In this document: positions 1-64,000 of the stretch, piece after piece
Layout of the letters: every line of letters begins with the position of its first letter
Position numbering within the stretch: the first letter of the stretch is position 1
Assembly: GCA_024304885.1 (NCBI GenBank)
Contig: JALJOM010000008.1
Coordinates: forward strand, 186,001-250,000
Direction: 5' to 3'
Length of the DNA: 64,000 nucleotides
Source of the DNA: Beijerinckiaceae bacterium
GTDB lineage: Bacteria; Pseudomonadota; Alphaproteobacteria; Rhizobiales; Beijerinckiaceae
Made by a program: the position numbers and the translations under genes
The notes under the pieces: generated by a model
Told to the model about the DNA's origin: nothing
What the model saw: the letters and a program-made list of their open reading frames with translations, nothing else
Database searches by the model: none

Positions 1-1017
1 GCGCTCGGCACAGCGATCGGCGCGATCACCTTCACCGGCTCGGTCATCGCCTACCTCAAGCTCGACGACAAGATGTCGGGAAAGCCCATCCTCTTGCCGA
101 ACCGGCACGCGATCAACATCGGGCTCGGGGTCCTGCTCGCGGTCCTCACGTTGATCTTCATGCTGTCCGAGTCGCATTTCGTGTTCTGGGTGATCGCGCT
201 CGTCGCTTTCGCGCTCGGCGTTCTCCTCATCATCCCGATCGGCGGCGCCGACATGCCGGTCGTGATCTCGATGCTGAACTCCTATTCCGGGTGGGCCGCC
301 GTCGGCATCGGCTTCACGCTCGGAAACCTGGCCCTGATCATCACCGGCTCGCTCGTCGGCTCGTCCGGCGCGATCCTCTCCTACGTCATGTGCAAGGGGA
401 TGAACCGGGCCTTCCTCTCGGTCATCGCCGGCGGCTTCGGCGGCGAGACCGCGGCCCCGGCGCCGAGCGGCGAGGCCGCCGTCGAGACCCGGCAGGTGAA
501 GTCCGGCACGGCCGAGGACGCCGCGAGACTATTGAAGGCGGCGAAGAAGGTGATCGTCGTTCCGGGCTACGGGCTCGCCGTCGCCCAGGCCCAGCACGCC
601 CTTCGGGAGCTCGCGGATCTCGTCAAGAGGAACGGCGCCGAGGTCAGCTATGCGATCCATCCCGTGGCGGGGCGCATGCCGGGCCACATGAACGTGCTCC
701 TCGCCGAGGCCAATGTCCCCTATGACGAGGTCTTCGAGCTGACCGACATCAATCCGGAGTTCCCGGCCGCCGACGTCGCTCTGGTGATCGGGGCGAACGA
801 CGTCACGAACCCCGCCGCCAAGACCGATCCCACCTCGCCGATCTACGGCATGCCCGTCCTCGACGTGGAGCTCGCCAAGAACGTGCTCTTCGTCAAGCGC
901 GGCATGGGCTCGGGCTATGCGGGCGTCGAGAACGAGCTCTTCTTCCGCGACAACACGACCATGCTCTTCGGCGATGCCAAGAAGATGGTCGAGGGTATTC
1001 TCCGCGCCGCGGAGTAG
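1..1017 (+). CDS. pntB: NAD(P) transhydrogenase subunit beta, 5'-truncated by window edge
   Basis: The frame is open from the first base, so the true start lies upstream. PntB is the inner-membrane and NADP(H)-binding subunit of the proton-translocating transhydrogenase, which makes NADPH from NADH using the proton gradient. The visible part has several hydrophobic helices (roughly the first 130 codons) followed by a soluble domain III with the VVPGYGLAVAQAQ nucleotide-binding stretch, the GRMPGHMNVLLAEA motif, and a C-terminal VIGANDVTNPAAK and KRGMGSGYAGVEN region, all typical of PntB. The ending fits a complete C-terminus. pntA would be expected just outside the window. Confidence 0.95.
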   Translation, partial: ALGTAIGAITFTGSVIAYLKLDDKMSGKPILLPNRHAINIGLGVLLAVLTLIFMLSESHFVFWVIALVAFALGVLLIIPIGGADMPVVISMLNSYSGWAAVGIGFTLGNLALIITGSLVGSSGAILSYVMCKGMNRAFLSVIAGGFGGETAAPAPSGEAAVETRQVKSGTAEDAARLLKAAKKVIVVPGYGLAVAQAQHALRELADLVKRNGAEVSYAIHPVAGRMPGHMNVLLAEANVPYDEVFELTDINPEFPAADVALVIGANDVTNPAAKTDPTSPIYGMPVLDVELAKNVLFVKRGMGSGYAGVENELFFRDNTTMLFGDAKKMVEGILRAAE

Positions 1018-1027
1018 CTCCCCTCAT

Positions 1028-1093
1028 CCGGCTCGCATCGCTTTGCGACACATCGCCAGCGATGCGAGCCGCCTCTCCCGCCCGCGGGAGAGG
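1028..1093. repeat. double hairpin between convergent pntB and hisN
   Basis: Two adjacent perfect inverted repeats: a 13-bp stem (1030-1042 with 1058-1070) and a 9-bp stem (1072-1080 with 1084-1092). It lies between two convergent genes and may act as a bidirectional transcription barrier. A related GC-rich stem lies at 6261-6281. No long T-tract follows, so it is not a classical intrinsic terminator. Confidence 0.55.
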
Positions 1094-1101
1094 CGACCCC
1101 T

Positions 1102-1899
1102 CTACCCCTGCAGGAGCGCCAGAACCTCCTCGTGGAGGGCCTTGTCGCCGCAGGCCACGACGTCGCCGCCTTGCACGGCGCTTCCTCCGTCCCAGCTCGT
1201 GACGATCCCCCCAGCGCCCTCGATGATCGGCATCAAGGGCGCGATGTCGTAGGTGTGCACCCCGGCCTCGATCACGCAATCGACATGGCCGGCGGCGAGC
1301 ATTGCGAAGGCATAGCAATCGCAGCCGTAGCGCGATAGCCGCACCTTGCCCTCGACCCGCTCGAACGCAATCCGCTTCTCGGGCGTATAGAGAAGCGGCG
1401 AGGTCGTCATGAGCGTCGCCTTGGCGAGGCTCGGGCAGGGCCGGACCCGCAGCTTGCGCTCGGTGATCTTGTGATCATGACCCGGCCCGCGCCAGGACGC
1501 GCCGACGCCATCGCCGACGAATCGCTCCTGCGTGAACGGCTGCACCATCATGCCGTAGGTCGGCTTGCCCTGGTGCAAGAGCCCGATCAAGGTGCCCCAT
1601 GTCGGCAGGCCGGCGATGAAGGCCTTGGTGCCGTCGATCGGATCGAGGACCCAGACGAAATCGGCCTCGGGGCGAAGGGACCCGAATTCCTCGCCGATGA
1701 TTCCGTGCTGGGGGAAGGTCTCCTGGATGCGCCGTCGCATCGCCGCCTCGGCGGCGTGATCCGCCTCGGTGACCGGATCGAACATGCCTCCGACGTTCTT
1801 GTCCTCGGCGCCGAGGCTCGTGCGGAAGAAGGGCAGGATCGTCTCGCCGGCGATCGATGCGAGAGTCTCGACGAAGGCGGCGAAGTCTACGGCGGTCAT
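1102..1899 (-). CDS. hisN: Histidinol-phosphatase, inositol monophosphatase family
   Basis: 265-residue member of the Mg2+-dependent inositol monophosphatase superfamily. Metal-binding motifs are present: GEE at residues 69-71, DPIDGT at 86-91, and a C-terminal YDIAPLMPIIEGAGG motif. Family assignment is certain. The histidinol-phosphate specificity (histidine biosynthesis, step 8) is inferred from similarity to alphaproteobacterial HisN proteins and from length. It stands upstream of the sRNA, hutG and cpdR; I recall a similar hisN-hutG-cpdR grouping in rhizobia. An inositol-1-phosphatase (SuhB-like) role cannot be excluded. Confidence 0.88.
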   Translation of the reverse strand: MTAVDFAAFVETLASIAGETILPFFRTSLGAEDKNVGGMFDPVTEADHAAEAAMRRRIQETFPQHGIIGEEFGSLRPEADFVWVLDPIDGTKAFIAGLPTWGTLIGLLHQGKPTYGMMVQPFTQERFVGDGVGASWRGPGHDHKITERKLRVRPCPSLAKATLMTTSPLLYTPEKRIAFERVEGKVRLSRYGCDCYAFAMLAAGHVDCVIEAGVHTYDIAPLMPIIEGAGGIVTSWDGGSAVQGGDVVACGDKALHEEVLALLQG

Positions 1900-1914
1900 G
1901 CGAAGCCTTTTCCG

Positions 1915-1987
1915 GGAGCATTTTCCAGCGAACCGGATACGGTTCGCATTTTCGGTTGGAGCGGTTTCCGATCAAACCGAATCGAGT
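1915..1987. repeat. Family B intergenic repeat, degenerate copy
   Basis: Contains the family B hallmarks GAGCATTTTCCAGCG and GCGGTTTCCGATC with short self-complementary segments, immediately upstream of the hisN start. Fuller copies are at 23412, 42437, 53878 and 61480. Confidence 0.55.
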
Positions 1988-2232
1988 AACGGCTGCGAAG
2001 CTTGTATCCGCCTATGCGCGACAGGCAAGATCGCGACCATGCCGCGCCGGCAATAGCGCGCCGTTCTTACGAGATCGCTTCGACAGCGGGCGGTTTCCCG
2101 GCGTGGGGAGGGGCTGCGAACGGCTCGGATGCGGGGCTTCGAGCGATCGCGAGACCGTTCGCGGCGACACGAGCGCGAACGCCTGCGTGCGCGGGGCGCC
2201 GATCGGACCTGCGGCGACCTGTGGGCTCTCGC

Positions 2233-2383
2233 CTAGAGCGGGACGAGGAAAAGTGTACAGCGGTTTTCCGGCGCAATCGCGTTTTCGCAGATTGCGTAAA
2301 CTCATCCGCCTATCCCGCCCTGCACTTTTGGAATCGATCACGCTGGCTTCGGATCGATTCGATCCAAAGTCATCGTGATCTAG
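2233..2383. repeat. Family A intergenic repeat with CTAG ends
   Basis: About 150 bp starting CTAGAGCGGGA and ending GTGATCTAG. One hairpin is built from the AGAGCGGGA / TCCCGC arms with an inner CGCAATCGCG...GATTGCG part; a second is the near-perfect ATCGATTCGAT palindrome between CTTCG and CAAAG arms. The same element recurs at 5637, 26925, 31809, 34996 and 52695. Confidence 0.9.
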
Positions 2384-2483
2384 ACCCGTGCCGAATCAAG
2401 GAGTTCCGGCAGCCGCGAAAAAAAATCCGGAAAACTAGGTCAGGAGCCCTTGCGTTTTGTGCGTTGCACGTGCATATTATTGC

Positions 2484-2577
2484 AGTGCGGTAACGCTGTT
2501 GCCGCCGATGCCCTCCTTGGGCGTTTCCTCCCTAGACTTGGGCCGCTTGTGGCAACGCAAGCGGCCTCTTTCTTTTC
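2484..2577 (+). ncRNA. Probable small regulatory RNA of the suhB/MmgR (alpha-r8) type
   Basis: A compact intergenic unit between hisN and hutG carries a CU-rich unpaired segment (TTTCCTCCCT at 2525-2534) just ahead of a strong intrinsic terminator. A -10-like TATTAT at 2475-2480, with a TTGCGT upstream, places the start near 2484 and predicts a transcript of about 90 nt. The Rfam suhB motif (MmgR in Sinorhizobium) is a 70-90 nt alphaproteobacterial sRNA with an internal UUUCCUCCC and lies near an inositol-monophosphatase gene, as here. The assignment rests on motif and context memory; a covariance search would decide. Confidence 0.55.
2541..2576 (+). terminator. Intrinsic terminator of the sRNA
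   Basis: Nine-bp perfect GC-rich stem (2541-2549 with 2558-2566), 8-nt loop, then TCTTTCTTTT. It ends the predicted sRNA on the plus strand, about 30 bp from the end of the convergent hutG gene. Confidence 0.8.
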
Positions 2578-2603
2578 CGGGGCCCTTTTTTCCTCCGCGA
2601 AGC

Positions 2604-3587
2604 TCATTCCGCCGCTTGGCGAGGCGTGAGGTCGAAGCCTGTCCCGACGAAAGCGCAGAGCGCGCCGACGACCTTCCCGAGGTCGGCGCGGAGCGCCTCG
2701 AATCGCGCGGACTTGCAGATGCTGCGCTCGTCCATGTAGAGCCCGCGGCTGATCTCGATCTGCATGGCGTGGCAATTGATCGTGGGCGCGCCGTAATGCT
2801 CGGTGATATAGCCGCCGGCATAGGGCTTGTTGCGGGCCACCGCATAGCCGAGCGCCTCGAGAGCCTCCACGACGAGATCGACGAGCACCGGGGCGCAGCT
2901 CGTGCCGTAGCGGTCACCGACGACGATGTCCGGCCGGCGGTCGGCCTGGGCCCTGGGCGAGCCGGGTGCCGTTGCCGATATTACGCCGGCCATCGGGAGG
3001 CCCGACGGCATGGAATGGCAATCGATGAGAACCGCGCCCCCGAATTGGCGTCGCGCGGCGTCGAGGAGCGCGCGCAAGCGCCGGTGATACGGCTTGTGGA
3101 GCTTCTCGATCCGGCCGAGCGCCTCCGTGACAGGCAGGCGCGCGGCATAGATTTCCTGGGCCTGCCCGGCGACGCGGGGAATGGTCCCGAGCCCTCCGGC
3201 GACCCGCACCGACCGTGTGTTCGCGAAGCCCGGGACGGCGCCCTCGAACATGCGCGGATCGAGCTCGTAGGGCTCGCGGTTGGCGTCGAGGTAGGCGCGC
3301 GGAAACCGTGCCCGGAGCAGCGGCGCACCCGAGGCGCTCGCGCCGGAGAAGAGCTCGTCCACGAAAGCGTCCTCTGAGCGGCGCAAGATCCCGAGATCGA
3401 GCTTGGCCTTGTCGAGGAATCGCTTCGGATAGATATTGCCGGAATGGGGGGAGGACAGCACGAGCGGACAGCCCGGCACGTTCGGGCCGAGGACATCGAA
3501 CGGAGGATCGAGCTCCGGCTCGTGAGGCTCGTCTCGCATCGAGGTCGCGCTCGCGTCGGCATCGCAGCCGGGCAGCTCCGATGTCAT
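2604..3587 (-). CDS. N-formylglutamate amidohydrolase family protein
   Basis: Zinc-dependent hydrolase family that splits N-formyl-L-glutamate to glutamate and formate (last step of one histidine degradation route). Sequence signs are the N-terminal LVLSSPHSGNIYP, the DAFVDELF stretch, RAYLDANREPYELD, and the IDCHSMP motif with metal-ligand residues. I chose the second in-frame Met because GGGAGG lies 5 nt before it; an upstream Met adds six residues. No other hut genes are here, so a catabolic role is not supported by context. It is divergent from cpdR. Confidence 0.88.
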   Translation of the reverse strand: MTSELPGCDADASATSMRDEPHEPELDPPFDVLGPNVPGCPLVLSSPHSGNIYPKRFLDKAKLDLGILRRSEDAFVDELFSGASASGAPLLRARFPRAYLDANREPYELDPRMFEGAVPGFANTRSVRVAGGLGTIPRVAGQAQEIYAARLPVTEALGRIEKLHKPYHRRLRALLDAARRQFGGAVLIDCHSMPSGLPMAGVISATAPGSPRAQADRRPDIVVGDRYGTSCAPVLVDLVVEALEALGYAVARNKPYAGGYITEHYGAPTINCHAMQIEISRGLYMDERSICKSARFEALRADLGKVVGALCAFVGTGFDLTPRQAAE

Positions 3588-3896
3588 GAAACCTCCCACA
3601 CGCAAAACCCGTCCCGGACTCTCGGCGTCATCCCCACGCGAGCGGGATCGAAGAATTCACCCTCGCCGGCTCTTGTGCAAGTATAAACCGCACGAGCGGT
3701 AGGCGCGGTCTCGATCGAAACCCTCGAACACCGCAAGAGCTCGAAGCGGCCGACCCGGCCCCCCGGCATGAAAAGGCGCACTCTACGTTCCGATGTCCCT
3801 GCCCGCTTCTTGAAGCATCCTCCTGCGGAAAGGCCGGCGGCCTTCACTCGTTTTTTACTCGAGAGGCCTTTGATGGCGACATTCGAGAGGCCGATC

Positions 3897-4295
3897 ATGA
3901 CTGACACGAAGCGCCCGATTCGTCCCGCTCTCCTGCACGGGAAGATTCTCCTCGCCGAGGACGATCCCGATATGCGTCGTTTCCTCGCCAAGGCTCTGCA
4001 GGGCGCCGGGTTCGACGTGGTCTCGTTCGACAACGGCCGCGACGCCTATGATCGCTTGCGCGAGGAACCCTTCGAGCTTCTGCTCACCGATATCGTGATG
4101 CCCGAGATGGACGGGATCGAGCTCGCACGCAAGGCGACCGAGCTCGATCCGGACATCAAGGTGATGTTCATCACGGGCTTTGCCGCAGTCGCGCTCAATC
4201 CCGACAATCATGCGCCGCAGCAAGCGAAGATTCTGTCGAAGCCGTTCCACTTGCGCGAGCTCGTGACCGAGGTGCAGAGGCTTCTCGACGTCTGA
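3897..4295 (+). CDS. cpdR: Single-domain response regulator CpdR
   Basis: A 132-residue stand-alone receiver domain. It has the acidic pair EDD near residue 21, phosphoacceptor D65 in LLLTDIVMPEMDG, the GFAAVALNPDN segment and the SKPFHLR lysine motif, all characteristic of CpdR. In alphaproteobacteria unphosphorylated CpdR primes ClpXP for degradation of cell-cycle proteins, and phosphorylation by the CckA-ChpT relay switches it off. I took the ATG preceded by GAGAGG; another ATG 24 bp upstream is possible. A few N-terminal residues are extra relative to the usual length of about 118-120. Confidence 0.92.
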   Translation: MTDTKRPIRPALLHGKILLAEDDPDMRRFLAKALQGAGFDVVSFDNGRDAYDRLREEPFELLLTDIVMPEMDGIELARKATELDPDIKVMFITGFAAVALNPDNHAPQQAKILSKPFHLRELVTEVQRLLDV

Positions 4296-4452
4296 GGCGG
4301 GCGAATCCCTGCTCGGGAGGGGCGGAGCGACCGCGGTCAGCGGTTGCGGAGGGAAGGTTTCTCGGGGGTCCGGGGCTCGAAAATCCGGCACGAAAATGCC
4401 ATCCTGCCCGCGCATGCTCGTCGGGCTTTCGTCCGGGGTGAGGCTTCGTTTC

Positions 4453-5640
4453 GTGACCAGACCTGTCCGCTGCCTGCTCGCATGCTTGGCCCTACTCGCG
4501 CTTCCGGCGCCGACCGCCTCCGCGGCCTCGTTCGAGACCTGCCTCGCGGGGCTGCGCGCGGCGAGCCTCGACGCCGGCGTCACCGCCGCGACCTTCGACA
4601 CAGTGATGCGGGGCATCACCTTCAATCCCGAGATCATCGAGCTCAGCCAAGTCCAGCCCGAGTTCAAGACGCCGATCTGGGATTATCTCGCTGGCCTCGT
4701 CGACGAGGAACGGGTGAATGACGGCCGCGCCATGATGGCCCGCTACGGCCAGGCGCTCGCCGCTGCCGAGCAGAGGTTCGGCGTGGACAAGGCGACGATT
4801 ACGGCCGTCTGGGGCGTCGAGAGCGATTTCGGCCGCAGCTTCGGCACCAAGCCCGTGGTGCAGTCGCTCGCGACGCTCTCCTGCGAAGGCCGCCGCCAGA
4901 GCTATTTCCGCTCCGAGCTCATCGCCGCGCTGAAGATCATCCAGCGCGGCGACATCGATCCAGGCTTCACGGGGTCCTGGGCCGGCGCCTTCGGCCATAC
5001 CCAGTTCATGCCCTCGACCTATCTGCGCATCGCGGTCGATCTCGACGGCGACGGGCGTCGTGATCTCGTGAATTCCGCCCCCGATGCGGTGGGCTCGACT
5101 GCCGCCTACCTGAAGAAATCCGGCTGGGTGACGGGCGGCACCTGGGGCTTCGAGGTCCAGCTTCCGGCCGGCTATTCCGGGCCTTCGGGACGCACGAGGA
5201 AAGAGCCGATGGCGGCCTGGGCTGGGCGGGGGATCACGCGAATCGACGGCTCTGCCCTCGGCGCCGGCCCCTCCGCGGGCCTCCTCTTGCCGGCGGGATT
5301 GCAAGGCCCGGCCTTCCTCGTGACCAAGAATTTCGATGCGATCTATTCCTACAATGCCGCGGAATCCTATGCTCTCGCGATCGCGTTGCTTTCGGATCGC
5401 CTGCGCGGGCGCAAAGGGCTCGTCGCGGCCTGGCCGACCAATGATCCGGGCCTCTCGCGCGCCGAGCGGCGCGAGGTGCAGACGCTGCTCATGCGGCGCG
5501 GCTATGATCTCGATGGCAAGGCCGATGGCGTGATCGGTTCCAAGTCGCGCGCGGCGATCAGCGATTTTCAGGCGAAGGCCGGCTTGCCGCAGAACGGGCG
5601 CGCGAGCGCCTCGCTGCTCGCCGCGCTCCGCGGGCGCTAG
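4453..5640 (+). CDS. Lytic murein transglycosylase, MltB-like with peptidoglycan-binding domain
   Basis: Periplasmic enzyme cleaving the MurNAc-GlcNAc bond with 1,6-anhydro product. The GTG start gives a clean signal peptide (MTRPVR plus a Leu/Ala-rich core ending in TASA); an ATG at 4396 in the same frame is an alternative. The catalytic Glu is in WGVESDFGR (about residue 123), followed by GAFGHTQFMPSTY and DLDGDGRRD, the SLT_2/MltB signature. The last 60 residues form a PG_binding_1 domain (YDLDGKADGVIG, AISDFQ). The TAG stop codon is the terminal CTAG of the adjoining family A repeat. Confidence 0.93.
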   Translation: MTRPVRCLLACLALLALPAPTASAASFETCLAGLRAASLDAGVTAATFDTVMRGITFNPEIIELSQVQPEFKTPIWDYLAGLVDEERVNDGRAMMARYGQALAAAEQRFGVDKATITAVWGVESDFGRSFGTKPVVQSLATLSCEGRRQSYFRSELIAALKIIQRGDIDPGFTGSWAGAFGHTQFMPSTYLRIAVDLDGDGRRDLVNSAPDAVGSTAAYLKKSGWVTGGTWGFEVQLPAGYSGPSGRTRKEPMAAWAGRGITRIDGSALGAGPSAGLLLPAGLQGPAFLVTKNFDAIYSYNAAESYALAIALLSDRLRGRKGLVAAWPTNDPGLSRAERREVQTLLMRRGYDLDGKADGVIGSKSRAAISDFQAKAGLPQNGRASASLLAALRGR

Positions 5641-5790
5641 ATCACGATGACCTTGGATCGAATCGATCCAAGGTCATGAAGCGTGATCGATTCCAAAGCC
5701 TTAGCGCGGGATAAGCAGATGAGTTTACGCAATCTGCGTAAGCTCGATTGCGCCGGAAAACCGGTATCCACTTTTCCTCATCCCGCGCTG
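5637..5790. repeat. Family A intergenic repeat, full length
   Basis: Inverted orientation relative to the copy at 2233: CTAGATCACGATG at the left edge, a TTGGATCGAATCGATCCAA palindrome, then the GCGGGATAAGCAGATGAG ... TCATCCCGC arm pair. The left CTAG contains the stop codon of the transglycosylase gene. Confidence 0.9.
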
Positions 5791-5829
5791 GCCCGGGCGC
5801 CGAGGGTGGTGCCCGGGGCTTCGGCGATC

Positions 5830-6090
5830 TCAGTGCACGGGCGGTTCAGTCTCGTCGCCAGTGGTGCTCGCCTCGTCGATGCTCCAATGCGCGAGCTCCG
5901 CGCCGTGGTCGTCGAGAATGCGGAAGCCGTGGGGCACCGGCTTGCGGGTTCTCTGGTGCACGACGTTGGCGAACAGGGATTTCGCGTGGGCGACGAGGTG
6001 ATCGAGGCTCGTGATATCGGTCATCATCCGGTCGAGGACCTCGGGGGCGCCGTTCTCTGGACGCGGCGCGACAAACTCGATTCTGTACAC
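5830..6090 (-). CDS. Small hypothetical protein
   Basis: An 86-residue soluble ORF rich in charged residues and His (LDHLVAHAKSLF, HGFRILDDHGAEL). I do not recognise the family. Two in-frame GTG codons lie at the start; the second is chosen because the AGGAG ribosome site is only one base from the first and about 7 from the second. No membrane segment or signal peptide. Coding bias matches neighbours, and the gene stands alone between a family A repeat and a hairpin. Confidence 0.5.
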   Translation of the reverse strand: MYRIEFVAPRPENGAPEVLDRMMTDITSLDHLVAHAKSLFANVVHQRTRKPVPHGFRILDDHGAELAHWSIDEASTTGDETEPPVH

Positions 6091-6260
6091 GGGCACGCTC
6101 CTGCTTATTCCGTTGCGGGAACGTAACGCGACCTAGGGCGCGCGGCGCCGAATTCAACTGGGCTCCTCGATCCTGCCCGGCGCGCATCGCTGGCGATGCT
6201 TCGCGACAGTGACATCGCAATGCGCGGCACTCTCACCTCCGCAACCGCCTGCCAGGGTTG

Positions 6261-6290
6261 CCCCTCTCGGACGGAGAGGGGTTTCCTTTT
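6261..6290 (+). terminator. Terminator-like hairpin
   Basis: Perfect 8-bp stem CCCCTCTC / GAGAGGGG with a 5-nt loop followed by TTTCCTTTT. It reads as an intrinsic terminator on the plus strand, but no plus-strand gene is visible just upstream, so it may be left over from the rearrangement that damaged brnT. Confidence 0.5.
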
Positions 6291-6352
6291 CCGTGCGGCA
6301 GAAGGAGGCCAGAAGGGCCGGACGAGGGCAACGATGCATGAGATCGGTCGCT

Positions 6353-6516
6353 GCCCTAATCTTCGAGAATTCGATCATAGTACGCGAGGATATGCGGGAA
6401 GATTACGGCGAGCAAAGGCTCAGAGCCTTGGATCATGTCGGAGATGAATATTTCATGGTCGCCTATACATGACGTGGACTGCGCCGCCGCATCTTCGGCG
6501 CGTGGAGAAGTAGGGA
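6353..6516 (+). pseudogene. Remnant of a BrnT-type toxin gene
   Basis: One frame reads FENSIIVREDMREDYGEQR, then ALDHVGDEYFMVAYT, stops at TGA (6470-6472), and beyond it continues RGLRRRIFGAWRSREQW. This matches the second half of BrnT ribonuclease toxins (a V.EDTREDYGE.R...G...V.V.T core followed by the R.ISAR.A.R.E tail), with an internal stop, diverged tail and no N-terminal half. It directly precedes an intact-looking brnA, the usual gene order. BrnT family recognition is by pattern only. Confidence 0.55.
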
Positions 6517-6519
6517 GCA

Positions 6520-6804
6520 ATGGCAAGAAAAGATACGAGGCGATACTCGCTCGACGAGCTGAAGGCGATGCACGAGCGCGGCGACTATGTCGCGCCGAAG
6601 GCCGATGCGCCCACGCCGGAAATCGACGAGGATTTTTGGGAGAATGCGACCGAGCTCATGCCGTCCAGCAGATCCTCGTTGCATTTGCGTGTCGATACCG
6701 ACGTGCTCGACTGGTTCGAGGCGCAGGGCAAAGGCCGCCTGACGCGCATGAATGCTGTCTCGAGATCCGATGTGGCGGACCAGAAGCAAGGCCCGCGGCG
6801 GTAG
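6520..6804 (+). CDS. BrnA-like antitoxin, possibly orphaned
   Basis: 94 residues. The C-terminal part, LHLRVDTDVLDWFEAQGKG followed by RLTRMNAVSR, matches the BrnA antitoxin ribbon-helix-helix core (L.VD.DVL.WF.AQGKGY.TR.NAVLR.Y). The usual Leu-Arg-Ala-Tyr end reads SRSDV here, so the last helix is altered. AGGGAG lies 4 nt before the ATG. BrnA neutralises the BrnT RNase and autoregulates the operon; here the partner upstream is broken, so this may be a solitary regulator or a gene in decay. Confidence 0.7.
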   Translation: MARKDTRRYSLDELKAMHERGDYVAPKADAPTPEIDEDFWENATELMPSSRSSLHLRVDTDVLDWFEAQGKGRLTRMNAVSRSDVADQKQGPRR

Positions 6805-6884
6805 GCTCCAGAGACCCGAGCCGGGAGTGCGGACGACACCTGCCCGCGCGGCTGTCGGAGAGCTACGCCGGGTCCGGGACGGCG

Positions 6885-7100
6885 TCAGGCGACGTCCTGC
6901 AAGGTGGTATAGTCGATCTCCGCCTCGCAGAGGCCCGCGAAATAGTCGACGGGCTCGTAGTAGCGCAATACGGTCCAGGCGAGATCGCCCCTAGGCACCC
7001 AGGTTACTGTGCCGCCATGGACCCGCAGAATGCGGCGCGGCGCGCCATCTTTCACACGAAAGCACTTGCCTTCCTGGACCTGCTCGACGGGAATGGCCAT
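6885..7100 (-). CDS. Small hypothetical protein
   Basis: 71 residues (MAIPVEQVQEGKCF at the start; RGDLAWTVLRYYEPVDYF in the middle). No recognised domain. A strong ribosome-binding site (AAGGGGAG) sits about 10 bases before the ATG, and the composition looks coding, which is why I accept it. It is a single gene, convergent with the BrnA-like gene. Function unknown. Confidence 0.5.
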   Translation of the reverse strand: MAIPVEQVQEGKCFRVKDGAPRRILRVHGGTVTWVPRGDLAWTVLRYYEPVDYFAGLCEAEIDYTTLQDVA

Positions 7101-7383
7101 GTCGTAAAACTCCCCTTACCGGATGGCTCGGTGCGATATGCAAGACCCGTGCGAGACCGAGCCGTCTCCACGAGCGACCCTGCCCTGGCCGAGGCCCGCC
7201 CTGCCGGTTCATGGAGCATCGCGTAACTATTTGCTAAATCAATGAGATAGCCCGTAGCCGCGCGTTCTTGTCAGACTTCGCGCGAGGCCTGTCGAGGCCG
7301 AGGGCGGTACGATCCGCGTTGTCGGAAATCGGCCATTCCGAGGCGCGCGACAGGGACGGCGGAGGCTCGGTGCGATGGCACCG

Positions 7384-9447
<2,064 letters not shown>

Positions 9448-9520
9448 GGTCGATTTCCTTCGACTGGCTTGTGGGGCCGGCGATCGGCCGTTGAGAACGG
9501 AAGCGGCGATTCCCGAGGAC

Positions 9521-10849
9521 ATGAGGACCGAGGCGACGATCTTCGCTTTTGCGTCTGGCACGAGCCGTGCCGCGATCTCGGTCCTGCGCCTTTCGGGGCC
9601 GGCCACGCGAGCAGTGGTCGCGGCGGTCGCGGGCCGGGTCCCGGAGCCGCGTCGCGCGACGCTCGCGACCTTTGTCGATCCTGCGACCGGAGACAAGATC
9701 GATCACGGGATCGTCGTTTTCTTCCCCGCGCCGGCGAGCTTCACGGGGGAGGATTGTGCCGAGTTCCATCTTCATGGCAGCCGGGCCGTCGCTGCGGCCA
9801 TGATCGAGGCGCTCTCCCTCTGTCCCGGCACCCGCCCGGCGGAGCCCGGGGAATTCACCCGCCGGGCCTTTCTCGAGGGCAAGCTGGATCTGGCTCAGGT
9901 CGAGGGCCTCGGCGATCTGATCGAGGCGGAGACCGCTTGGCAGCACCGCCTGGCGCTGCGTCAGATGGAGGGGGCGCTCGGACACGCGGCGAGTGCGTGG
10001 CGGCAGGCCCTGATCGAGGCGTCGGCCCTCGTCGAGGCCGAGATCGACTTTTCCGACGAGGCCGATGTCCCCGGCGAGACGAGCCGCCGAATCGCGGGCC
10101 TTCTCGCCCCCGTGGCCGAAGCGCTCGAGACCGAGCTCGCGGCGGCGAAAGCCGGGGAGCTCGTCCGCGAAGGCGTGACGATCGTGATTGCGGGTCCGCC
10201 CAATGCGGGCAAGTCGACCCTTCTGAATACGCTCGCGCGCCGCGACGTCGCGATCGTCTCCGAAAGTCCCGGGACGACCCGTGACGCGCTCGAGGTCGCG
10301 CTCGATCTCGACGGGTTCCGGGTCGCCTTGATCGACACGGCCGGGCTGCGGCCTGCGGAGGATCCAATCGAGCGGATCGGGATCGATCGTGCTCTGGCAC
10401 GTGCCAAGAGCGCCGACCTCGTGCTCTGGCTGAGCGACGTCGCGGCGCCGGCCGATCCACCGGCGGATCTGTGCGACGCGCCGGTGTGGCGCGTCGTGAC
10501 CAAGATCGATCTTTGTTGCGGCGCGGCGGGCGCTCTGCCCTCCGATTGCCTCGGCGTCAGTGCCGAGACCGGCAAAAATCTCGATCTTCTCCTGCAGAGG
10601 ATTTCGGCCTTTGCTGCGGCGCGGACCTTCGGTGGATGGGGCGGCTTGATCACGCGGGAACGGCATCGACATGCTTTTATGGTGGCGTTGTGCGCTCTGC
10701 GGCGCATCCTCCAGCATTCGGAGGCGCCGATCGAATTGATCGCGGAGGATTTGCGCGCCGCGCGATTTTCACTCGAGCGGCTGACCGGTGCCGTAGACGT
10801 CGAGGACATTCTGGGGGATATCTTCGCCCGGTTCTGCATCGGCAAGTGA
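9521..10849 (+). CDS. mnmE: tRNA uridine-5-carboxymethylaminomethyl modification GTPase MnmE
   Basis: GTPase that, with MnmG, installs the (carboxymethyl)aminomethyl group at wobble U34. N-terminal formyl-THF-binding domain (TIFAFASGTSRAAISVLRLSG, PGEFTRRAFLEGKLDL), helical domain, then the inserted G domain: P-loop GPPNAGKST at about 225-233, G3 DTAG, G4 TKID. The C-terminus is the conserved FCIGK with the functional Cys. First gene of the mnmE-mnmG-rsmG-parA-parB order, a standard alphaproteobacterial arrangement. Confidence 0.96.
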   Translation: MRTEATIFAFASGTSRAAISVLRLSGPATRAVVAAVAGRVPEPRRATLATFVDPATGDKIDHGIVVFFPAPASFTGEDCAEFHLHGSRAVAAAMIEALSLCPGTRPAEPGEFTRRAFLEGKLDLAQVEGLGDLIEAETAWQHRLALRQMEGALGHAASAWRQALIEASALVEAEIDFSDEADVPGETSRRIAGLLAPVAEALETELAAAKAGELVREGVTIVIAGPPNAGKSTLLNTLARRDVAIVSESPGTTRDALEVALDLDGFRVALIDTAGLRPAEDPIERIGIDRALARAKSADLVLWLSDVAAPADPPADLCDAPVWRVVTKIDLCCGAAGALPSDCLGVSAETGKNLDLLLQRISAFAAARTFGGWGGLITRERHRHAFMVALCALRRILQHSEAPIELIAEDLRAARFSLERLTGAVDVEDILGDIFARFCIGK

Positions 10850-10883
10850 ATCTCGGGCAAATGAGCCTTGGGCAGGCGCGCCT

Positions 10884-10899
10884 TGTTTCACGTGAAACA
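10884..10899. promoter_or_regulatory. parS: parS centromere site (perfect consensus)
   Basis: The 16-bp palindrome TGTTTCACGTGAAACA matches the published ParB-binding consensus TGTTNCACGTGAAACA at every base. It lies in the gap between mnmE and mnmG, about 3.5 kb from parB, as expected near a chromosomal parAB locus. Confidence 0.93.
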
Positions 10900-10915
10900 T
10901 CGGCGGAGGATCGTG

Positions 10916-12790
10916 ATGGCGGGCTTCGATGTCATCGTCGTCGGCGGCGGCCATGCCGGCTGCGAGGCGGCCGCGGCCGCTGCGCGACGCGGCGCCAGGA
11001 CGGCCTTGCTCACGCACTCCTTTGCGACGATCGGGACCATGTCCTGCAATCCAGCGATCGGAGGCCTCGGCAAGGGCCATATCGTCCGCGAGATCGATGC
11101 GCTGGACGGGCTCATGGGACGTGTCGCGGACGCGGCAGGGATCCAGTTCCGCGTCCTCAATCGTTCCAAGGGGCCCGCCGTCCGCGGACCCCGCGCCCAG
11201 GCCGACCGCGGCCTCTACAAGCGCGCGATGCAAGACGCCGTGGCCGCAACGGAAAATCTCACGGTCCTCGACGGTGAAGCTGCCGATCTCGTGCTCGAGG
11301 ACGGTCGTGTCCGAGGCCTCGTGACGGCGGACGGACGCAGCTTTTCCTGCAAGGCCGTCGTGCTCACGACGGGAACCTTTCTGCGCGGCGTGATCCATAT
11401 CGGAACGCGGACCATTCCGGCCGGACGCAGAGGCGAGCATCCCGCGGTCCTCCTGGGCGAAAGGCTCGAGGGCCTCGGCTTTCGGCTCGGGCGCTTGAAG
11501 ACTGGGACGCCACCCCGGCTCGACGGCAGGACGATCGACTGGGGGAAGCTCGAGCGCCAGGAGGGCGATGCCGAGCCCGAGCCCTTTTCGTTCCTGACCG
11601 AGAGGATCGCGCGACCGCAGGTCGATTGCTTCATCACCCGCACGACGCCCGAAAGCCATGCCGTGATCCTCGAGAATCTCGCGGCGTCCCCGGTGTTTTC
11701 CGGCGCGATCTCGGGGCGGGGCCCGCGCTATTGCCCCTCGATCGAGGACAAGGTGACCCGGTTCCGGGATCGCGACTCCCACCAGATCTTTCTCGAGCCG
11801 GAGGGGCTCGACGATCCGACGATCTATCCGAACGGGATCTCGACCGCGCTGCCCGAGGCGGTCCAGGACCGGTTCCTGCGCACGATCCCGGGCCTCGCAG
11901 AGGTAGCGGTGATCGCACTGGGCTATGCGATCGAATACGATTATATCGATCCGAGGGAATTGCTGCCGACGCTGGAGACGAAGCGTTTCCCGGGCCTTTT
12001 TCTCGCCGGCCAGATCAACGGCACCACGGGCTACGAAGAGGCGGCGGGGCAGGGCCTCGTCGCCGGCCTCAACGCCGCGGCCTGTGCCGGCGGCCTCGCC
12101 GAGATCGTGCTCGGCCGATCGGAAGCCTATATCGGCGTCATGATCGACGATCTCGTCACGCGCGGCGTGACCGAGCCCTATCGAATGTTCACCTCGCGAG
12201 CGGAATATCGGCTGTCGCTGCGCGCCGACAATGCCGATCAGCGCCTCACGGCGCTCGGGAGCGACCTCGGCTGTGTCGGAGCGTTCCGACGCGAGGCCTT
12301 CGCTGCCAAGGCGGCGCGCCTCCGCGCTGCGCGGAACCTGCTGGAAAGCCTCTCGCTCACGCCGAGCGAGGCTGCGCGACACGGGCTCGAGGTGAACCGG
12401 GACGGGATCCGAAGGACGGGTTTCGATCTCCTCGCTCTTCCCGCGGTGACGTTCGCCGGGCTCCGGGCGATCTGGCCGCAGCTCGCGGCGATCGACCCGA
12501 GGACAGCGGCCCAGGTCGAGATCGATGCGCTCTATGCGGTCTATCTCGAGCGACAGGCCCGAGATATCGAATCGGCGCGGCGCGACGAAGCGCTCGTGAT
12601 CCCCGAGACGCTCGATTACCGCGAGCTCCCGGGCCTTTCGGCGGAGATCCGAGGACGGCTCGAGACCATTCGCCCGCGCACGCTCGCCCAGGCGCAAAGG
12701 ATCGAGGGCATGACCCCGACCGCCATGACCTTGCTCGCCTCCAAGGTGCGACGGGTGGACCAGGGGGCTCGGCGTGCGGTCGAGGCCTAG
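10916..12790 (+). CDS. mnmG: tRNA uridine-5-carboxymethylaminomethyl modification enzyme MnmG (GidA)
   Basis: FAD-dependent partner of MnmE in U34 tRNA modification. Starts [19 protein letters not shown] (FAD dinucleotide motif, residues 10-15), with the GidA signatures [13 protein letters not shown] and [17 protein letters not shown], and the C-terminal [10 protein letters not shown] helix. The ATG follows GGAGG at about 6 nt; an in-frame upstream GTG would run through the parS site and is rejected. 624 residues is normal. The 3' end overlaps rsmG by 17 bp. Confidence 0.97.
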
Positions 12791-13445
12791 CTCGCCCGAC
12801 CCGCGAGCAGGGGGGGCGCCGAGCCATCCGATCCTGGCGAGCATCCCGCCGGAGACGTTGCGCCGCCTCGAGCTCTATCATGCGCTGCTGTGTAAATGGC
12901 AGCGGGTGCTCAATCTCGTCGGTCCCTCGACGCACGAGGAGATTTGGATCCGGCACTTCGCCGATTCCTGGCAGGTCTCGGATGCCGTGCCTCAGGCGCG
13001 CCAATGGGCGGATCTCGGCTCGGGCTCGGGCTTTCCGGGTCTCGTCACGGCGATCCGCTATGCGAACGAGCCCGGCGCCATGACGCATCTCGTCGAGGTG
13101 GACCAGCGCAAATGTGCCTTCCTGCGCGAAGTTTCACGTGAAACCGGAGCACGCGCGACGATCCATTGCGGACGGATCGAGGACGTCGTCCCCGAGCTCG
13201 ACGGGCCGGTCGAGGCCGTCAGCGCCCGAGCGCTCGCCCCGCTCTCGGTCCTCGTCGATTACGCGGCACCCTTGATCGCGCGCGGCGCCGTCGGTGTCTT
13301 TTCCAAGGGGAAACATTTTCAGGATGAATTGACCGCTTCGTTAACGGCCGGTAAATACTTGATCTCGACGATAGGGAGCCGAACCGAGGCAGCGGCGCGC
13401 CTGGTGCTCGTTCGCCGCTCCATGGCCGACCTCGCTGGCTCGTGA
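12774..13445 (+). CDS. rsmG: 16S rRNA (guanine527-N7)-methyltransferase RsmG (GidB)
   Basis: S-adenosylmethionine-dependent methyltransferase of 16S rRNA G527. The SAM loop [11 protein letters not shown], the [11 protein letters not shown]-terminal motif, the [13 protein letters not shown] region and KGKHFQDEL are typical. The GTG start overlaps the end of mnmG, implying translational coupling. A near-parS palindrome lies inside this coding region (13131-13144). The stop overlaps an upstream candidate start of parA. Confidence 0.94.
13131..13144. promoter_or_regulatory. parS: Second parS-like site inside rsmG
   Basis: GTTTCACGTGAAAC matches the central 14 bp of parS; only the outermost base on each side differs (A and C instead of T and A). 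It encodes part of VSRETG in RsmG. Located 2.2 kb from the perfect site. Confidence 0.75.
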
Positions 13446-13528
13446 CGGCGCCGGTCCGAGTCGAGGCTCGGCACGGAGCGCTCGCCGCGTCCCGGAGTGC
13501 CCCGGCGGCTCCTTGGAGATTGTCGCCC

Positions 13529-14350
13529 GTGTCTTTCTCCGTCCCCCTGCGTGTGCTCGTCATCGCCAACCAGAAGGGCGGCGTCGGCAAGACCACGACC
13601 GCGATCAATCTCGGAACGGCGCTGGCCGCCATCGGCGAAAAGGTCCTGATCATCGATCTCGACCCGCAAGGGAATGCCTCGACAGGGCTTGGGATCGACC
13701 GACAGAGCCGCAGGCTCTCGACCTATGATGTTCTCGTCGGGGAAGCGCCATTGTCGGCGGTGATCCAGGCGACCGCCGTGCCCCGGCTCTCGGTCGCCCC
13801 CTCGACGCTCGATCTCCTCGGCTTCGAGCTCGAGATCGCCGCGCGCGACGACCGCGCCTTCTGCCTGAGGACCGCCATCAGGAAGCTCGCCGACGAGCTG
13901 AGCCTCGCGTCCGAGGACGCGCGCTTCAGCTATGTGCTCGTCGACTGCCCGCCCTCGCTCAATCTCCTGACCATGAATGCCATGGCCGCGGCCGACAGCG
14001 TTCTCGTGCCGCTGCAATGCGAGTTCTTCGCCCTCGAAGGCCTGTCCCAGCTTCTCTCCACGGTCGAGCAGGTGAAGGGCGCCTTGAACGCGCGCTTGAC
14101 CATACATGGAATCGTTCTAACCATGTTCGATTCGCGCAACAGCCTGGCGACCCAGGTCGTCGCCGATGTGCGCTCCTTCATGGGCGACAAGGTCTACGAG
14201 ACCGTCATCCCCCGCAACGTCCGAGTCTCGGAAGCGCCCTCGCACGGCAAGCCCGTTCTCCTCTACGATCTGAAATGCAGCGGCAGCCAGGCCTATCTCA
14301 AGCTCGCCTCGGAGGTGCTCGAGCGGGAGCGCCTCTATCGCGCCGCGTGA
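13529..14350 (+). CDS. parA: Chromosome partitioning ATPase ParA
   Basis: Walker-type ATPase that moves ParB-parS complexes. Deviant Walker A KGGVGKTTT at residues 16-24, Walker A' DLDPQGNASTGLG, Walker B VLVDCPPSLN, and the LVPLQCEFFALEG block. I use the GTG preceded by GGAG at 10 nt, which gives the usual short N-terminus; a GTG at 13442 overlapping the rsmG stop would add 29 Ala/Arg-rich residues. Followed by parB after 19 bp. Confidence 0.95.
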   Translation: MSFSVPLRVLVIANQKGGVGKTTTAINLGTALAAIGEKVLIIDLDPQGNASTGLGIDRQSRRLSTYDVLVGEAPLSAVIQATAVPRLSVAPSTLDLLGFELEIAARDDRAFCLRTAIRKLADELSLASEDARFSYVLVDCPPSLNLLTMNAMAAADSVLVPLQCEFFALEGLSQLLSTVEQVKGALNARLTIHGIVLTMFDSRNSLATQVVADVRSFMGDKVYETVIPRNVRVSEAPSHGKPVLLYDLKCSGSQAYLKLASEVLERERLYRAA

Positions 14351-14369
14351 GGGCGGATCAAAGCTATAG

Positions 14370-15284
14370 GTGAGCAGCAACATGGCGGAAGACCTTCGGC
14401 CGAGGCTCGGGCGCGGCCTCGCGGCCTTGATGGGAGGGCAAGATCCGCAAGCCTCCCGCGACAGGCCGCAGGGCCAGAAAAGCGCACCGATCGAGCAGCT
14501 GCGCACCAATCCGCGTAACCCGCGCAAGACCTTCGACGAGGCCGAGCTCGAGGATCTCGCGGCCTCGATCCGCGAGAAGGGCATAATCCAGCCGATCCTC
14601 GTGCGGGCGCTCGATGGGGCCACGGCGGAGCCCTACGAGATCATCGCCGGCGAGCGGCGTTGGCGGGCGGCGCAGCGCGCGGGCCTCCACGAGGTGCCGA
14701 TCATCGCGGTCGAGGCCGACGAGAAGCAAGCGCTCGAGCTCGCGATCATCGAGAATGTCCAGCGCAGCGACCTCAATGCGCTGGAGGAGGCGGCAGGCTA
14801 CCAGAAGCTCAGTGTCGACTACGGCTATTCGCAGAACGATCTCGCTCGCGTGATCGGCAAGAGCCGCAGCCATGTCGCCAATACGCTCCGGCTCCTGAAG
14901 CTGCCGGTCCGGACACAGGGATATTTGTCCGACGGGCTGATCTCGGCCGGCCATGCGCGGGCGCTGCTCGGCTGCGATGCGCCCGATGCGCTCGCGGAGC
15001 GGATCGTCGCGGAGGGGCTGACGGTGCGCGATGTAGAGCGCATCGTGCAGGAGCAAGCCACGCGCAAGCCGACGGCGGAAACCCCACATGCGGCTGCGCG
15101 ACGCAACCCGACATTGGAGGCGAAGGACGCCGACACGCGGGCGCTCGAAAAATCGCTCTCCGATGCGTTGGGTCTCGCGATCACGATCACCCACAAGGGA
15201 GAGGCGGGCGAGATCAAGATCCGCTACACGAGCCTCGACCAGCTCGACTTGCTCACCGAGCGCCTGCGTGGGTCCGTCATTTGA
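14370..15284 (+). CDS. parB: Chromosome partitioning protein ParB
   Basis: CTP-dependent DNA clamp that loads at parS. N-terminal RPRLGRGLAALMG (ParA-stimulating peptide), a CTPase domain with GERRWRA (94-100) and ENVQRSDLN, a helix-turn-helix around YSQNDLARVIGKSRSHVANTLRLL, and a C-terminal dimerisation segment. 304 residues. GTG start; an ATG four codons later is equally plausible. Its last 8 bp overlap the convergent pentapeptide-repeat gene, an unusually tight junction that marks the edge of an accessory island. Confidence 0.96.
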   Translation: MSSNMAEDLRPRLGRGLAALMGGQDPQASRDRPQGQKSAPIEQLRTNPRNPRKTFDEAELEDLAASIREKGIIQPILVRALDGATAEPYEIIAGERRWRAAQRAGLHEVPIIAVEADEKQALELAIIENVQRSDLNALEEAAGYQKLSVDYGYSQNDLARVIGKSRSHVANTLRLLKLPVRTQGYLSDGLISAGHARALLGCDAPDALAERIVAEGLTVRDVERIVQEQATRKPTAETPHAAARRNPTLEAKDADTRALEKSLSDALGLAITITHKGEAGEIKIRYTSLDQLDLLTERLRGSVI

Positions 15285-16872
15285 TCTTGAAATAATTGCG
15301 TAGCGCGAGGCCGATGAAAAAGACGCAGATGATGGAAAAGAGGTTCTGGCCTACGGCGAGCAATTGATAGCCCTCCGGTGGAATGACGGGTGGCGAGCAC
15401 GTCCCCGCGGGGCAAAAGAGATACTTCTCGAGTTCGGCGTCGATGGTGAGAGGTCCCACGAAGGGCACGGCGTTGCCGAGCGCGAGCATCCGAATCGCAT
15501 TCTTGTATTTCTCGAGGTCGGTAGGGTTGCCTTGCGTCAAGGTTGCAAGATAGCGCGAGGAAAAGAAAAAGTAGCTCGCAATAAGCCAAGCTACGGGGCG
15601 CACGACGCTGCGTCCGTAATCGGCGAGTGCCCAATATCCCCACATGACGAAAATCCAGCCGATTTGCGCGGCCAGACGACCTATTGCGATGGAGCTGGTA
15701 GGCAACTCACCGAGCGCTGCGAGCGCTTTGTTGCGCCACTTGGAAGTCGTGGTCTGCTGCTGCCTTTCGATGTCCTCGAGCGTCTTCCTGAACAGAACCG
15801 GACCTTGATCCAGCGCCCCTAAAAGACGATCGAGATGGACGCCGCGCTCGGCCTTGCGTTCCTCGATGTAGAGGTCGCGTTCGAGATCGTGGTTCTTCGT
15901 CTCCTCCGCGACTTTTCGAAGGGCGCGCAGCCGAATGAGGATGCGGCTGTCGGTGGTCCAATGAAGGAGCTTGCCGGGTGGCGCGAAACCAACCTTGGCA
16001 CCGGTGAAGTCGATCCGGGCAAGGCTGGTCGAGGCTTCGAAGCTGGGTGGTGAAAAGAAGTGCGCAAGTGTGAAATTCGCCGGGCGCTCGAAGGACCGGC
16101 CATCGAAAACGGCAATTTCCTCGAAACGCGATGACCTGAACGAAATATATGAAAAGTAGTCTCGATCCGACTCGGTAGAGTCTCTAGGACTTGTGGTTCC
16201 CACCGGCTCTATGCTGTCGAATGGCCGAGCCCCGCTCTTGCCGTGAGCAACGGTCTTCCTTTCCCATGTGAGTGCGGTGAAATTGACCTCGGCTTTGAAA
16301 ACCGCCTCGTCGAAATAGATAAAATCACCGAAAGATGTGCCGATAAAGCTGACGTTGCCGGTAAAAAATGCGCTGTTGAATTCGGTTCCCTTCCCGAATG
16401 TCGCACGGTCGAAGCATATGTAGCCTCTGCAATTTATGTTGTTGAAGTGTCCTCCGTCACCGAACCGGGTACGCTTGAAGTATGTCACTTCATGAAATTC
16501 TGCGCTCTCGAAGTAGGTCTCGTGCCCAAAGCAAGCGTCGGTGAAATCTGCACGATGCCCAAAGCAGGTCCGGGCAAAGTTGGCCCAATTTCCGAATGAT
16601 GCGCCATAAAAGCGAGCACGAGTACTCGACCACCTGCATCGAGAAAAATCAGCAAGGTCACCAAAATCGAAACCCGAGAAATCGATTTGGTCCCCTGGCG
16701 GTTGGGCAAAGTCTACTCCGGTGAAAGTGACACGAACGTCTTTGTTGGTAGGGTCGCGCCGCCACGCGTTCCAGGCGTCCTTGCCTTTCGCCGCGAGCTC
16801 GAGGAAGAACTGTTGATCGTATCTCGTCGGTTCACTGTCTGGGTCGGTATCGGGTGGGCTACTTGCTGACAT
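15277..16872 (-). CDS. Pentapeptide-repeat protein with C-terminal membrane domain
   Basis: 531 residues. Residues about 45-290 are degenerate pentapeptide-like repeats built around F at the central position (DFSGFDFGDLADFSRC, ARFYGASFGNWANFARTCFG), predicting a right-handed beta-helix. A charged linker follows, then hydrophobic segments (SIAIGRLAAQIGWIFVMWGYW; WLIASYFFFSSRYL; LFSIICVFFIGLALRN). The ending GLALRNYFKIK is like that of pentapeptide proteins fused to ion-channel-like domains, though no K+ filter is seen. The gene is clearly AT-richer than mnm/par, suggesting transfer. Function unknown. Confidence 0.8.
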   Translation of the reverse strand: MSASSPPDTDPDSEPTRYDQQFFLELAAKGKDAWNAWRRDPTNKDVRVTFTGVDFAQPPGDQIDFSGFDFGDLADFSRCRWSSTRARFYGASFGNWANFARTCFGHRADFTDACFGHETYFESAEFHEVTYFKRTRFGDGGHFNNINCRGYICFDRATFGKGTEFNSAFFTGNVSFIGTSFGDFIYFDEAVFKAEVNFTALTWERKTVAHGKSGARPFDSIEPVGTTSPRDSTESDRDYFSYISFRSSRFEEIAVFDGRSFERPANFTLAHFFSPPSFEASTSLARIDFTGAKVGFAPPGKLLHWTTDSRILIRLRALRKVAEETKNHDLERDLYIEERKAERGVHLDRLLGALDQGPVLFRKTLEDIERQQQTTTSKWRNKALAALGELPTSSIAIGRLAAQIGWIFVMWGYWALADYGRSVVRPVAWLIASYFFFSSRYLATLTQGNPTDLEKYKNAIRMLALGNAVPFVGPLTIDAELEKYLFCPAGTCSPPVIPPEGYQLLAVGQNLFSIICVFFIGLALRNYFKIK

Positions 16873-16976
16873 TGCTCAATCCAGCCCACGGCAAGCCACA
16901 ATAATCGCGTTCTCTCGACAAGCGGCGTAGCATGTGCGCGCCAACGGTTCGCGCCTCCCTGCGTGCGGCCGACCGT

Positions 16977-18104
16977 TCAGGCGAGGAAGCCGGCGAAATG
17001 CGCCGCCTTCACCTTCTTGCCGGCAACGGCGCGGCCGACCTCGCGCAGCGCGCCGATCGCGGAGACTGCCGCGAGATCGGAAACCGCGGCGGGGTCGATG
17101 TGGCCGCAGCCGAGGCTTTCGAGCGCCGATTTCGTCAGCTCGGTATTGTAGCGCAGGTAGGTGAAGCGCTTCTGCGCCACGAGGCCGGTCGCGCCGATCA
17201 TGTCACCGAGCTCGAGGTCGATCGGGTCGCCGGCGAGGCATTTGCCGAACGTCCGGCAGAGCACGTCCTGCTCGGCTTGCGCTGCATTCATGAGCGCGGC
17301 CGGGATGTGGCTCGCATTGTAGAGGAGATGCATGTCGGAGGCACGCAAGGCCGCATCGGCGATCGGCGTCGTTCCGGTGCCGACCGACACCACGAGCATG
17401 TCCTTCTCCCCGGTCGCCCACCCACGTTGCCCCTCGGGCGCGAGCGGCCAATAGCGATCGAGCGTCGCCATGAGCACCATCTGGAAGGCGGGGTCGTTGT
17501 AGACGGTCATGCCGCCATCGACGAAAAGGTGCACCTTGTCGCCGATCTTGATCGCCTCGGGCGGGAAGTAGGTGGGTGCCGCCGTGCTCGCGCGCACCAA
17601 TTGCCACAGCGGAATATCGAGGTTGCACTCCTTGCCGGGGCAATTGTACTTGGCGAAAGGATTGTTGGAGAGCGGCCAGGGCGAATCCGTCGTCGCGTTG
17701 CGTAGCACGAGCAGCAGCAAGGTGCGCAGCTTGTCGGAGCCGAGCGTCGTATCGGCACCGAAGACGCTCTGCAGCTCGAGCGCGAGCGGCTCGCTCTTGA
17801 AGTTGGCATAGGCTCGGGCGAGCAGCCATTCCCGCTCGAACATCTTCGGGCCGGACCTCACGTAGAAATCCACGATCTCGGCCACGGATTTTCCGTAGGC
17901 GAGCCCCGCGGCGATGATCCCGCCCGTGCTGGTGCCGGCGAAATAGTCGAAGTCGTCGGCGAGCACATAGCCCGGCCGGTCCTTGGCGAACAGCTTCTCG
18001 ATTTCGGCCAGGATCTCGAGGGCGAGGACGCCTCGGATCCCGCCTCCGTCGATGGCGAGGAGCTTCTTCGGCCCTTTCGACAGAATTCGTTTCTGTAAGG
18101 ACAT
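16977..18104 (-). CDS. Patatin-like phospholipase
   Basis: Serine lipid hydrolase with a Ser-Asp dyad. Oxyanion loop DGGGIRG near the N-terminus, nucleophile elbow GTSTG (Ser59 from this start), and catalytic Asp in the VDGG motif; the length of about 375 fits bacterial patatins of the CapV/FabD-like type. I prefer the second of two nearby Met codons because GGGGAT lies 8 nt before it; the first is at 18110. It is divergent from the TIR-STAND-WD40 gene with fewer than 90 bp between starts, so the two are likely co-regulated. Patatins are common membrane-degrading effectors in antiphage modules. No CD-NTase gene is present nearby. Confidence 0.9.
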   Translation of the reverse strand: MSLQKRILSKGPKKLLAIDGGGIRGVLALEILAEIEKLFAKDRPGYVLADDFDYFAGTSTGGIIAAGLAYGKSVAEIVDFYVRSGPKMFEREWLLARAYANFKSEPLALELQSVFGADTTLGSDKLRTLLLLVLRNATTDSPWPLSNNPFAKYNCPGKECNLDIPLWQLVRASTAAPTYFPPEAIKIGDKVHLFVDGGMTVYNDPAFQMVLMATLDRYWPLAPEGQRGWATGEKDMLVVSVGTGTTPIADAALRASDMHLLYNASHIPAALMNAAQAEQDVLCRTFGKCLAGDPIDLELGDMIGATGLVAQKRFTYLRYNTELTKSALESLGCGHIDPAAVSDLAAVSAIGALREVGRAVAGKKVKAAHFAGFLA

Positions 18105-18188
18105 TGTCATATCCCCAATTGAAACTGATCAGCCCGCCGAGCATAGTCCATGGCGCCGAGGCCGCCTACGGCTTTTCGAGGGACACCC

Positions 18189-21100
18189 ATGGCGCGGGTC
18201 TTCATCAGCCATTCGAGCAAGAACAACGCGGCAGCGATTGCTCTGCGCGATTGGATCATGGCCGGAGGGTGGGACGAAGCTCCGTTCCTCGACCTCGATC
18301 CCGAGCGCGGCATCACGGCGGGAGAGCGCTGGGACAAGGCGCTCCACGAGGCTGCGGATCGCTGCGAGGTCGTGCTGTTCGTGGTCACGCGTGCGTGGGT
18401 CGAGTCCGAGTGGTGCCTCAAGGAATTCCACATCGCGCAGAAGCTCAACAAGCGCGTCTTCGGGGTCCTCGTCGAGGACATCCCCGTTTCCGACCTGCCG
18501 GCGAGCCTGACCGCCGAGTGGCAGGTGGTGAACCTCGCCGCCGGCAAGGACCACGAGCTTTTCCGCGCCGTCCTGCCGGATCTGAGCCGGGAGGAGCACG
18601 TCCTCTTCTCTCGGAGCGGGCTCGCGCGGTTGAAGGCGGGGCTCGACAAGGCCGGGCTCGATCCGCGCTTCTTTCCCTGGCCGCCGAAGGACGACCCGAA
18701 CCGCTCGCCCTATCCGGGGCTGCGGCCCCTCGAGGCCGAGGACGCGGGCATCTTCTTCGGCCGCGAGGCGCCGACCGTCACCGCGCTCGACCGGTTGCGC
18801 GGGCTCAGGGACGCGGCGCCGCCGCGGCTCTTCGTGATCCTCGGCGCCTCGGGCGCGGGAAAATCCTCGTTCCTGCGGGCGGGCCTGCTCCCTCGGCTCG
18901 CGCGCGACTCCGCGAATTTTCTCCCGCTGCCCGTCATTCGCCCGGAGACTGCCGTCGTCACGGGCGCGAACGGGCTGGTCTCCTGCCTCGAGCGGGCGTT
19001 CCGAGCCGGGGGGCTCGCGGTGAACCGCACGGACATCGAGATCGCGGCCTATGCGGGGGCCCCTGCGCTGCTCCCCTGGCTCACCCGCCTCGCCGAGACG
19101 GCTCGCGAGCCCGAAAGCCCCGGGCTCCCGTCGCTGGTGCTCTCGATCGATCAAGGCGAGGAGCTGTTCCTCGCCGAGGGCGCCGGCGAGGCCTTGGACT
19201 TTCTCGCGATCCTCCGCGACCTCCTGCTCGCCGAGACGCCGAGCTTCATCGTCATAGTGACCATCCGCTCGGATTCCTACGAGCGCCTCCAGACCGCCGA
19301 GGTCCTGGAGGGTCTGCGGCAGGAGACCTTTCCCCTGCCGCCCATGCCGCGCGGCGCCTATCAGACCGTCATCGAAGGCCCCGCGCTGAGGCTGAAGGGA
19401 GCCAAGCGATCCTTGAGGATCGAGCCCTCCCTCACCGAGGCCTTGCTGACCGACATCGAGCAGGGCGCCGGCAAGGACGCGTTGCCGCTTCTCGCCTTCA
19501 CGCTCGAATGGCTCTATCGCGAATTCGGCTCGGACGGCGATCTCCGCGTCGAGGAATACGAGTCCCTCGGCGGCATCAAGGGATCGATCCGGGCCGCGGT
19601 GGATGCGGCGCTGAAGGCGGCCGATTCCGATCCGACGATCCCGAAGGACCCCGTCGAACGCATGGCGCTCCTGCGTCGCGCGCTGATCCCCGCGCTCGCC
19701 GGCATCGATCCGGAGACCGGAGCGCCGCGCCGTCGCGTCGCCGCCATGTCGGAGATCCCCGCGCATGCGCGCGAGCTCGTCGAGTGTCTGGTCGAGGCAC
19801 GCCTGCTCGCGACCGACGGTGCACCGGGCGGCGCGACGCTGGTCGAGCCGGCGCACGAGGCGCTGCTGCGGCAATGGAACGTGCTGCAAGATTGGCTGCA
19901 GGAGGATTCCGCCGCCCTCGCGGCCTTCGAGGGATTGCGGCGCGCGGCGCGGGACTGGAACGCGAAGGAACGGTCCGACGCATGGCTCGGCCATCACGCC
20001 GGCCGCCTCGAGGACGCCGAGGCGTTGCGCCGGCGCGAGGATTTCGCATCCTTCGTCACGCCGCTCGAGAATATCTACCTCGAGGCCTGCCGCAGGCTGG
20101 AAAACGAGCGGCGGAACCGCGAGTTCGCCGAGGCGCGAAAGCTCGCCGAGGCGCAAACGACGATCGCGCAGCGTACGCGGATCGGGCTCGTCACGGCGAG
20201 CGTCCTGCTTCTGCTCGCCCTCGGCGCCGCCTGGTACGGATTCGACAGGGCGCGCGAGGCCCGGGAGCAATCCCGCGTCGCGCGGACGGAAGCCGCGGAG
20301 GCCGAGAAGCAAAAGGTGGCCGCGGAGAGGCAGACAGCGGCGGCCTTGTTGAACGAATCCATTTCCCAGGCCGCGCTCTCGAACCTCGCGCTCGATCGAG
20401 GCCAGCCCGATGATGCGGTTCGGCTCGCTCTGGCCGCCTGGCCGAGGGACGGCGACGACAAGCGTCCGCAAATGAGGCGCGTCATCGATGTCCTGGCGTC
20501 GGCATTGCGCCTGGATCGCGAGCGCCTACGCCTCGCGGGGCACGGCGGCACGGTCCATTTTGCCGCGTTCAGCCCGGACGATACTCGCGTCGTCACCACC
20601 TCCGCCGACAAGACCGCGCGACTCTGGGACGCCCGGACCGGCAACCTCGTCGTCGCCCTCGTCGGGCATGGCGATGCCGTTCATTCCGCGGGCTTCAGCC
20701 CGGACGGCCGGCGCCTCGTCACCGCCTCCGCGGACAGGACCGCCCGTGTCTTCGATGCCGAGACCGGCGAGTTCGTCGTCGAGCTCCGAGGCCATGGCGA
20801 TGCCGTCCGCTCCGCCGCGTTCAGCCCGGACGGTACGCGGATCGTCACCGCCTCCGCCGACACCACCGCGCGAATCTGGGACGCGAGGACGGGCAAGGTC
20901 GTGACCGAGCTGAGGGGCCATGACGCCGCCGTCCACAGCGCCGAGTTCAGCCCGGACGGCACGCGAATCGTCACGGCGTCCTGGGACAAGACCACCCGAA
21001 TCTGGGACGCGAGAAAGGGCACCCTTCTCGGCGAGCTCGCGGAGCGTCGCCAACTTCTCAACTCCGCTGCGTTCAGCCCGGACGGCACGCGGATCGTCAC

Positions 21101-22433
21101 CGCCTCCGCCGACAACGCCGCGCGAATCTGGGACGCCAAGACGGGCAAGCTGCTCGTCGAGCTCCGGGGGCATGGCGATACCGTCCGCTCCGCCGCGTTC
21201 AGCCCCGACGGCGCGCGGGTCGTCACCGCCTCGGCGGACGACTCCGCCCGCATCTGGGACGCGACGACGGGCAAGCTGCTCGTCGGGCTCGACGGCCATC
21301 GCAATGATCTCGGCTCCGCCGCGTTCAGCCCGAACGGCACGCGGGTCGTCACGGCCTCCGCGGACAAGACCGCGCGCATCTGGGACGCCACCACCGGGGC
21401 CGCTTTCATCGAGCTGAAGGGCTATGGCGATACGGTTTTCGGCGCCGCCTACAGCCCGGATGGCACCCGCATCGTCACCGCCTCGTCGGACAATGTCGCC
21501 CGCGTCTGGGATGCGAAAGGGGACAAGGCCCCGAGCGAGCTCTGGGGGCACGGCGATGCGGTCGTCGCCGCCGCCTACAGCCCGGACGGAGCGCGCATCG
21601 TCACCGCCTCGTCGGACAAGACCGCCCGCGTCTGGGACGCGAGAACGAGCAAGGTCCTCACCGAGCTGAAGGGCCATGGCGACATGGTCCGATCCGCCGC
21701 GTTCAGCCCGGACGGCACGCGGATCGTCACAGCCTCGACGGACAATACGGCGCGAATCTGGGACGCCCGCACCGGCGCCGTCCTCGGCGAGCTGAAGGGC
21801 CACGAGGACATGGTGTACTCGGCCGCGTTCAGCCCCGACGGCGCGCAGGTCCTGTCCGCCTCGGCGGACAATACCGCCGGCGTGTGGGATGCGAGGACAG
21901 GCAAGCTGCTCGCGAAGCTGAAAGGCCACGACGATATCGTCTACAGCGCCATGTACAGCCCGGACGGGGCCTGTATCGTCACCGCCTCCGCCGACAAGAC
22001 CGCCCGCATCTGGAACGCCCAGACAGGCAAGCCTCTCGTCGAGCTGAAAGGGCATGCCGATACGGTCTATGACGCCGAGTACAGCCCGGACGGCACGCGG
22101 ATCGTCACCGCGTCGTCGGACAAGACTGCCCGGGTCTGGGATGCGAGGACGGGCAAGGTCCTCACCGAGCTGAAGGGGCACAGGGAAGCCGTGCGTTCCG
22201 CGGCATTCAGCCCGGATGGTGCACGTGTCGTGACGGGGGCCCTCGACAGGACCGCCCGCATCTGGGACATCTCTGCCCTCGACAACGACGACGCCGTCGC
22301 TGTCGCCTGCGCGCGGCTCGGCAACAACACGGGCCTGAAGGATGTCGCGAAGCGCTACGGTCTCGAGGAGCTGAAGCCGATCTGTGGTGTCCACAAGCCG
22401 GCCCCTATCGATTGGGCGAAGCTGGTGGATTAG
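18189..22433 (+). CDS. TIR - STAND NTPase - WD40 repeat protein
   Basis: About 1414 residues. TIR domain (residues 1-110; FISHSSKNN, and SEWCLKE with candidate NADase Glu near 79), STAND-type NTPase with P-loop GASGAGKS at 219-226 and Walker B LSIDQGEE (Asp near 321), winged-helix-like region, one transmembrane helix at about 665-685 followed by a charged coiled segment, then 14 WD40 repeats of 42 residues (about 784-1370), enough for two seven-bladed propellers. GAGGGA precedes the ATG; a 13-codon longer start lacks a ribosome site. STAND proteins act as ligand-triggered switches; TIR often degrades NAD+. Paired divergently with a patatin gene, suggesting a defence or cell-death module. Confidence 0.9.
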   Translation: MARVFISHSSKNNAAAIALRDWIMAGGWDEAPFLDLDPERGITAGERWDKALHEAADRCEVVLFVVTRAWVESEWCLKEFHIAQKLNKRVFGVLVEDIPVSDLPASLTAEWQVVNLAAGKDHELFRAVLPDLSREEHVLFSRSGLARLKAGLDKAGLDPRFFPWPPKDDPNRSPYPGLRPLEAEDAGIFFGREAPTVTALDRLRGLRDAAPPRLFVILGASGAGKSSFLRAGLLPRLARDSANFLPLPVIRPETAVVTGANGLVSCLERAFRAGGLAVNRTDIEIAAYAGAPALLPWLTRLAETAREPESPGLPSLVLSIDQGEELFLAEGAGEALDFLAILRDLLLAETPSFIVIVTIRSDSYERLQTAEVLEGLRQETFPLPPMPRGAYQTVIEGPALRLKGAKRSLRIEPSLTEALLTDIEQGAGKDALPLLAFTLEWLYREFGSDGDLRVEEYESLGGIKGSIRAAVDAALKAADSDPTIPKDPVERMALLRRALIPALAGIDPETGAPRRRVAAMSEIPAHARELVECLVEARLLATDGAPGGATLVEPAHEALLRQWNVLQDWLQEDSAALAAFEGLRRAARDWNAKERSDAWLGHHAGRLEDAEALRRREDFASFVTPLENIYLEACRRLENERRNREFAEARKLAEAQTTIAQRTRIGLVTASVLLLLALGAAWYGFDRAREAREQSRVARTEAAEAEKQKVAAERQTAAALLNESISQAALSNLALDRGQPDDAVRLALAAWPRDGDDKRPQMRRVIDVLASALRLDRERLRLAGHGGTVHFAAFSPDDTRVVTTSADKTARLWDARTGNLVVALVGHGDAVHSAGFSPDGRRLVTASADRTARVFDAETGEFVVELRGHGDAVRSAAFSPDGTRIVTASADTTARIWDARTGKVVTELRGHDAAVHSAEFSPDGTRIVTASWDKTTRIWDARKGTLLGELAERRQLLNSAAFSPDGTRIVTASADNAARIWDAKTGKLLVELRGHGDTVRSAAFSPDGARVVTASADDSARIWDATTGKLLVGLDGHRNDLGSAAFSPNGTRVVTASADKTARIWDATTGAAFIELKGYGDTVFGAAYSPDGTRIVTASSDNVARVWDAKGDKAPSELWGHGDAVVAAAYSPDGARIVTASSDKTARVWDARTSKVLTELKGHGDMVRSAAFSPDGTRIVTASTDNTARIWDARTGAVLGELKGHEDMVYSAAFSPDGAQVLSASADNTAGVWDARTGKLLAKLKGHDDIVYSAMYSPDGACIVTASADKTARIWNAQTGKPLVELKGHADTVYDAEYSPDGTRIVTASSDKTARVWDARTGKVLTELKGHREAVRSAAFSPDGARVVTGALDRTARIWDISALDNDDAVAVACARLGNNTGLKDVAKRYGLEELKPICGVHKPAPIDWAKLVD
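20537..22271 (+). repeat. 14 tandem 126-bp repeats encoding WD40 blades
   Basis: Period 126 bp (42 codons), each encoding a variation of GH-DxVxSAAFSPDG, then TRIVTASADKTARIWDA, then RTGKLLxEL. Units are strikingly alike at DNA level, implying recent amplification or gene conversion. Blade 5 lacks the GH start and blade 7 reads SPNG. Confidence 0.93.
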
Positions 22434-22500
22434 CTGTAGCGTCGGGGCGTCCCGCGCGGCGCCGCAGAGAGGGCGCGATGCCCGGCGAGGAAAGCGAGGT

Positions 22501-22962
22501 TCAGGCTACCGCCGGGTTCTTCTTGCGGAGCCGAACCACCACGTCCACCCGCACGACCTCGTAGCCTTCCGGGGCCTCGACATTGCCGGCGAGCTGCATC
22601 CCGTCGACCGCGATGTCCTGGATGTCGCCCGTCTCCTCGTAGAAGAAATGACCGTGGTCGGTGGTGTTGGTGTCGAAGATCGTCTTGGTCCCCTCGATCG
22701 CGAGGCCACGGACGAGCCCGACCTGGGCGAAGAGGTTGAGGACGTTGTAGACGGTCGCGAGCGAGGCATACATCCTCGCGGCATTCGCCTCGGCCGCCAA
22801 GGCGTCGGCCGTCACGTGGCGGTTGCCCTTCGAGAACAGGAGCTTGGCGAGGCCCAAGCGTTGCCGCGTGGCCCTCAGGCCGTATTTCTCGAGGAGCGCG
22901 CGGCTCGGCAATCCCGTGTCGGGTGGGTTGCTCGGCAAAGCCCGGGGAGTCGAAAGGAACAT
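22501..22962 (-). CDS. irr: Fur-family iron response regulator Irr
   Basis: Haem-responsive transcription regulator controlling iron and haem genes in Hyphomicrobiales. 153 residues: winged helix with ATRQRLGLAKLLFSKG and YASLATVYNVLNLFAQVGLV, dimerisation half with DTNTTDHGHFF. The Irr-specific His cluster reads H103-G-H105 here rather than a three-His run as in Bradyrhizobium, so haem/metal binding may differ. No HRM-like Cys-Pro motif is visible. Directly downstream of the STAND gene in convergent orientation and upstream of the fix block. Confidence 0.87.
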   Translation of the reverse strand: MFLSTPRALPSNPPDTGLPSRALLEKYGLRATRQRLGLAKLLFSKGNRHVTADALAAEANAARMYASLATVYNVLNLFAQVGLVRGLAIEGTKTIFDTNTTDHGHFFYEETGDIQDIAVDGMQLAGNVEAPEGYEVVRVDVVVRLRKKNPAVA

Positions 22963-23084
22963 AGGAGCACCCGCTTTCCTTGCTCGTCGTCGGCGGCGCC
23001 TCTCGGCGCGCTCGAACCTCTCGAAGGAGGAATGATGCGCTAGAATGACTCTAGAAGCAACGTCGGAATCTCGCCGGATCGGCT

Positions 23085-23381
23085 TCAGCCGAACTTGAAC
23101 AGCACGCCGAAGCCGCCGCGCGGATAGTTCCAGGTGATCTCACCGGTCGGCTCCGCGATGACGCGGCATGTTCCGCATTCGACACAGCCGTCGGTCGTGA
23201 TCTCGACCTGCCCGGTGTCGCTCTGGGCATAGCAGCCGGCCGGGCAGACCTTGGTGAGGGACAAGAGGCGCGGCGACGGCACCTCGTGCGGGGTCACCGT
23301 GATATGCGGGCGGCCCGCGTCCACGAGGTAGCGGTTCTGGAAGAGCTTGTCCTCCACGCGTACGGCGGGTTCGGCACTCAT
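23085..23381 (-). CDS. fixX: Ferredoxin-like protein FixX
   Basis: 98-residue ferredoxin of the FixABCX electron-bifurcating complex that delivers low-potential electrons to nitrogenase. Cysteines C46 and C50 (VCPAGCY) and C66, C69, C72 (GCVECGTC) form the cluster ligands. Start supported by GAGGA. It is separated from fixC by about 140 bp containing a family B repeat, instead of the usual tight spacing, so its translation or mRNA level may be uncoupled. Confidence 0.94.
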
Positions 23382-23411
23382 CGAGGGGGTCCTCTGCTCG
23401 CGAGCGATGGT

Positions 23412-23519
23412 CTAGAGCCGGTTTCCGATTCGACCGGATCGGAGCCCGGCTTCAGCTCCTTGCCTTGTCGCGATTTCACGACGCGAACCGGTATCGGTTT
23501 CGCTGGAAACCGCTCTCGC
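23412..23519. repeat. Family B intergenic repeat between fixC and fixX
   Basis: Reads CTAGAGCCGGTTTCCGATTC, then TTGTCGCGATTTCACGACGCGAA and CGGTATCGGTTTCGCTGGAAACCGCTCT. Matches the copies at 42437 and 61480. It lies inside the fixABCX operon, just beyond the fixC stop. Confidence 0.85.
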
Positions 23520-24821
23520 CTATCGCCAAGCACGAACCATGCCGATGGCGTCGCCGAGGATGCCCTTGAGGCTGCGGGCCTTGAAGAAGGAGTGGACGAT
23601 CGCCTCCTCCTTCGACTTCTTGTCGATCCCGTCGACCCGGAACCAGGTCTGCGCCGCCTTGGACAGGAGCTGCGGATAGGTCGTGAACAAATGCTTGTTG
23701 TGGAGCGTGCCCGGAAGATTCCTGTATTTCTTGAGGTCCTTCATGACGAAGGACTCGTCGAGGCGCTTCTTGTAGCTCGCGAGGTTGGCCGCCGTCAGCG
23801 GCGCATGACGCGACTTCAGCTCGAGGATCGTCTCGGCGGCGAGGCGGCCCGTCGTCATCGCGAGATTGGAGCCTTCGCGATGCACCGCATTCACGAACTG
23901 GCCGGCGTCGCCGACGATCAGCCAGCCGTCGCCATAGAGCTGCGGGATCGCCTTGTAGCCGCCTTCCGGGATCATATGCGCGGCATATTCCTTGACCTCC
24001 GAGCCGGCGAGGAGCGGCTTGACCGAGGGATGCGACTTGAAGGAATCGAGGAGCCCGTAGGGTGTCTGCCCCGTCTCGGCGAAATCCGAGATCAGGCAGC
24101 CGATGCCGATCGAGATACATTCCTTGTTGGTGTAGATGAATCCGGTGCCGGTCATGCCCTTGGTGATCGTGCCGGCGGCCTCGATCACCACACCCTCGTC
24201 GCCCTTCAGGTTGAACCGGGCCTCGATCGTCTCCTTCGGCAGGAAATGCATCTCCTTGACGGCGAGCGCGACGGTGTCCGGCTTCGGCACCGGACGCAGG
24301 CCAGCGCGCGCGCCGACGAGCCCGCTGACCCCTTCGGCCATGACCACCACGTCGGCATAGATCGGATCGCCGTCGCGGTCGGTCCTGACGCCGATGACCT
24401 TGCCGTCGGCATCCCGCACGAGCTCGAGGACCGTGGTCTCGCAGATCACCAGGGCGCCGGCAGCGGCGACCTTGCGCGAGAACCATTTATCGAAGGGCGC
24501 GCGAATGATCGTGTAGCGGTTCGGCTGCTCCTCGTTGAAGTCTTCCGAGCGGTAGTGCGCGCCGCAATAGGAGCGATCGTCCATCATCCAGATGCGCTGC
24601 TCGATGATGTGGCGCTCGAGCGGCGCATCCTTGCGGAAGTCCGGGATGATCGTCTCCAGCGCATCGGCGTAGAGGATGGCGCCCTGCACGTTCTTCGAGC
24701 CCGGATATTCGCCGCGCTCGAGCTGGAGGACCTTCAGCCCGCGCTTGGCGAGCGTGTAGGCGCAGGCATTGCCGGACGGGCCGGCGCCGATGACGATCGT
24801 GTCGAACTTTTCGTCCGCCAT
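23520..24821 (-). CDS. fixC: Electron-transfer flavoprotein-quinone oxidoreductase FixC
   Basis: FAD protein related to ETF-QO that accepts electrons from FixAB and passes them to quinone and FixX. FAD motif GAGPSGNAC near residue 12, [17 protein letters not shown], and [19 protein letters not shown]. 433 residues. Strong GGAGGGAA before the ATG and 10 bp gap to fixB. Part of the fixABCX unit on the minus strand. Confidence 0.95.
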
Positions 24822-24831
24822 GGCTTCCCTC

Positions 24832-25935
24832 CTATTCCGCCGCGGGCCGCATGGCCGCGGGCGCGAGCCGCTTGCGAAAGGCCTCCGTCAGGGCCGGAAG
24901 GACCTTCATCGCATCGGCGACGATACCCACATGTGCGAAATCGAAGATCGGCGCGTTCTTGTCGGTGTTGATGGCGACGATGAGATCGGCCCCCTCGACG
25001 CCGACCCGATGCTGGATCGCGCCCGAGATCCCCGCCGCGATGTAGAGGCGCGGCCGGATCGTCTTGCCGGTCTGGCCGATCTGGCGGTCCGAGGTGATCC
25101 AGCCCTTCTGAACGAGCGGGCGCGATCCGCCCCACTCGGCGCCGAGAACCGCGGCGAGATCGCGGACGAGCTGGTAGTTCTCGGCGGTCTGCATGCCGAG
25201 CCCGCCGGACACCACGATATCGGCATAGGGGAGATTGGCCTTGCCGGTGGTGCCGTCGGGAAGGAAGTCGATGAGCTTCGTGACGATGCTCTCTTCCGGC
25301 AGCGAGACCTCGTGGCGTTGGATCCGCCCGGAGCGCCCGGCCCGGTAGAGCGGCATCGGCGCGACGCGCGGGCGCATCGTCGCCATCTGCGGCCGGTAGT
25401 TGAGGGTGAAGATCGTGCAGAGGAGGGAGCCGCCGAAGGTCGGCCGCGTAGCGGCGAGCGATCCTTCGGCATCCACCGCGAGCTCGGTGCAATCCGCGGT
25501 GAGCCCGGTGAGCAGCGTCGTCGCGACCGAGCCCGCGAGATCGCGGCCGAGGTTCGTCGCGCCGAGGAGGAGGATCTCCGGCTTGTAGGTGTTGACGAGC
25601 TCCGTCATCGCCGCCGTGTAGGGCTCGTTGCGGTAGTCTGCGAGCGAGTTGTTCTCGACGAGGTAGCAGACATCGGCGCCATAGCCGAAAGCATCCGTCA
25701 CCGCGGCCTCGGTGCCTCCGGGGGGGCCCAGCACGACGGCCGCGAGATCGACCTTCAGCTGATCGGCGAGCTTGCGGCCTTCGCCCATGAGCTCCCACGA
25801 GACCGGGTGAACGACGCCGCGCTCGAGCTCCACCATCACCCACACGTGCTTGTAGGCTTTCAGGTGCTCCGGCAGCTCCTTCTTCGTGTTGGCGCGGCTC
25901 GCGGCGGCGGGCTTCGGTTTGGCCGTGTCGCTCAT
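24832..25935 (-). CDS. fixB: Electron transfer flavoprotein alpha subunit FixB
   Basis: ETF alpha subunit of the bifurcating Fix complex. N-terminal ETF domain, then a C-terminal FAD domain with [35 protein letters not shown] and [20 protein letters not shown]. 367 residues with an N-terminal extension rich in Ala/Lys. SD GAGGAA. Follows fixA after 28 bp. Confidence 0.95.
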
Positions 25936-25963
25936 GCGAATATTCCTCTACCGGCCGGCGCCA

Positions 25964-26821
25964 TCAAAAGTCGGCTCCTGCGCTCTTAGTCAGATCTTGT
26001 TCGAGACCCGGCTGGCGCTTGAAAATTTCCGCGACGAGGGTCTCGGAGATGTCGCCCGCGGTCTTGCCCTCGACCCCGATCTGGAACGCCTTCTCGGCCC
26101 GCGGCGGCGGGGCGAAGACCTTCTTCACGATCGTGGGCGAGCCCTTGAGGCCGCAAAACGCGAGATCGGGAATCTGCGCTTGGGCCGCGCTCCAGGTGAC
26201 GATTTCCGCGCGCGCCGCACGGAACGCGTCCTCCATCGTGCCGCGGCGCATGTCGTTGGTGCCCTCGAGCATGGTCACGAGGCAGGGCAGCTTGGCCTTC
26301 AGGACCTGGATGCCGCCCTCGGCGCGCCGATGGACCACGATCTCCCGGGCCGCGAGATCGCAATGCTCGATCTTCTGCACATAGGTGAGCTGCAAGAGCC
26401 CGAGCCTCTTGGCGATGCCCGGGCCGACCTGCGCGGTATCGCCGTCGATCGTCTGCTTGCCGCAAAAGACGATGTCGGGGGCGCCCCAGTGCTCCGTGAC
26501 CTTGGTGACGAGATGCGCGAGTGCGTAGGTGGTCGCGAGCGTGTCCGCGCCGGCGAAGAAGCGATCGGTGAGCAGGACCGCCCGATCGGCGCCGTAAGTC
26601 ATGCACTTGCGCAGCGCGGATTCCGCCATCGGCGGACCCATGGTGACGCAGGTCACCTCGCCGCCGTTCCGGTCGCGCAGCCGCAGGGCCTCCTCGAGCG
26701 AGAAGAGGTCGTAAGGATTGATGATCGTCGGCACGCCCTGCCGCATGATCGTGTTGGTGACCGGGTGGACACGAATCTGGGCGGAATCGGGAACCTGCTT
26801 GATGCAGACCACGATATGCAT
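25964..26821 (-). CDS. fixA: Electron transfer flavoprotein beta subunit FixA
   Basis: ETF beta subunit carrying the bifurcating FAD with FixB. Begins MHIVVCIKQVPDSAQIRVHP, contains NPYDLFSLEEALRLRD and CGKQTIDGDTAQVGPGIA. 285 residues. First gene of fixABCX; a sigma54-type promoter lies about 50 bp upstream and a family A repeat just beyond it. Confidence 0.96.
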   Translation of the reverse strand: MHIVVCIKQVPDSAQIRVHPVTNTIMRQGVPTIINPYDLFSLEEALRLRDRNGGEVTCVTMGPPMAESALRKCMTYGADRAVLLTDRFFAGADTLATTYALAHLVTKVTEHWGAPDIVFCGKQTIDGDTAQVGPGIAKRLGLLQLTYVQKIEHCDLAAREIVVHRRAEGGIQVLKAKLPCLVTMLEGTNDMRRGTMEDAFRAARAEIVTWSAAQAQIPDLAFCGLKGSPTIVKKVFAPPPRAEKAFQIGVEGKTAGDISETLVAEIFKRQPGLEQDLTKSAGADF

Positions 26822-26869
26822 GTCTGACCTCTCGCCTCGGGTCGCTCAGCGTCTCGGAGCGACGAGCGA

Positions 26870-26885
26870 AGCAAGCGATATGCCA
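26870..26885 (-). promoter_or_regulatory. Sigma54 (-24/-12) promoter of fixA
   Basis: On the minus strand TGGCATATCGCTTGCT fits the TGGCAC-N5-TTGCW consensus with the invariant GG and GC correctly spaced. The predicted start is about 40 nt before the fixA ATG. I found no TGT-N10-ACA activator site in the 200 bp upstream, where a family A repeat now lies. Confidence 0.72.
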
Positions 26886-26924
26886 GGCGCGCTGAAGCTG
26901 CGGTTCGGCGTCTTTTGCAGAGGT

Positions 26925-27079
26925 CTAGATCACGATGATCTTGGATCGGCTCGATCCAAGATCATGAAACGTATTCGATTCCAAAAACTCAGAGCGGGAT
27001 AGGCAGATAAGTCTACGCAATCTGCGTAAACGCGATTGCGCCGGAAAACCGCTGTACGCTTTTCCTCATCCCGCTCTAG
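26925..27079. repeat. Family A intergenic repeat upstream of fixA
   Basis: Full-length 155-bp copy with CTAG at both ends, CTTGGATCGGCTCGATCCAAG palindrome arms, and the GAGCGGGATAGGCAGATAAG / CTCATCCCGCTC arm pair. It separates the fixA promoter from nifW. Confidence 0.92.
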
Positions 27080-27440
27080 CTGTTGATCTCGTTGGGAATT
27101 GTGAGTCGGTCGGATGCGGGCCGGTGCAATCGACGGCAGGCTCTGTCCCGGGTTCGGGGCGACGGCGATCGGCTTGCCGCAAAGCGCTCGGAAATGGCGG
27201 ACAATTGGGGTGCCCCGCGGGCGATCGGGTCAAGTGCGCGAGTCCCTCCCCACGAGAGGAGGGTGTCTCACGACGCGCGACGGGTGGGGTCGACGCCCTC
27301 GATTTCGAATGGTTTCCCTGCTACCCGGCGGCCTTCGACCGCCGACCTCACCGTCGCGGGGAGATATTTCGCGCGCGCCTTCCAAAACCTCAGTTCACCC
27401 CATTGCCCTGGTGGTACCCCGGCGGAAACCGGGAGGCGGC
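27080..27440. other. Intergenic region without recognised gene
   Basis: About 360 bp between the repeat and the nifW stop. It holds a short inverted repeat (CCCTCC ... GGAGGG near 27243) and no ORF with a credible start, ribosome site or family match. Possibly residue of an old insertion. Confidence 0.5.
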
Positions 27441-27773
27441 TTACTTGAGGAGGTCCGAGAAGGGCACGACCGGAGGCGGGGCCGGGGGGGCCTTCTCCTT
27501 CACGGCATCCTTGAGGACCTTGAACACGCGCTCCTTCAGGGGATCCGACTTCTGGAAATCCTCGTAGGCGCGTTCCAAAGTCTCCTTGCAGCGGGCCTTG
27601 ACGGTCGCGTCGTCGAGCCCCTCGAAATCCTCGCTGGCGAGATATTGCCCCATCCGCTTCATGATGTGCATGCGCACGACATTGAGCTTGACGGGATCAT
27701 AAGGGACATCGAGCAGCGTGAAGAAGTCCTCGGCCGAGGAGAGGGTGTGCAAGGTCTTCAGGGTGTCTGACAT
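27441..27773 (-). CDS. nifW: Nitrogenase-stabilising/protective protein NifW
   Basis: 110-residue NifW protein, which protects the MoFe protein from oxygen. Recognised from LSSAEDFFTLLDVPYDP, VRMHIMKRMGQYL and the SDPLKERVFKVLKDAV stretch, ending in a Pro-rich tail. GAAGG ribosome site about 9 nt before ATG. It follows cysE by 30 bp and probably belongs to the iscA-nifU-nifV-cysE-nifW operon. Confidence 0.93.
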   Translation of the reverse strand: MSDTLKTLHTLSSAEDFFTLLDVPYDPVKLNVVRMHIMKRMGQYLASEDFEGLDDATVKARCKETLERAYEDFQKSDPLKERVFKVLKDAVKEKAPPAPPPVVPFSDLLK

Positions 27774-27803
27774 GAGCTGTGGCCTTCGGATCGATCGGCG
27801 GGG

Positions 27804-28556
27804 TCATTCTGCGGCTTGGCGGGACGGACGCGTCCTGCCGGTGACCTCGCCTTGCAAATGGGTCACGCGCGCCTCGAGAAACTCGATCCGGTCGAGCAGC
27901 GAGCGAATCGCGTCCCCGACGGGGTCGGGCATCAGATGATGCTCGAGGTCGATCTTGCCGCCGGCGAGCATGCGGCGCTCACGGATGTCCCGGACGATAC
28001 GGCCGGGAATGCCGACGACCGTGACGCCCGGGGGCACGTCCTCGATGACGACCGAGTTGGCGCCGACCCGCGAGCCGGCTCCGACCGTGATGGGTCCGAG
28101 GATCTTGGCACCGCAGCCGACGAGGACATTGTCCTCGAGGGTCGGATGCCGCTTGCCGGGCTTCCAGGAGACGCCGCCGAGCGTCACCCCGTGATACAGG
28201 GTGACGTCGTTGCCGACGACGGCGGTCTCCCCTATCACGACGCTCGCGCCGTGATCAATGAAGAAGCGCCGCCCGATGGTCGCGCCGGGATGAATGTCGA
28301 CGTTGGAGACTAGGCGTCCGAACCAGGACAGGAACCGTCCGGCGAAGCGGAAGCCGCGCCGCCAGAGCGCATTGGCGAACCGGTGCCAGATCAGGGCATG
28401 GACGCCGGGATAGGTCAGCAAGGTCTCGAGCGTGTTGCGGGCGGCCGGGTCGCGAGCCTTGACGCAGCCGAGGTCCTCGGCAATGAGGCGCCAGATGGGC
28501 TCGGGCTTCACGCCGCTATCGCCGGACTCGACGCCCGCCGCCACCACGTTCGTCAC
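27804..28556 (-). CDS. cysE: Serine O-acetyltransferase CysE (nif-linked)
   Basis: Makes O-acetylserine for cysteine synthesis, supplying sulfur for nitrogenase clusters in nif operons. N-terminal helices, then a left-handed beta-helix with [38 protein letters not shown] and [12 protein letters not shown] hexapeptides. I chose the GTG codon with AAGGAG at 6 nt; an ATG 13 codons upstream overlaps nifV and lacks a ribosome site. The C-terminus is extended by about 40 residues (coiled [19 protein letters not shown]) relative to housekeeping CysE. Confidence 0.92.
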
Positions 28557-28578
28557 GTTCGTCTCCTTCGTCTCGGCA

Positions 28579-29826
28579 TCAGGCTCGGCTCGCATGGAGG
28601 GCGAGGTCTGGCGCGCGCCGGCTCGCGCCGGCCTGCAGGCTTTCGTCGGCCTGTCGATAGAAGCTCGTCAGCATGGCGGCCGGCACGGCCCCCTTGGTGC
28701 ACTGCGCATAGGCCTTGACCTGGGCGAGGATGGCTTTCGCCTGCTCGGGCGAGACGTCGAACCCCTGCTCGCGCAGCGCGGTGACGACCGCACGCAGGCC
28801 CGAATGCTTGCCGAGAACCATGCGATGGCTGCGCCCGAGCTTGGCGGGGTCGAGCGCCTCGTAGCAGCGGCGGTTCTTCAAGAGACCATCGACATGAATG
28901 CCGGATTCGTGGGTGAAGACGGCCTCGCCGACGATCGCTTTCGCGACCGGGATCGACCGCCCCGCAGCTCGCGCGACGATCTCCGCGATCGCGGTGAGAC
29001 GCAGGAGGTCCACGCCACTCCTGGTCCCGTAGAGCGTCTCGACCGCGACGGCGACCTCCTCGAGCGGCGCATTGCCGGCGCGCTCGCCGAGCCCGACCAC
29101 GGTGACGCTCGCGTGGCGCGCCCCGGCCTTGAGCGCCGCGAGCGTATTGGCCGTCGCGAGGCCGAGGTCGTCGTGGGCGTGGATCTCGATCTCGAGATCG
29201 GTAGCGGCCCGCAGGCGCTCGATCCGGGCATAGGTGGTGAAAGGGTCGAGTACCCCGAGCGTATCGGCGAAACGGATGCGCTGCGCCCCGGCTGCGGTCG
29301 CGGCCTCGGCGACCGCGACGAGGAAATCCATGTCCGCGCGCGAGGCGTCCTCGCAGCCGACGGCGACGCGCAGGCCACGATCCAGCGCATAGGGCACGAC
29401 CTTGGCAACGAGGTCGAGCGCATGGCTCCGGCCGTGCCCGAACTTCGCCTCGAGCTGGATGTCGGAAACCGGAACGGAAAGATTGACGCTGGCGACCCCA
29501 GATGCGACCGCGGCATCGACGTCGGAGCGCAGCATGCGGCACCAGGCGCTCGCCTCGAGCGGCAGGCGCTCGCCGACGATCGCATTGATGGCGGCGATTT
29601 CCTCGGCCCCCATGGCGGGGGTCCCGGCCTCGATCTCGGCGACGCCGGCTTCGGCGAGGACACGGGCGATCGCGACCTTCTCGGCGATGGTGAAGGCGAC
29701 GCCCGGCGCTTGCTCGCCGTCGCGTAAGGTCGTGTCGTTGAGGACGATCGTCTGATTTACCGGACCTTCGAGGGCCTCCGCGTCCGGCGCTCCGGAAGCC
29801 CGCGCGTCACTGAACGATGCCGGCAT
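28579..29826 (-). CDS. nifV: Homocitrate synthase NifV
   Basis: Condenses acetyl-CoA with 2-oxoglutarate to homocitrate, the organic ligand of FeMo-cofactor. TIM-barrel signature [33 protein letters not shown] metal-ligand His motif, and [17 protein letters not shown]-terminal [14 protein letters not shown] and GKHSG. 415 residues from the ATG with AAGGGA upstream; a longer ORF start adds 21 Arg/Ser-rich residues. The AGNAPLEE and [13 protein letters not shown] forms favour NifV over isopropylmalate synthase. Confidence 0.95.
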
Positions 29827-29959
29827 GAGTCGTCCCTTGCCGAGGCTCGCGGAACCCGTTCGACGAGCCGACCTGTTTGCCATGCGCATTCGACCGGGGT
29901 GACAGGACCGGCTTACGGCGTCGCGCCTCGGCGACGCCGAGCGGCGGTCCGGGAAGGCG

Positions 29960-30292
29960 TCACAGGCGCGGCATGTTGGACGAGACGGGGATGACCCGGA
30001 TCATCCGGCCGGTCGCCTCGACGAGCTTCGCCTGCACCCCGTTCAAGGTCATCGACGACAAGCTGCACATGACGCAAGCGCCGGTCATCTTCACATAGAC
30101 CTTGTCGCCCTGGACGTCGATCAGCTCGCAGTCGCCCTTGTCGCGTTGCAGGTTCGGCCGGATGCTCTCGATCACCTCTGCGATCAGCGCGCGCCGCGCG
30201 GCCGCGACGGCGTCGGACACGGGCGCCTCGGGCGCAGCGGCGACTGCCTCCCCCTCGGCCTTGACCTCGACGTTCTCGGCGGAATTCAGCAT
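29960..30292 (-). CDS. NifU-like Fe-S scaffold (C-terminal Nfu domain only)
   Basis: 110 residues. A flexible Ala/Glu-rich N-terminus is followed by a NifU C-terminal domain with IESIRPNLQRDKGDCELIDV and the CxxC cluster motif GACVMCSLS (C73, C76). This is the stand-alone C-terminal part; the IscU-like and ferredoxin domains of full NifU are missing. Start supported by GAGGAG. Located between iscA and nifV, so likely delivers Fe-S clusters to nitrogenase proteins. Confidence 0.9.
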   Translation of the reverse strand: MLNSAENVEVKAEGEAVAAAPEAPVSDAVAAARRALIAEVIESIRPNLQRDKGDCELIDVQGDKVYVKMTGACVMCSLSSMTLNGVQAKLVEATGRMIRVIPVSSNMPRL

Positions 30293-30302
30293 ATCTCGCT
30301 CC

Positions 30303-30626
30303 TCAGCTGAAGGACTTGCCGCAAGAGCAAGAATTGGTGGCATTGGGGTTCTCGAAGACGAAGCCGGCGCCCTCGAGGCTCTCGACGAAGTCGATCTGCA
30401 TGCCGGCGAGCAGGGGCTGCGACAGCGAATCGACGAAAACTTTCACGTCGTCGCCGGCCTCGACGACGGTGTCCCCCTCGCGCTCCTGGGTATCGAGCCC
30501 GATCTGGTACTTGTACCCGGCACAGCCGCCCGCCTCGGCCTTCACGCGGAAGCCCGCGCCTTCCTTGCCGGACCGGAGGATCGCGGACTTCACAGCACTG
30601 AGGGCGCTGTCGGTGAGGGAAATCAT
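30303..30626 (-). CDS. A-type iron-sulfur carrier protein (IscA/HesB, nif-linked)
   Basis: 107-residue A-type carrier with the three conserved cysteines: C35 in GGCAGYKY and C100/C102 in the terminal NSCSCGKSF. Delivers Fe-S clusters to apoproteins. Start at the ATG after GGAGG; the longer open frame upstream runs through the sigma54 promoter and is not used. First gene of the nif accessory operon, 10 bp before the NifU-like gene. Confidence 0.93.
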   Translation of the reverse strand: MISLTDSALSAVKSAILRSGKEGAGFRVKAEAGGCAGYKYQIGLDTQEREGDTVVEAGDDVKVFVDSLSQPLLAGMQIDFVESLEGAGFVFENPNATNSCSCGKSFS

Positions 30627-30664
30627 CAGGATACCTCCGTCGCATTGGGTTGGCGCAAAGCGAA

Positions 30665-30680
30665 AGCAAGTTTTGCGCCA
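30665..30680 (-). promoter_or_regulatory. Sigma54 (-24/-12) promoter of the iscA-nif operon
   Basis: On the minus strand TGGCGCAAAACTTGCT fits TGGCAC-N5-TTGCW with correct GG/GC spacing. The predicted start is about 28 nt before iscA. An upstream activator site lies 62 bp further out. Confidence 0.8.
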
Positions 30681-30741
30681 GAGCAGAAGTCTTTGATTTC
30701 GCGCGATCCGGGACTCGCTGTCCGAATTTTGGGGCGCCGGG

Positions 30742-30757
30742 TGTCGAGATCCCGACA
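30742..30757 (-). promoter_or_regulatory. NifA upstream activator site
   Basis: TGTCGAGATCCCGACA is an exact TGT-N10-ACA NifA-binding motif, about 60 bp upstream of the -24 element and thus around -100 from the predicted start, the usual NifA position. The half-sites are symmetric (TGTCG/CGACA). Confidence 0.78.
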
Positions 30758-31006
30758 AGATCGGAACGCCGACATGGCCGGTGCGAACGCGCCGAGGCCC
30801 GCGCCGCAACCCAGCAAGTTTCGTGCGACTCGTGACCCGCAGGACCGTTGCGTGGACGACGGGTCGGCTCGCTTTTCGATGTCGGGGGAATAAAGACCCC
30901 GCCGGGTGGGTCGGGGATTGCGTCGCACAAACGAACATGGTGCGACGGAGCGGAGCGAAGTCGATCCCGCGCGATGGGTTGGCGGGCGGCGTCGCGCCGA
31001 AGAAAA

Positions 31007-31093
31007 TGGTGCGGGCGGTCGGAATCGAACCGACACTCTGTCACCAGAACCGGATTTTGAGTCCGGCGCGTCTACCAGTTCCGCCACGCCCGC
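31007..31093 (-). tRNA. tRNA-Leu (CAA)
   Basis: Read on the minus strand, the gene begins GCGGGCGTGGCGGAACTGG; the 7-bp acceptor stem pairs with CGCCCGC near the 3' end. The anticodon loop CTCAAAA gives anticodon CAA; a long variable arm follows as in class II tRNAs, then the T arm GTTCGATTC. A genomically encoded ACCA end is present (31007-31010). Length 87 nt. Confidence 0.96.
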
Positions 31094-31405
31094 CTGCCCG
31101 CCCGCCGCGGATGGCTCGGGGGGCTCGGTCGGGCATCACGTAGCGGATCCCGGCATTTGTCGCAACCGCGGCAAGGACTCGTTGTGCATCCTCGAAACCT
31201 GCGCCGTTTCGTGATGCCGGTTTCAGCCTTCGCTCGAGCCATCGAGACCATGATTCGACCGCCACCGACCCGACAAATCGGGGACACGACCGACCGCGTG
31301 CGCAATCGCACAGAAAAGGGGCAGGTCTCGGCCTAACGTCCGAAGCGGATCGAGGCGGCGGCCCGGCTCGGCGGGTTCGGAAAGCCTTCGGGGAGCAAGA
31401 GAGCA
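31094..31405. other. Intergenic region without recognised gene
   Basis: About 310 bp between tRNA-Leu and the small secreted protein. No ORF with convincing start or family signal; the promoter of the tRNA must lie at its left end on the minus strand. Confidence 0.5.
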
Positions 31406-31651
31406 ATGGGACGGTTCGTTCTCGCAATTTCGATGGCTTTCGCCGTGATCGTCACCACGGCTCGGGCCGAAAGTGTTGGCCCGAGCACCGGCGTTTCGAA
31501 AAGCACGGTCTCCGGCGAGAACGGGACCGTGAGCAAGGGAAGCCGCGCACCGTCCGACGGGGCCGGCGCGCCAGCTCCGGTCAAGACTCAGCCGCTATCC
31601 AGGCCACAGGTCCGGTTCGCCGGCTATGACCTTCCAATGCAGCGCGCGTAG
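31406..31651 (+). CDS. Small predicted secreted protein
   Basis: 81 residues with a clear signal peptide (MGRFVLAISMAFAVIVTTARA, cleavage after ARA). The mature part of about 60 residues is Ser/Gly/Pro-rich, probably unstructured, ending in GYDLPMQRA. No recognised family. The purine-rich AGCAAGAGAG before the ATG is a weak ribosome site. It could be a spurious ORF, but the signal peptide argues for a real gene. Confidence 0.45.
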   Translation: MGRFVLAISMAFAVIVTTARAESVGPSTGVSKSTVSGENGTVSKGSRAPSDGAGAPAPVKTQPLSRPQVRFAGYDLPMQRA

Positions 31652-31808
31652 CGCGTTCCGGGGTCCGATCGCGTCCAAAGCTTCGAGCCGCAAGGTCCCT
31701 TGAGCAATTTGGCCTGCTGACACGACGCTTTTCCCATCACCTAGTCGCAACATCTCGGGCGAGCAGGACGAGGAGCGTGGCCCGGCCAGACCCCGGTCGG
31801 GCCGCGCT

Positions 31809-31926
31809 CTAGAGCGGGCTACGGGTGGAAAACCGCTGTACACTTTTCCGCATTCCGCTCTAAACTTTTGCGATCGATCACGTTTCATGACTTTGGATCG
31901 AGTCGATCCAAAGTCATCGTGATCTG
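31809..31926. repeat. Family A intergenic repeat, internally deleted
   Basis: 118-bp copy: CTAGAGCGGGCTACGGGTGG, then AAAACCGCTGTACACTTTTCCGC and TTTGGATCGAGTCGATCCAAA. The CGCAATCGCG...GATTGCGTAAAC middle is missing. The frameshifted thioredoxin-like ORF runs into it. Confidence 0.88.
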
Positions 31927-32510
31927 GGTATCGTGTCGATTGCTCGTGGGTCAGCTCCGCGCAACCTTCCACTTGATCGAGCAGCCGACGGACGGGTCTG
32001 ATCGGCGGGGGCCGTGCCGGTCGCCGCGACGGCACGCATCGCCTCGACGAGCTCGCGGCGGGCTCCGGCCGGCGGCGGCGTCGTGCGCCCTTCATCGAGC
32101 CGGCCCCGATATTTCAGCCTGCGCTCGCGGTCGTAGCCGAAGAAATCCGGCGTGCAGACCGCGCCATAGGCGCGTGCGATCTCCTGCGACTCGTCGTGTA
32201 GGTAGGGGAACGGCAGCTCATGCGCCGCCGCGAACGCCTTCATGTTGTCGAAGGAATCTTCTGGATAATCGGCGGCGTCGTTCGAGCAGATCGCGGCGAA
32301 ACCGATCCCTTCCGCCATGAGGACGCGCGCATCGGCGACGAGCCGGTCGATCACGGCTTTGACATAAGGACAATGGTTGCAGATGAAGACGATGACCGTG
32401 CCGTTGCGGCCCGCGACGTCGTCGAGCCCGTAGCTGTTCCCGTCGGTCCCAGGAAGATGGAACGCCACGGCAGGTGCGCCCAGCGTCGTCGGGGCATAGG
32501 TCACGGCCAT
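31914..32510 (-). CDS. Thioredoxin/peroxiredoxin-like protein with frameshifted C-terminus
   Basis: AhpC/TSA-like fold protein with a CNHCPYVKA motif (FICNHCPYV) near residue 45, DAADYPEDSFDNM, and TPDFFGYD. Relatives end in a GCSIKW motif. Here the +1 alternative frame reads SVGCSIKWKVARS and stops at 31951, while the actual frame leaves it at a GGG run (about 31994-31996) and reads on into the family A repeat. Restoring one base there rejoins the family C-terminus. ATG follows GGAGG. The catalytic part is intact, so function may be kept; alternatively this is a homopolymer sequencing error. Confidence 0.8.
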   Translation of the reverse strand: MAVTYAPTTLGAPAVAFHLPGTDGNSYGLDDVAGRNGTVIVFICNHCPYVKAVIDRLVADARVLMAEGIGFAAICSNDAADYPEDSFDNMKAFAAAHELPFPYLHDESQEIARAYGAVCTPDFFGYDRERRLKYRGRLDEGRTTPPPAGARRELVEAMRAVAATGTAPADQTRPSAARSSGRLRGADPRAIDTIPRSR

Positions 32511-32734
32511 GAAGCACCTCCAGTCTCGGTTCGAGGCACGAGGATGGGTCCTCGGCCCGGGGTGGTCAAGGGCGCCGCGGACGCCTTCGCCGACCGTCGT
32601 AACCACTGGGGAGACCGTGACGGTTTTCATTGGACCCGGAGGTCCGACCGCCGTAACGGAAGGGCGGATGTGTCGCGAGCGATGACCGGTGCACGTTCCA
32701 AATAGACACTCCGAACCGGGAGGGCAGGGCGAGC

Positions 32735-34999
32735 ATGTCGAAACGAGGTCGCGATAGGGCAATTGCGCGCGCCTTGGCCGCGCGAGGCGGGCGAGGAGCG
32801 GTGTCCGCGCGAGGAACCGGGCTCGTCGACGGCCGTGCCGCGCCCGCGGGATCCGGCTTTGTCGCTGCTGCGGCCTGGGTTTCCTATCTCCTGGCCCTCG
32901 CCTTCATCGCGATCACGGTTCTCGGCGTCACGCATCGGGACCTTTTCCTGGAATCCCCGGTCAGGCTCCCGCTCCTCGGCACCGAGATGCCGCTTCGAGC
33001 CTTCTTCGTCCTGGCGCCGATCGCCTGTCTCTTCCTCCACGCCTTCGCTCTCGTCCAATCCGCCCGAGTCGCTGGGCGAACCGGCGCCGCGCCCGAGCCG
33101 AGCGAGGGCCCCGTCGCTGCTCTGTCGCAGGGGCTCGCCTTTTGCGCGCTCGCCGTGGCGCCGGTGCTCCTGCTCCTCCTGGTCCTCGTCCAATACTTGC
33201 CGGCTCACGACGAGCCGGTCACCTGGCTGCACCGGTTCGCGGTCCTCGCCGACGTGGTGCTGATCTGGTTCCTTTGGCCGGCGATCACCCCGCCACGGGA
33301 ACGGCTCGAACATCCCGGCCCGCGACGTCGTCCCGGGCTCTTGATCGCGGGGTTCGTCCCGATCGGCCTCGCCTTCACGGCCGCGACCTTTCCCGGCGAA
33401 TGGCTCGACGACCTCGTCGGCCGGCGGCAATGGCTTCCGATCGGTCGAGCGACCGGGCCCGACGGTCAGGGCGAAACCGGCTGGACCTCTTTCCATGATC
33501 TTTTGTTCCACGGCGCGATCGACGAGGTCGGTCGCCGGCGCGCGAGCCCCTTCTCGAACACGCTCGTCCTTCCGGGGCTCGATGGCCCCGCGGCGGCGGG
33601 GCTCGCCGATCCGACGGCGCTGGAGTCGGCACGTGCCACGCTCGTGCTTCGCGGGCGCCGTCTCGAAGGCGCGGTCCTGATCGGCACGGATCTGCGCAAG
33701 GCGGATCTGTCCGGCGCGCGGCTCGACGGCGCGCGCCTCGACCGAGCCGACCTACAGGGCGCGACGCTGGAGGATGCGAGGCTCGCCCGCGCGACGCTCG
33801 TCGAGGCGACGCTCGGTGGGGCACTTTTGAAGCTCGCGCGGCTCCAGGACGCGCGGCTCGACGGGGCTCAGGCGCGCGGCGCCTCTTTCGTCAGCGCGCA
33901 GCTCCAGGGCGCGAGCCTGAAGGAGGCGCAGCTGCAGGATGCGGCGCTCGGCAGTGCGCAGCTCCAAGGTGCGTCCCTCGTAGGCGCGCGGCTCGAAGGC
34001 GCGACGCTCACCGATGTGCAGATGCAGGGCGCGAAGCTCGACAGCGCCGAGCTGCAAGACGCCGTGCTCGACCATGCCCAGATGCAGGGAGCCTCGCTCG
34101 CGGCCGCGCGGCTTCAAGGCGCCTCCCTTCTCGGGGCGCAGCTTCAAGGTGTGACCCTCGACCGTGCCGAGCTGCAGGGAACCATCCTGCTCGGAGCAAA
34201 TCTCGCCGGGGCCTCGCTCGCGCGCGCCGCGCTTCAGGGCGTTGTGCTCCGGGATGCCGTGCTTCGGGGTGCCACGCTCGACGATGCGCAAGCGCAAGGA
34301 GCGGTGCTGGACTATGCGCAGCTTCACGGCGCCTCGCTGCGCGGGGCGCAACTCCAGGGTGCGAGCCTGCGCGAGGCCATGCTGATCGGGACGAGCCTCG
34401 AACGCGCCAATGTCTGGCGGGCGAGAGCCGAGGGGGTGACGGCGCAGGCGGTCTACATGGAGGGGATCGAGGACGCCCCGCCTGTGCCGCCCGCGGTGCT
34501 GCCTTCGAGCCTCTCGGCTCGGCCGGACGGAGCCGAGCAAGGCGGCACCCAGGCGGCCTACGCGGCCCTGAAGGCCCTGATCGTGCACGAAATGCCGAAG
34601 GCCCAGAAACGCAAGGACGTGATGAGCCGGATCGAGGTGCTCGACCCGGCGACGGTGGTCGCCGATACGGGCGCGGTCGCGGCGCTCGGCCTCGGCCGGG
34701 TCGACGAGGAAACCTATCGGAAGGTGATGGCGGACGGGCTCGTTCACCTCGCCTGCGCGGGCGGCGACTTCGATCGCGACATCGTTCGCGGCCTCGCTCG
34801 CAGCCGCCGGATCGACGACGCGGGACCCTTCGCGCCGGGCGTCGTCGAATCGATTCTCGTGCCGGACTGCCCGGTGTTCGCGACGCTCACGCAGGCCGAC
34901 AGGCAAGCACTCGGCACGGCGACCGGGGGGGCAGCCTCACCGCCGTCCGGCCCGACGGACGTACGTAACACGCCGCGCGGCGCGGACGCTGCTCCCTAG
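32735..34999 (+). CDS. Membrane-anchored pentapeptide-repeat protein
   Basis: 754 residues. N-terminal region with several hydrophobic helices (AAAWVSYLLALAFIAITVLG; FFVLAPIACLFLHAFALV; APVLLLLLVLVQYL; LADVVLIWFLW; LLIAGFVPIGLAFTAA). From about residue 300 to 580 follow dozens of A(L/D)xxA-type pentapeptides with Leu at the centre (LQGASLKEAQLQDAALGSA). The C-terminal 170 residues are soluble, with conserved-looking KRKDVMSRIEVLDP. The order is opposite to the pentapeptide protein at 15277, whose membrane part is C-terminal. Function unknown. Its TAG stop is formed by the adjoining repeat. Confidence 0.85.
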   Translation: MSKRGRDRAIARALAARGGRGAVSARGTGLVDGRAAPAGSGFVAAAAWVSYLLALAFIAITVLGVTHRDLFLESPVRLPLLGTEMPLRAFFVLAPIACLFLHAFALVQSARVAGRTGAAPEPSEGPVAALSQGLAFCALAVAPVLLLLLVLVQYLPAHDEPVTWLHRFAVLADVVLIWFLWPAITPPRERLEHPGPRRRPGLLIAGFVPIGLAFTAATFPGEWLDDLVGRRQWLPIGRATGPDGQGETGWTSFHDLLFHGAIDEVGRRRASPFSNTLVLPGLDGPAAAGLADPTALESARATLVLRGRRLEGAVLIGTDLRKADLSGARLDGARLDRADLQGATLEDARLARATLVEATLGGALLKLARLQDARLDGAQARGASFVSAQLQGASLKEAQLQDAALGSAQLQGASLVGARLEGATLTDVQMQGAKLDSAELQDAVLDHAQMQGASLAAARLQGASLLGAQLQGVTLDRAELQGTILLGANLAGASLARAALQGVVLRDAVLRGATLDDAQAQGAVLDYAQLHGASLRGAQLQGASLREAMLIGTSLERANVWRARAEGVTAQAVYMEGIEDAPPVPPAVLPSSLSARPDGAEQGGTQAAYAALKALIVHEMPKAQKRKDVMSRIEVLDPATVVADTGAVAALGLGRVDEETYRKVMADGLVHLACAGGDFDRDIVRGLARSRRIDDAGPFAPGVVESILVPDCPVFATLTQADRQALGTATGGAASPPSGPTDVRNTPRGADAAP

Positions 35000-35150
35000 A
35001 GCGGGATGAGGGAAAGCGTACAGCGGTTTTCCGGCGCAATCGCGTTTACGCAGATTGCGTAAACTTATCTGCCTATCCCGCTCTGAACATTTGGAATCGA
35101 TCACGTTTCCTGACTTCGGATCGACTCGATCCAAAGTCGTCGTGATCTAG
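34996..35150. repeat. Family A intergenic repeat, full length
   Basis: CTAGAGCGGGATGAGGGAAAG at the left edge and GTCGTGATCTAG at the right. Contains the CGCAATCGCGTTTACGCAGATTGCG inner hairpin. The left CTAG encodes the stop codon of the pentapeptide-repeat gene. Confidence 0.92.
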
Positions 35151-35245
35151 GCTCCGGCTTCCGCGCCCGATTGCATGATCATTGCTTTCCCGTTTCCGCA
35201 GAAATCCGGGACCGCGACGCGAGCCCCGGAGCGGAGACAATCGAC

Positions 35246-35515
35246 ATGTTGCCCACGATCGTCATGGTCGACGGAGTGCCGCGCTGCGTGATCCGGCCGA
35301 CCGACAAGAAGGACCTCGATCGCTTCATCAGGAACGCGAAGAAATATCTTCAGGCCGGGAACGAGGAGGCCAAGGTGACCCATCGGCCGGCCGACGACGC
35401 CGAGTCGGCGAGATGGCGAGAAGGCTTCAACCTGCACAAGGCCTGGGGCGGCGCCGACGAGACCTATTTCGGCCTGCCGATCTTCGACCCGGCTCCACCG
35501 CCCCCTGCGGCGTGA
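35246..35515 (+). CDS. Small hypothetical protein
   Basis: 89 residues (MLPTIVMVDGVPRCVIRPTD; DLDRFIRNAKKYLQAG), soluble, ending in a Pro-rich DPAPPPPAA tail. ATG preceded by GCGGAGA. I do not recognise the family. The regular Lys/Asp pattern and ribosome site suggest a true gene. It is convergent with the DUF3891 gene. Confidence 0.55.
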   Translation: MLPTIVMVDGVPRCVIRPTDKKDLDRFIRNAKKYLQAGNEEAKVTHRPADDAESARWREGFNLHKAWGGADETYFGLPIFDPAPPPPAA

Positions 35516-35554
35516 CCGAGCGGCTCGGCTTCTGCGGACGCCCGAGCGGCCGCT

Positions 35555-36367
35555 TCAGCGGGGACGCAGCTCGGCTTCGATGAGGACACCGGCGCTCGGA
35601 TCGGCGAGCGCGCGCCGCATCGAGGCCTCGTTGGAGAAACGTCCGCGGAGGCGACGGCCCTCGCAGACGACGTGGCATCTGTCTGTCGCGAAGGGCCAAG
35701 GATCGAGGACGAGATCGTCGACTCTGCCACCATGTGAACGGAGCCGCAAGTCTACGAGCTCGCGCCCGTCGGTCGACACGCCGGGGATCACCGCAACGCC
35801 GTCCACGCCCCAGCAAATCGCGAGCGACAGGAAATCCACCGCATAGATCAGGAGACGGTTGCGCTCGGCCGCTTCCGGCGTGGCGAGACCGCGATATCGT
35901 GGCTCGTCGGCGACCGCGGCGAGCAGCTCTTCCCGAAAAATCACCTGCTCGTCGAGAAAGGCCTGCATCTCGCGGCGCCCCGCATCGCCTGTGGAACCGT
36001 CCCCGGGCGGCTTGCGCGAGCGCGCGAGGAGCGCGTGGATCGTGTGGGCATGAAGCGAGACCAGGAGGGCGGGATAGCGGCCGTAGGCGAGCGCGGCTTC
36101 GATCCCCGAGGACCACAGAGCGACCCGGGTCTCGAGATCGATCTCGCGGAACTCGTGCGGCAAGCCGGTCGTTGGATTCAACGTCGGATGCCGTTCCCAT
36201 TCGAGCCAAGCGATATCGTGCTGCTCGGCGCCGAGGCAGACCTCGTCATAGGGCTCCGGCGCCGCGAAGGATTCGTTGCCCCAAGCTCGCGCGAGCTGGC
36301 CGGAGAGCCAGGCATGGGAGGGTTGCGGGATCGCGACGACGTCGTTGCCTTCCTTTCTGAACAGCAT
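35555..36367 (-). CDS. DUF3891 family protein
   Basis: 270-residue protein of unknown function. Family features are the N-terminal QPSHAWLSGQLARAWGN, EQHDIAWLEWERHP, and VSLHAHTIHALLA with HD-like His/Asp residues that resemble a metal-binding hydrolase fold. ATG preceded by AGGTGG. A 54-codon upstream extension overlaps the uvrB start region and is rejected. Divergent from uvrB. Confidence 0.82.
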   Translation of the reverse strand: MLFRKEGNDVVAIPQPSHAWLSGQLARAWGNESFAAPEPYDEVCLGAEQHDIAWLEWERHPTLNPTTGLPHEFREIDLETRVALWSSGIEAALAYGRYPALLVSLHAHTIHALLARSRKPPGDGSTGDAGRREMQAFLDEQVIFREELLAAVADEPRYRGLATPEAAERNRLLIYAVDFLSLAICWGVDGVAVIPGVSTDGRELVDLRLRSHGGRVDDLVLDPWPFATDRCHVVCEGRRLRGRFSNEASMRRALADPSAGVLIEAELRPR

Positions 36368-36470
36368 GATCCCACCTGATCCGTGAAGGCTTTTCCAACC
36401 CGCGCGGCGCGAATTCGTTCCTCGCGGGATCCCCTTTGATCGGTGCCCGATTCGAGCCCATATTGGCGGC

Positions 36471-39059
36471 ATGGTCAAAGCTCCCGATATTTCCGAGAAG
36501 CCTGCGCGGCCCAAGAAGGCGCCGACCAAGGCGGCGCGATCGAAAGCCTCGAAGCCCGAGGTGAAGCCGCTCGGCGAGCATCTCGCCGCCCTCTTGAACC
36601 CGGCCCTGAACCAGCAGCATTCCGCGCCTCGCGGCGTCGGCGAGGCGCCAGCCTCTTACCAGGTGGGGCCGGTCCCGCGCGTCGATCCGAACCTCGCCGA
36701 GAGCCTCGGCCCGCGGAGCGAAGCGGGACCCGGCATGACCGGCGCGGCGGCGACGACGGAATCGCTGAAGAAGCTCCTCGAAGGCGGCGATCCGAACTTC
36801 CGCAGCAAGACCCCTTGGACGCCCCACCGCCCGCCGCGCCCGGAGAAATCGGAAGGCGGCCGGCCGTTCCGGATCGTCTCGGACTACGAGCCGAAAGGCG
36901 ACCAGCCGGGCGCGATCGACGCGCTCGTCCAGGGCATCGAAGCCGGCGAGCGCGACCAGGTGCTCCTCGGCGTCACCGGGTCCGGCAAGACCTTCACCAT
37001 GGCGCAGGTCATCGCGCGCACCGGCCGGCCCGCGCTCGTGCTGGCCCCCAACAAGACGCTGGCGGCGCAGCTCTACGGCGAGTTCAAGAGCTTCTTTCCC
37101 GACAACGCGGTCGAATATTTCGTCTCCTACTACGACTATTACCAGCCCGAGGCCTATGTGCCGCGATCCGACACCTACATAGAGAAGGAGAGCTCGATCA
37201 ACGAGCAGATCGACCGGATGCGCCATGCCGCGACCCGCGCCCTGCTTGAGCGCGACGACGTCATCATCGTCGCTTCGGTCTCCTGCATCTATGGTATCGG
37301 ATCGGTCGAAACCTATACCGCGATGACCTTCACGGTGAAGCTCGACGACCGGATCGACCAGCGCCAGCTCATCGCCGATCTCGTCGCGCTCCACTACAAG
37401 CGCTCGGCCGGCGATTTCTCCCGCGGTGTCTTTCGCGTGCGCGGCGACACGATCGAGCTGTTTCCCGCCCACTACGAGGATCGCGCCTGGCGGATCGGCT
37501 TCTTCGGCGACACGATCGAATCCATCGCCGAGTTCGATCCCTTGACCGGCAAGAAGACGCAGGATCTCGACTTCATCAAGGTCTATGCAAACTCGCACTA
37601 CGTCACGCCGCGCCCGACGCTCTTGCAATCGATCAAAGGCATCAAGGCCGAGCTCCACGACCGGTTGATCGAGCTCGATGCCGCGGGACGCTGGCTCGAG
37701 GCGCAGAGGCTCGAGCAGCGCACCACATTCGACCTCGAGATGCTGGAGGCCACCGGCTCCTGCGCCGGCATCGAGAACTATTCCCGCTACCTCACCGGCC
37801 GCAAGCCCGGTGAGCCGCCGCCCACTCTGTTCGAATATCTGCCCGACGACGCGCTCGTCTTCACAGACGAATCCCACGTGACGATCCCACAGATCGGCGC
37901 CATGTATCGCGGCGACTTCCGCCGCAAGGCGACGCTCGCCGAATATGGATTCCGGCTTCCGTCCTGCATGGACAATAGGCCGCTGCGCTTCGAGGAATGG
38001 GACGCGATGCGCCCGCCATCGATCCATGTCTCGGCGACGCCTGGGTCGTGGGAGCTCGTGCGCACCGGCGGAATCTTCGTCGAGCAGGTGATCCGCCCGA
38101 CCGGATTGATCGACCCACCCGTCGAGGTCCGGCCCGCCCGCGCCCAGGTGGACGATCTTCTCGGCGAGGTGCGCGCGGTCGCGGCCAAGGGCTACCGCAG
38201 CCTCGTCACCGTGCTGACCAAGCGCATGGCCGAGGATCTCACCGAATATCTCCACGAGCACGGCGTGCGCGTGCGCTACATGCATTCCGATATCGACACG
38301 ATCGAGCGGATCGAGATCATAAGGGATCTGAGGCTCGGCGCGTTCGACGTGCTCGTCGGCATCAACCTGTTGCGCGAGGGCCTCGACATTCCCGAATGCG
38401 GCTTCGTCGGCATCCTCGATGCCGACAAGGAGGGGTTCCTCCGCAGCGAGACGTCACTGGTACAGACGATCGGGCGCGCCGCCCGCAACGTGGACAGCCG
38501 CGTGATCCTCTACGCCGATAGTGTCACGGGGTCGATGCAGCGGGCGATGGCGGAGACGAGCCGAAGGCGGGAGAAGCAACAGGCCTACAACACAGAGCAC
38601 GGCATCACGCCAGCGACGATCAAGCGCGGCATCGCCGACATCCTGGGCTCGGTCTACGAGCAGGACCATGTGAGTGTCGATGCGGGATTCTCCGGGCCGG
38701 AAGCGCTCATCGGGCAAAATTCCAAGGCCGCGATCGCCGATCTCGAGAAGCGCATGCGCGACGCCGCCGCCAACCTCGAATTCGAGCTGGCCGCACGACT
38801 CCGCGACGAGATCAAGCGGCTGCAGCAGGTGGAGCTCGCGATCGCCGACGATCCCCTCGCGCGCCAGGCCGAGGTGGAGGACCAGGCCGGCGCCTACAAG
38901 GGCACGCGGAAATACGGGAACGCGGCCAACCTCCCCGCGAGCCGACCCCACAAGCCGACCGACGCCGAGATGGGTCCCCATAACTTCGGCGGCGGCGAAG
39001 CGAAACCGCGGAGCGGCAAGGGCGGGACGCGAGCCTGGAAGGGGAAGCGGCGGCCCTAA
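36471..39059 (+). CDS. uvrB: Excinuclease ABC subunit UvrB
   Basis: DNA damage-verifying helicase of nucleotide excision repair. N-terminal extension of about 130 Lys/Pro-rich residues precedes the conserved core: [18 protein letters not shown]-loop [13 protein letters not shown], beta-hairpin [44 protein letters not shown], and the C-terminal UVR motif ([18 protein letters not shown]). A basic Gly/Lys-rich tail follows. 862 residues, longer than the 670 of E. coli, mainly from the two extensions. Confidence 0.96.
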
Positions 39060-39085
39060 TATCGGCCTTTGTGGAAGGAGCAGCA

Positions 39086-39318
39086 TTGCGCGAGTTTCCA
39101 TCCATCACGCAGGTTCCGCTTGTCATGGGGGTAAGCCCTGCTTCCGAGGGCAGCGGGTGACCGTGGGCATGATTGTGGGCCAGATCGGAGCGGGTCGCAC
39201 CATAGACGAGCTTCTCACCGAGTATCCCTACCTCCAACGGGAGGATATTCTCGAGGCTCTACACTATGCAGCCTGGCGTGTGCAGGAACGGGAAATCGAT
39301 CTCGCCCATGGATCCTGA
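39086..39318 (+). pseudogene. Frameshifted DUF433 antitoxin-like gene
   Basis: From a TTG with AAGGAG 5 nt upstream, one frame reads LREFPSITQVPLVMGG; the next frame continues GKPCFRGQRVTVGMIVGQIG, RTIDELLTEYPYLQREDI and ALHYAAWR. Joined, they make a normal DUF433 protein (winged-helix antitoxin family). The break is a run of five G (39127-39131); a sixth would restore the frame. Partner fragment overlaps its 3' end. A G-run sequencing error is an alternative. Confidence 0.75.
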
Positions 39319-39433
39319 TGCGGCTGCTGTATCGAAGGAGATCGAAACGACCCACGAAGAATTACGCGGTGGAGTTCTCGTTTCGGTCGATACGGAGCGC
39401 GTTCGCGTGCGGGGTCTGCCACTTCGTCGATAG
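39308..39433 (+). pseudogene. C-terminal fragment of a DUF5615 (PIN-like) toxin
   Basis: 41 codons: a nondescript start, then EELRGGVLVSVDTERVRVRGLP, which matches the tail of DUF5615 PIN-like toxins (..ELRGALVVV..GRVRVRPLP). The catalytic acidic N-terminal two thirds are absent. DUF433 and DUF5615 genes form a recurrent two-gene module, so this is the remains of the toxin. Confidence 0.6.
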
Positions 39434-39579
39434 AGACCATAGCAGCGGCAAGGATGTCGGTATTTCGTGAAAGGCGCTGGCGCGTTCGTGAGAGTTGAAC
39501 TCCGCCCGCTTGCCGCGCGTGACCGCCGGTGCAACACTCGGCCGGCGCCGATCAGAGCGCACGGCACGAGGAGAAAATC

Positions 39580-40080
39580 ATGGCGGCAAAGTCGGATTTT
39601 ACCCCGGAGGAGTGGCAGACCATCCTGGAGAGCACGATGATGGCGGGGATCGCGGTCACCGCCGCGGACCCGAGCGGGCTCTGGGGGACGCTTCAGGAAG
39701 GGATGGCGAGCGCGAAGGCCGTGCTCGGCGCCGGACGGGACGACGGCGCGAGCGATCTCGTCAAGGCGGTGAGCGCCGATTTCGAGACGAGCGAGGGCCG
39801 CTCCACGGCGCGCGAGGGATTGCGCGAGAAGCTGCGCGGCAAGAAGCCCTCAGAGATCGTCGCGGCGGCGCTCGACGTGTTGCGCGAGGCCGCGCGGATC
39901 GTCGAGGCCAAAGCGCCGAACGATGCGCCGGGATTCAAGGCCTGGCTGCAGAGGATCAGCCGCCAGGTCGCCGAAGCCTCGACGGAAGGCGGTTTCCTCG
40001 GCTTCGGCGGAGAGCGGGTGAGCGAAGAGGAGAAAGCGAGCCTCGCGCAGATCGCGGGCTCGCTCGGCCTCGCCGCCTGA
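39580..40080 (+). CDS. Hypothetical protein
   Basis: 166 residues, soluble and mainly helical by pattern (DFTPEEWQTILESTMMAGIAVTA; EIVAAALDVLREAARIVEA; GFKAWLQRISRQVAEASTEGGFLGFGG). Similar ORFs of this style occur in methylobacteria and relatives, but no function is known to me. GAGGAG sits 6 nt before the ATG; an upstream in-frame ATG is less likely. Confidence 0.75.
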   Translation: MAAKSDFTPEEWQTILESTMMAGIAVTAADPSGLWGTLQEGMASAKAVLGAGRDDGASDLVKAVSADFETSEGRSTAREGLREKLRGKKPSEIVAAALDVLREAARIVEAKAPNDAPGFKAWLQRISRQVAEASTEGGFLGFGGERVSEEEKASLAQIAGSLGLAA

Positions 40081-40107
40081 GTTTCACGAAAGGGAGCGCG
40101 CCTTCGG

Positions 40108-41409
40108 CTATCGCGCCGGCGCGTTCCCGTTGCGAGCGGCGGCGGGCCTGGGTCGTGCCGGAGCGGGCGCCGTCCGTCCGGGCTTGGCGCTTGCGGCGCG
40201 AGCCGTCCGTGTCTCGGCTCGGGGCTCGGGCCGCGACATTTCGCGGCGTTGCCGCGACACGCCGATCGGTGCCGCTGCCTCGCCGGTGCGCCGGTCGTGC
40301 GACGGCAGACGAAGTCGCGTGAGCTTCTCGATATTGCGCAAGAGATCGCGCTCGCCATCGTCGCAAAGCGAGATCGCGACCCCCTCGCTGCCGGCGCGGG
40401 CCGTGCGCCCGATCCGATGGACATAGGCCTCGGCGACCTCGGGAAGCTCGAAGTTCACCACATGCGTGACGCGGTCGATATCGATGCCGCGCGCCGCGAT
40501 ATCGGTCGCGACCAAGGCGCGAACGGCGCCCGATCGAAACGCCGCGAGCGAGCGCTCGCGCTGGCTCTGGCTCTTGTTGCCGTGGATCGCCGCCGCCGCG
40601 ACGCCGGCGCTCTCGAGGTGGCGCATGACCTTGTCGGCGCCGTGCTTGGTCCGGGTGAAGACGATCGCCCGAGACATTTCCGCATCGCCGAATAGCTCGA
40701 CGAGCAGGTCGCGCTTGCGGTGGGTCTCGACGAAGAGAACCTGCTGGCTGACGCGATCGGCGGTCTTCGCGACCGGGGTCACGGATACCTCGACCGGATC
40801 ACGCAGGAGGTCTTCCGCGAGCTTGGCGATCTCGCGCGGCATGGTCGCGGAGAAGAACAGGTTCTGGCGCCGGCTCGGGAGATCGCCGACGATGCGCCGG
40901 ATCGGCTTCACGAAGCCGAGATCGAGCATTTGGTCGACCTCGTCGAGAACGAGGAACTCGGTGCCGCCGAGACGAGCGACACGTGCATCGAGATGATCGA
41001 CTAGTCGGCCGGGGGTCGCGACGAGAACATCGAGCCCGCGCGCGAGCGCCTTGATCTGGGGGCCGTGGGATACGCCGCCGAAGACGACCGCGACCGAGAC
41101 CCCGAGGTCCTCCCCCAAGGTCCGGAAGGTCTCGGCGATCTGGCTCGCGAGCTCGCGCGTCGGGCTGACGACGAGGCACCGGCACGTGCCGCGCTCGGGT
41201 CGCCTTGGCCGAGTGGCGAGATGATGCAGGATCGGGAGCGCGAAGGCGGCGGTCTTGCCGGTTCCGGTCTGGGCGATGCCGAGGACGTCGCGGCCGGCGA
41301 GGATGCTCGGGATGGCTTGGGCCTGGATGGGGGTGGGACGGGAATAATTGGCGCGAGCCAAGGAGCTCAGGATCGGCGCGGCGAGGCCGAGCCCTGTGAA
41401 GTCGTGCAA
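40108..41409 (-). CDS. DEAD-box-type ATP-dependent RNA helicase (RhlE-like)
   Basis: Two RecA-like domains: Q motif PTPIQAQAIP, motif I AQTGTGKTAAF, motif Ib TPGR, motif II LVLDEVDQMLD (DEVD instead of DEAD), motif III SATMP, motif V ATDIAARGIDI, motif VI HRIGRTARAG. A basic Ala/Arg/Pro-rich tail of about 65 residues follows. 433 residues, size and tail like RhlE. Probably ribosome or RNA-decay related. The DEVD substitution is uncommon but retains the catalytic Asp and Glu. Confidence 0.92.
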   Translation of the reverse strand: MHDFTGLGLAAPILSSLARANYSRPTPIQAQAIPSILAGRDVLGIAQTGTGKTAAFALPILHHLATRPRRPERGTCRCLVVSPTRELASQIAETFRTLGEDLGVSVAVVFGGVSHGPQIKALARGLDVLVATPGRLVDHLDARVARLGGTEFLVLDEVDQMLDLGFVKPIRRIVGDLPSRRQNLFFSATMPREIAKLAEDLLRDPVEVSVTPVAKTADRVSQQVLFVETHRKRDLLVELFGDAEMSRAIVFTRTKHGADKVMRHLESAGVAAAAIHGNKSQSQRERSLAAFRSGAVRALVATDIAARGIDIDRVTHVVNFELPEVAEAYVHRIGRTARAGSEGVAISLCDDGERDLLRNIEKLTRLRLPSHDRRTGEAAAPIGVSRQRREMSRPEPRAETRTARAASAKPGRTAPAPARPRPAAARNGNAPAR

Positions 41410-41826
41410 GGGGGACTCTTTCCTTGCCGCGGCCTCGCATCGGGGCGTCCGGCGGGCGGCGGCAGTCTGGGGAGGGGCGCCGCCCTGCGTGGCCGGGGCG
41501 GATGCGCGGGAAGAATGGGTCGGGGCTGTCGGCAGGCAGGCGATGAAAATCGTCCGTCACGCGGCCGGGCGCCGAAATCTACAGCGAAGCAGATGCCGCT
41601 TCATCATGGATCCCGGATCGGATGTCAACCGGGCAGGCGCGGCGCCGGCCCGGTACCTCGGCCGGTGTCTCGGCCTTTGCCGCATTGCCACCCTCCCTCG
41701 TCTCGCGGGGCGGGATCGCCCTTCGAGCTACAGCGATGCGCGAGCAGAAAGTCTGCCTCGGAACCCACCTCATGGTCCGGCGTTCCTCGGGTGTTTTCGA
41801 CGGAACGAACCCGAAGGGAGCGTGCC
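41410..41826. other. Intergenic region without recognised gene
   Basis: About 420 bp between divergent helicase and DUF2231 genes. Several short ORFs exist but none has a ribosome site or family match. It should hold both promoters. Confidence 0.5.
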
Positions 41827-42324
41827 ATGCTCAACCCGAAATCGACCGCGAGCATCGCTGGTCATCCGATCCACGCGATGTTGGTTCCGTTTCCGATCGC
41901 CTTCTTCGTCGCGACCTTTCTCTGTGACCTCGCCTTCTGGCGGACCGGAAACCCGTTCTGGGCCTCGGCCTCGATCTGGCTTCTCGGCGCGGGACTTGTG
42001 ATGGCCGTCCTCGCAGCTCTCGCCGGGCTGACGGACGTGATCGGCGACGTGCAGATCCGTGCAATGAGCGAGGTCTGGTGGCATGCCGGCGGCAATGCTC
42101 TCGTCGTGGTCCTGCAGCTCGTCAGCTGGACCCTTCGCTATGTGCAGGGACCGAGCGCGGTGGTCCCGGTCGGCCTGATCCTCTCCCTGATCGTCGTGGG
42201 CATCCTCCTGTTCACGGGCTGGAAGGGCTGGGAGATGGTCTATCGCCGGCGAGTCGGCGTGCTGGACGAGGCAGCGCGCCCGGGCGAGGCACCGCAACGG
42301 CCTGTCGTTCGCCGTATGGGCTGA
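41827..42324 (+). CDS. DUF2231 domain membrane protein
   Basis: 165 residues with four predicted transmembrane helices (AMLVPFPIAFFVATFLCDLAF; ASIWLLGAGLVMAVLAALAGL; ALVVVLQLVSWTLRYV; VGLILSLIVVGILLFTGW). The N-terminal GHPIHAMLVPFPIA motif is diagnostic of DUF2231. Some relatives bind haem, not demonstrated here. AAGGGAG 6 nt before the ATG. Followed by a good terminator. Confidence 0.88.
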   Translation: MLNPKSTASIAGHPIHAMLVPFPIAFFVATFLCDLAFWRTGNPFWASASIWLLGAGLVMAVLAALAGLTDVIGDVQIRAMSEVWWHAGGNALVVVLQLVSWTLRYVQGPSAVVPVGLILSLIVVGILLFTGWKGWEMVYRRRVGVLDEAARPGEAPQRPVVRRMG

Positions 42325-42378
42325 CCCGGCCGCGACCGCGCGGCCGTGGCGATCCGCGGTTCGCGCGGAAAAAAGAAA

Positions 42379-42403
42379 GCCCGGCGGGGTGCGCCGGGCT
42401 TTT
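42379..42403. terminator. Bidirectional intrinsic terminator between DUF2231 gene and carD
   Basis: Nine-bp stem AGCCCGGCG / CGCCGGGCT, short loop, followed by TTTT on the plus strand and preceded by a run of A (AAAAAAGAA), so it can stop both convergent genes. Confidence 0.85.
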
Positions 42404-42436
42404 CCATAGGGGTGGATGGGAGGCCGGTACTACGCG

Positions 42437-42535
42437 GCTTCCGGTCGGTCTGAATCGGAAACCGCTCTACGCCCTTGTTCTGTCACAATTTCGCGACGCG
42501 AAGTGGTATCCACTTCGCTGGAAATTGCTCTAGGC
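42437..42535. repeat. Family B intergenic repeat at the end of carD
   Basis: Contains AATCGGAAACCGCTCTACGC, TGTCACAATTTCGCGACGCGAA and GTGGTATCCACTTCGCTGG, then AAATTGCTCTAG. The terminal CTAG holds the carD stop codon. Confidence 0.88.
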
Positions 42536-44146
42536 GGCTTCCTCGATCTCGGTCTCGTCCGGCTCGACCTCTTCGGCCTTGCCGCGGCGCGGACCCTTCA
42601 TGAGCTGCGCCTCGATCGCCCGCAGCGCCTCGGTCTCGGTCAGCTTCTGCACCACGACGATCTCGCGGGTCATGCGATCGAGGGCCGCCTCGTAGAGCTG
42701 GCGCTCGGAATAGGACTGCTCCGGCTGGCTGTCCGAGCGGTAGAGGTCGCGCACGACCTCCGCGATCGCGACGAGGTCGCCGGAATTGATCTTCGCCTCG
42801 TATTCCTGAGCCCGACGCGACCACATGGTCCGCTTGACGCGGGCGCGCCCGCCGAGCGTGTCGAAGGCCTTCTTGACGACATCGGCCTCGGCGAGCTTGC
42901 GCATCCCGACCATGGCGGATTTCGAGGTCGGCACCTTCAGGATCATCTTGTCCTTGATGAAGCTGATCACGAAGAGCTCGAGCTTGAACCCTGCGACCTC
43001 CTGCTCCTCGATGGCGACGATCTGGCCGACCCCATGAGCGGGATAGACGATGAACTCGTTTTGCTTGAACCCGAGGCGCGAGGCCGCCGCGGCCTTGCCG
43101 GGCTTGCTTCCCGCCGCAGGCGCACGCTCGGACGGTCTCGCCGTTGCGGGCTTGGCCCGCGCGGCCTCGACCGCACCTTGGCTCGTGGGGGACGGCTTCG
43201 CCGCTGCCTTCGAGGTGGAAGCGGCTTCCGAAGCGCTCGCGGCCTTCGGCGCAGGGGCCCGCGCGGCCGGCTTGGTGGACGTGCCGGCCACCGCCGCCGC
43301 CCCGAGGGACGCCGAAGCCTGCGGCCGTGCTGCTTGGTCACTCACGGGAGCGGTAGCTTGGTCCGCTCCCGGCTTCTTCTCGTTCTTCTTTGTCACTGGA
43401 GTCCGATCGTTTGACATTGACGCAAGATCGACGGCCGCGGCGGTCCCCTCGGGACGCGCTTCGGCCTTCGGCGCTCGTTTCCCCGCGTGCGGAACCCTGT
43501 CATCGGCGGCGGCGGGCCGTGCCTCCTCGGGGCAGGCGACCGCTGTTTCGGCTGCAGGTGTTTCAGCTGCAGGTGTTGCGGCTGCAGGTCGAGCCGCCTC
43601 GACGCGTGCCGGACGCGCCTCCTTCCGGGAAGTCTCCGCCTCGCGGCTGGCGTCGGTCCGGGTCTCGCCGCTCGCTTGTCCCGCCGTCTTTGCGCGGGTG
43701 ACGCTCGGGCGCAGTGCCGGGCTCTCGGCCTCGACAGCCTTGCGCGCGGGTTTCGCTCCGCGCGCCCCGGCCGGCATCGCTCGGGCGGCGAGGCCTTGCG
43801 TGGCGCGAGCGGTACTCGCCGCCGGCTCGCTTCTCGTCGGCCTGGACCGCGCCGGCTTGGACCGCACCGGCTTGGCGGTCTCGGCGGTTCGATCCAGGGT
43901 GCCGCGATCGAGTCTCGAGGCGCGTGCTCTCGACGCGACCGAGCCGCGGGGCTCGGAAGCTTCGGCCACGATCAGAGCGGCAGAGCCACGACCGGCGGGT
44001 CGGGTCGTGCTCGATTTGCTCCGCGGTGCTTTTGGCGCGCTGGCCTTCGACTCGTGAGCGGTGGGCCTGCGGGCGCGAGTGGCTTCCGATGCTTTGGGGC
44101 GGATCCCCGTCACTGGCGCATTCTCACTTTTATTCCCGGACGCCAT
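42530..44146 (-). CDS. carD: CarD-family transcription regulator with long disordered N-terminus
   Basis: 538 residues from an ATG preceded by AAGGAGC. CarD binds RNA polymerase beta and stabilises open complexes, notably at rRNA promoters. The CarD domain begins near residue 359 (FKQNEFIVYPAHGVGQI; KMILKVPTSKSAMVGMRKL; RTMWSRRAQEYEAKINSGD) and ends in an acidic tail. The preceding 350 residues are low-complexity Ala/Pro/Arg/Lys sequence, far longer than in typical CarD of under 200. An internal ATG (43417) could give a shorter form. The TAG stop is supplied by a family B repeat. Confidence 0.9.
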   Translation of the reverse strand: MASGNKSENAPVTGIRPKASEATRARRPTAHESKASAPKAPRSKSSTTRPAGRGSAALIVAEASEPRGSVASRARASRLDRGTLDRTAETAKPVRSKPARSRPTRSEPAASTARATQGLAARAMPAGARGAKPARKAVEAESPALRPSVTRAKTAGQASGETRTDASREAETSRKEARPARVEAARPAAATPAAETPAAETAVACPEEARPAAADDRVPHAGKRAPKAEARPEGTAAAVDLASMSNDRTPVTKKNEKKPGADQATAPVSDQAARPQASASLGAAAVAGTSTKPAARAPAPKAASASEAASTSKAAAKPSPTSQGAVEAARAKPATARPSERAPAAGSKPGKAAAASRLGFKQNEFIVYPAHGVGQIVAIEEQEVAGFKLELFVISFIKDKMILKVPTSKSAMVGMRKLAEADVVKKAFDTLGGRARVKRTMWSRRAQEYEAKINSGDLVAIAEVVRDLYRSDSQPEQSYSERQLYEAALDRMTREIVVVQKLTETEALRAIEAQLMKGPRRGKAEEVEPDETEIEEAA

Positions 44147-44592
44147 AGGCAGCGTGCTCCTTATCTTGTCCCGCTTTGGAGACGGGACGGATCGTCGGCA
44201 GCACAGGCGCCATCCGCCGCACGGACCTCTTCCCCGCCGGACAGGACGGCCGCGACGCCATTCCCGTACGAAGACGAGCATCCGAGAGCGGTTGGCCGGA
44301 CAGCGAGCGACGAGCACACGCGCCGCACCTCCCGTCGATTGGCCTAAAACTCCGGGATCACGCGAGCTCGAGAGGTTTCAGGGAAACCCGAGACTATGCA
44401 GAGATTACTTAGCCACGGAGGCGACGTGAGCGGTCGAAATTTGCCACTGGTACAGACGATAAAAAACAATCTAGCACGGATCCGAGCGAAAATCAAAAGT
44501 TTTGCTCGGACCCCTGACACCTTTGCCTCGCCGACGCGGGAGGCGGTCGGCGAGCGATTATCGTATTGACACGAAGAGGCTGAAACCTCGGG

Positions 44593-44928
44593 TCAATCTC
44601 CTTTGCCGGGCTCGCGCGAGAGCATCTCCAACTTGCCGGGCTTGCCGTTGAATTCCTTCGCTTCAGGCAGCGCCTCGCGCTTGTTGGTCAGCTGCGGCCA
44701 GACTTTCGACAGCTCGGCATTGAGCTTGAGCCAGGGGCCGACGCCCTTCTTGGTGTCCGACTTGATCGCGGCCGCCGGGCATTCCGGCTCGCAAACCCCG
44801 CAGTCGATGCATTCGTCCGGGTTGATGACGAGCATGTTCTCGCCTTCGTAGAAGCAGTCCACCGGGCAGACTTCCACGCAATCCGTATACTTGCACTTGA
44901 TGCAATTTTCGACGACCACATAAGTCAT
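44593..44928 (-). CDS. fdxA: Ferredoxin FdxA (7Fe-8S type)
   Basis: 111-residue bacterial-type ferredoxin with two cluster motifs: C9, C12, C17, C21 ([20 protein letters not shown]) and C40, C43, C46, C50 ([14 protein letters not shown]), typical of FdxA with one 3Fe-4S and one 4Fe-4S cluster, plus a C-terminal Lys-rich extension. Located between carD and the S4-domain gene, a common alphaproteobacterial order. ORF starts further upstream are not supported. Confidence 0.93.
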
Positions 44929-45083
44929 GCTTGTTCTTCCTTGCAGACGACTCGTCGAGGTTAAAGTCCCTTCGACGGGCCCGCACCCCATTGGTTCCTG
45001 CTAGCGCCTTTGCCTCGACATGGCAAGAATCTTCGACTCGTTCCAAGTCGCGACCTGAAGAGCTCCGGATCTCGGCTGAAGCT

Positions 45084-45380
45084 TCACCCGGGCCCGGACG
45101 ATGCCGCGGCTGCACCCTCGTGCGAAAGATCCTCGAACAAGAGTGCCGCCTCGGCATAGGGACCGCGCCGCGTTCCAGGTCCGAGGACACGCAAGATTCG
45201 GACCTCGTGCTCCAAGGCAATGGTCAGGACGTCGCCGGGCACGACGGCTTTCGCCGGCGTGTCGATCCGCCGCGCATTCAGCCGGACATGACCTTCGGAA
45301 ACGAGCCGCGCGGCGAGGCTGCGCGTCTTGACGACGCGCGCGAACCACAGCCACTTGTCGAGCCTCTGCCGCTCGTCCAT
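45084..45380 (-). CDS. RNA-binding S4 domain protein (Hsp15/HslR-like)
   Basis: 98 residues. S4 domain pattern QRLDKWLWFARVVKTRSLAARLVSEGHVRLN, followed by TPAKAVVPGDVLTI. Hsp15 rescues stalled 50S subunits carrying nascent chains. In many alphaproteobacteria it lies next to fdxA and carD, as here; the helicase gene that often precedes it is replaced by cobW. Confidence 0.9.
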   Translation of the reverse strand: MDERQRLDKWLWFARVVKTRSLAARLVSEGHVRLNARRIDTPAKAVVPGDVLTIALEHEVRILRVLGPGTRRGPYAEAALLFEDLSHEGAAAASSGPG

Positions 45381-45436
45381 GTGCCCTTCGCGGATCGAAC
45401 CGGAACACTTTCAGATATGTCTCGGTACGCTGGCCT

Positions 45437-46603
45437 TCAAGTGAGGAGGCCGCCTGCGACCGGCGAGAGGGGGCTCCGCGACAGCGCCGCGCCGTCGGCG
45501 CCGTCGAGCGTCACGCCACCCGTGAAGGCGCGCCACAAGCCCTCGACGAAGGCCGGCTCCATGTCCTTCAGGATGAAGACGATGCGCGTCGAATGGTCGC
45601 TGTCGGGCCAGGCGTCGAGCCGCGCCGGCGGATGAAAGACATGCTGCACCCCGTGGAGGACGACGGGGCGCGAAAGATCGTCGGCGAGCGCCACGATGCC
45701 CTTGACGCGCAGGAGGCTGGGACCGTGCGCGCCGCGCAGGAGCTCGAGAAACACGTCGAAGCTCGCCGGCGCGATCGGCGCGGCATGGCGCAGGCAAAAG
45801 GCGCGGATTCGTGCATCGTGGCGATTTCTGTCGTGTGCGGCATGGGGGCCATGGTCGTGGTGATGGTGCCCGTCGTCTGAGGCATAGGCGTCGGCGCCGA
45901 GCCAGCGGGCGACGTCGGGAGCCTTGCGGGACGGATCGTAGAGACCGGCCGACAGCAAGGCGGCGGCCGTCGCCTCGCCGCGCGCGGCATCGAGCCGGGG
46001 CGCGCCGGGATTGAGCCGCGCGAGCCGGGAGAGGAGCTCAGCGAGCGCCTGCCCCGCGGCGGGATCGAGCAGGTCGGTCTTGGTGAGCACGAGCCGGTCG
46101 GCGACCGCGGCCTGCTTCACCGCCTCCTCGTGCGCGTCGAGGGTCGCGGCCCCGTTCACGGCATCCACCACCGTGATCACGCCGTCGAGGCGAAACCGCA
46201 GCACGAGATAGGGATGATACATGATCGTATGCAGGACCGGCGCGGGATCGGCGAGGCCCGTCGTCTCGATGATCACCCGTCGGAACGGTCGCATCCGGCC
46301 ATTGTCGCGCCGGCGCAGCACGTCCTCCAGCGTGCTGACGAGGTCGCCCCGGATCGTGCAGCAGAGGCACCCCGAGGTCATGACCAGCATGTCCCCGTCG
46401 ACGTTCTCGACAAGGAGATGATCGAGGCCGATCTCGCCGAACTCGTTGACGAGGACGAGGCAATCGGCGAGCTCGGGATCGCGTAGAAGCCGGTTCAGGA
46501 GGCTCGTCTTGCCGGCGCCAAGGAAGCCGGTGAGGATTGTGAGGGGGAAGGGCGGGGGCGGGCGCCTCGCCGGCGCGCGCGTTGCGGCTTCGTCCTCGGT
46601 CAT
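45437..46603 (-). CDS. CobW/COG0523-family GTPase, metallochaperone
   Basis: G3E GTPase. P-loop GFLGAGKT (26-33), zinc-binding GCLCC (C78, C80, C81), LTKTDL G4 motif, and a His-rich insert (GHHHHDHG) before the C-terminal CobW_C domain. Such proteins move zinc or other metals to client enzymes under limitation. Start MTEDEAATRA follows AGGGGAAG. The 5' end (about 85 bp) is duplicated about 1.1 kb upstream, flanking an AT-richer insert. No Zur-box is obvious. Confidence 0.9.
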   Translation of the reverse strand: MTEDEAATRAPARRPPPPFPLTILTGFLGAGKTSLLNRLLRDPELADCLVLVNEFGEIGLDHLLVENVDGDMLVMTSGCLCCTIRGDLVSTLEDVLRRRDNGRMRPFRRVIIETTGLADPAPVLHTIMYHPYLVLRFRLDGVITVVDAVNGAATLDAHEEAVKQAAVADRLVLTKTDLLDPAAGQALAELLSRLARLNPGAPRLDAARGEATAAALLSAGLYDPSRKAPDVARWLGADAYASDDGHHHHDHGPHAAHDRNRHDARIRAFCLRHAAPIAPASFDVFLELLRGAHGPSLLRVKGIVALADDLSRPVVLHGVQHVFHPPARLDAWPDSDHSTRIVFILKDMEPAFVEGLWRAFTGGVTLDGADGAALSRSPLSPVAGGLLT

Positions 46604-46668
46604 AGCTTCCCCTGTCGCCGTTCGATCACGCCGCGGCAGGCTCGGACCATCTCGTCCGTTCTGCCGGC
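46583..46668. repeat. Direct repeat, left copy (cobW 5' end and leader)
   Basis: Covers the first codons of cobW and its upstream leader (TGCGGCTTCGTCCTCGGTCA, then GTCGCCGTTCGATCACGCCG). Repeated in the same orientation at 47670-47758 at roughly 80% identity. The repeats bracket the zincin-like gene. Confidence 0.8.
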
Positions 46669-46862
46669 GACTGGCGGTCTCCCGGTGACTTCGATGTTCG
46701 CTGACTTATATGAGTCCGTGTCGACGGGCGCATTGGTGAACGACCGCGTGTGCCAGAACACCTATACCTTGTCGAGCAAGTCGCATCGAGCGGCATCATT
46801 TTCCTGGTAACGGCTTATCTGTGGGCTGTCCACTGGTGAATGTCGGATGAGGAGACCAAAAC

Positions 46863-47387
46863 ATGCCGACTCGAAACCTTACGCCAGGAGAGCGGAAGAT
46901 CTTGAAATTCGTTTTCGGCGACACCTTAGTTCATAATACAAAAATAACGACAAACGACAGAAATGTGGGCGGCGCAAATAATAGTATAACTTATTCAGAT
47001 ATCCCTCATTATTCTAATCAAATTTGGTGTCCGGATTTCAGTGATCCGAATACCGACACGTGGACGTTTGTCCACGAGTTCGGGCACGTGTGGCAGCATA
47101 AATATTTCAAGTCACCAATTAGTGGGTGGCTCGAAAATGTAATGAGGCATCCATTGAATTACAGCCATGCTTACTGGTACGATCTTATGAAGTCGGATGA
47201 TTTTTATGATTATAATATCGAGCAACAGGCCTCTATAGTCGCCGATTATTGGGCGGTCAGCGTATCTTATAAATCCCAATTTTGCAGGTTTCCGAAGGAT
47301 CCGCAACCATCGGATTATTATGATTTTATTTCAGAGGTTCAGAATCCTTCTGGCCCCTCGAAAAAGAAATATATTCCTCCATTCTGA
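46863..47387 (+). CDS. Putative zincin-type metallopeptidase domain protein
   Basis: 174 residues with an HEFGH zinc-ligand motif (71-75) in WTFVHEFGHVWQHK, like the HExxH-VWQ motif of vgr-related/DUF4157-like peptidase domains that accompany secretion-associated proteins. The N-terminal LTPGERKILKFVFGD also fits that group. No signal peptide or membrane segment. GAGGAG lies 8 nt before the ATG. Strongly AT-rich with rare codons for this genome, so recently acquired. Substrate unknown; a toxin or effector is possible but unproven. Confidence 0.65.
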   Translation: MPTRNLTPGERKILKFVFGDTLVHNTKITTNDRNVGGANNSITYSDIPHYSNQIWCPDFSDPNTDTWTFVHEFGHVWQHKYFKSPISGWLENVMRHPLNYSHAYWYDLMKSDDFYDYNIEQQASIVADYWAVSVSYKSQFCRFPKDPQPSDYYDFISEVQNPSGPSKKKYIPPF

Positions 47388-47461
47388 CGCGACGCGAACG
47401 GTTGCCACGAAAGTTCGTGCAAACGGCTCTCGGTACCCCTCGATCGCTTCCTTGTCGTGAC

Positions 47462-47581
47462 CGACCTTGCCGAGCAGGATCGGCGGGACCTGCAATGGCA
47501 GTGACCTCCCTCTTTCGGTGTGCCTTTTGCCTTGGTCTCCACCACCCCACCGAAACAGGTCCCCGGATATGAGGTTGCCAT
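47462..47581 (-). pseudogene. Fragment of a GFA-family (DUF636/Mss4-like) gene
   Basis: About 40 codons: TCFGGVVETKAKG, then EGGHCHCRS and RRSC. It resembles the start of GFA proteins (GSCFCGAVEIEV...GYCHCRSCRSW), but one Cys of the first zinc pair is Gly, the second motif Cys is Arg, and the frame then merges with unrelated sequence. A remnant in the mosaic region. Confidence 0.45.
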
Positions 47582-47669
47582 GTGGTCACGCTCTTTCCGG
47601 TTCTTTAGATCGTAGAGCCGTCTTGTCTCGAACATCGTGAGCCGCGCAATCGAGATTTGCCGCGCTCTT

Positions 47670-47758
47670 TGCGGCTTCGTCCTCGGTCATAATCGTTCGC
47701 CGTCGCCGTTCTATCACGCCGCGGCAGTCTTGGACCACGTCCGGTCCACCCTGCCAGC
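47670..47758. repeat. Direct repeat, right copy with a truncated cobW start
   Basis: On the minus strand it encodes MTEDEAAKSA, nearly the cobW N-terminus MTEDEAATRA, then diverges. It is a dead duplicate of the cobW 5' end plus leader; no GTPase motif follows. Confidence 0.8.
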
Positions 47759-47761
47759 TAC

Positions 47762-47830
47762 GACGGTTTCCGATCCGTCGCATTCGGAAACACGCTCTAC
47801 ACTCTTGTTCGATAGCATTTTGTATCGATT
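47762..47830. repeat. Family B intergenic repeat, partial
   Basis: Holds ACGGTTTCCGATCC ... TTCGGAAAC and GCTCTACACTCTTGTTCGATAGC, the first half of family B; the terminal half is missing. Adjoins the right direct repeat. Confidence 0.6.
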
Positions 47831-48013
47831 TTGCTCAGATGTCGAAGCCCGCCGCGACTGTCGCCGGGTGGATCCCGGGCGGCAGCGCAATGAGCTTCGG
47901 CCTGTCGTTTTCCCGGTTCGCCGTGCAGCACGCTTTCCGATGAATGCGCCCGGTGCTAGCTTGATCTTCCTTATACCAAACGGGAACTATCCCTGAGTAC
48001 GGTTTGGGTAATT

Positions 48014-48838
48014 ATGTCAGGGCCGCTGGAAATCTTCTTTTCCTATGCTCATGAGGAAGAAGACCTCATGAACGACGTACGACGCCAGCTAGTTGTCTTT
48101 GAGCGTAATGGCCAAATCTTAAAATGGCATGACCGAATGATTCCACTAGGTACGGAATGGCGTGAACAGATCGACGCGAGGTTGGAGTATGCGCAAATCG
48201 TTCTCCTTTTCATGAGTCCCCACTTCATCGATTCGCGTTATTGCTATGAGGTAGAAGGTCAGGCAGCATTGCGACGGCATCATAGCGGCGAAGCGTGTGT
48301 CGTTCCGATCGTTTTGCGGCCATGCGCATGGGAGGCCACGCCTTTCGGTGCGTTGCAGTCGCTGCCTACCGGTGCGAAACCTATTAGCCGGTGGGAAGAT
48401 CGGGACGAAGCGTGTCTCGCCGTTGCCAGGGCAGTGATGACAGTTGTTGACGAGCTAGCCGTTCGGCCCAGCGCCCGGCAAGAATTGCAGCCCGAAAATG
48501 CGGTTTTCAAAGCACCATATAAAGCCATCCAAAAAAACGACTTAACCGCCGCTAAGTTCGTCTATTGCCAAAGATGCGGTCACGCCGCAGGGAAAAAGAG
48601 CGTCTGCACAGGTATATACGTTCAACATGATTTTACCTCTGGGCATGTGAATGACTACTGTAGACGTTGTGGCGTCCGTCCGGGCACAAAGTCTACTTGC
48701 GTTGGCGTATATACAAACCACGAATTCGCAAATAGTGGCTCTGGATTTGTCATTTGTTCTCGGTGCGGGATTGGCTCGGGTGAAAGGAGTACTTGCACTG
48801 GAGTTTACATCGATCACTCGTTTATCGAGATGTTATGA
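48014..48838 (+). CDS. TIR domain protein with three C-terminal Cys3His repeats
   Basis: 274 residues. TIR domain (1-145; IFFSYAHEEE, LKWHDRMIPLG, SRYCYEVEGQA with candidate catalytic Glu81). After a linker come three tandem units with spacing C-x2-C-x9-C-x6-H starting at residue 185 (YCQRCG, YCRRCG, ICSRCG, each followed by S-x-C-x-G-x-Y and H-x-F), predicted zinc-binding. No signal peptide. Codon use is more AT-rich than the chromosome. TIR domains commonly consume NAD+; the repeats may sense or bind RNA, DNA or protein. A defence function is inferred. The ribosome site is weak. Confidence 0.85.
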   Translation: MSGPLEIFFSYAHEEEDLMNDVRRQLVVFERNGQILKWHDRMIPLGTEWREQIDARLEYAQIVLLFMSPHFIDSRYCYEVEGQAALRRHHSGEACVVPIVLRPCAWEATPFGALQSLPTGAKPISRWEDRDEACLAVARAVMTVVDELAVRPSARQELQPENAVFKAPYKAIQKNDLTAAKFVYCQRCGHAAGKKSVCTGIYVQHDFTSGHVNDYCRRCGVRPGTKSTCVGVYTNHEFANSGSGFVICSRCGIGSGERSTCTGVYIDHSFIEML

Positions 48839-49134
48839 GACTTTGGACATCAAGCGCTTGCACTTAAGGAACCTGGGCCGAGTCTCCAACTCTGCAAGCT
48901 GTGTCACAGCTACGAGTGCGCAGTCCGATCAAGATCTTAGTTTTCGTGGCGTTTCATCGTCCCGCTCTGACTACCAGAGGTTTTGAACTCCCAAATATCT
49001 TCCAAGACGTTCGAAGATTAAAGGAGCAGCCGCCACCCGCGCTTTTAAACTGGGCATAGCAGTTTTTCGGCTCGACGCGGGGGCGGCTGCGGCACTATCC
49101 CAAAGCCCGCACGTTTCTCCAACCGGTCGAGAGC

Positions 49135-49683
49135 ATGAGCAAGGTCGTCACCCCACGCTGGGGCTGGGCCCTTACCGGGTCCGGTCATTTCTTCAACGAA
49201 TGCCTCGAGATGGCGCGCGACTTGGAGCATATCGATCTTTTCGTCAGCAAGGCCGCCGCCGAGGTCATGCGCATGTACAAGCAGAAGCTCGACATGCCGA
49301 GATCGGCGCGGATCTTCGACGACAAGGCGGCGAGCTCGCCCCAGGTCGGCTATTTCTATCACGGTGTCTATCACACGCTCATCGTGGGGCCCGCGAGCTC
49401 GAACAGCGTCGCCAAGTTCGTCTATGGCATCTCCGACAACCTCGCGACCAATGTCTTCGCCCAGGCGGGAAAGTGCCGCGTGCCGACCATCGTCTTCGCC
49501 TGCGACACCGCGCCCGAGCTCGAGACGCGCGCGCCCGACGGCATGGTGAAGGTCTATCCGCGCAAGATCGATCTCGAGAATGTCGCCAAGCTGAAGGACT
49601 TCGAGGCGACGAGGGTCGCCGAATCGCTCGCCGAGCTGGAAGGGTTCATCGCCAAGCGCCGCAGCGAGCTCGTCCCGAGATGA
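49135..49683 (+). CDS. Flavoprotein (archaeoflavoprotein/DmrB-like), H4MPT-linked
   Basis: 182 residues of the flavoprotein superfamily: WALTGSGHFFNECLEM at the N-terminus, GPASSNSVAKFVYGISDNLATNVFAQA in the middle (FMN-binding pattern). In methylotrophs such genes lie with H4MPT biosynthesis genes and are candidates for dihydromethanopterin reduction. The last base pairs overlap the following gene start (ATGA), so the two are translationally coupled. Confidence 0.82.
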   Translation: MSKVVTPRWGWALTGSGHFFNECLEMARDLEHIDLFVSKAAAEVMRMYKQKLDMPRSARIFDDKAASSPQVGYFYHGVYHTLIVGPASSNSVAKFVYGISDNLATNVFAQAGKCRVPTIVFACDTAPELETRAPDGMVKVYPRKIDLENVAKLKDFEATRVAESLAELEGFIAKRRSELVPR

Positions 49684-51104
49684 GGGAACGGCTTCTTTTC
49701 CTCACGGGGCATCTCGCCTTCGCGCGGCTCGTGCGGATCCTGGAGTCGCTCGGCGAGCCGCCCTTCGACTGGAGGGTGGAGAACATCGGCGTGAAGGTCG
49801 CGGCCTTGATGACCGGGCCGATCATCCTGCACCGCCTGGCGCGGCCCATCGCCGCCGATCGCATTATCGTTCCGGGCCGTTGCCGCGCCGATCTCGCCGC
49901 GCTCTCCGACGCGCTGGGGGTCCCGGTCACGCGCGGCCCCGACGAGCTCTCCGATCTTCCGGCCTTCCTCGGCTCGGGGCTCCGGGCGAAGGACCTCTCG
50001 CGCTACTCGGTGCGCATCTTCGCCGAGATCGTCGATGCTTCCGCCATGAATGTCGAGGCGCTCGTCGCCAGGGCCGAGCGGATGCGCCGGGCGGGCGCCG
50101 ACGTCATCGATCTCGGCTGCCTGCCCGATACGCCCTTTCCCCATCTGGAAGACGCGATCCGTGCCTTGAAGGACGCGGGCCATCGAGTCAGCGTCGATTC
50201 CGCCGAGCCCTCCGAGCTTTCCCGCGCGGTCGCCGCCGGCGCGGATTTCCTGCTGAGCCTCGACGAGACGAGCCTCGGCATCGCCGAAGGCTCCGCCACC
50301 GTGCCGATCCTCGTGCCGCGGCCGCACGGCGATCTCGACTCGCTCGTCCGCGCGGCGGAGGAAGCGGCGCGGAAGGGTCTCGACGTCATCGTCGATCCGA
50401 TCCTCGACCCGATCCATTTCGGCTTCGCCGACTCGCTCGTCCGCTATGTCGAGACGAGGCGCCGCCTCCCCGATGTGGCGATGATGATGGGCACGGGAAA
50501 CCTCACGGAGCTGACGGAGGCCGATTCCGTGGGCGTCACCGCGGTCCTTCTCGGGCTCTGCTCGGAGCTCGCGATCGACAATATCCTGACCGTGCAGGTG
50601 AGCCCGCATACGCGGCGCACGATCGAGGAGCACGATGCCGCGCGTCGCTTGATGCATGCCGCCGCAGCCGACACGGCGCTGCCGAAGGGCTACGACGCGG
50701 GGCTCTTGCAGCTGCACGATCGCGCGCCTTTTCCCGCGACGCCGGCCGATCTCGCCGATCTCGCGGCCGAAGTGCGCGACACGGGCTTCCGCATCGCGAC
50801 CGCCGAGGACGGCATCCATATCTTCAACCGCGACGGCCATCATGTCGCGCGCGATGCGCTCTCGCTCTATCCGAAGCTCGGCGTCGCGAGCGACGGTGCG
50901 CATGCCTTCTACCTCGGCACCGAGCTCGCCAAGGCCGAGATCGCCTTCGCGCTCGGCAAGCGCTACACCCAGGACGAGCCGCTCGACTGGGGCTGCGGCG
51001 CCGATCGCGTGGAGGAGGCCGAGGACAAGCTCAAGGAGGCCGGCCATACCTTGCGCCCCAAGGCCTCGGCCGGGGACGCGCGGGAGCCCGTGCGGTGCCG
51101 ATGA
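49680..51104 (+). CDS. Dihydropteroate-synthase-related protein (DUF6513), H4MPT-linked
   Basis: 474 residues. Contains a TIM-barrel pterin-binding-like domain with EIVDASAMN, GADVIDLGCLPDTPFPH, VSVDSAEPSEL and VDPILDPIHFGF, as in dihydropteroate synthases. The family accompanies methylotroph H4MPT genes and may join pterin with the arylamine-ribofuranosyl unit; the exact step is unproven. The ATG overlaps the previous stop, and the stop overlaps the next start. Confidence 0.85.
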   Translation: MRERLLFLTGHLAFARLVRILESLGEPPFDWRVENIGVKVAALMTGPIILHRLARPIAADRIIVPGRCRADLAALSDALGVPVTRGPDELSDLPAFLGSGLRAKDLSRYSVRIFAEIVDASAMNVEALVARAERMRRAGADVIDLGCLPDTPFPHLEDAIRALKDAGHRVSVDSAEPSELSRAVAAGADFLLSLDETSLGIAEGSATVPILVPRPHGDLDSLVRAAEEAARKGLDVIVDPILDPIHFGFADSLVRYVETRRRLPDVAMMMGTGNLTELTEADSVGVTAVLLGLCSELAIDNILTVQVSPHTRRTIEEHDAARRLMHAAAADTALPKGYDAGLLQLHDRAPFPATPADLADLAAEVRDTGFRIATAEDGIHIFNRDGHHVARDALSLYPKLGVASDGAHAFYLGTELAKAEIAFALGKRYTQDEPLDWGCGADRVEEAEDKLKEAGHTLRPKASAGDAREPVRCR

Positions 51105-51661
51105 TCCGCGAGGCGATCGTCACCACGATCGATACGTCCGGCACTCCGCATATCGCGCCGCTCGGCCTCATCGAGGAGGGCGAGCACTGGATCCTCGCGC
51201 CGTTTCGGCCCTCGACGACGCTCGACAATCTCGCAATGGTCCCGCTCGCCGTGGCGAGCTTCACCGATGATCCGCTGATCTTCGCCGGTCTCGTGACCGG
51301 GCGGAAGGACTGGCCGCTCGTGCCCGCTACATTGGTGCAGGTCCCGCGCCTCGAAGCCGCCCTGGCCCATGCCGAGCTTTCCGTTGCCCGTGTCGAGGAC
51401 CATGCCGAGCGGCCGCGCTTCCAATGCCGGGTCCTGCATCGTGCGCAGCATGCGCCGTTCGAGGGATTCAACCGGGCGCGCAACGCCGTACTCGAAGGCG
51501 CCATCCTCGTGACGCGGCTCCACATCCTGCCGCGGGACAAGATCGAGCGCGAGATGGACTATCTATCGGTCGCGATCGAGAAGACGGCCGGGCCGCGCGA
51601 GCGGGAGGCCTGGTCCTGGCTCGTCCAGAAGCGCGACGCGTTTTATATGGCAAGGTGCTGA
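51101..51661 (+). CDS. DUF447 family protein
   Basis: 186 residues; flavin-reductase/split-barrel-like start MIREAIVTTIDTSGTPHIAPLG typical of DUF447, and KDWPLVPA near residue 70. The family co-occurs with methanopterin biosynthesis genes. ATGA overlap with the upstream gene indicates translational coupling in a three-gene operon with the flavoprotein and DHPS-like genes. Function unknown. Confidence 0.82.
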   Translation: MIREAIVTTIDTSGTPHIAPLGLIEEGEHWILAPFRPSTTLDNLAMVPLAVASFTDDPLIFAGLVTGRKDWPLVPATLVQVPRLEAALAHAELSVARVEDHAERPRFQCRVLHRAQHAPFEGFNRARNAVLEGAILVTRLHILPRDKIEREMDYLSVAIEKTAGPREREAWSWLVQKRDAFYMARC

Positions 51662-51790
51662 TCTGGGACGCTTTATTCTTGTCCCAGCTCTTACCGGATG
51701 GAAAAACTTTCGTCTGATCTCCAAATCATCTCGGGTCGGGTCTCGACGCACTCTCGTGCCTGTCGGGACCGCGGAGTCGAGGAGTGCAGG

Positions 51791-52672
51791 ATGGACAGCT
51801 TTTTCCGCACGGCGCTGCTGCTCGCGGCGCTCACGGCGTTCTTCATGGCGATCGGCTTCCTGGTCGGCGGGCAAGGCGGGATGGTGTTCGCGCTTGTCCT
51901 CGCCGCCGCGATGAATTTCTTCACGTATTGGAACGCGGACAAGGTCGTGCTCGGCATGTACGGGGCGCGCGAGGTGGGCGAGGCCGAGGCCCCAGAGCTC
52001 GTGCGGCTGGTGCAAGAGCTCGCCGCGCACGCGGGCATCCCGGCGCCGCGGGTCTACGTGATCGACAGCGCTCAGCCCAATGCCTTTGCGACCGGCCGCA
52101 ATCCCGAAAATTCCGCGGTCGCGGTCACGAGCGGCTTGCTGCAGGCCTTGTCGCGGGAGGAGATCGCGGGAGTCCTCGCGCACGAGCTCGCCCATGTGAA
52201 GAACCGCGACACGCTGATCATGACGGTCACGGCCACGCTCGCCGGTGCGATCGGCATGCTCGCGAACTGGCTGTTCTTCCTCGCTCCCGGCCACGGCGGC
52301 GACCGCAATCATCCGCTGGGCCTCGTGACGGGCCTCGTCGTCATGTTTCTGGCGCCGCTCGCGGCGACCTTGGTGCAGCTCGCCATCTCGCGCACCCGGG
52401 AATATGCGGCGGATGCGGAAGCCGCGCGCTTCACCGGCCGGCCGCTGTGGCTCGCCGATGCGCTCGGCCGGATCGAAAGCATCGTCCACCGTCAGCCGAA
52501 CTATCTCGCCGAGCGCAACCCGGCGACGGCGCATCTCTTCATCGTCAATCCGCTGAGCGGCGCGCGTCTCGATTCGTTGTTTGCGACCCATCCGCCGATC
52601 GAGGAGCGGATCGCCAGGCTCGAGGCGATGGATCGGGCAAACCCCTCGAATGGGCCTTGGGCGAGGCGCTGA
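51791..52672 (+). CDS. htpX: Membrane zinc metalloprotease HtpX
   Basis: 293-residue M48 peptidase for membrane-protein quality control. Two N-terminal helices ([39 protein letters not shown]), HEXXH motif [13 protein letters not shown], a further helix pair ([36 protein letters not shown]), and [12 protein letters not shown] with the third zinc ligand. GAGGAG precedes the ATG; upstream in-frame codons are not used. Ends close to a family A repeat. Confidence 0.94.
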
Positions 52673-52694
52673 GCAGCAGCGTCAGAGCCCTGCT

Positions 52695-52813
52695 TCAGAG
52701 CGGGACGAGGAAAAGCGTACAGCGATTTTCCGCCCGCATCCCTCTCTAAGCTTTTGGAATCGATCACGTTTCATGACTTTGGATCGATTCGATCCAAAGT
52801 CATCGTGATCTAG
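52695..52813. repeat. Family A intergenic repeat, internally deleted
   Basis: AGAGCGGGACGAGGAAAAGC start and TTGGATCGATTCGATCCAA palindrome near the right end; ends GTGATCTAG. The CGCAATCGCG inner hairpin is missing. The right CTAG gives the stop codon of the convergent hydantoinase-like gene. Confidence 0.9.
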
Positions 52814-53844
52814 CGCTTTTTCGCGGCGGCGAGCAGGGCGACGGCGCTGGCCGGCGCGCAGTCCGCGGCCACGGCCTGCGCCGAGGGCTCGGCGGCAATC
52901 ACCTCTTCGAACCGGTGAAACGGGCGGTCGAGCCGCGCCGCGAGCCGGCGGATCACCTCCCGCCCGACGCCGGCGCCGATGATCGGAGCGTCCTTTCCAA
53001 GGAGCCCGCGCGAGAGGACGAGCATGGCCGAATCCATGATGGACCGGATTTGAGCCTCGGCGAAGAACTGCGCGAGACGGTCCCAGGCCGCGTCGTCGGC
53101 CTCGGCGACATCGCGCCCGATCATGCGGGCGAGCCGCGCGCGCGAGGCAGCAGCCGACTTGTCGCGCCCGTCGGCCGTCTCCATCGTGTCGGCGCTCGCG
53201 GGCAAGGTCGCCAGAAGGCGATGCACGTCCGCGGCATCGGCGAACCATTCGTTCATCAGGGGCGTCCATCGGCCGGCGAAGGGCACGCGGTCGGGACCGG
53301 CCATGAGGAAGGTTCGGGCGAGACCGGTATAGACGAGCTCGCCGTGGACGAGACGCTCCGCGTCCGTCCCGCCGAGATTCGCCGGGCGGCCTTCCGCGAT
53401 CGGGATCAGATCCGTCGTGGTCGAGCCCATGTCGATGAAGAGCGCCTCGCGCATGGAAGCGCCGGCGAGCGCCGCGCTCGCATGCCAGTTGGCGGAGGCG
53501 ATGTCCGTCGCGTGGGTGGCGACGCGGCTCGTCTCGACGAACCCCTTCTCGCCAGCATAGACCAGGACCGCGCCCGGAGCCAGCACGCGCGCGGCGATCT
53601 CGGCGAGGGCGGAGACCCCCTCGGTGCGGCTCTCGAATGCGTCGCAGAGCTCGCCGGTCATGGTGACGGCATTCATCGGCGCTGTGCCGACCGTTCCCTT
53701 CGCCTCGGCGAAGGCGCGATCGAGCTCGGCGACGCCGAGCCACAAAGGGCAAGCCACCTGAACCGCCTTCGTGATCGTGCCCTGCTCGACGCGCGCCGCC
53801 TTGAGATGGGCGCCGCCGATGTCCCAGCCGATGATGTTCTGCAT
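52810..53844 (-). CDS. H4MPT-linked hydantoinase/oxoprolinase-family protein (TIGR03123 type)
   Basis: 344 residues with an ASKHA-like ATPase core: N-terminal GWDIGGAHLKAA, the DMGSTTTDLIPI phosphate loop and GAGVGREVIRRLA near the C-terminus. This family is consistently found with H4MPT C1-transfer genes in methylotrophs and archaea; the reaction is unknown. Its TAG stop lies in the family A repeat. Divergent from the HisA-like gene across a family B repeat. Confidence 0.86.
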   Translation of the reverse strand: MQNIIGWDIGGAHLKAARVEQGTITKAVQVACPLWLGVAELDRAFAEAKGTVGTAPMNAVTMTGELCDAFESRTEGVSALAEIAARVLAPGAVLVYAGEKGFVETSRVATHATDIASANWHASAALAGASMREALFIDMGSTTTDLIPIAEGRPANLGGTDAERLVHGELVYTGLARTFLMAGPDRVPFAGRWTPLMNEWFADAADVHRLLATLPASADTMETADGRDKSAAASRARLARMIGRDVAEADDAAWDRLAQFFAEAQIRSIMDSAMLVLSRGLLGKDAPIIGAGVGREVIRRLAARLDRPFHRFEEVIAAEPSAQAVAADCAPASAVALLAAAKKR

Positions 53845-53877
53845 TGGACGAGGATCCGAGCCGACCGAGCAGGGAAG

Positions 53878-54027
53878 TAGAGCACATTCCGATCCGAACG
53901 GATCGGAATGTGCTCTACTTCTTTACAATGTCGCATTTTCGCATGGCGATGTCGCATCGAGGTCGAACGTGCGAACCATCGCCGGCGACAGGCGAACCGG
54001 AGGCCACTTCGCTGGAAAATGTTCTAC
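53878..54027. repeat. Family B intergenic repeat, long variant
   Basis: Left half is a strong palindrome (TAGAGCACATTCCGATCC / GGATCGGAATGTGCTCTA); then CGCATGGCGATGTCGCATCG, CATCGCCGGCGACAGGCGAA and CACTTCGCTGGAAAATGTTCTA. The long variant recurs at 63850. It forms the leader of the HisA-like gene, which starts 3 bp after it. Confidence 0.85.
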
Positions 54028-54029
54028 CG

Positions 54030-54764
54030 ATGAAGGTCGTACCGGTGATCGACCTGATGGGTGGCACAGTGGTCCGCGCGCGTCTCGGGATGCGGTCCGC
54101 CTATGCGCCCATCATCACGCCGCTCGCGCGGACGAGCAAGCCCGCCGATGTGGTCGCGGGATTCCTGGCCGTCTATCCGTTCGAGACGATCTATGTGGCC
54201 GATCTCGACTCGATCCTGCGCAGCGGCACCCACGCCGATACGATCGATGAATTGACCGCGGCGTTTCCAGGGGTGACGTTCTGGGTCGATGCGGGCTGTC
54301 GCACCACCGGGGAGGCGCGGGCTCGGCTCGACCGCCACGTGCGGGAAAATCTCGTCCTCGGCGCCGAATCCCTCGAAAGCCTCGACCCTCTGAGGCAGCT
54401 CGGGGAGGACCCGGGGATCGTGCTCTCGCTCGACTTCGACGCCGAGCGTTTTCTCGGGCCCGAGGCTCTGCTCGAGGCGCCGGAGCTTTGGCCGCACCGG
54501 ATCATCGTGATGACGCTTGCGCGAGTCGGCAGCAACGGCGGGCCGGATCTCGATCGACTCGCGGCGGTTCGGCGCCTTGCGCCGGCCTCGAAGCTCTATG
54601 CCGCGGGCGGGGTGCGGAACGCGTCCGATCTCGGCATGTTGGCGAGTGCGGGCGCATCGGGTGTTCTCGTGGCCTCGGCCCTGCACGAGGGCCGGTTGAC
54701 CGCGGCGGACATTGCCGCGTGCGAGGGAAGCAACCCCGCCACGAGGAACAAGAAGGGGGCGTGA
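54030..54764 (+). CDS. HisA/HisF-related TIM-barrel protein, H4MPT/methanofuran-linked
   Basis: 244 residues starting MKVVPVIDLMGGTVVRA, with YVADLDSI, LVLGAESL, LSLDFDAERFL and AAGGVRNASDL, the pattern of phosphosugar isomerase-like barrels, but not true HisA. Such HisA-related genes accompany C1 transfer genes in methylotrophs and archaea; a role in cofactor synthesis is inferred. Its leader is a family B repeat that ends 2 bp before the ATG, with only a weak GGAAAA ribosome site. Confidence 0.8.
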   Translation: MKVVPVIDLMGGTVVRARLGMRSAYAPIITPLARTSKPADVVAGFLAVYPFETIYVADLDSILRSGTHADTIDELTAAFPGVTFWVDAGCRTTGEARARLDRHVRENLVLGAESLESLDPLRQLGEDPGIVLSLDFDAERFLGPEALLEAPELWPHRIIVMTLARVGSNGGPDLDRLAAVRRLAPASKLYAAGGVRNASDLGMLASAGASGVLVASALHEGRLTAADIAACEGSNPATRNKKGA

Positions 54765-54834
54765 GCCCCCCGAGGAATGGGCGGCCAGACATTGTCCGAC
54801 CGCTTCCGAGAACCGGCTCGGCCTTCTGCCTCGC

Positions 54835-55344
54835 TCAGTTCGGCGCGAAGGGGTGCTTCACCTCGTTGCGCTTCGCCACGACCTCCGACGGCGAAGGATT
54901 GCCGTTGACGGCGCGGGCGATCGATTCCTTCGTGGCTTGATAGTTGTACTCCTGGATCTTCTTGTCGTCGTTGGCGTCCCAATGGATGAATACGCCGACC
55001 GAGATGAAGACGTTGTCGGCTTCCTTGACCGGGATGATGCCGTCGGCGACGCTGTCCGCGACGGCCTTGGCGACGCCGCGCTGAGCCGGGCCGAACATCT
55101 GGACCGCTTGCTTCGCGTTCTTGATGGTCACCTTGTTGAAGAGGATCGTCGGCGGCTTGACCATCAGGTTCGGCGCGACGACCGCGAGCAGGGTGGTGAA
55201 ACCGTCCTTGTTGTTCGTGAGCGCATTGCAAAAGGCCGTTTCGGCGGCGCTGCCGCGCGGCCCGAGGAGGAGGTCGATGTGCGCGACCTCGTTGCCCTCG
55301 CCGACCAGCGACTCGCCGATGAGGACCCTGTTGATTTTTGCCAT
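54835..55344 (-). CDS. fae: Formaldehyde-activating enzyme Fae
   Basis: 169 residues. Catalyses formaldehyde plus H4MPT to methylene-H4MPT, the entry of the pathway. Conserved [22 protein letters not shown] with the catalytic His, [17 protein letters not shown], and [21 protein letters not shown]. The canonical MAKI start has AGGGGA upstream. The frame also stays open upstream with an ATG at 55422 and a possible ribosome site, which would add a 26-residue amphipathic leader ([14 protein letters not shown]). Divergence from other fae is moderate, so a Fae homologue with altered role is possible but less likely. Confidence 0.95.
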
Positions 55345-55508
55345 GCTATCTATCCCCTTTGAGGTTTCCGTGCCGAAGGCCTTTTGCAGACGTTCGACGA
55401 TCGAGTCGAAGAAATTCGACATGCAAAGCCCTATCCTTGTTGTCAGCGCTCGGCGGTGCGCCGTGCCGGTTCGCCGGATAGCAGCCCAAGCCTGTGCTGC
55501 GGCGGCAG

Positions 55509-56357
55509 TCAACCATCATTGCCTCGCGCAATCAAGCCGCGTTTGAGCCGGTCCGCGAAAAGCGTCGCGACCACGAGATCCGCCGTGGTGCCCGGATTCG
55601 TATTGGCCGTCTTCAGCTTTTGGTCGAAGGCGAGAAGGTCCTCGAGCAGGGTGGCGGGATCGGAAGCTTCCATGAAGGCACGATGCAGCCCCCCTGCTTC
55701 GTCGCGCACGTTCGCGGCCCGGTCCGGGCCGAGCTTGCGGACGATATGGCTGTCGGGAAAGCGCGCGAGAAAGGCGAGGTGAGCGCCGACCGCGAGCCAG
55801 GGCGCGCCATGGCCTTTGCTTCGGACGGCCTCGAGGGCAGAGAAGCCGGTCGCGAAGACATCCTCGAAGCCCGACACATATTGAAACGCGATCCTGTCGC
55901 GGTCCGCGGCGGCTCGCATGGCCTCGAGCAAGGTCGTGTCGGCGGGGCCGCGGACATCGTGGCGCGGCGCCTCGCCGAGCCCGGCCGGCTCGGCCGCGAG
56001 GATGGCGCGAAAAGCGGCATCCGCATCGGCGAGGGTCAGGTCCGCGAGGACCCGTCGCACCGCCTCCCGCAGGTCCCCGCTTGTTTCGGCGGCGGCGGCG
56101 AGCGGCGCGCAAAGAAGCACGATGCCGAGATTGGTGTTCTGGCCGACTGCGGCTTTCGTCGCCTCGACCGCGGCGAGGATGCGGGCGCCGACCGGTGCTC
56201 CCTCGGCGCAGAGCCTCGGGGCGGCGGCCTCGGCACTGCGGCGGAAATCGTCCACCGTCATCCGATGGCCCTCGGCATAGACATGAACGTTGCCGGGCTT
56301 CGGCGCCTCGATCTCGTCGCGGCACGAGGCGATGAAGGCCTCGGCGATGGCGCTCAC
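55509..56357 (-). CDS. CitG/MdcB-like triphosphoribosyl-dephospho-CoA synthase family protein
   Basis: 282 residues. Family motifs are [22 protein letters not shown] near the N-terminus, [15 protein letters not shown], and [19 protein letters not shown] at the C-terminus. CitG adds the phosphoribosyl group to dephospho-CoA; its relatives in methylotroph H4MPT clusters may form a ribosyl-phosphate bond in cofactor synthesis, which is inference. GTG start overlaps the end of the RimK-like gene by 4 bp, so it is translationally coupled. Confidence 0.83.
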
Positions 56358-57298
56358 GGGGCTGCCCTGGCCTCGCCCCGAGCGATCCGGCCGAGCAGGC
56401 TCGAAACGAGCTTGTCGGCGATCGAGAAGGGGGCCACCTTCTGCAAGCCGCGCCAGCCGGGCATGGAATTGACCTCGAGCACCTGCAACCGATCCGCCGC
56501 GTCGCGAATCATGTCGACGCCGGCGAAATCGGCTCCGACCGCCGCGGCCGAGCGGAGCGCGAGATCGATCGCTTCCGCGTCGGGCTCGAAAGGCTCCGGT
56601 CGGGCGCCGAGCTTCACGTTGGTGATCCAATGCGAGGCGTGGCGAGTCATGCTCGCGATGACCTCGCCATGCGACACGAAGAGCCGGATGTCGCGAAAGC
56701 CGTCGCGCTCGACCGCGACGAAGCGCTGCAGGTAATAGACGCCTTCGACCTCTTCCCAAGCCGGGAGATCGTCCTCGCGGCGCACGAGCTTCAATCCGAA
56801 GCCTTGAGCGCCGAACAAGGGCTTCAGCACGAGGGGGCCGCGCCCGCCTTCGCGCCGCACGATCTGGCGCGCCGCCGCCTCCGACTGGACGGTCCAGGTC
56901 GGCGGCGTCGGAACGCCCGCGATGCCGAGCGCGAAGCTCGTCGCGGCCTTGTCGACGCAAAGCTCGACCGCGCGCGCCGTATTGACGACCGGAACGCCGA
57001 GCGCGCCGAGGCTGTGCAGGACGCCGAGCCGCAGCGTTACGCTCTCGAAGGTGCCGAAGCCGATCTGGCGGACGAAGACGAGGCCCGGCACATCGGTGCC
57101 GAAGCCCGGGATGACGAGGCCGTGGGGGCGCCCCGTGTCGAAGCCGCAATGGCCGAGCCTTATCGGCACCGCCGTCACGCCCGCACGCGCGAAAGCCGCC
57201 GTGAGCTCGCGCGCGTGCCAGTCGTAGAGATCGATCGCGATCGCGACCTTGGGCTGCCCCGCCGCGCGGGACAGCGCGACATCACTTGAACGAGGCAT
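56354..57298 (-). CDS. RimK-like ATP-grasp ligase, H4MPT-linked
   Basis: 314-residue ATP-grasp protein: [17 protein letters not shown] (nucleotide loop), [15 protein letters not shown], and [20 protein letters not shown] (metal-binding end). RimK-type enzymes add glutamate or similar amino acids; in archaea a homologue (MptN) glutamylates H4MPT, so a side-chain ligase is the natural inference. Start overlaps the end of mch by 17 bp and no separate ribosome site is seen, suggesting coupling. Confidence 0.86.
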
Positions 57299-58253
57299 CG
57301 AGCAGGGCAGGATCGACCTTGCCGCCGTAGAACGTCTCGCCGGTCTCGACCGCCGTCACGATCGCGCGTGCCGGGCTGAAGAGCATCGGGTCGATCTCGT
57401 AGAAATTGCCCTTGTAGGCCTTGAAGACCTCGGCGAAGGGCCGCCCGTAGTCGCGCGAGGTCGTGCTCGGCAGCTGCTCCGCCAAGGCCTTGGCGTCGGC
57501 ACTGGGCCCCGTCACGAAGAGATGCGCCTGGCCGCCGTAGATGATCGCGTCGTTGGTGCGGCCCATGGCCTGGACGAAGTCGGGATGGGGCGGGGAGAGC
57601 GGCGCGGAGGCCATGCCGTCGACGACTCGCTCGAGCGGAAACTTCAGCTCGTGGGTCTTGTGGAGGGCGACCTCGAGTACCCGGGCGACGACCTGGACGC
57701 TGCCGGCGAGGCTCTGCGTCGGGGCGAAGAGAAAGGCGAGCGAGGAGCGCTTCACGCCGCAATCCGCGGCGACCTTCTCGATGACCTCGGTGGGCGGAGC
57801 CTTGCCCGATTCGAGGACGAGCGTCGCCCGCGTCGCCTGCTCGTCCTTGTAGGCCATCTCGGAAAAGAGCGGCTCCTTGCGCGAGAGCGCGCGGCCGGGG
57901 CCGGAGCCGAGGGCGAAGAAGGCCTCCTTGCCCTCGCCGTGGGAGAGCGCCCAGCCGGCGTATTGGCTGCAGAGGCAAGCGATCACGGGATCGGTGCTAC
58001 GGACGAAAATCTCGAAGGGCCAGCTCGGATAGAGGTTGCTCGGGACGATCGAGACGTTGCCGAGGCCGCCGAGGCAGATCTCCGCGAGCCGGAGCCCGGC
58101 CTCGATGCCGCCGCGCACGGACTGGCCGGCATCGACAATGGTTTCGCCGCCTTCGCCCTTGGAGACGGCGACGCGGAGGGCAGCCGCCTCCGCGACCAGG
58201 CGATCGACCAGGTTTCCGGCCAGGGTATTGATGCTCAACGCTTGTTGGCTCAC
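57282..58253 (-). CDS. mch: Methenyl-H4MPT cyclohydrolase
   Basis: 323 residues. Converts methenyl-H4MPT to N5-formyl-H4MPT. Recognised from [56 protein letters not shown] and [21 protein letters not shown] start overlaps the stop of the ATP-grasp gene upstream by 4 bp; longer in-frame sequence lies within that gene and is rejected. Confidence 0.95.
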
Positions 58254-59416
58254 GTGGGGAATCCCTCCCTGAATCTGTCTATGGTGTCGAGGATGATGTC
58301 GCGCCGCTCGAAGGCGAGCGTGCGGGCGTGGGCCGGCTCGGCGCCAACGGCCTTGATGGTGCACAAGGGCGCGTCCGCCGGAAGCAGGGTGTGAGGCCTC
58401 TGGCGATCGGCGGCCCAATCCGGCCAGTCGAGCGGAGGCATGGAAGCGATCTCGCGCCGCGAGAAAGCGACCGCGGCCGCCGCGGCGCCGTCGAAACGGA
58501 AAGGCTCGCGCGGCAGACGGCCGAGGCAGGCCTCGACATGGGCGTGGACGAGCGATCCGTGATCGTCCTCGAAAATATCGAGGGTCGCGCCGGGCCGCGG
58601 GTTGATCTCGACGAGGGTCACCTCGTCGTCCTCGACGAGAAAGTCGATGCTGACGAGGCCTACGAGGCCGCAGGCGCGGGTCACCTCGTGCGCCGCCTCG
58701 TCGAGCCGATCCGCGACCTTCGCGGAAAGCTCGGCCGGCCGCAGGCAGCCGCCGTAGCGGAACGGCTCGCCTCGCGCGGGCGCCGTCCATTGCCGGCTCG
58801 TGCCGATCACCTGGGCCTCTCTGCCGTCACCGAGGAAGAGCACCGACACTGGATCACCCGTCGCGACCCTCTGGTAGTAGATCGCGCCGGCGTCGCATTC
58901 GCGCGTCGTGCTCGCGGGCGTGACGTGGCTTCCTCCCGAGCCGCCGATGCTTTTCGAGAGCCAGCCCGCAGGGTCCGCGGGCCGCGACAGCCTGGTTTCG
59001 GGGTGCGCGATGCCGAGCCGCTCGCAGAGCGCGGCGAGTGCCGGCGGATCCTTGACCCGGCGCACGACATCGGGCGGATTGCCGAAGAGCCTCCAGCGTG
59101 TCCCGATCTCGTCGAGAAGATCGGCGCGGTCCTCGAAGCCTGCGCCATAGACGAACCCGATCGGCTCGTTGGGATCGGCGAGGGCATCGAGCGCCGGGAG
59201 GAGCGTGTCGCGGCGAAAGCCGAGGTCGAGCCCGTCCTCGACGAGCCGATGCGCCGGTGCGGCGTCGCAGGTGTCGGTGTCGCAGAAGAAGTCGACGACG
59301 AGCGGCAGGTATCCGGCGCGTCGCGCCGCCCCCGCCAAGGCGCGCGCGGAAGCCGCCGCGATCAGGATCGCGGCGCGGGGCTCAGGCGAAGCTGCGTGCA
59401 AGGGCGAAAGCGTCAC
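58250..59416 (-). CDS. ATP-grasp domain protein, H4MPT-linked (COG2232-like)
   Basis: 388 residues. N-terminal Rossmann-like part ([21 protein letters not shown]), [18 protein letters not shown]-binding loop, and [26 protein letters not shown] metal-binding segment. The family sits next to mch and mtdB in methylotrophs and in methanogens; reaction unknown, probably ligation during cofactor assembly. Start overlaps the mtdB end by 35 bp. Confidence 0.85.
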
Positions 59417-60266
59417 GGAAATCGAGGCCGAGAGGCTTGTCGGATGTCGCCATGCGCTGGAACAAGCCGGATTCCGTCTTGTATTTCACGTCGCCGATGG
59501 CGAGCGGGCCGATCCCCAAGGCCCCGCTCGAAAGCTCGACTCCGTAGTCGTGGAGATTGAGACCCTCGACGCCATAGGGCGGCACGGCATTGACGTCGGC
59601 GGCGACGAGGAGGGCCTTGTTCGAGGCCAGATCCTCCTTGGACAGCACCTGCACGCCGGCTGCGGCGCAGCAGAGCGCGACCTCGGCGCCCTCGAGCGCG
59701 GCCCTGATCTTCTCCGGCGAGCCGGCGTCGAGCGCCTTGACGTCGAGATCGAAGCGCTTCTTGATCTCCTCGGCCTTGGCCAGGATGTCCGGGGCCTTGC
59801 GCGCGGTGACCGTGACCTCGGCGCCCTCGAACGCGCCGATCAGCCCGCACGTATAGCCGACCGGACCCGTGGCACCGAAGATCACGATCTTGGTGCCTTT
59901 CAGCGTGCGGCCTTTCTTCTCCTTCAAGAGCTTCTCGACGCAGGCGACCATGGCGGCGGCGGTCGTGAACGACCCGGCCGGATCGGCGAAAGCGGAAATC
60001 TCGAACGGCTTCAGAAGCGTCTTGCGGACCTGATCCAGCATGTCGAGCGCGAGCACGGCATCCTTGCCGCCGATGAAGACGGCGGTATGCACGGCATCCT
60101 TCGGCGGGCGCGAGAACATCGCGTCCTGGACCAAGGGCATGACCTCCTCGAGCTTCACGTCGATATACGGGACGACGGCGTCATATCCCGCGTCGAGCGC
60201 CATGTTGACGTCGAACGGGCTCATATGGCGCAACGGGCTGAGCATGTGCAGAATGTTCTTGGACAC
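59382..60266 (-). CDS. mtdB: NAD(P)-dependent methylene-H4MPT dehydrogenase MtdB
   Basis: 294 residues. Oxidises methylene-H4MPT to methenyl-H4MPT with NAD+ or NADP+. Begins SKNILHMLSPLRHMSPFDVNMA, contains FIGGKDAVLALDML, the nucleotide-binding GATGPVGYTCGLI, and ends [15 protein letters not shown] start with AGGGGAAG at 6 nt. Between beta-RFAP synthase and the ATP-grasp gene. Confidence 0.95.
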   Translation of the reverse strand: MSKNILHMLSPLRHMSPFDVNMALDAGYDAVVPYIDVKLEEVMPLVQDAMFSRPPKDAVHTAVFIGGKDAVLALDMLDQVRKTLLKPFEISAFADPAGSFTTAAAMVACVEKLLKEKKGRTLKGTKIVIFGATGPVGYTCGLIGAFEGAEVTVTARKAPDILAKAEEIKKRFDLDVKALDAGSPEKIRAALEGAEVALCCAAAGVQVLSKEDLASNKALLVAADVNAVPPYGVEGLNLHDYGVELSSGALGIGPLAIGDVKYKTESGLFQRMATSDKPLGLDFRDAFALARSFA

Positions 60267-60277
60267 TCATTCTTCCC

Positions 60278-61249
60278 CTATTTGGCCGCTGCGAAGGAGT
60301 CCTCTTTCACCAGCGCTCCATGATTTAGTCCCTTGCAGATCATGGCGTCTAGACCTGCGGCGGCAACATTTCCCCGGACCGCGTCGCACAATCGGCGCGC
60401 CTCACTCGAGTCGGCTGTGAAGGCGAAGCCGGTCGGTCCCCAGGACGACTGGCCCGTGCCGCGAGCCCCTTTCGCCCGCAGCTCCGCCATGATCGCGGCG
60501 ACGCCGGGATCGGCGTAGCGCCCGCCGCCCTGGCACGGCGCGAAATAATCGCCGACGATCTCCTGGATCGCAGCGATCGCGTCCGCGAAGCTTTCGAGGT
60601 CTCGTTCGACGAGGCCCGGCAAGGCCTTGACCAGCACGAGGCGGCAGATTTCCCCCGCGGCGCGGGCGTCGAGAGGCGGCAGGCGCGCGAATGCGGCGAC
60701 CTCCTCGGGTCCGTGCACGCCGTCGCCGTGGAGCGGGCGAACGAGGATCACGCGCCAGTCCTCGGGGAACGCGACGTGAGCGAGAACGGGAGGCACGATG
60801 GTCCGGTCACCCCGGCCGCCATCGACCACGAAGCCGCCGTGCTCGAACAAGCCGATCCCGATCCCAGATCGGATCCCTCTCTGCAAGAGGAGCGCATCCG
60901 CGGTCGGATCGAGCGGGAGGCCTTCGAGGCGGCGCAAGGCCGTGGCGACGGCGAGGGCGAGCTTGGTTCCGGACCCGAGGCCCGCATGCGCGGGAATCGC
61001 TTCGTGAATGACGAGCTCGTAGGCCGACTCCAAGCCGAGATGGCGCGTCAGGCAGTCGAGATGGCGGGCGGCGCGCTCCGCCTCGGGACCGGCCACGCGC
61101 CGGGTCTCGGCCCGGCGCAGCGACAGCCGGGTCGCGTGGCTGTCGATCGCAAGACCCAGGCTCCCGTAGCGCCGGCCGAGCCCGCCGTTCAGATCGAGGA
61201 ATCCGAGATGTAGGCGGGCAGGGGCGCTGACCGTCACGCACTCGACCAT
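60278..61249 (-). CDS. Beta-ribofuranosylaminobenzene 5'-phosphate synthase
   Basis: 323-residue GHMP-fold enzyme that condenses PRPP with 4-hydroxybenzoate or 4-aminobenzoate, the first committed step to methanopterin-type cofactors. Motifs: ARLHLGFLDLNGGLGRRYGS, IPAHAGLGSGTKLALAVA (GHMP loop), and GQSSWGPTGFAF near the end. ATG with GAGAGG upstream. First gene of the minus-strand run through mtdB, mch and the fae region. Confidence 0.93.
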   Translation of the reverse strand: MVECVTVSAPARLHLGFLDLNGGLGRRYGSLGLAIDSHATRLSLRRAETRRVAGPEAERAARHLDCLTRHLGLESAYELVIHEAIPAHAGLGSGTKLALAVATALRRLEGLPLDPTADALLLQRGIRSGIGIGLFEHGGFVVDGGRGDRTIVPPVLAHVAFPEDWRVILVRPLHGDGVHGPEEVAAFARLPPLDARAAGEICRLVLVKALPGLVERDLESFADAIAAIQEIVGDYFAPCQGGGRYADPGVAAIMAELRAKGARGTGQSSWGPTGFAFTADSSEARRLCDAVRGNVAAAGLDAMICKGLNHGALVKEDSFAAAK

Positions 61250-61479
61250 GTGCCTCTCTTCCGCGAGCCGAGCCGATCGCGCTCGACGAGCCGGACCATG
61301 GCCCGATCGGAACTGCCGCGCAACATTCCTCCCGCCCGATGCGGCGAGAACGGGAGCGCGCGAGCCTTCAGGAGGCTCGCCCGGCACTTCTTGCCGGAGG
61401 TTCTTGTCGCTCGGATGAAGCGAGCGGCTCGCCGTGGCGCAGCGCAGCTCCTCGCGGTGCATGGAAGCGCCGATGCGGC

Positions 61480-61587
61480 CCTCGAGCGGTTTCCGATCCG
61501 ATCGGATCGGAAACCGGCTGTGCGTTTTTGCATTGTCGCAATTTCGCGACGCGAAGCGGTACCTACTTCGCTGGAAATTGCTCTAGC
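61480..61587. repeat. Family B intergenic repeat, complete copy
   Basis: GAGCGGTTTCCGATCCGATC with its inverted GGATCGGAAACCG, then TTGTCGCAATTTCGCGACGCGAA and GCGGTACCTACTTCGCTGG, ending AAATTGCTCTAG. Its terminal CTAG contains the stop codon of the LuxR-type regulator. Confidence 0.92.
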
Positions 61588-62449
61588 GCTTCATCTCGAG
61601 ATAATGGCAGATCGCCTGGGTGCGGTTGCGGACCTCGAGCTTGCCGAACAGGTTGCGCAGGTGGAACTTGATCGTGTTGACGGAGATGCCGAACTCGCGG
61701 GCGAGCTGCGCGTTGCTGCGGCCGGATTCGAGCGCCGCCAAGAGATCACGCTCGCGATGGGTCAGGGTGGCGAGCGGATCGGTCCGCACCTTCTGAACAT
61801 CCACGAAGGGGAAGACCATGTCGCCGCTGGCGACGGTCGCGAACACCTCGAGGAGCCGCTGCGGTGGGGAGAGCTTGCTGACGAAGCCGGCCCCGCCGAG
61901 CCGCAAGGCCTCGGCGGGCGCAGCGGGATCCTTCGTGCCGCTGTAGATGACGATCTTGGGGGCTCCCGGCCGCTTGGAGAGCGTGAGCAGGATATCGCGG
62001 GCGTGCAACCGGGGAAGGTCCCAGCCGATGATGCCCATGTCGATCGGAAGGCGGCCGACCTTGTCGAGGAATCTCTCGCCGTCGCTCGCCATGAGCAGGA
62101 GGTTGAAGCGCTTGTCCCCGGTCAAGAGGGTATGGAGCGCCGCGAGGATCATGGGGTTCTTGTCAGCGACCGCGACATTGACGGGAAAGACCTCGTCCCC
62201 GGGCCGCGCCCGGCTGATCGCATATCCGTCGGCCGCCGAGACGGAAGGGACGGGAGCGGATTTTCCTGCGGGCCGCGCGTCGAGCGGCGCGAAAAATTCG
62301 TCGAGCTGGGAGGGAGTTGGAGGGGACAAGGCGCGTACGCTGTCGAATACTGGAGCTTTCTTTCCGCCTTGCTTGGATCGACCGGCACCGGCTATCGACG
62401 GCTCGCGCCATTCCCTGCGCTTGGCCTGCGCTACATCATCCTGATGCAT
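61583..62449 (-). CDS. LuxR/FixJ-type response regulator with atypical receiver
   Basis: 288 residues. A poorly conserved 85-residue lead is followed by a receiver-like domain (about 90-205) and a LuxR helix-turn-helix (LTHRERDLLAALESGRSNAQLAREFGISVNTIKFHLRNLFGKL). The site that normally holds the phosphoacceptor Asp reads IIGWDLPRLHARDIL, with Gly at that position, while the SK lysine motif is kept; it may be phosphorylation-independent. Next to the beta-RFAP synthase gene, so control of C1 genes is a plausible inference. The TAG stop is contributed by a family B repeat. Confidence 0.85.
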   Translation of the reverse strand: MHQDDVAQAKRREWREPSIAGAGRSKQGGKKAPVFDSVRALSPPTPSQLDEFFAPLDARPAGKSAPVPSVSAADGYAISRARPGDEVFPVNVAVADKNPMILAALHTLLTGDKRFNLLLMASDGERFLDKVGRLPIDMGIIGWDLPRLHARDILLTLSKRPGAPKIVIYSGTKDPAAPAEALRLGGAGFVSKLSPPQRLLEVFATVASGDMVFPFVDVQKVRTDPLATLTHRERDLLAALESGRSNAQLAREFGISVNTIKFHLRNLFGKLEVRNRTQAICHYLEMKR

Positions 62450-62772
62450 GTCGCGTCACCCTGATGCATAGGACGGGGAGCGCGGGCCGCTTGTTGTTCT
62501 CGACCGCGCGAAAGGCTCGCCCTTCGATCCGCCGTCGTGGCCCGTCGTCACCGCCGAATGTTACGCCGCCAACCGAAGGCGGGGCTCCGGCTCCCTGCCG
62601 AAGTCCCCGAGCCGTACGGCACCTCGTGGCATGGGTTCGAGCGCCCTCTGCGGCTCTGCTCGAACTCCCTTTCGGGTCCGAGGAGGCCCCTGGGAGGAAT
62701 CTCGGCCGGGTGGTTGGCCGAGATGCCGCGCTCGCTCGCGAGCCTCGTACCTCCGGCGAATGCGCCGAAGGC
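62450..62772. other. Intergenic region without recognised gene
   Basis: About 320 bp between the regulator start and the membrane microprotein end. No supported ORF; the regulator promoter should lie at its left end. Confidence 0.5.
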
Positions 62773-62886
62773 TCAGTCCGTCAGGACCCACCGCACGAAG
62801 AAGAACAACGCCGCGCCGCAAGCGATCGTCACGACGAGCCCGAGCGGGGTGAACATCATCTGGACTAGTTCGAGTACTGCACCCAT
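62773..62886 (-). CDS. Single-pass membrane microprotein
   Basis: 37 residues: MGAVLELVQMMFTPLG, a hydrophobic helix LVVTIACGAALFFFV, and RWVLTD. AGGAGG lies 8 nt upstream, better placed for this ATG than for the one 6 bp before it. Predicted inner-membrane protein of unknown role; the ribosome site and clean TM helix are the evidence. Confidence 0.55.
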   Translation of the reverse strand: MGAVLELVQMMFTPLGLVVTIACGAALFFFVRWVLTD

Positions 62887-63009
62887 TACCATCCTCCTGG
62901 AGAGCCGCCGGCGCGCTGGTCCGCCATCGTACTCTATTCGCTTTACCGATAGGAATCCGAATTCTATTCGGACGATCCTACGCAAAAGGAGCCCGGCCGA
63001 GCCAAGCAC

Positions 63010-63434
63010 TTGTGAAGCCGGACATTTCCCCCGCTGCGCTATGCTGTCGCAGAACTTGGCCGGATCGAGGTGGGTCGTGCCAAGTGCGCTGCCGACAAAG
63101 CTTTTTACTCGCTGCCTTATAGAAGGAATTCTCCGGGGCGGTCAAGCGGCAGTTGCGGCGCGCACCCCCTGCGTTCGGCCATTTGGACGATGGCGCGGGG
63201 CTGTCACCGGTTGCCGGCGGCCGTCCGTCGGACCTTCCTGAAGCATCGGCGAGCCCGATCCGGACCTACCCGGAGAGGCGGGATCCGGCCTCGTCGGCAC
63301 GGCCTTGCCCTTACGCGACGAGGTCCTGCGGGAAGCCCGACCGTGGGGCACTTCGGTGCGCCGTCGAAGCGCAAGAGGGGAGACCTCGGGCCAAATCGTC
63401 GCACCTCGTCGGCGCATCCGCGCATCGGCGCCCG
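63010..63434. other. Intergenic region without recognised gene
   Basis: About 425 bp between the microprotein leader and the carbinolamine dehydratase stop. No ORF with ribosome site or family match on either strand. Confidence 0.5.
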
Positions 63435-63818
63435 TCAGCTCTTCTTGTAGTCGATGTAGGCAAATCGCGGATCGGCCGGCGTGCCGACGAGCGCGCCGCC
63501 CGCGAGGCCCGGCTGCCAGAGCACCACCTCCTCGATCTTCCTCGCGAGCTCGAAGTCCTTGTCGGTGATCCCCTTCGCCGCATGGTTCTGCAGCTTGATC
63601 TCGACCCAGGCATAGGATGCCGAGATGTCCGGGTGGTGCCAGGCGGCCTCGGCGAGATGGCCCACCGTATTGATCACCATCAGGGTTCCTTTCCAGCCCG
63701 CGGTCCGGATGGTGCGCCGGATCCAGCCGCCTTCGTAGCGCCAATGCGGCAGGTCTTGCGCCAGGCGCGCGGCGATCTCGCTCTCGCTGTAGGTTCGTTC
63801 CCGTGTCGCTTCGGTCAT
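63435..63818 (-). CDS. 4a-hydroxytetrahydrobiopterin dehydratase (pterin-4a-carbinolamine dehydratase)
   Basis: 127 residues of the PCD/DCoH fold: SESEIAARLAQDLPHWRYEGGWI, AEAAWHHPDISASYAWVEIKL with the catalytic HHP, and GITDKDFELARKIEEVV. The enzyme dehydrates pterin carbinolamines; homologues are found in methylotroph H4MPT regions, so a role with methanopterin is possible. No phenylalanine hydroxylase gene nearby. An extra tail follows the core (LVGTPADPRFAYIDYKKS). Confidence 0.9.
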   Translation of the reverse strand: MTEATRERTYSESEIAARLAQDLPHWRYEGGWIRRTIRTAGWKGTLMVINTVGHLAEAAWHHPDISASYAWVEIKLQNHAAKGITDKDFELARKIEEVVLWQPGLAGGALVGTPADPRFAYIDYKKS

Positions 63819-63849
63819 GAGCTTCCTCCGAGTCTCGGCGCCTCGACCA

Positions 63850-63962
63850 TATTCGCATCGCCATGTCGCATCGATGTCGATCTATCGAAACATCGAGATC
63901 GAACTTGCGAAACATCGCCGGCGATATGCGCACCGGCATCCGGTCCTCCGGAAAATGCTCGA
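63850..63962. repeat. Family B intergenic repeat, long variant, partial
   Basis: Shares CATCGCCATGTCGCATCGA, GAACTTGCGAAACATCGCCG and GGAAAATGCTCGAGC with the copy at 53878. Left palindromic arm missing. Confidence 0.6.
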
Positions 63963-64000
63963 GCGCGCCGCATGCACAATCTTTTGCATCGGCCGCGGCG

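Follow-up and report, generated by a model that had tools for sequence, protein, structure and literature searches.

A putative zinc-binding module in tandem copies behind the TIR domain of a ThsB-type protein

A single gene in a 64,000-nucleotide stretch of a Beijerinckiaceae genome (C8:186001-250000, the whole of which we call the window) encodes a TIR domain followed by three small cysteine-containing units, and it raises the question of what such units do on a TIR protein. The gene product combines a TIR domain of known family with three copies of one motif in a tail that lies outside the ThsB model, and the same motif is found once and twice in two other proteins. The explanation that we prefer, at a probability of roughly 45%, is that the protein may be a stand-alone TIR enzyme which is switched on by its zinc-type tail and aborts infection.

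Gene layout and the ThsB-type TIR domain

The features of the locus are as follows.

46863..47387, + strand: zincin-like gene of the 'vgr related protein' kind, 174 aa, with an HEFGH motif (context only)
48014..48838, + strand: gene of the TIR and three-unit protein (P0001), 274 aa, ATG start, third-position GC 0.52
48029..48460, + strand: ThsB-type TIR domain, aa 6-149 (Pfam TIR_2 aa 7-116; PADLOC PDLC00420 aa 6-149)
48254-48256, + strand: candidate catalytic Glu81 of P0001, invariant in 14 aligned TIRs
48461..48565, + strand: linker from the TIR domain to unit 1, conserved little with the Dehalococcoidia homologue
48566..48634, + strand: unit 1, CQRCGHAAGKKSVCTGIYVQHDF, a match to the motif pattern
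48659..48727, + strand: unit 2, CRRCGVRPGTKSTCVGVYTNHEF, a match to the motif pattern
48755..48823, + strand: unit 3, CSRCGIGSGERSTCTGVYIDHSF, a match to the motif pattern

The open reading frame, the TIR_2 match and the equal spacing of the three units confirmed the original prediction of a TIR domain fused to three tandem C-x2-C-x9-C-x6-H units. The last third of the protein consists of these units, each of the form C-x2-C-G-x3-G-x2-S-x-C-x-G-x-Y-x2-H-x-F, and the S-x-C-x-G-x-Y and H-x-F landmarks that had been described were present in all three (48566-48634, 48659-48727 and 48755-48823). The tail as a whole (aa 151-274) is basic, with 15 Lys/Arg against 9 Asp/Glu.

The identity of the N-terminal part as a TIR domain was equally clear: TIR_2 scored 54.6 bits, over its curated cut-off of 28, and the PADLOC ThsB model PDLC00420 matched at 1.3e-48 over aa 6-149. 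This alignment, to profile positions 3-146 of 319, links the protein to ThsB of the Thoeris system and also marks how it differs, since the C-terminal half of the model is missing and zinc-type units stand in its place. Among PDB sequences the TIR domain matched the solved TIRs 7uxr (4.6e-5), Cat1 (9mud, 2.1e-4) and AbTIR (8g83, 0.082), but these matches extend no further than about residue 102 and leave out the cysteine-rich tail. A weak TIR match was also obtained with the TIR-like N-terminal domain of FxsC (NCBIfam NF040588; 19.9 bits against a cut-off of 130).

Two lines of evidence on the catalytic residue disagree. Glu81, in a YC-x3-E motif, never varies among the 14 TIRs chosen for alignment while position 79 does, but the HMMER alignments place E79 (7uxr) or V80 (9mud), not E81, opposite the glutamate of the solved TIRs. 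Some glutamate in the short E79-E81 stretch is therefore probably catalytic, with E81 only a candidate. The branch leading to the window TIR is long (1.57-1.61 changes per column in the tree described below), so that its activity could have drifted, and we counted this against the preferred explanation.

TIR matches at E<=1e-5 were found in 18 of 298 genomes of the same bacterial family, its own included, and at E<=1e-10 in 37 of 72,556 plasmid records, from which 13 regions were read; the best relatives share 48% identity over the TIR. Tails were compared in 24 proteins lacking the unit (18 from the family search and six from plasmids). An RSSNLR-type C-terminal domain, whole or cut, was present in 11 and another domain of similar size in four, and each of the remainder had a short basic tail, a long ATPase-like part or no tail. 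Relatives closest in TIR sequence mostly carry another C-terminal domain, and TIRs of one type are found joined to C-terminal regions of very different sorts, one of them a tiny repeated module. Three RSSNLR proteins (L005, L074 and L077) matched PDLC00420 nearly end to end, L077 over positions 1-318, whereas on P0001 and its Dehalococcoidia homologue P0002 the model covered only about 150 N-terminal residues.

One of these relatives lies in a locus of separate interest. On plasmid NZ_CP054605.1 (L074, 2780-4957) the full-length ThsB-type TIR gene is directly preceded by a helix-turn-helix gene and one for a reverse transcriptase; the reverse transcriptase matched PADLOC retron RT_VI at 1.7e-84, and the locus is possibly a retron-TIR unit.

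The repeated unit and its other carriers

A degenerate DNA pattern of the unit had three matches in the 64-kb window, all in this gene, and none in 100 dinucleotide shuffles, which rejects a chance origin; six-frame translation of the window revealed no further C-x2-C-x9-C-x6-H outside P0001. The units had been called near-identical, and this proved too strong: any two share 52-57% of their 23 residues and 48-57% of their nucleotides. Third codon positions of unit pairs are just 26-39% identical, by which recent tandem duplication was rejected. Each pair has 12 or 13 residues in common, and the codons differ at 8 to 10 of these. Because third positions have diverged and shared residues use different codons, the units are, judged by their sequences, old repeats maintained by selection on the protein and not fresh copies. 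The C-C-C-H unit is probably a zinc-binding module. AlphaFold models made without an alignment were unusable (pLDDT 34.5 and 34.7), which we counted against the preferred explanation.

The original prediction had placed the unit outside any nameable zinc-finger family, and library searches agreed. No Pfam or NCBIfam model reached its cut-off on the units or the tail; the best Pfam match of the tail, and the nearest approach to a well-described zinc ribbon family, was Zn_ribbon_RRN7 (E 0.0011, 19.0 against 27.1 bits), confined to the CxxCG half. PDB sequences gave at best E 0.49 over the unit region, to the miniaturized rubredoxin METP (5sbg), and the best PADLOC match of the tail was at E 0.65, in a library without cut-offs. 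What Zn_ribbon_RRN7, Phage_zn_bind_8 and METP have in common with the unit is one CxxCG knuckle, whereas its second half, C-x-G-x-Y-x2-H-x-F, lies outside the matched stretches. On this evidence the unit is a so far unnamed module on a ThsB-type TIR, the TIR part itself being of an already-known family. In the PHROGs library, also without cut-offs, the tail (window 48542-48835) was weakly matched by phrog_10322 at E 0.0015 and by phrog_13161 at E 0.004.

The genome_contigs set (84,980 species genomes) was scanned with a strict unit pattern in which all three Cys, the His, Phe and Tyr, and the glycines are obligatory. The scan returned two further stretches, both real proteins. The first (L060, P0002), from a Dehalococcoidia MAG, has 197 aa, a TIR of the same type as the window protein and one unit, and is 41% identical to P0001 over 207 aligned positions; the architecture of TIR plus unit is thus common to a distant homologue. 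The second (L061, P0003), from an Omnitrophota MAG, has 243 aa, an N-domain of another kind and two units. Counting units in homologues, as had been proposed, therefore gave one and two, compared with three in the window protein.

Whether the Cys and His are conserved in homologues, on which the original prediction had been staked, received a partial answer: no carrier lacks them, but the search pattern demands those very residues, and since the carriers were recognised by their motif, this conservation counts as independent evidence only in part. Independent support comes from features that the pattern does not demand, namely the Arg of CxRCG, kept in all six units, the C-terminal position of the unit in all three proteins, and the tandem arrangement in the Omnitrophota protein. 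The strongest is that one of only two pattern matches was again a ThsB-type TIR. Moreover, a profile built from the window's three units alone and run against 2,255 ORFs retrieved P0003 (Omnitrophota, 1.6e-15) and P0002 (Dehalococcoidia, 7.3e-8), the next match being a chance segment (L040) at 0.0028.

The unit is also scarce. A six-unit profile (E<=1e-4), which includes the very proteins that it retrieves, found the own genome alone in a sample of its phylum (1 of 349), two genomes in the phylum of the Dehalococcoidia protein (2 of 251) and only the carrier's own genome in that protein's class (1 of 393, genomes partly shared with the phylum sample), although in many genomes of these three samples first-look candidates were scored only in part. 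In the phylum of the Omnitrophota protein it likewise found that carrier's genome alone (1 of 237). The second match in the Dehalococcoidia protein's phylum (L068, E 2e-5) is without the unit's His and Phe and was dropped as a carrier. When the own phylum was searched with the tail, 12 of 398 genomes had matches (E<=0.01); the 11 matches apart from the own locus were rejected, seven for in-frame stops and four for having no unit. Altogether the module looks portable, C-terminal and very rare.

Tblastn of the tail yielded no match in 72,556 plasmid records or 50,697 phage records. Seven scans of viral_contigs contained no full unit: the five pattern scans produced 19, 0, 4, 2 and 4 stretches, none with the full motif, and the two protein scans produced the chance segment L040 and a TIR fragment without a unit (L108). 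Some of the stretches set aside are real-looking proteins with only part of the motif, namely L055 (a 92-aa frame that has CxxCG and H-x-F with no G-x-Y), L042 and L054 (251-aa frame) and L126 (185-aa frame). A viral origin of the module thus found no support in viral_contigs.

These searches bear on one account of the tail, that a known phage-type zinc finger (Phage_zn_bind_8 or a PHROG family) was captured and serves as an ordinary nucleic-acid binder. Phage_zn_bind_8 was indeed the sole Pfam family to appear when the six units were searched singly (one of six, E 0.11), and phrog_10322 matched all three carrier proteins weakly (E 0.0053 to 0.11), in addition to the window tail. We nevertheless regard this account as quite improbable, as Phage_zn_bind_8 scores 9.9 bits on the Omnitrophota protein, far short of its cut-off of 24, no relative was found in the 50,697 phage records, and the seven viral_contigs scans gave no full unit.

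The units could alternatively be structural, oligomerising or anchoring the TIR protein with no ligand sensing, so that activation would come from elsewhere. TIR enzymes act as assemblies. Their assembly, the Cat1 filament entries among the PDB matches, and the small size, repetition and varying copy number (one to three) of the units all suit such a role, while the conserved Arg, Tyr and Phe could serve either role; we consider a purely structural function unlikely.

Genomic context and candidate partners

The TIR gene had been placed in an AT-richer island, and the island is real: GC is 0.51-0.52 at 47-49 kb, compared with 0.60-0.73 in the other 1-kb steps of the window, one excepted. The exception is a second dip at 16001-17000 (GC 0.547). 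Third-position GC is 0.52 in the TIR gene and 0.45 in the zincin-like gene, compared with 0.86-0.88 in three flanking genes. The zincin-like gene (46863-47387) shares the island; it matched six plasmid records, some annotated 'vgr related protein' or 'type IV secretion protein Rhs', and had no match in NCBIfam. The 5′ end of cobW is present as a diverged direct repeat of ~112 bp (79%) at 46574-46683 and 47661-47772, and the latter copy, inside the island, suggests insertion beside a duplicated stretch. In seven genus relatives both flanks were matched; the two were either located on separate contigs or had 31 kb or more between them.

The TIR gene is flanked by a cobW gene on the opposite strand and by flavoprotein and pterin-related genes. 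The cobW family includes metal chaperones. This upstream neighbour and the Cys-rich nature of the units would fit a metal or redox switch, in which the TIR enzyme is governed not by a phage ligand but by the CCCH units losing their zinc or having their thiols oxidised. The cobW gene, however, is encoded on the opposite strand and does not belong to the AT-richer island, and by reading no metal-handling gene adjoins the carrier at the Dehalococcoidia or the Omnitrophota locus, so that we hold this switch to be a long shot.

A further possibility is that the protein acts as ThsB does, producing cyclic ADP-ribose as a signal to an effector, of the ThsA type or another, that is encoded elsewhere, with the zinc modules only its sensor part. 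In its favour, the best PADLOC match is ThsB, and the own genome encodes two SIR2_2 proteins, which we regard as candidate NAD-linked defence genes (L115, C8:3560-3991; L116, C3:912140-912613); a distant effector is therefore possible, and other types of ThsA are conceivable. These two genes (C8:3560 and C3:912140) are far from the window, however, and unlike in the Thoeris system no ThsA was seen near the three carrier loci. Nor was a SIR2-type neighbour found, either among nine window proteins searched with Pfam or on inspection of the L060 and L061 loci. A STALD-type ThsA gave no match in the own genome at E<=1, which is no strong negative because all 14 control genomes likewise stayed below the cut-off. 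Taken together, we judge a ThsB-like signalling role distinctly unlikely. Pfam detected no defence partner among the nine window proteins, and none was seen by reading on the contig of the Dehalococcoidia carrier.

A proposed mode of action and its possible extension

In the explanation that we prefer, a ThsB-type TIR protein would have been acquired horizontally and would carry, instead of the usual C-terminal domain, a small module of the CCCH zinc-knuckle type, present three times here and once in the distant homologue. The TIR domain would be an NAD+-consuming (or NAD+-cyclising) enzyme and the putative zinc modules its sensing or clustering part. Our guess is that the modules would bind a repetitive infection-associated ligand, either nucleic acid or a phage protein, for which a basic and repeated tail is suited. 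Binding would gather the TIR domains and switch on NAD+ consumption, which would in turn abort infection, and no partner would be needed.

For this explanation we counted the TIR assignment, the absence of the ThsB-model tail, the architecture of the Dehalococcoidia protein, the AbiEi neighbourhood of the Omnitrophota one, the codon divergence of the units, the matches of the window-unit profile, the basic tail, the invariant E81 and the lack of a STALD match. Against it stand the placement of E79 or V80 opposite the glutamate of solved TIRs, the non-defence neighbours in the window and on the L060 contig, the distant SIR2_2 proteins and the motif-biased Cys/His evidence.

The manner in which bacterial TIR proteins detect infection is known for only a few of them, and one precedent also counted in favour of our explanation. 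In staphylococcal Thoeris the TIR protein ThsB1 is reported to sense the phage capsid (major head protein) directly, TIR recognition of infection not having been known before that study, and so sets an example of a TIR protein as phage sensor (PMC11312562). In the accessible text of the open-licence PMC papers we found no fusion of a TIR or Thoeris protein with a zinc module; the excerpts of two that mention zinc ribbons and TIRs (PMC7159879, PMC3537659) describe none. An infection-sensing role, if real, would make the module an immune sensor domain of very small size, usable as a ligand bait.

A phylogeny gave the two TIR carriers no firm relationship. In a tree of 27 TIR rows, from which the long-branch L020 and L022 had been left out of 29, P0001 and P0002 grouped, without resolution inside the group, with a TIR from a Calothrix plasmid (support 82/76); a clade of the two was not rejected (p-AU 0.459) and was present in 30% of 200 bootstrap trees.

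More broadly, the portable CCCH zinc module might be a sensing tail of bacterial TIR, perhaps TIR-like, immune enzymes, which replaces the C-terminal domain and whose copy number (1, 2 or 3) tunes avidity for a repetitive phage molecule. We put this forward as a somewhat doubtful extension, and the Omnitrophota protein is where it reaches beyond recognised TIRs. Residues 1-157 of that protein matched no Pfam TIR model and no TIR among its PDB matches. Plasmid relatives of this N-domain occur in Halorubrum (35%) and Rhodococcus (31-32%), and the three have in common a WN-x2-EAG motif that resembles the TIR glutamate region; the Halorubrum relative is a stand-alone gene of 164 aa adjoining two annotated TIR proteins. 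By these resemblances the N-domain may be a TIR relative. Downstream of P0003 are AbiEi (PADLOC 1.2e-49) and, by reading, AbiEii-like, SMC-like ATPase, DUF262-like and large methylase-like genes. On the Halorubrum plasmid pHLAC01 (L117, 2986-3480), the relative of the N-domain sits between the TIR genes and a gene annotated 'adenylate/guanylate cyclase domain protein'.
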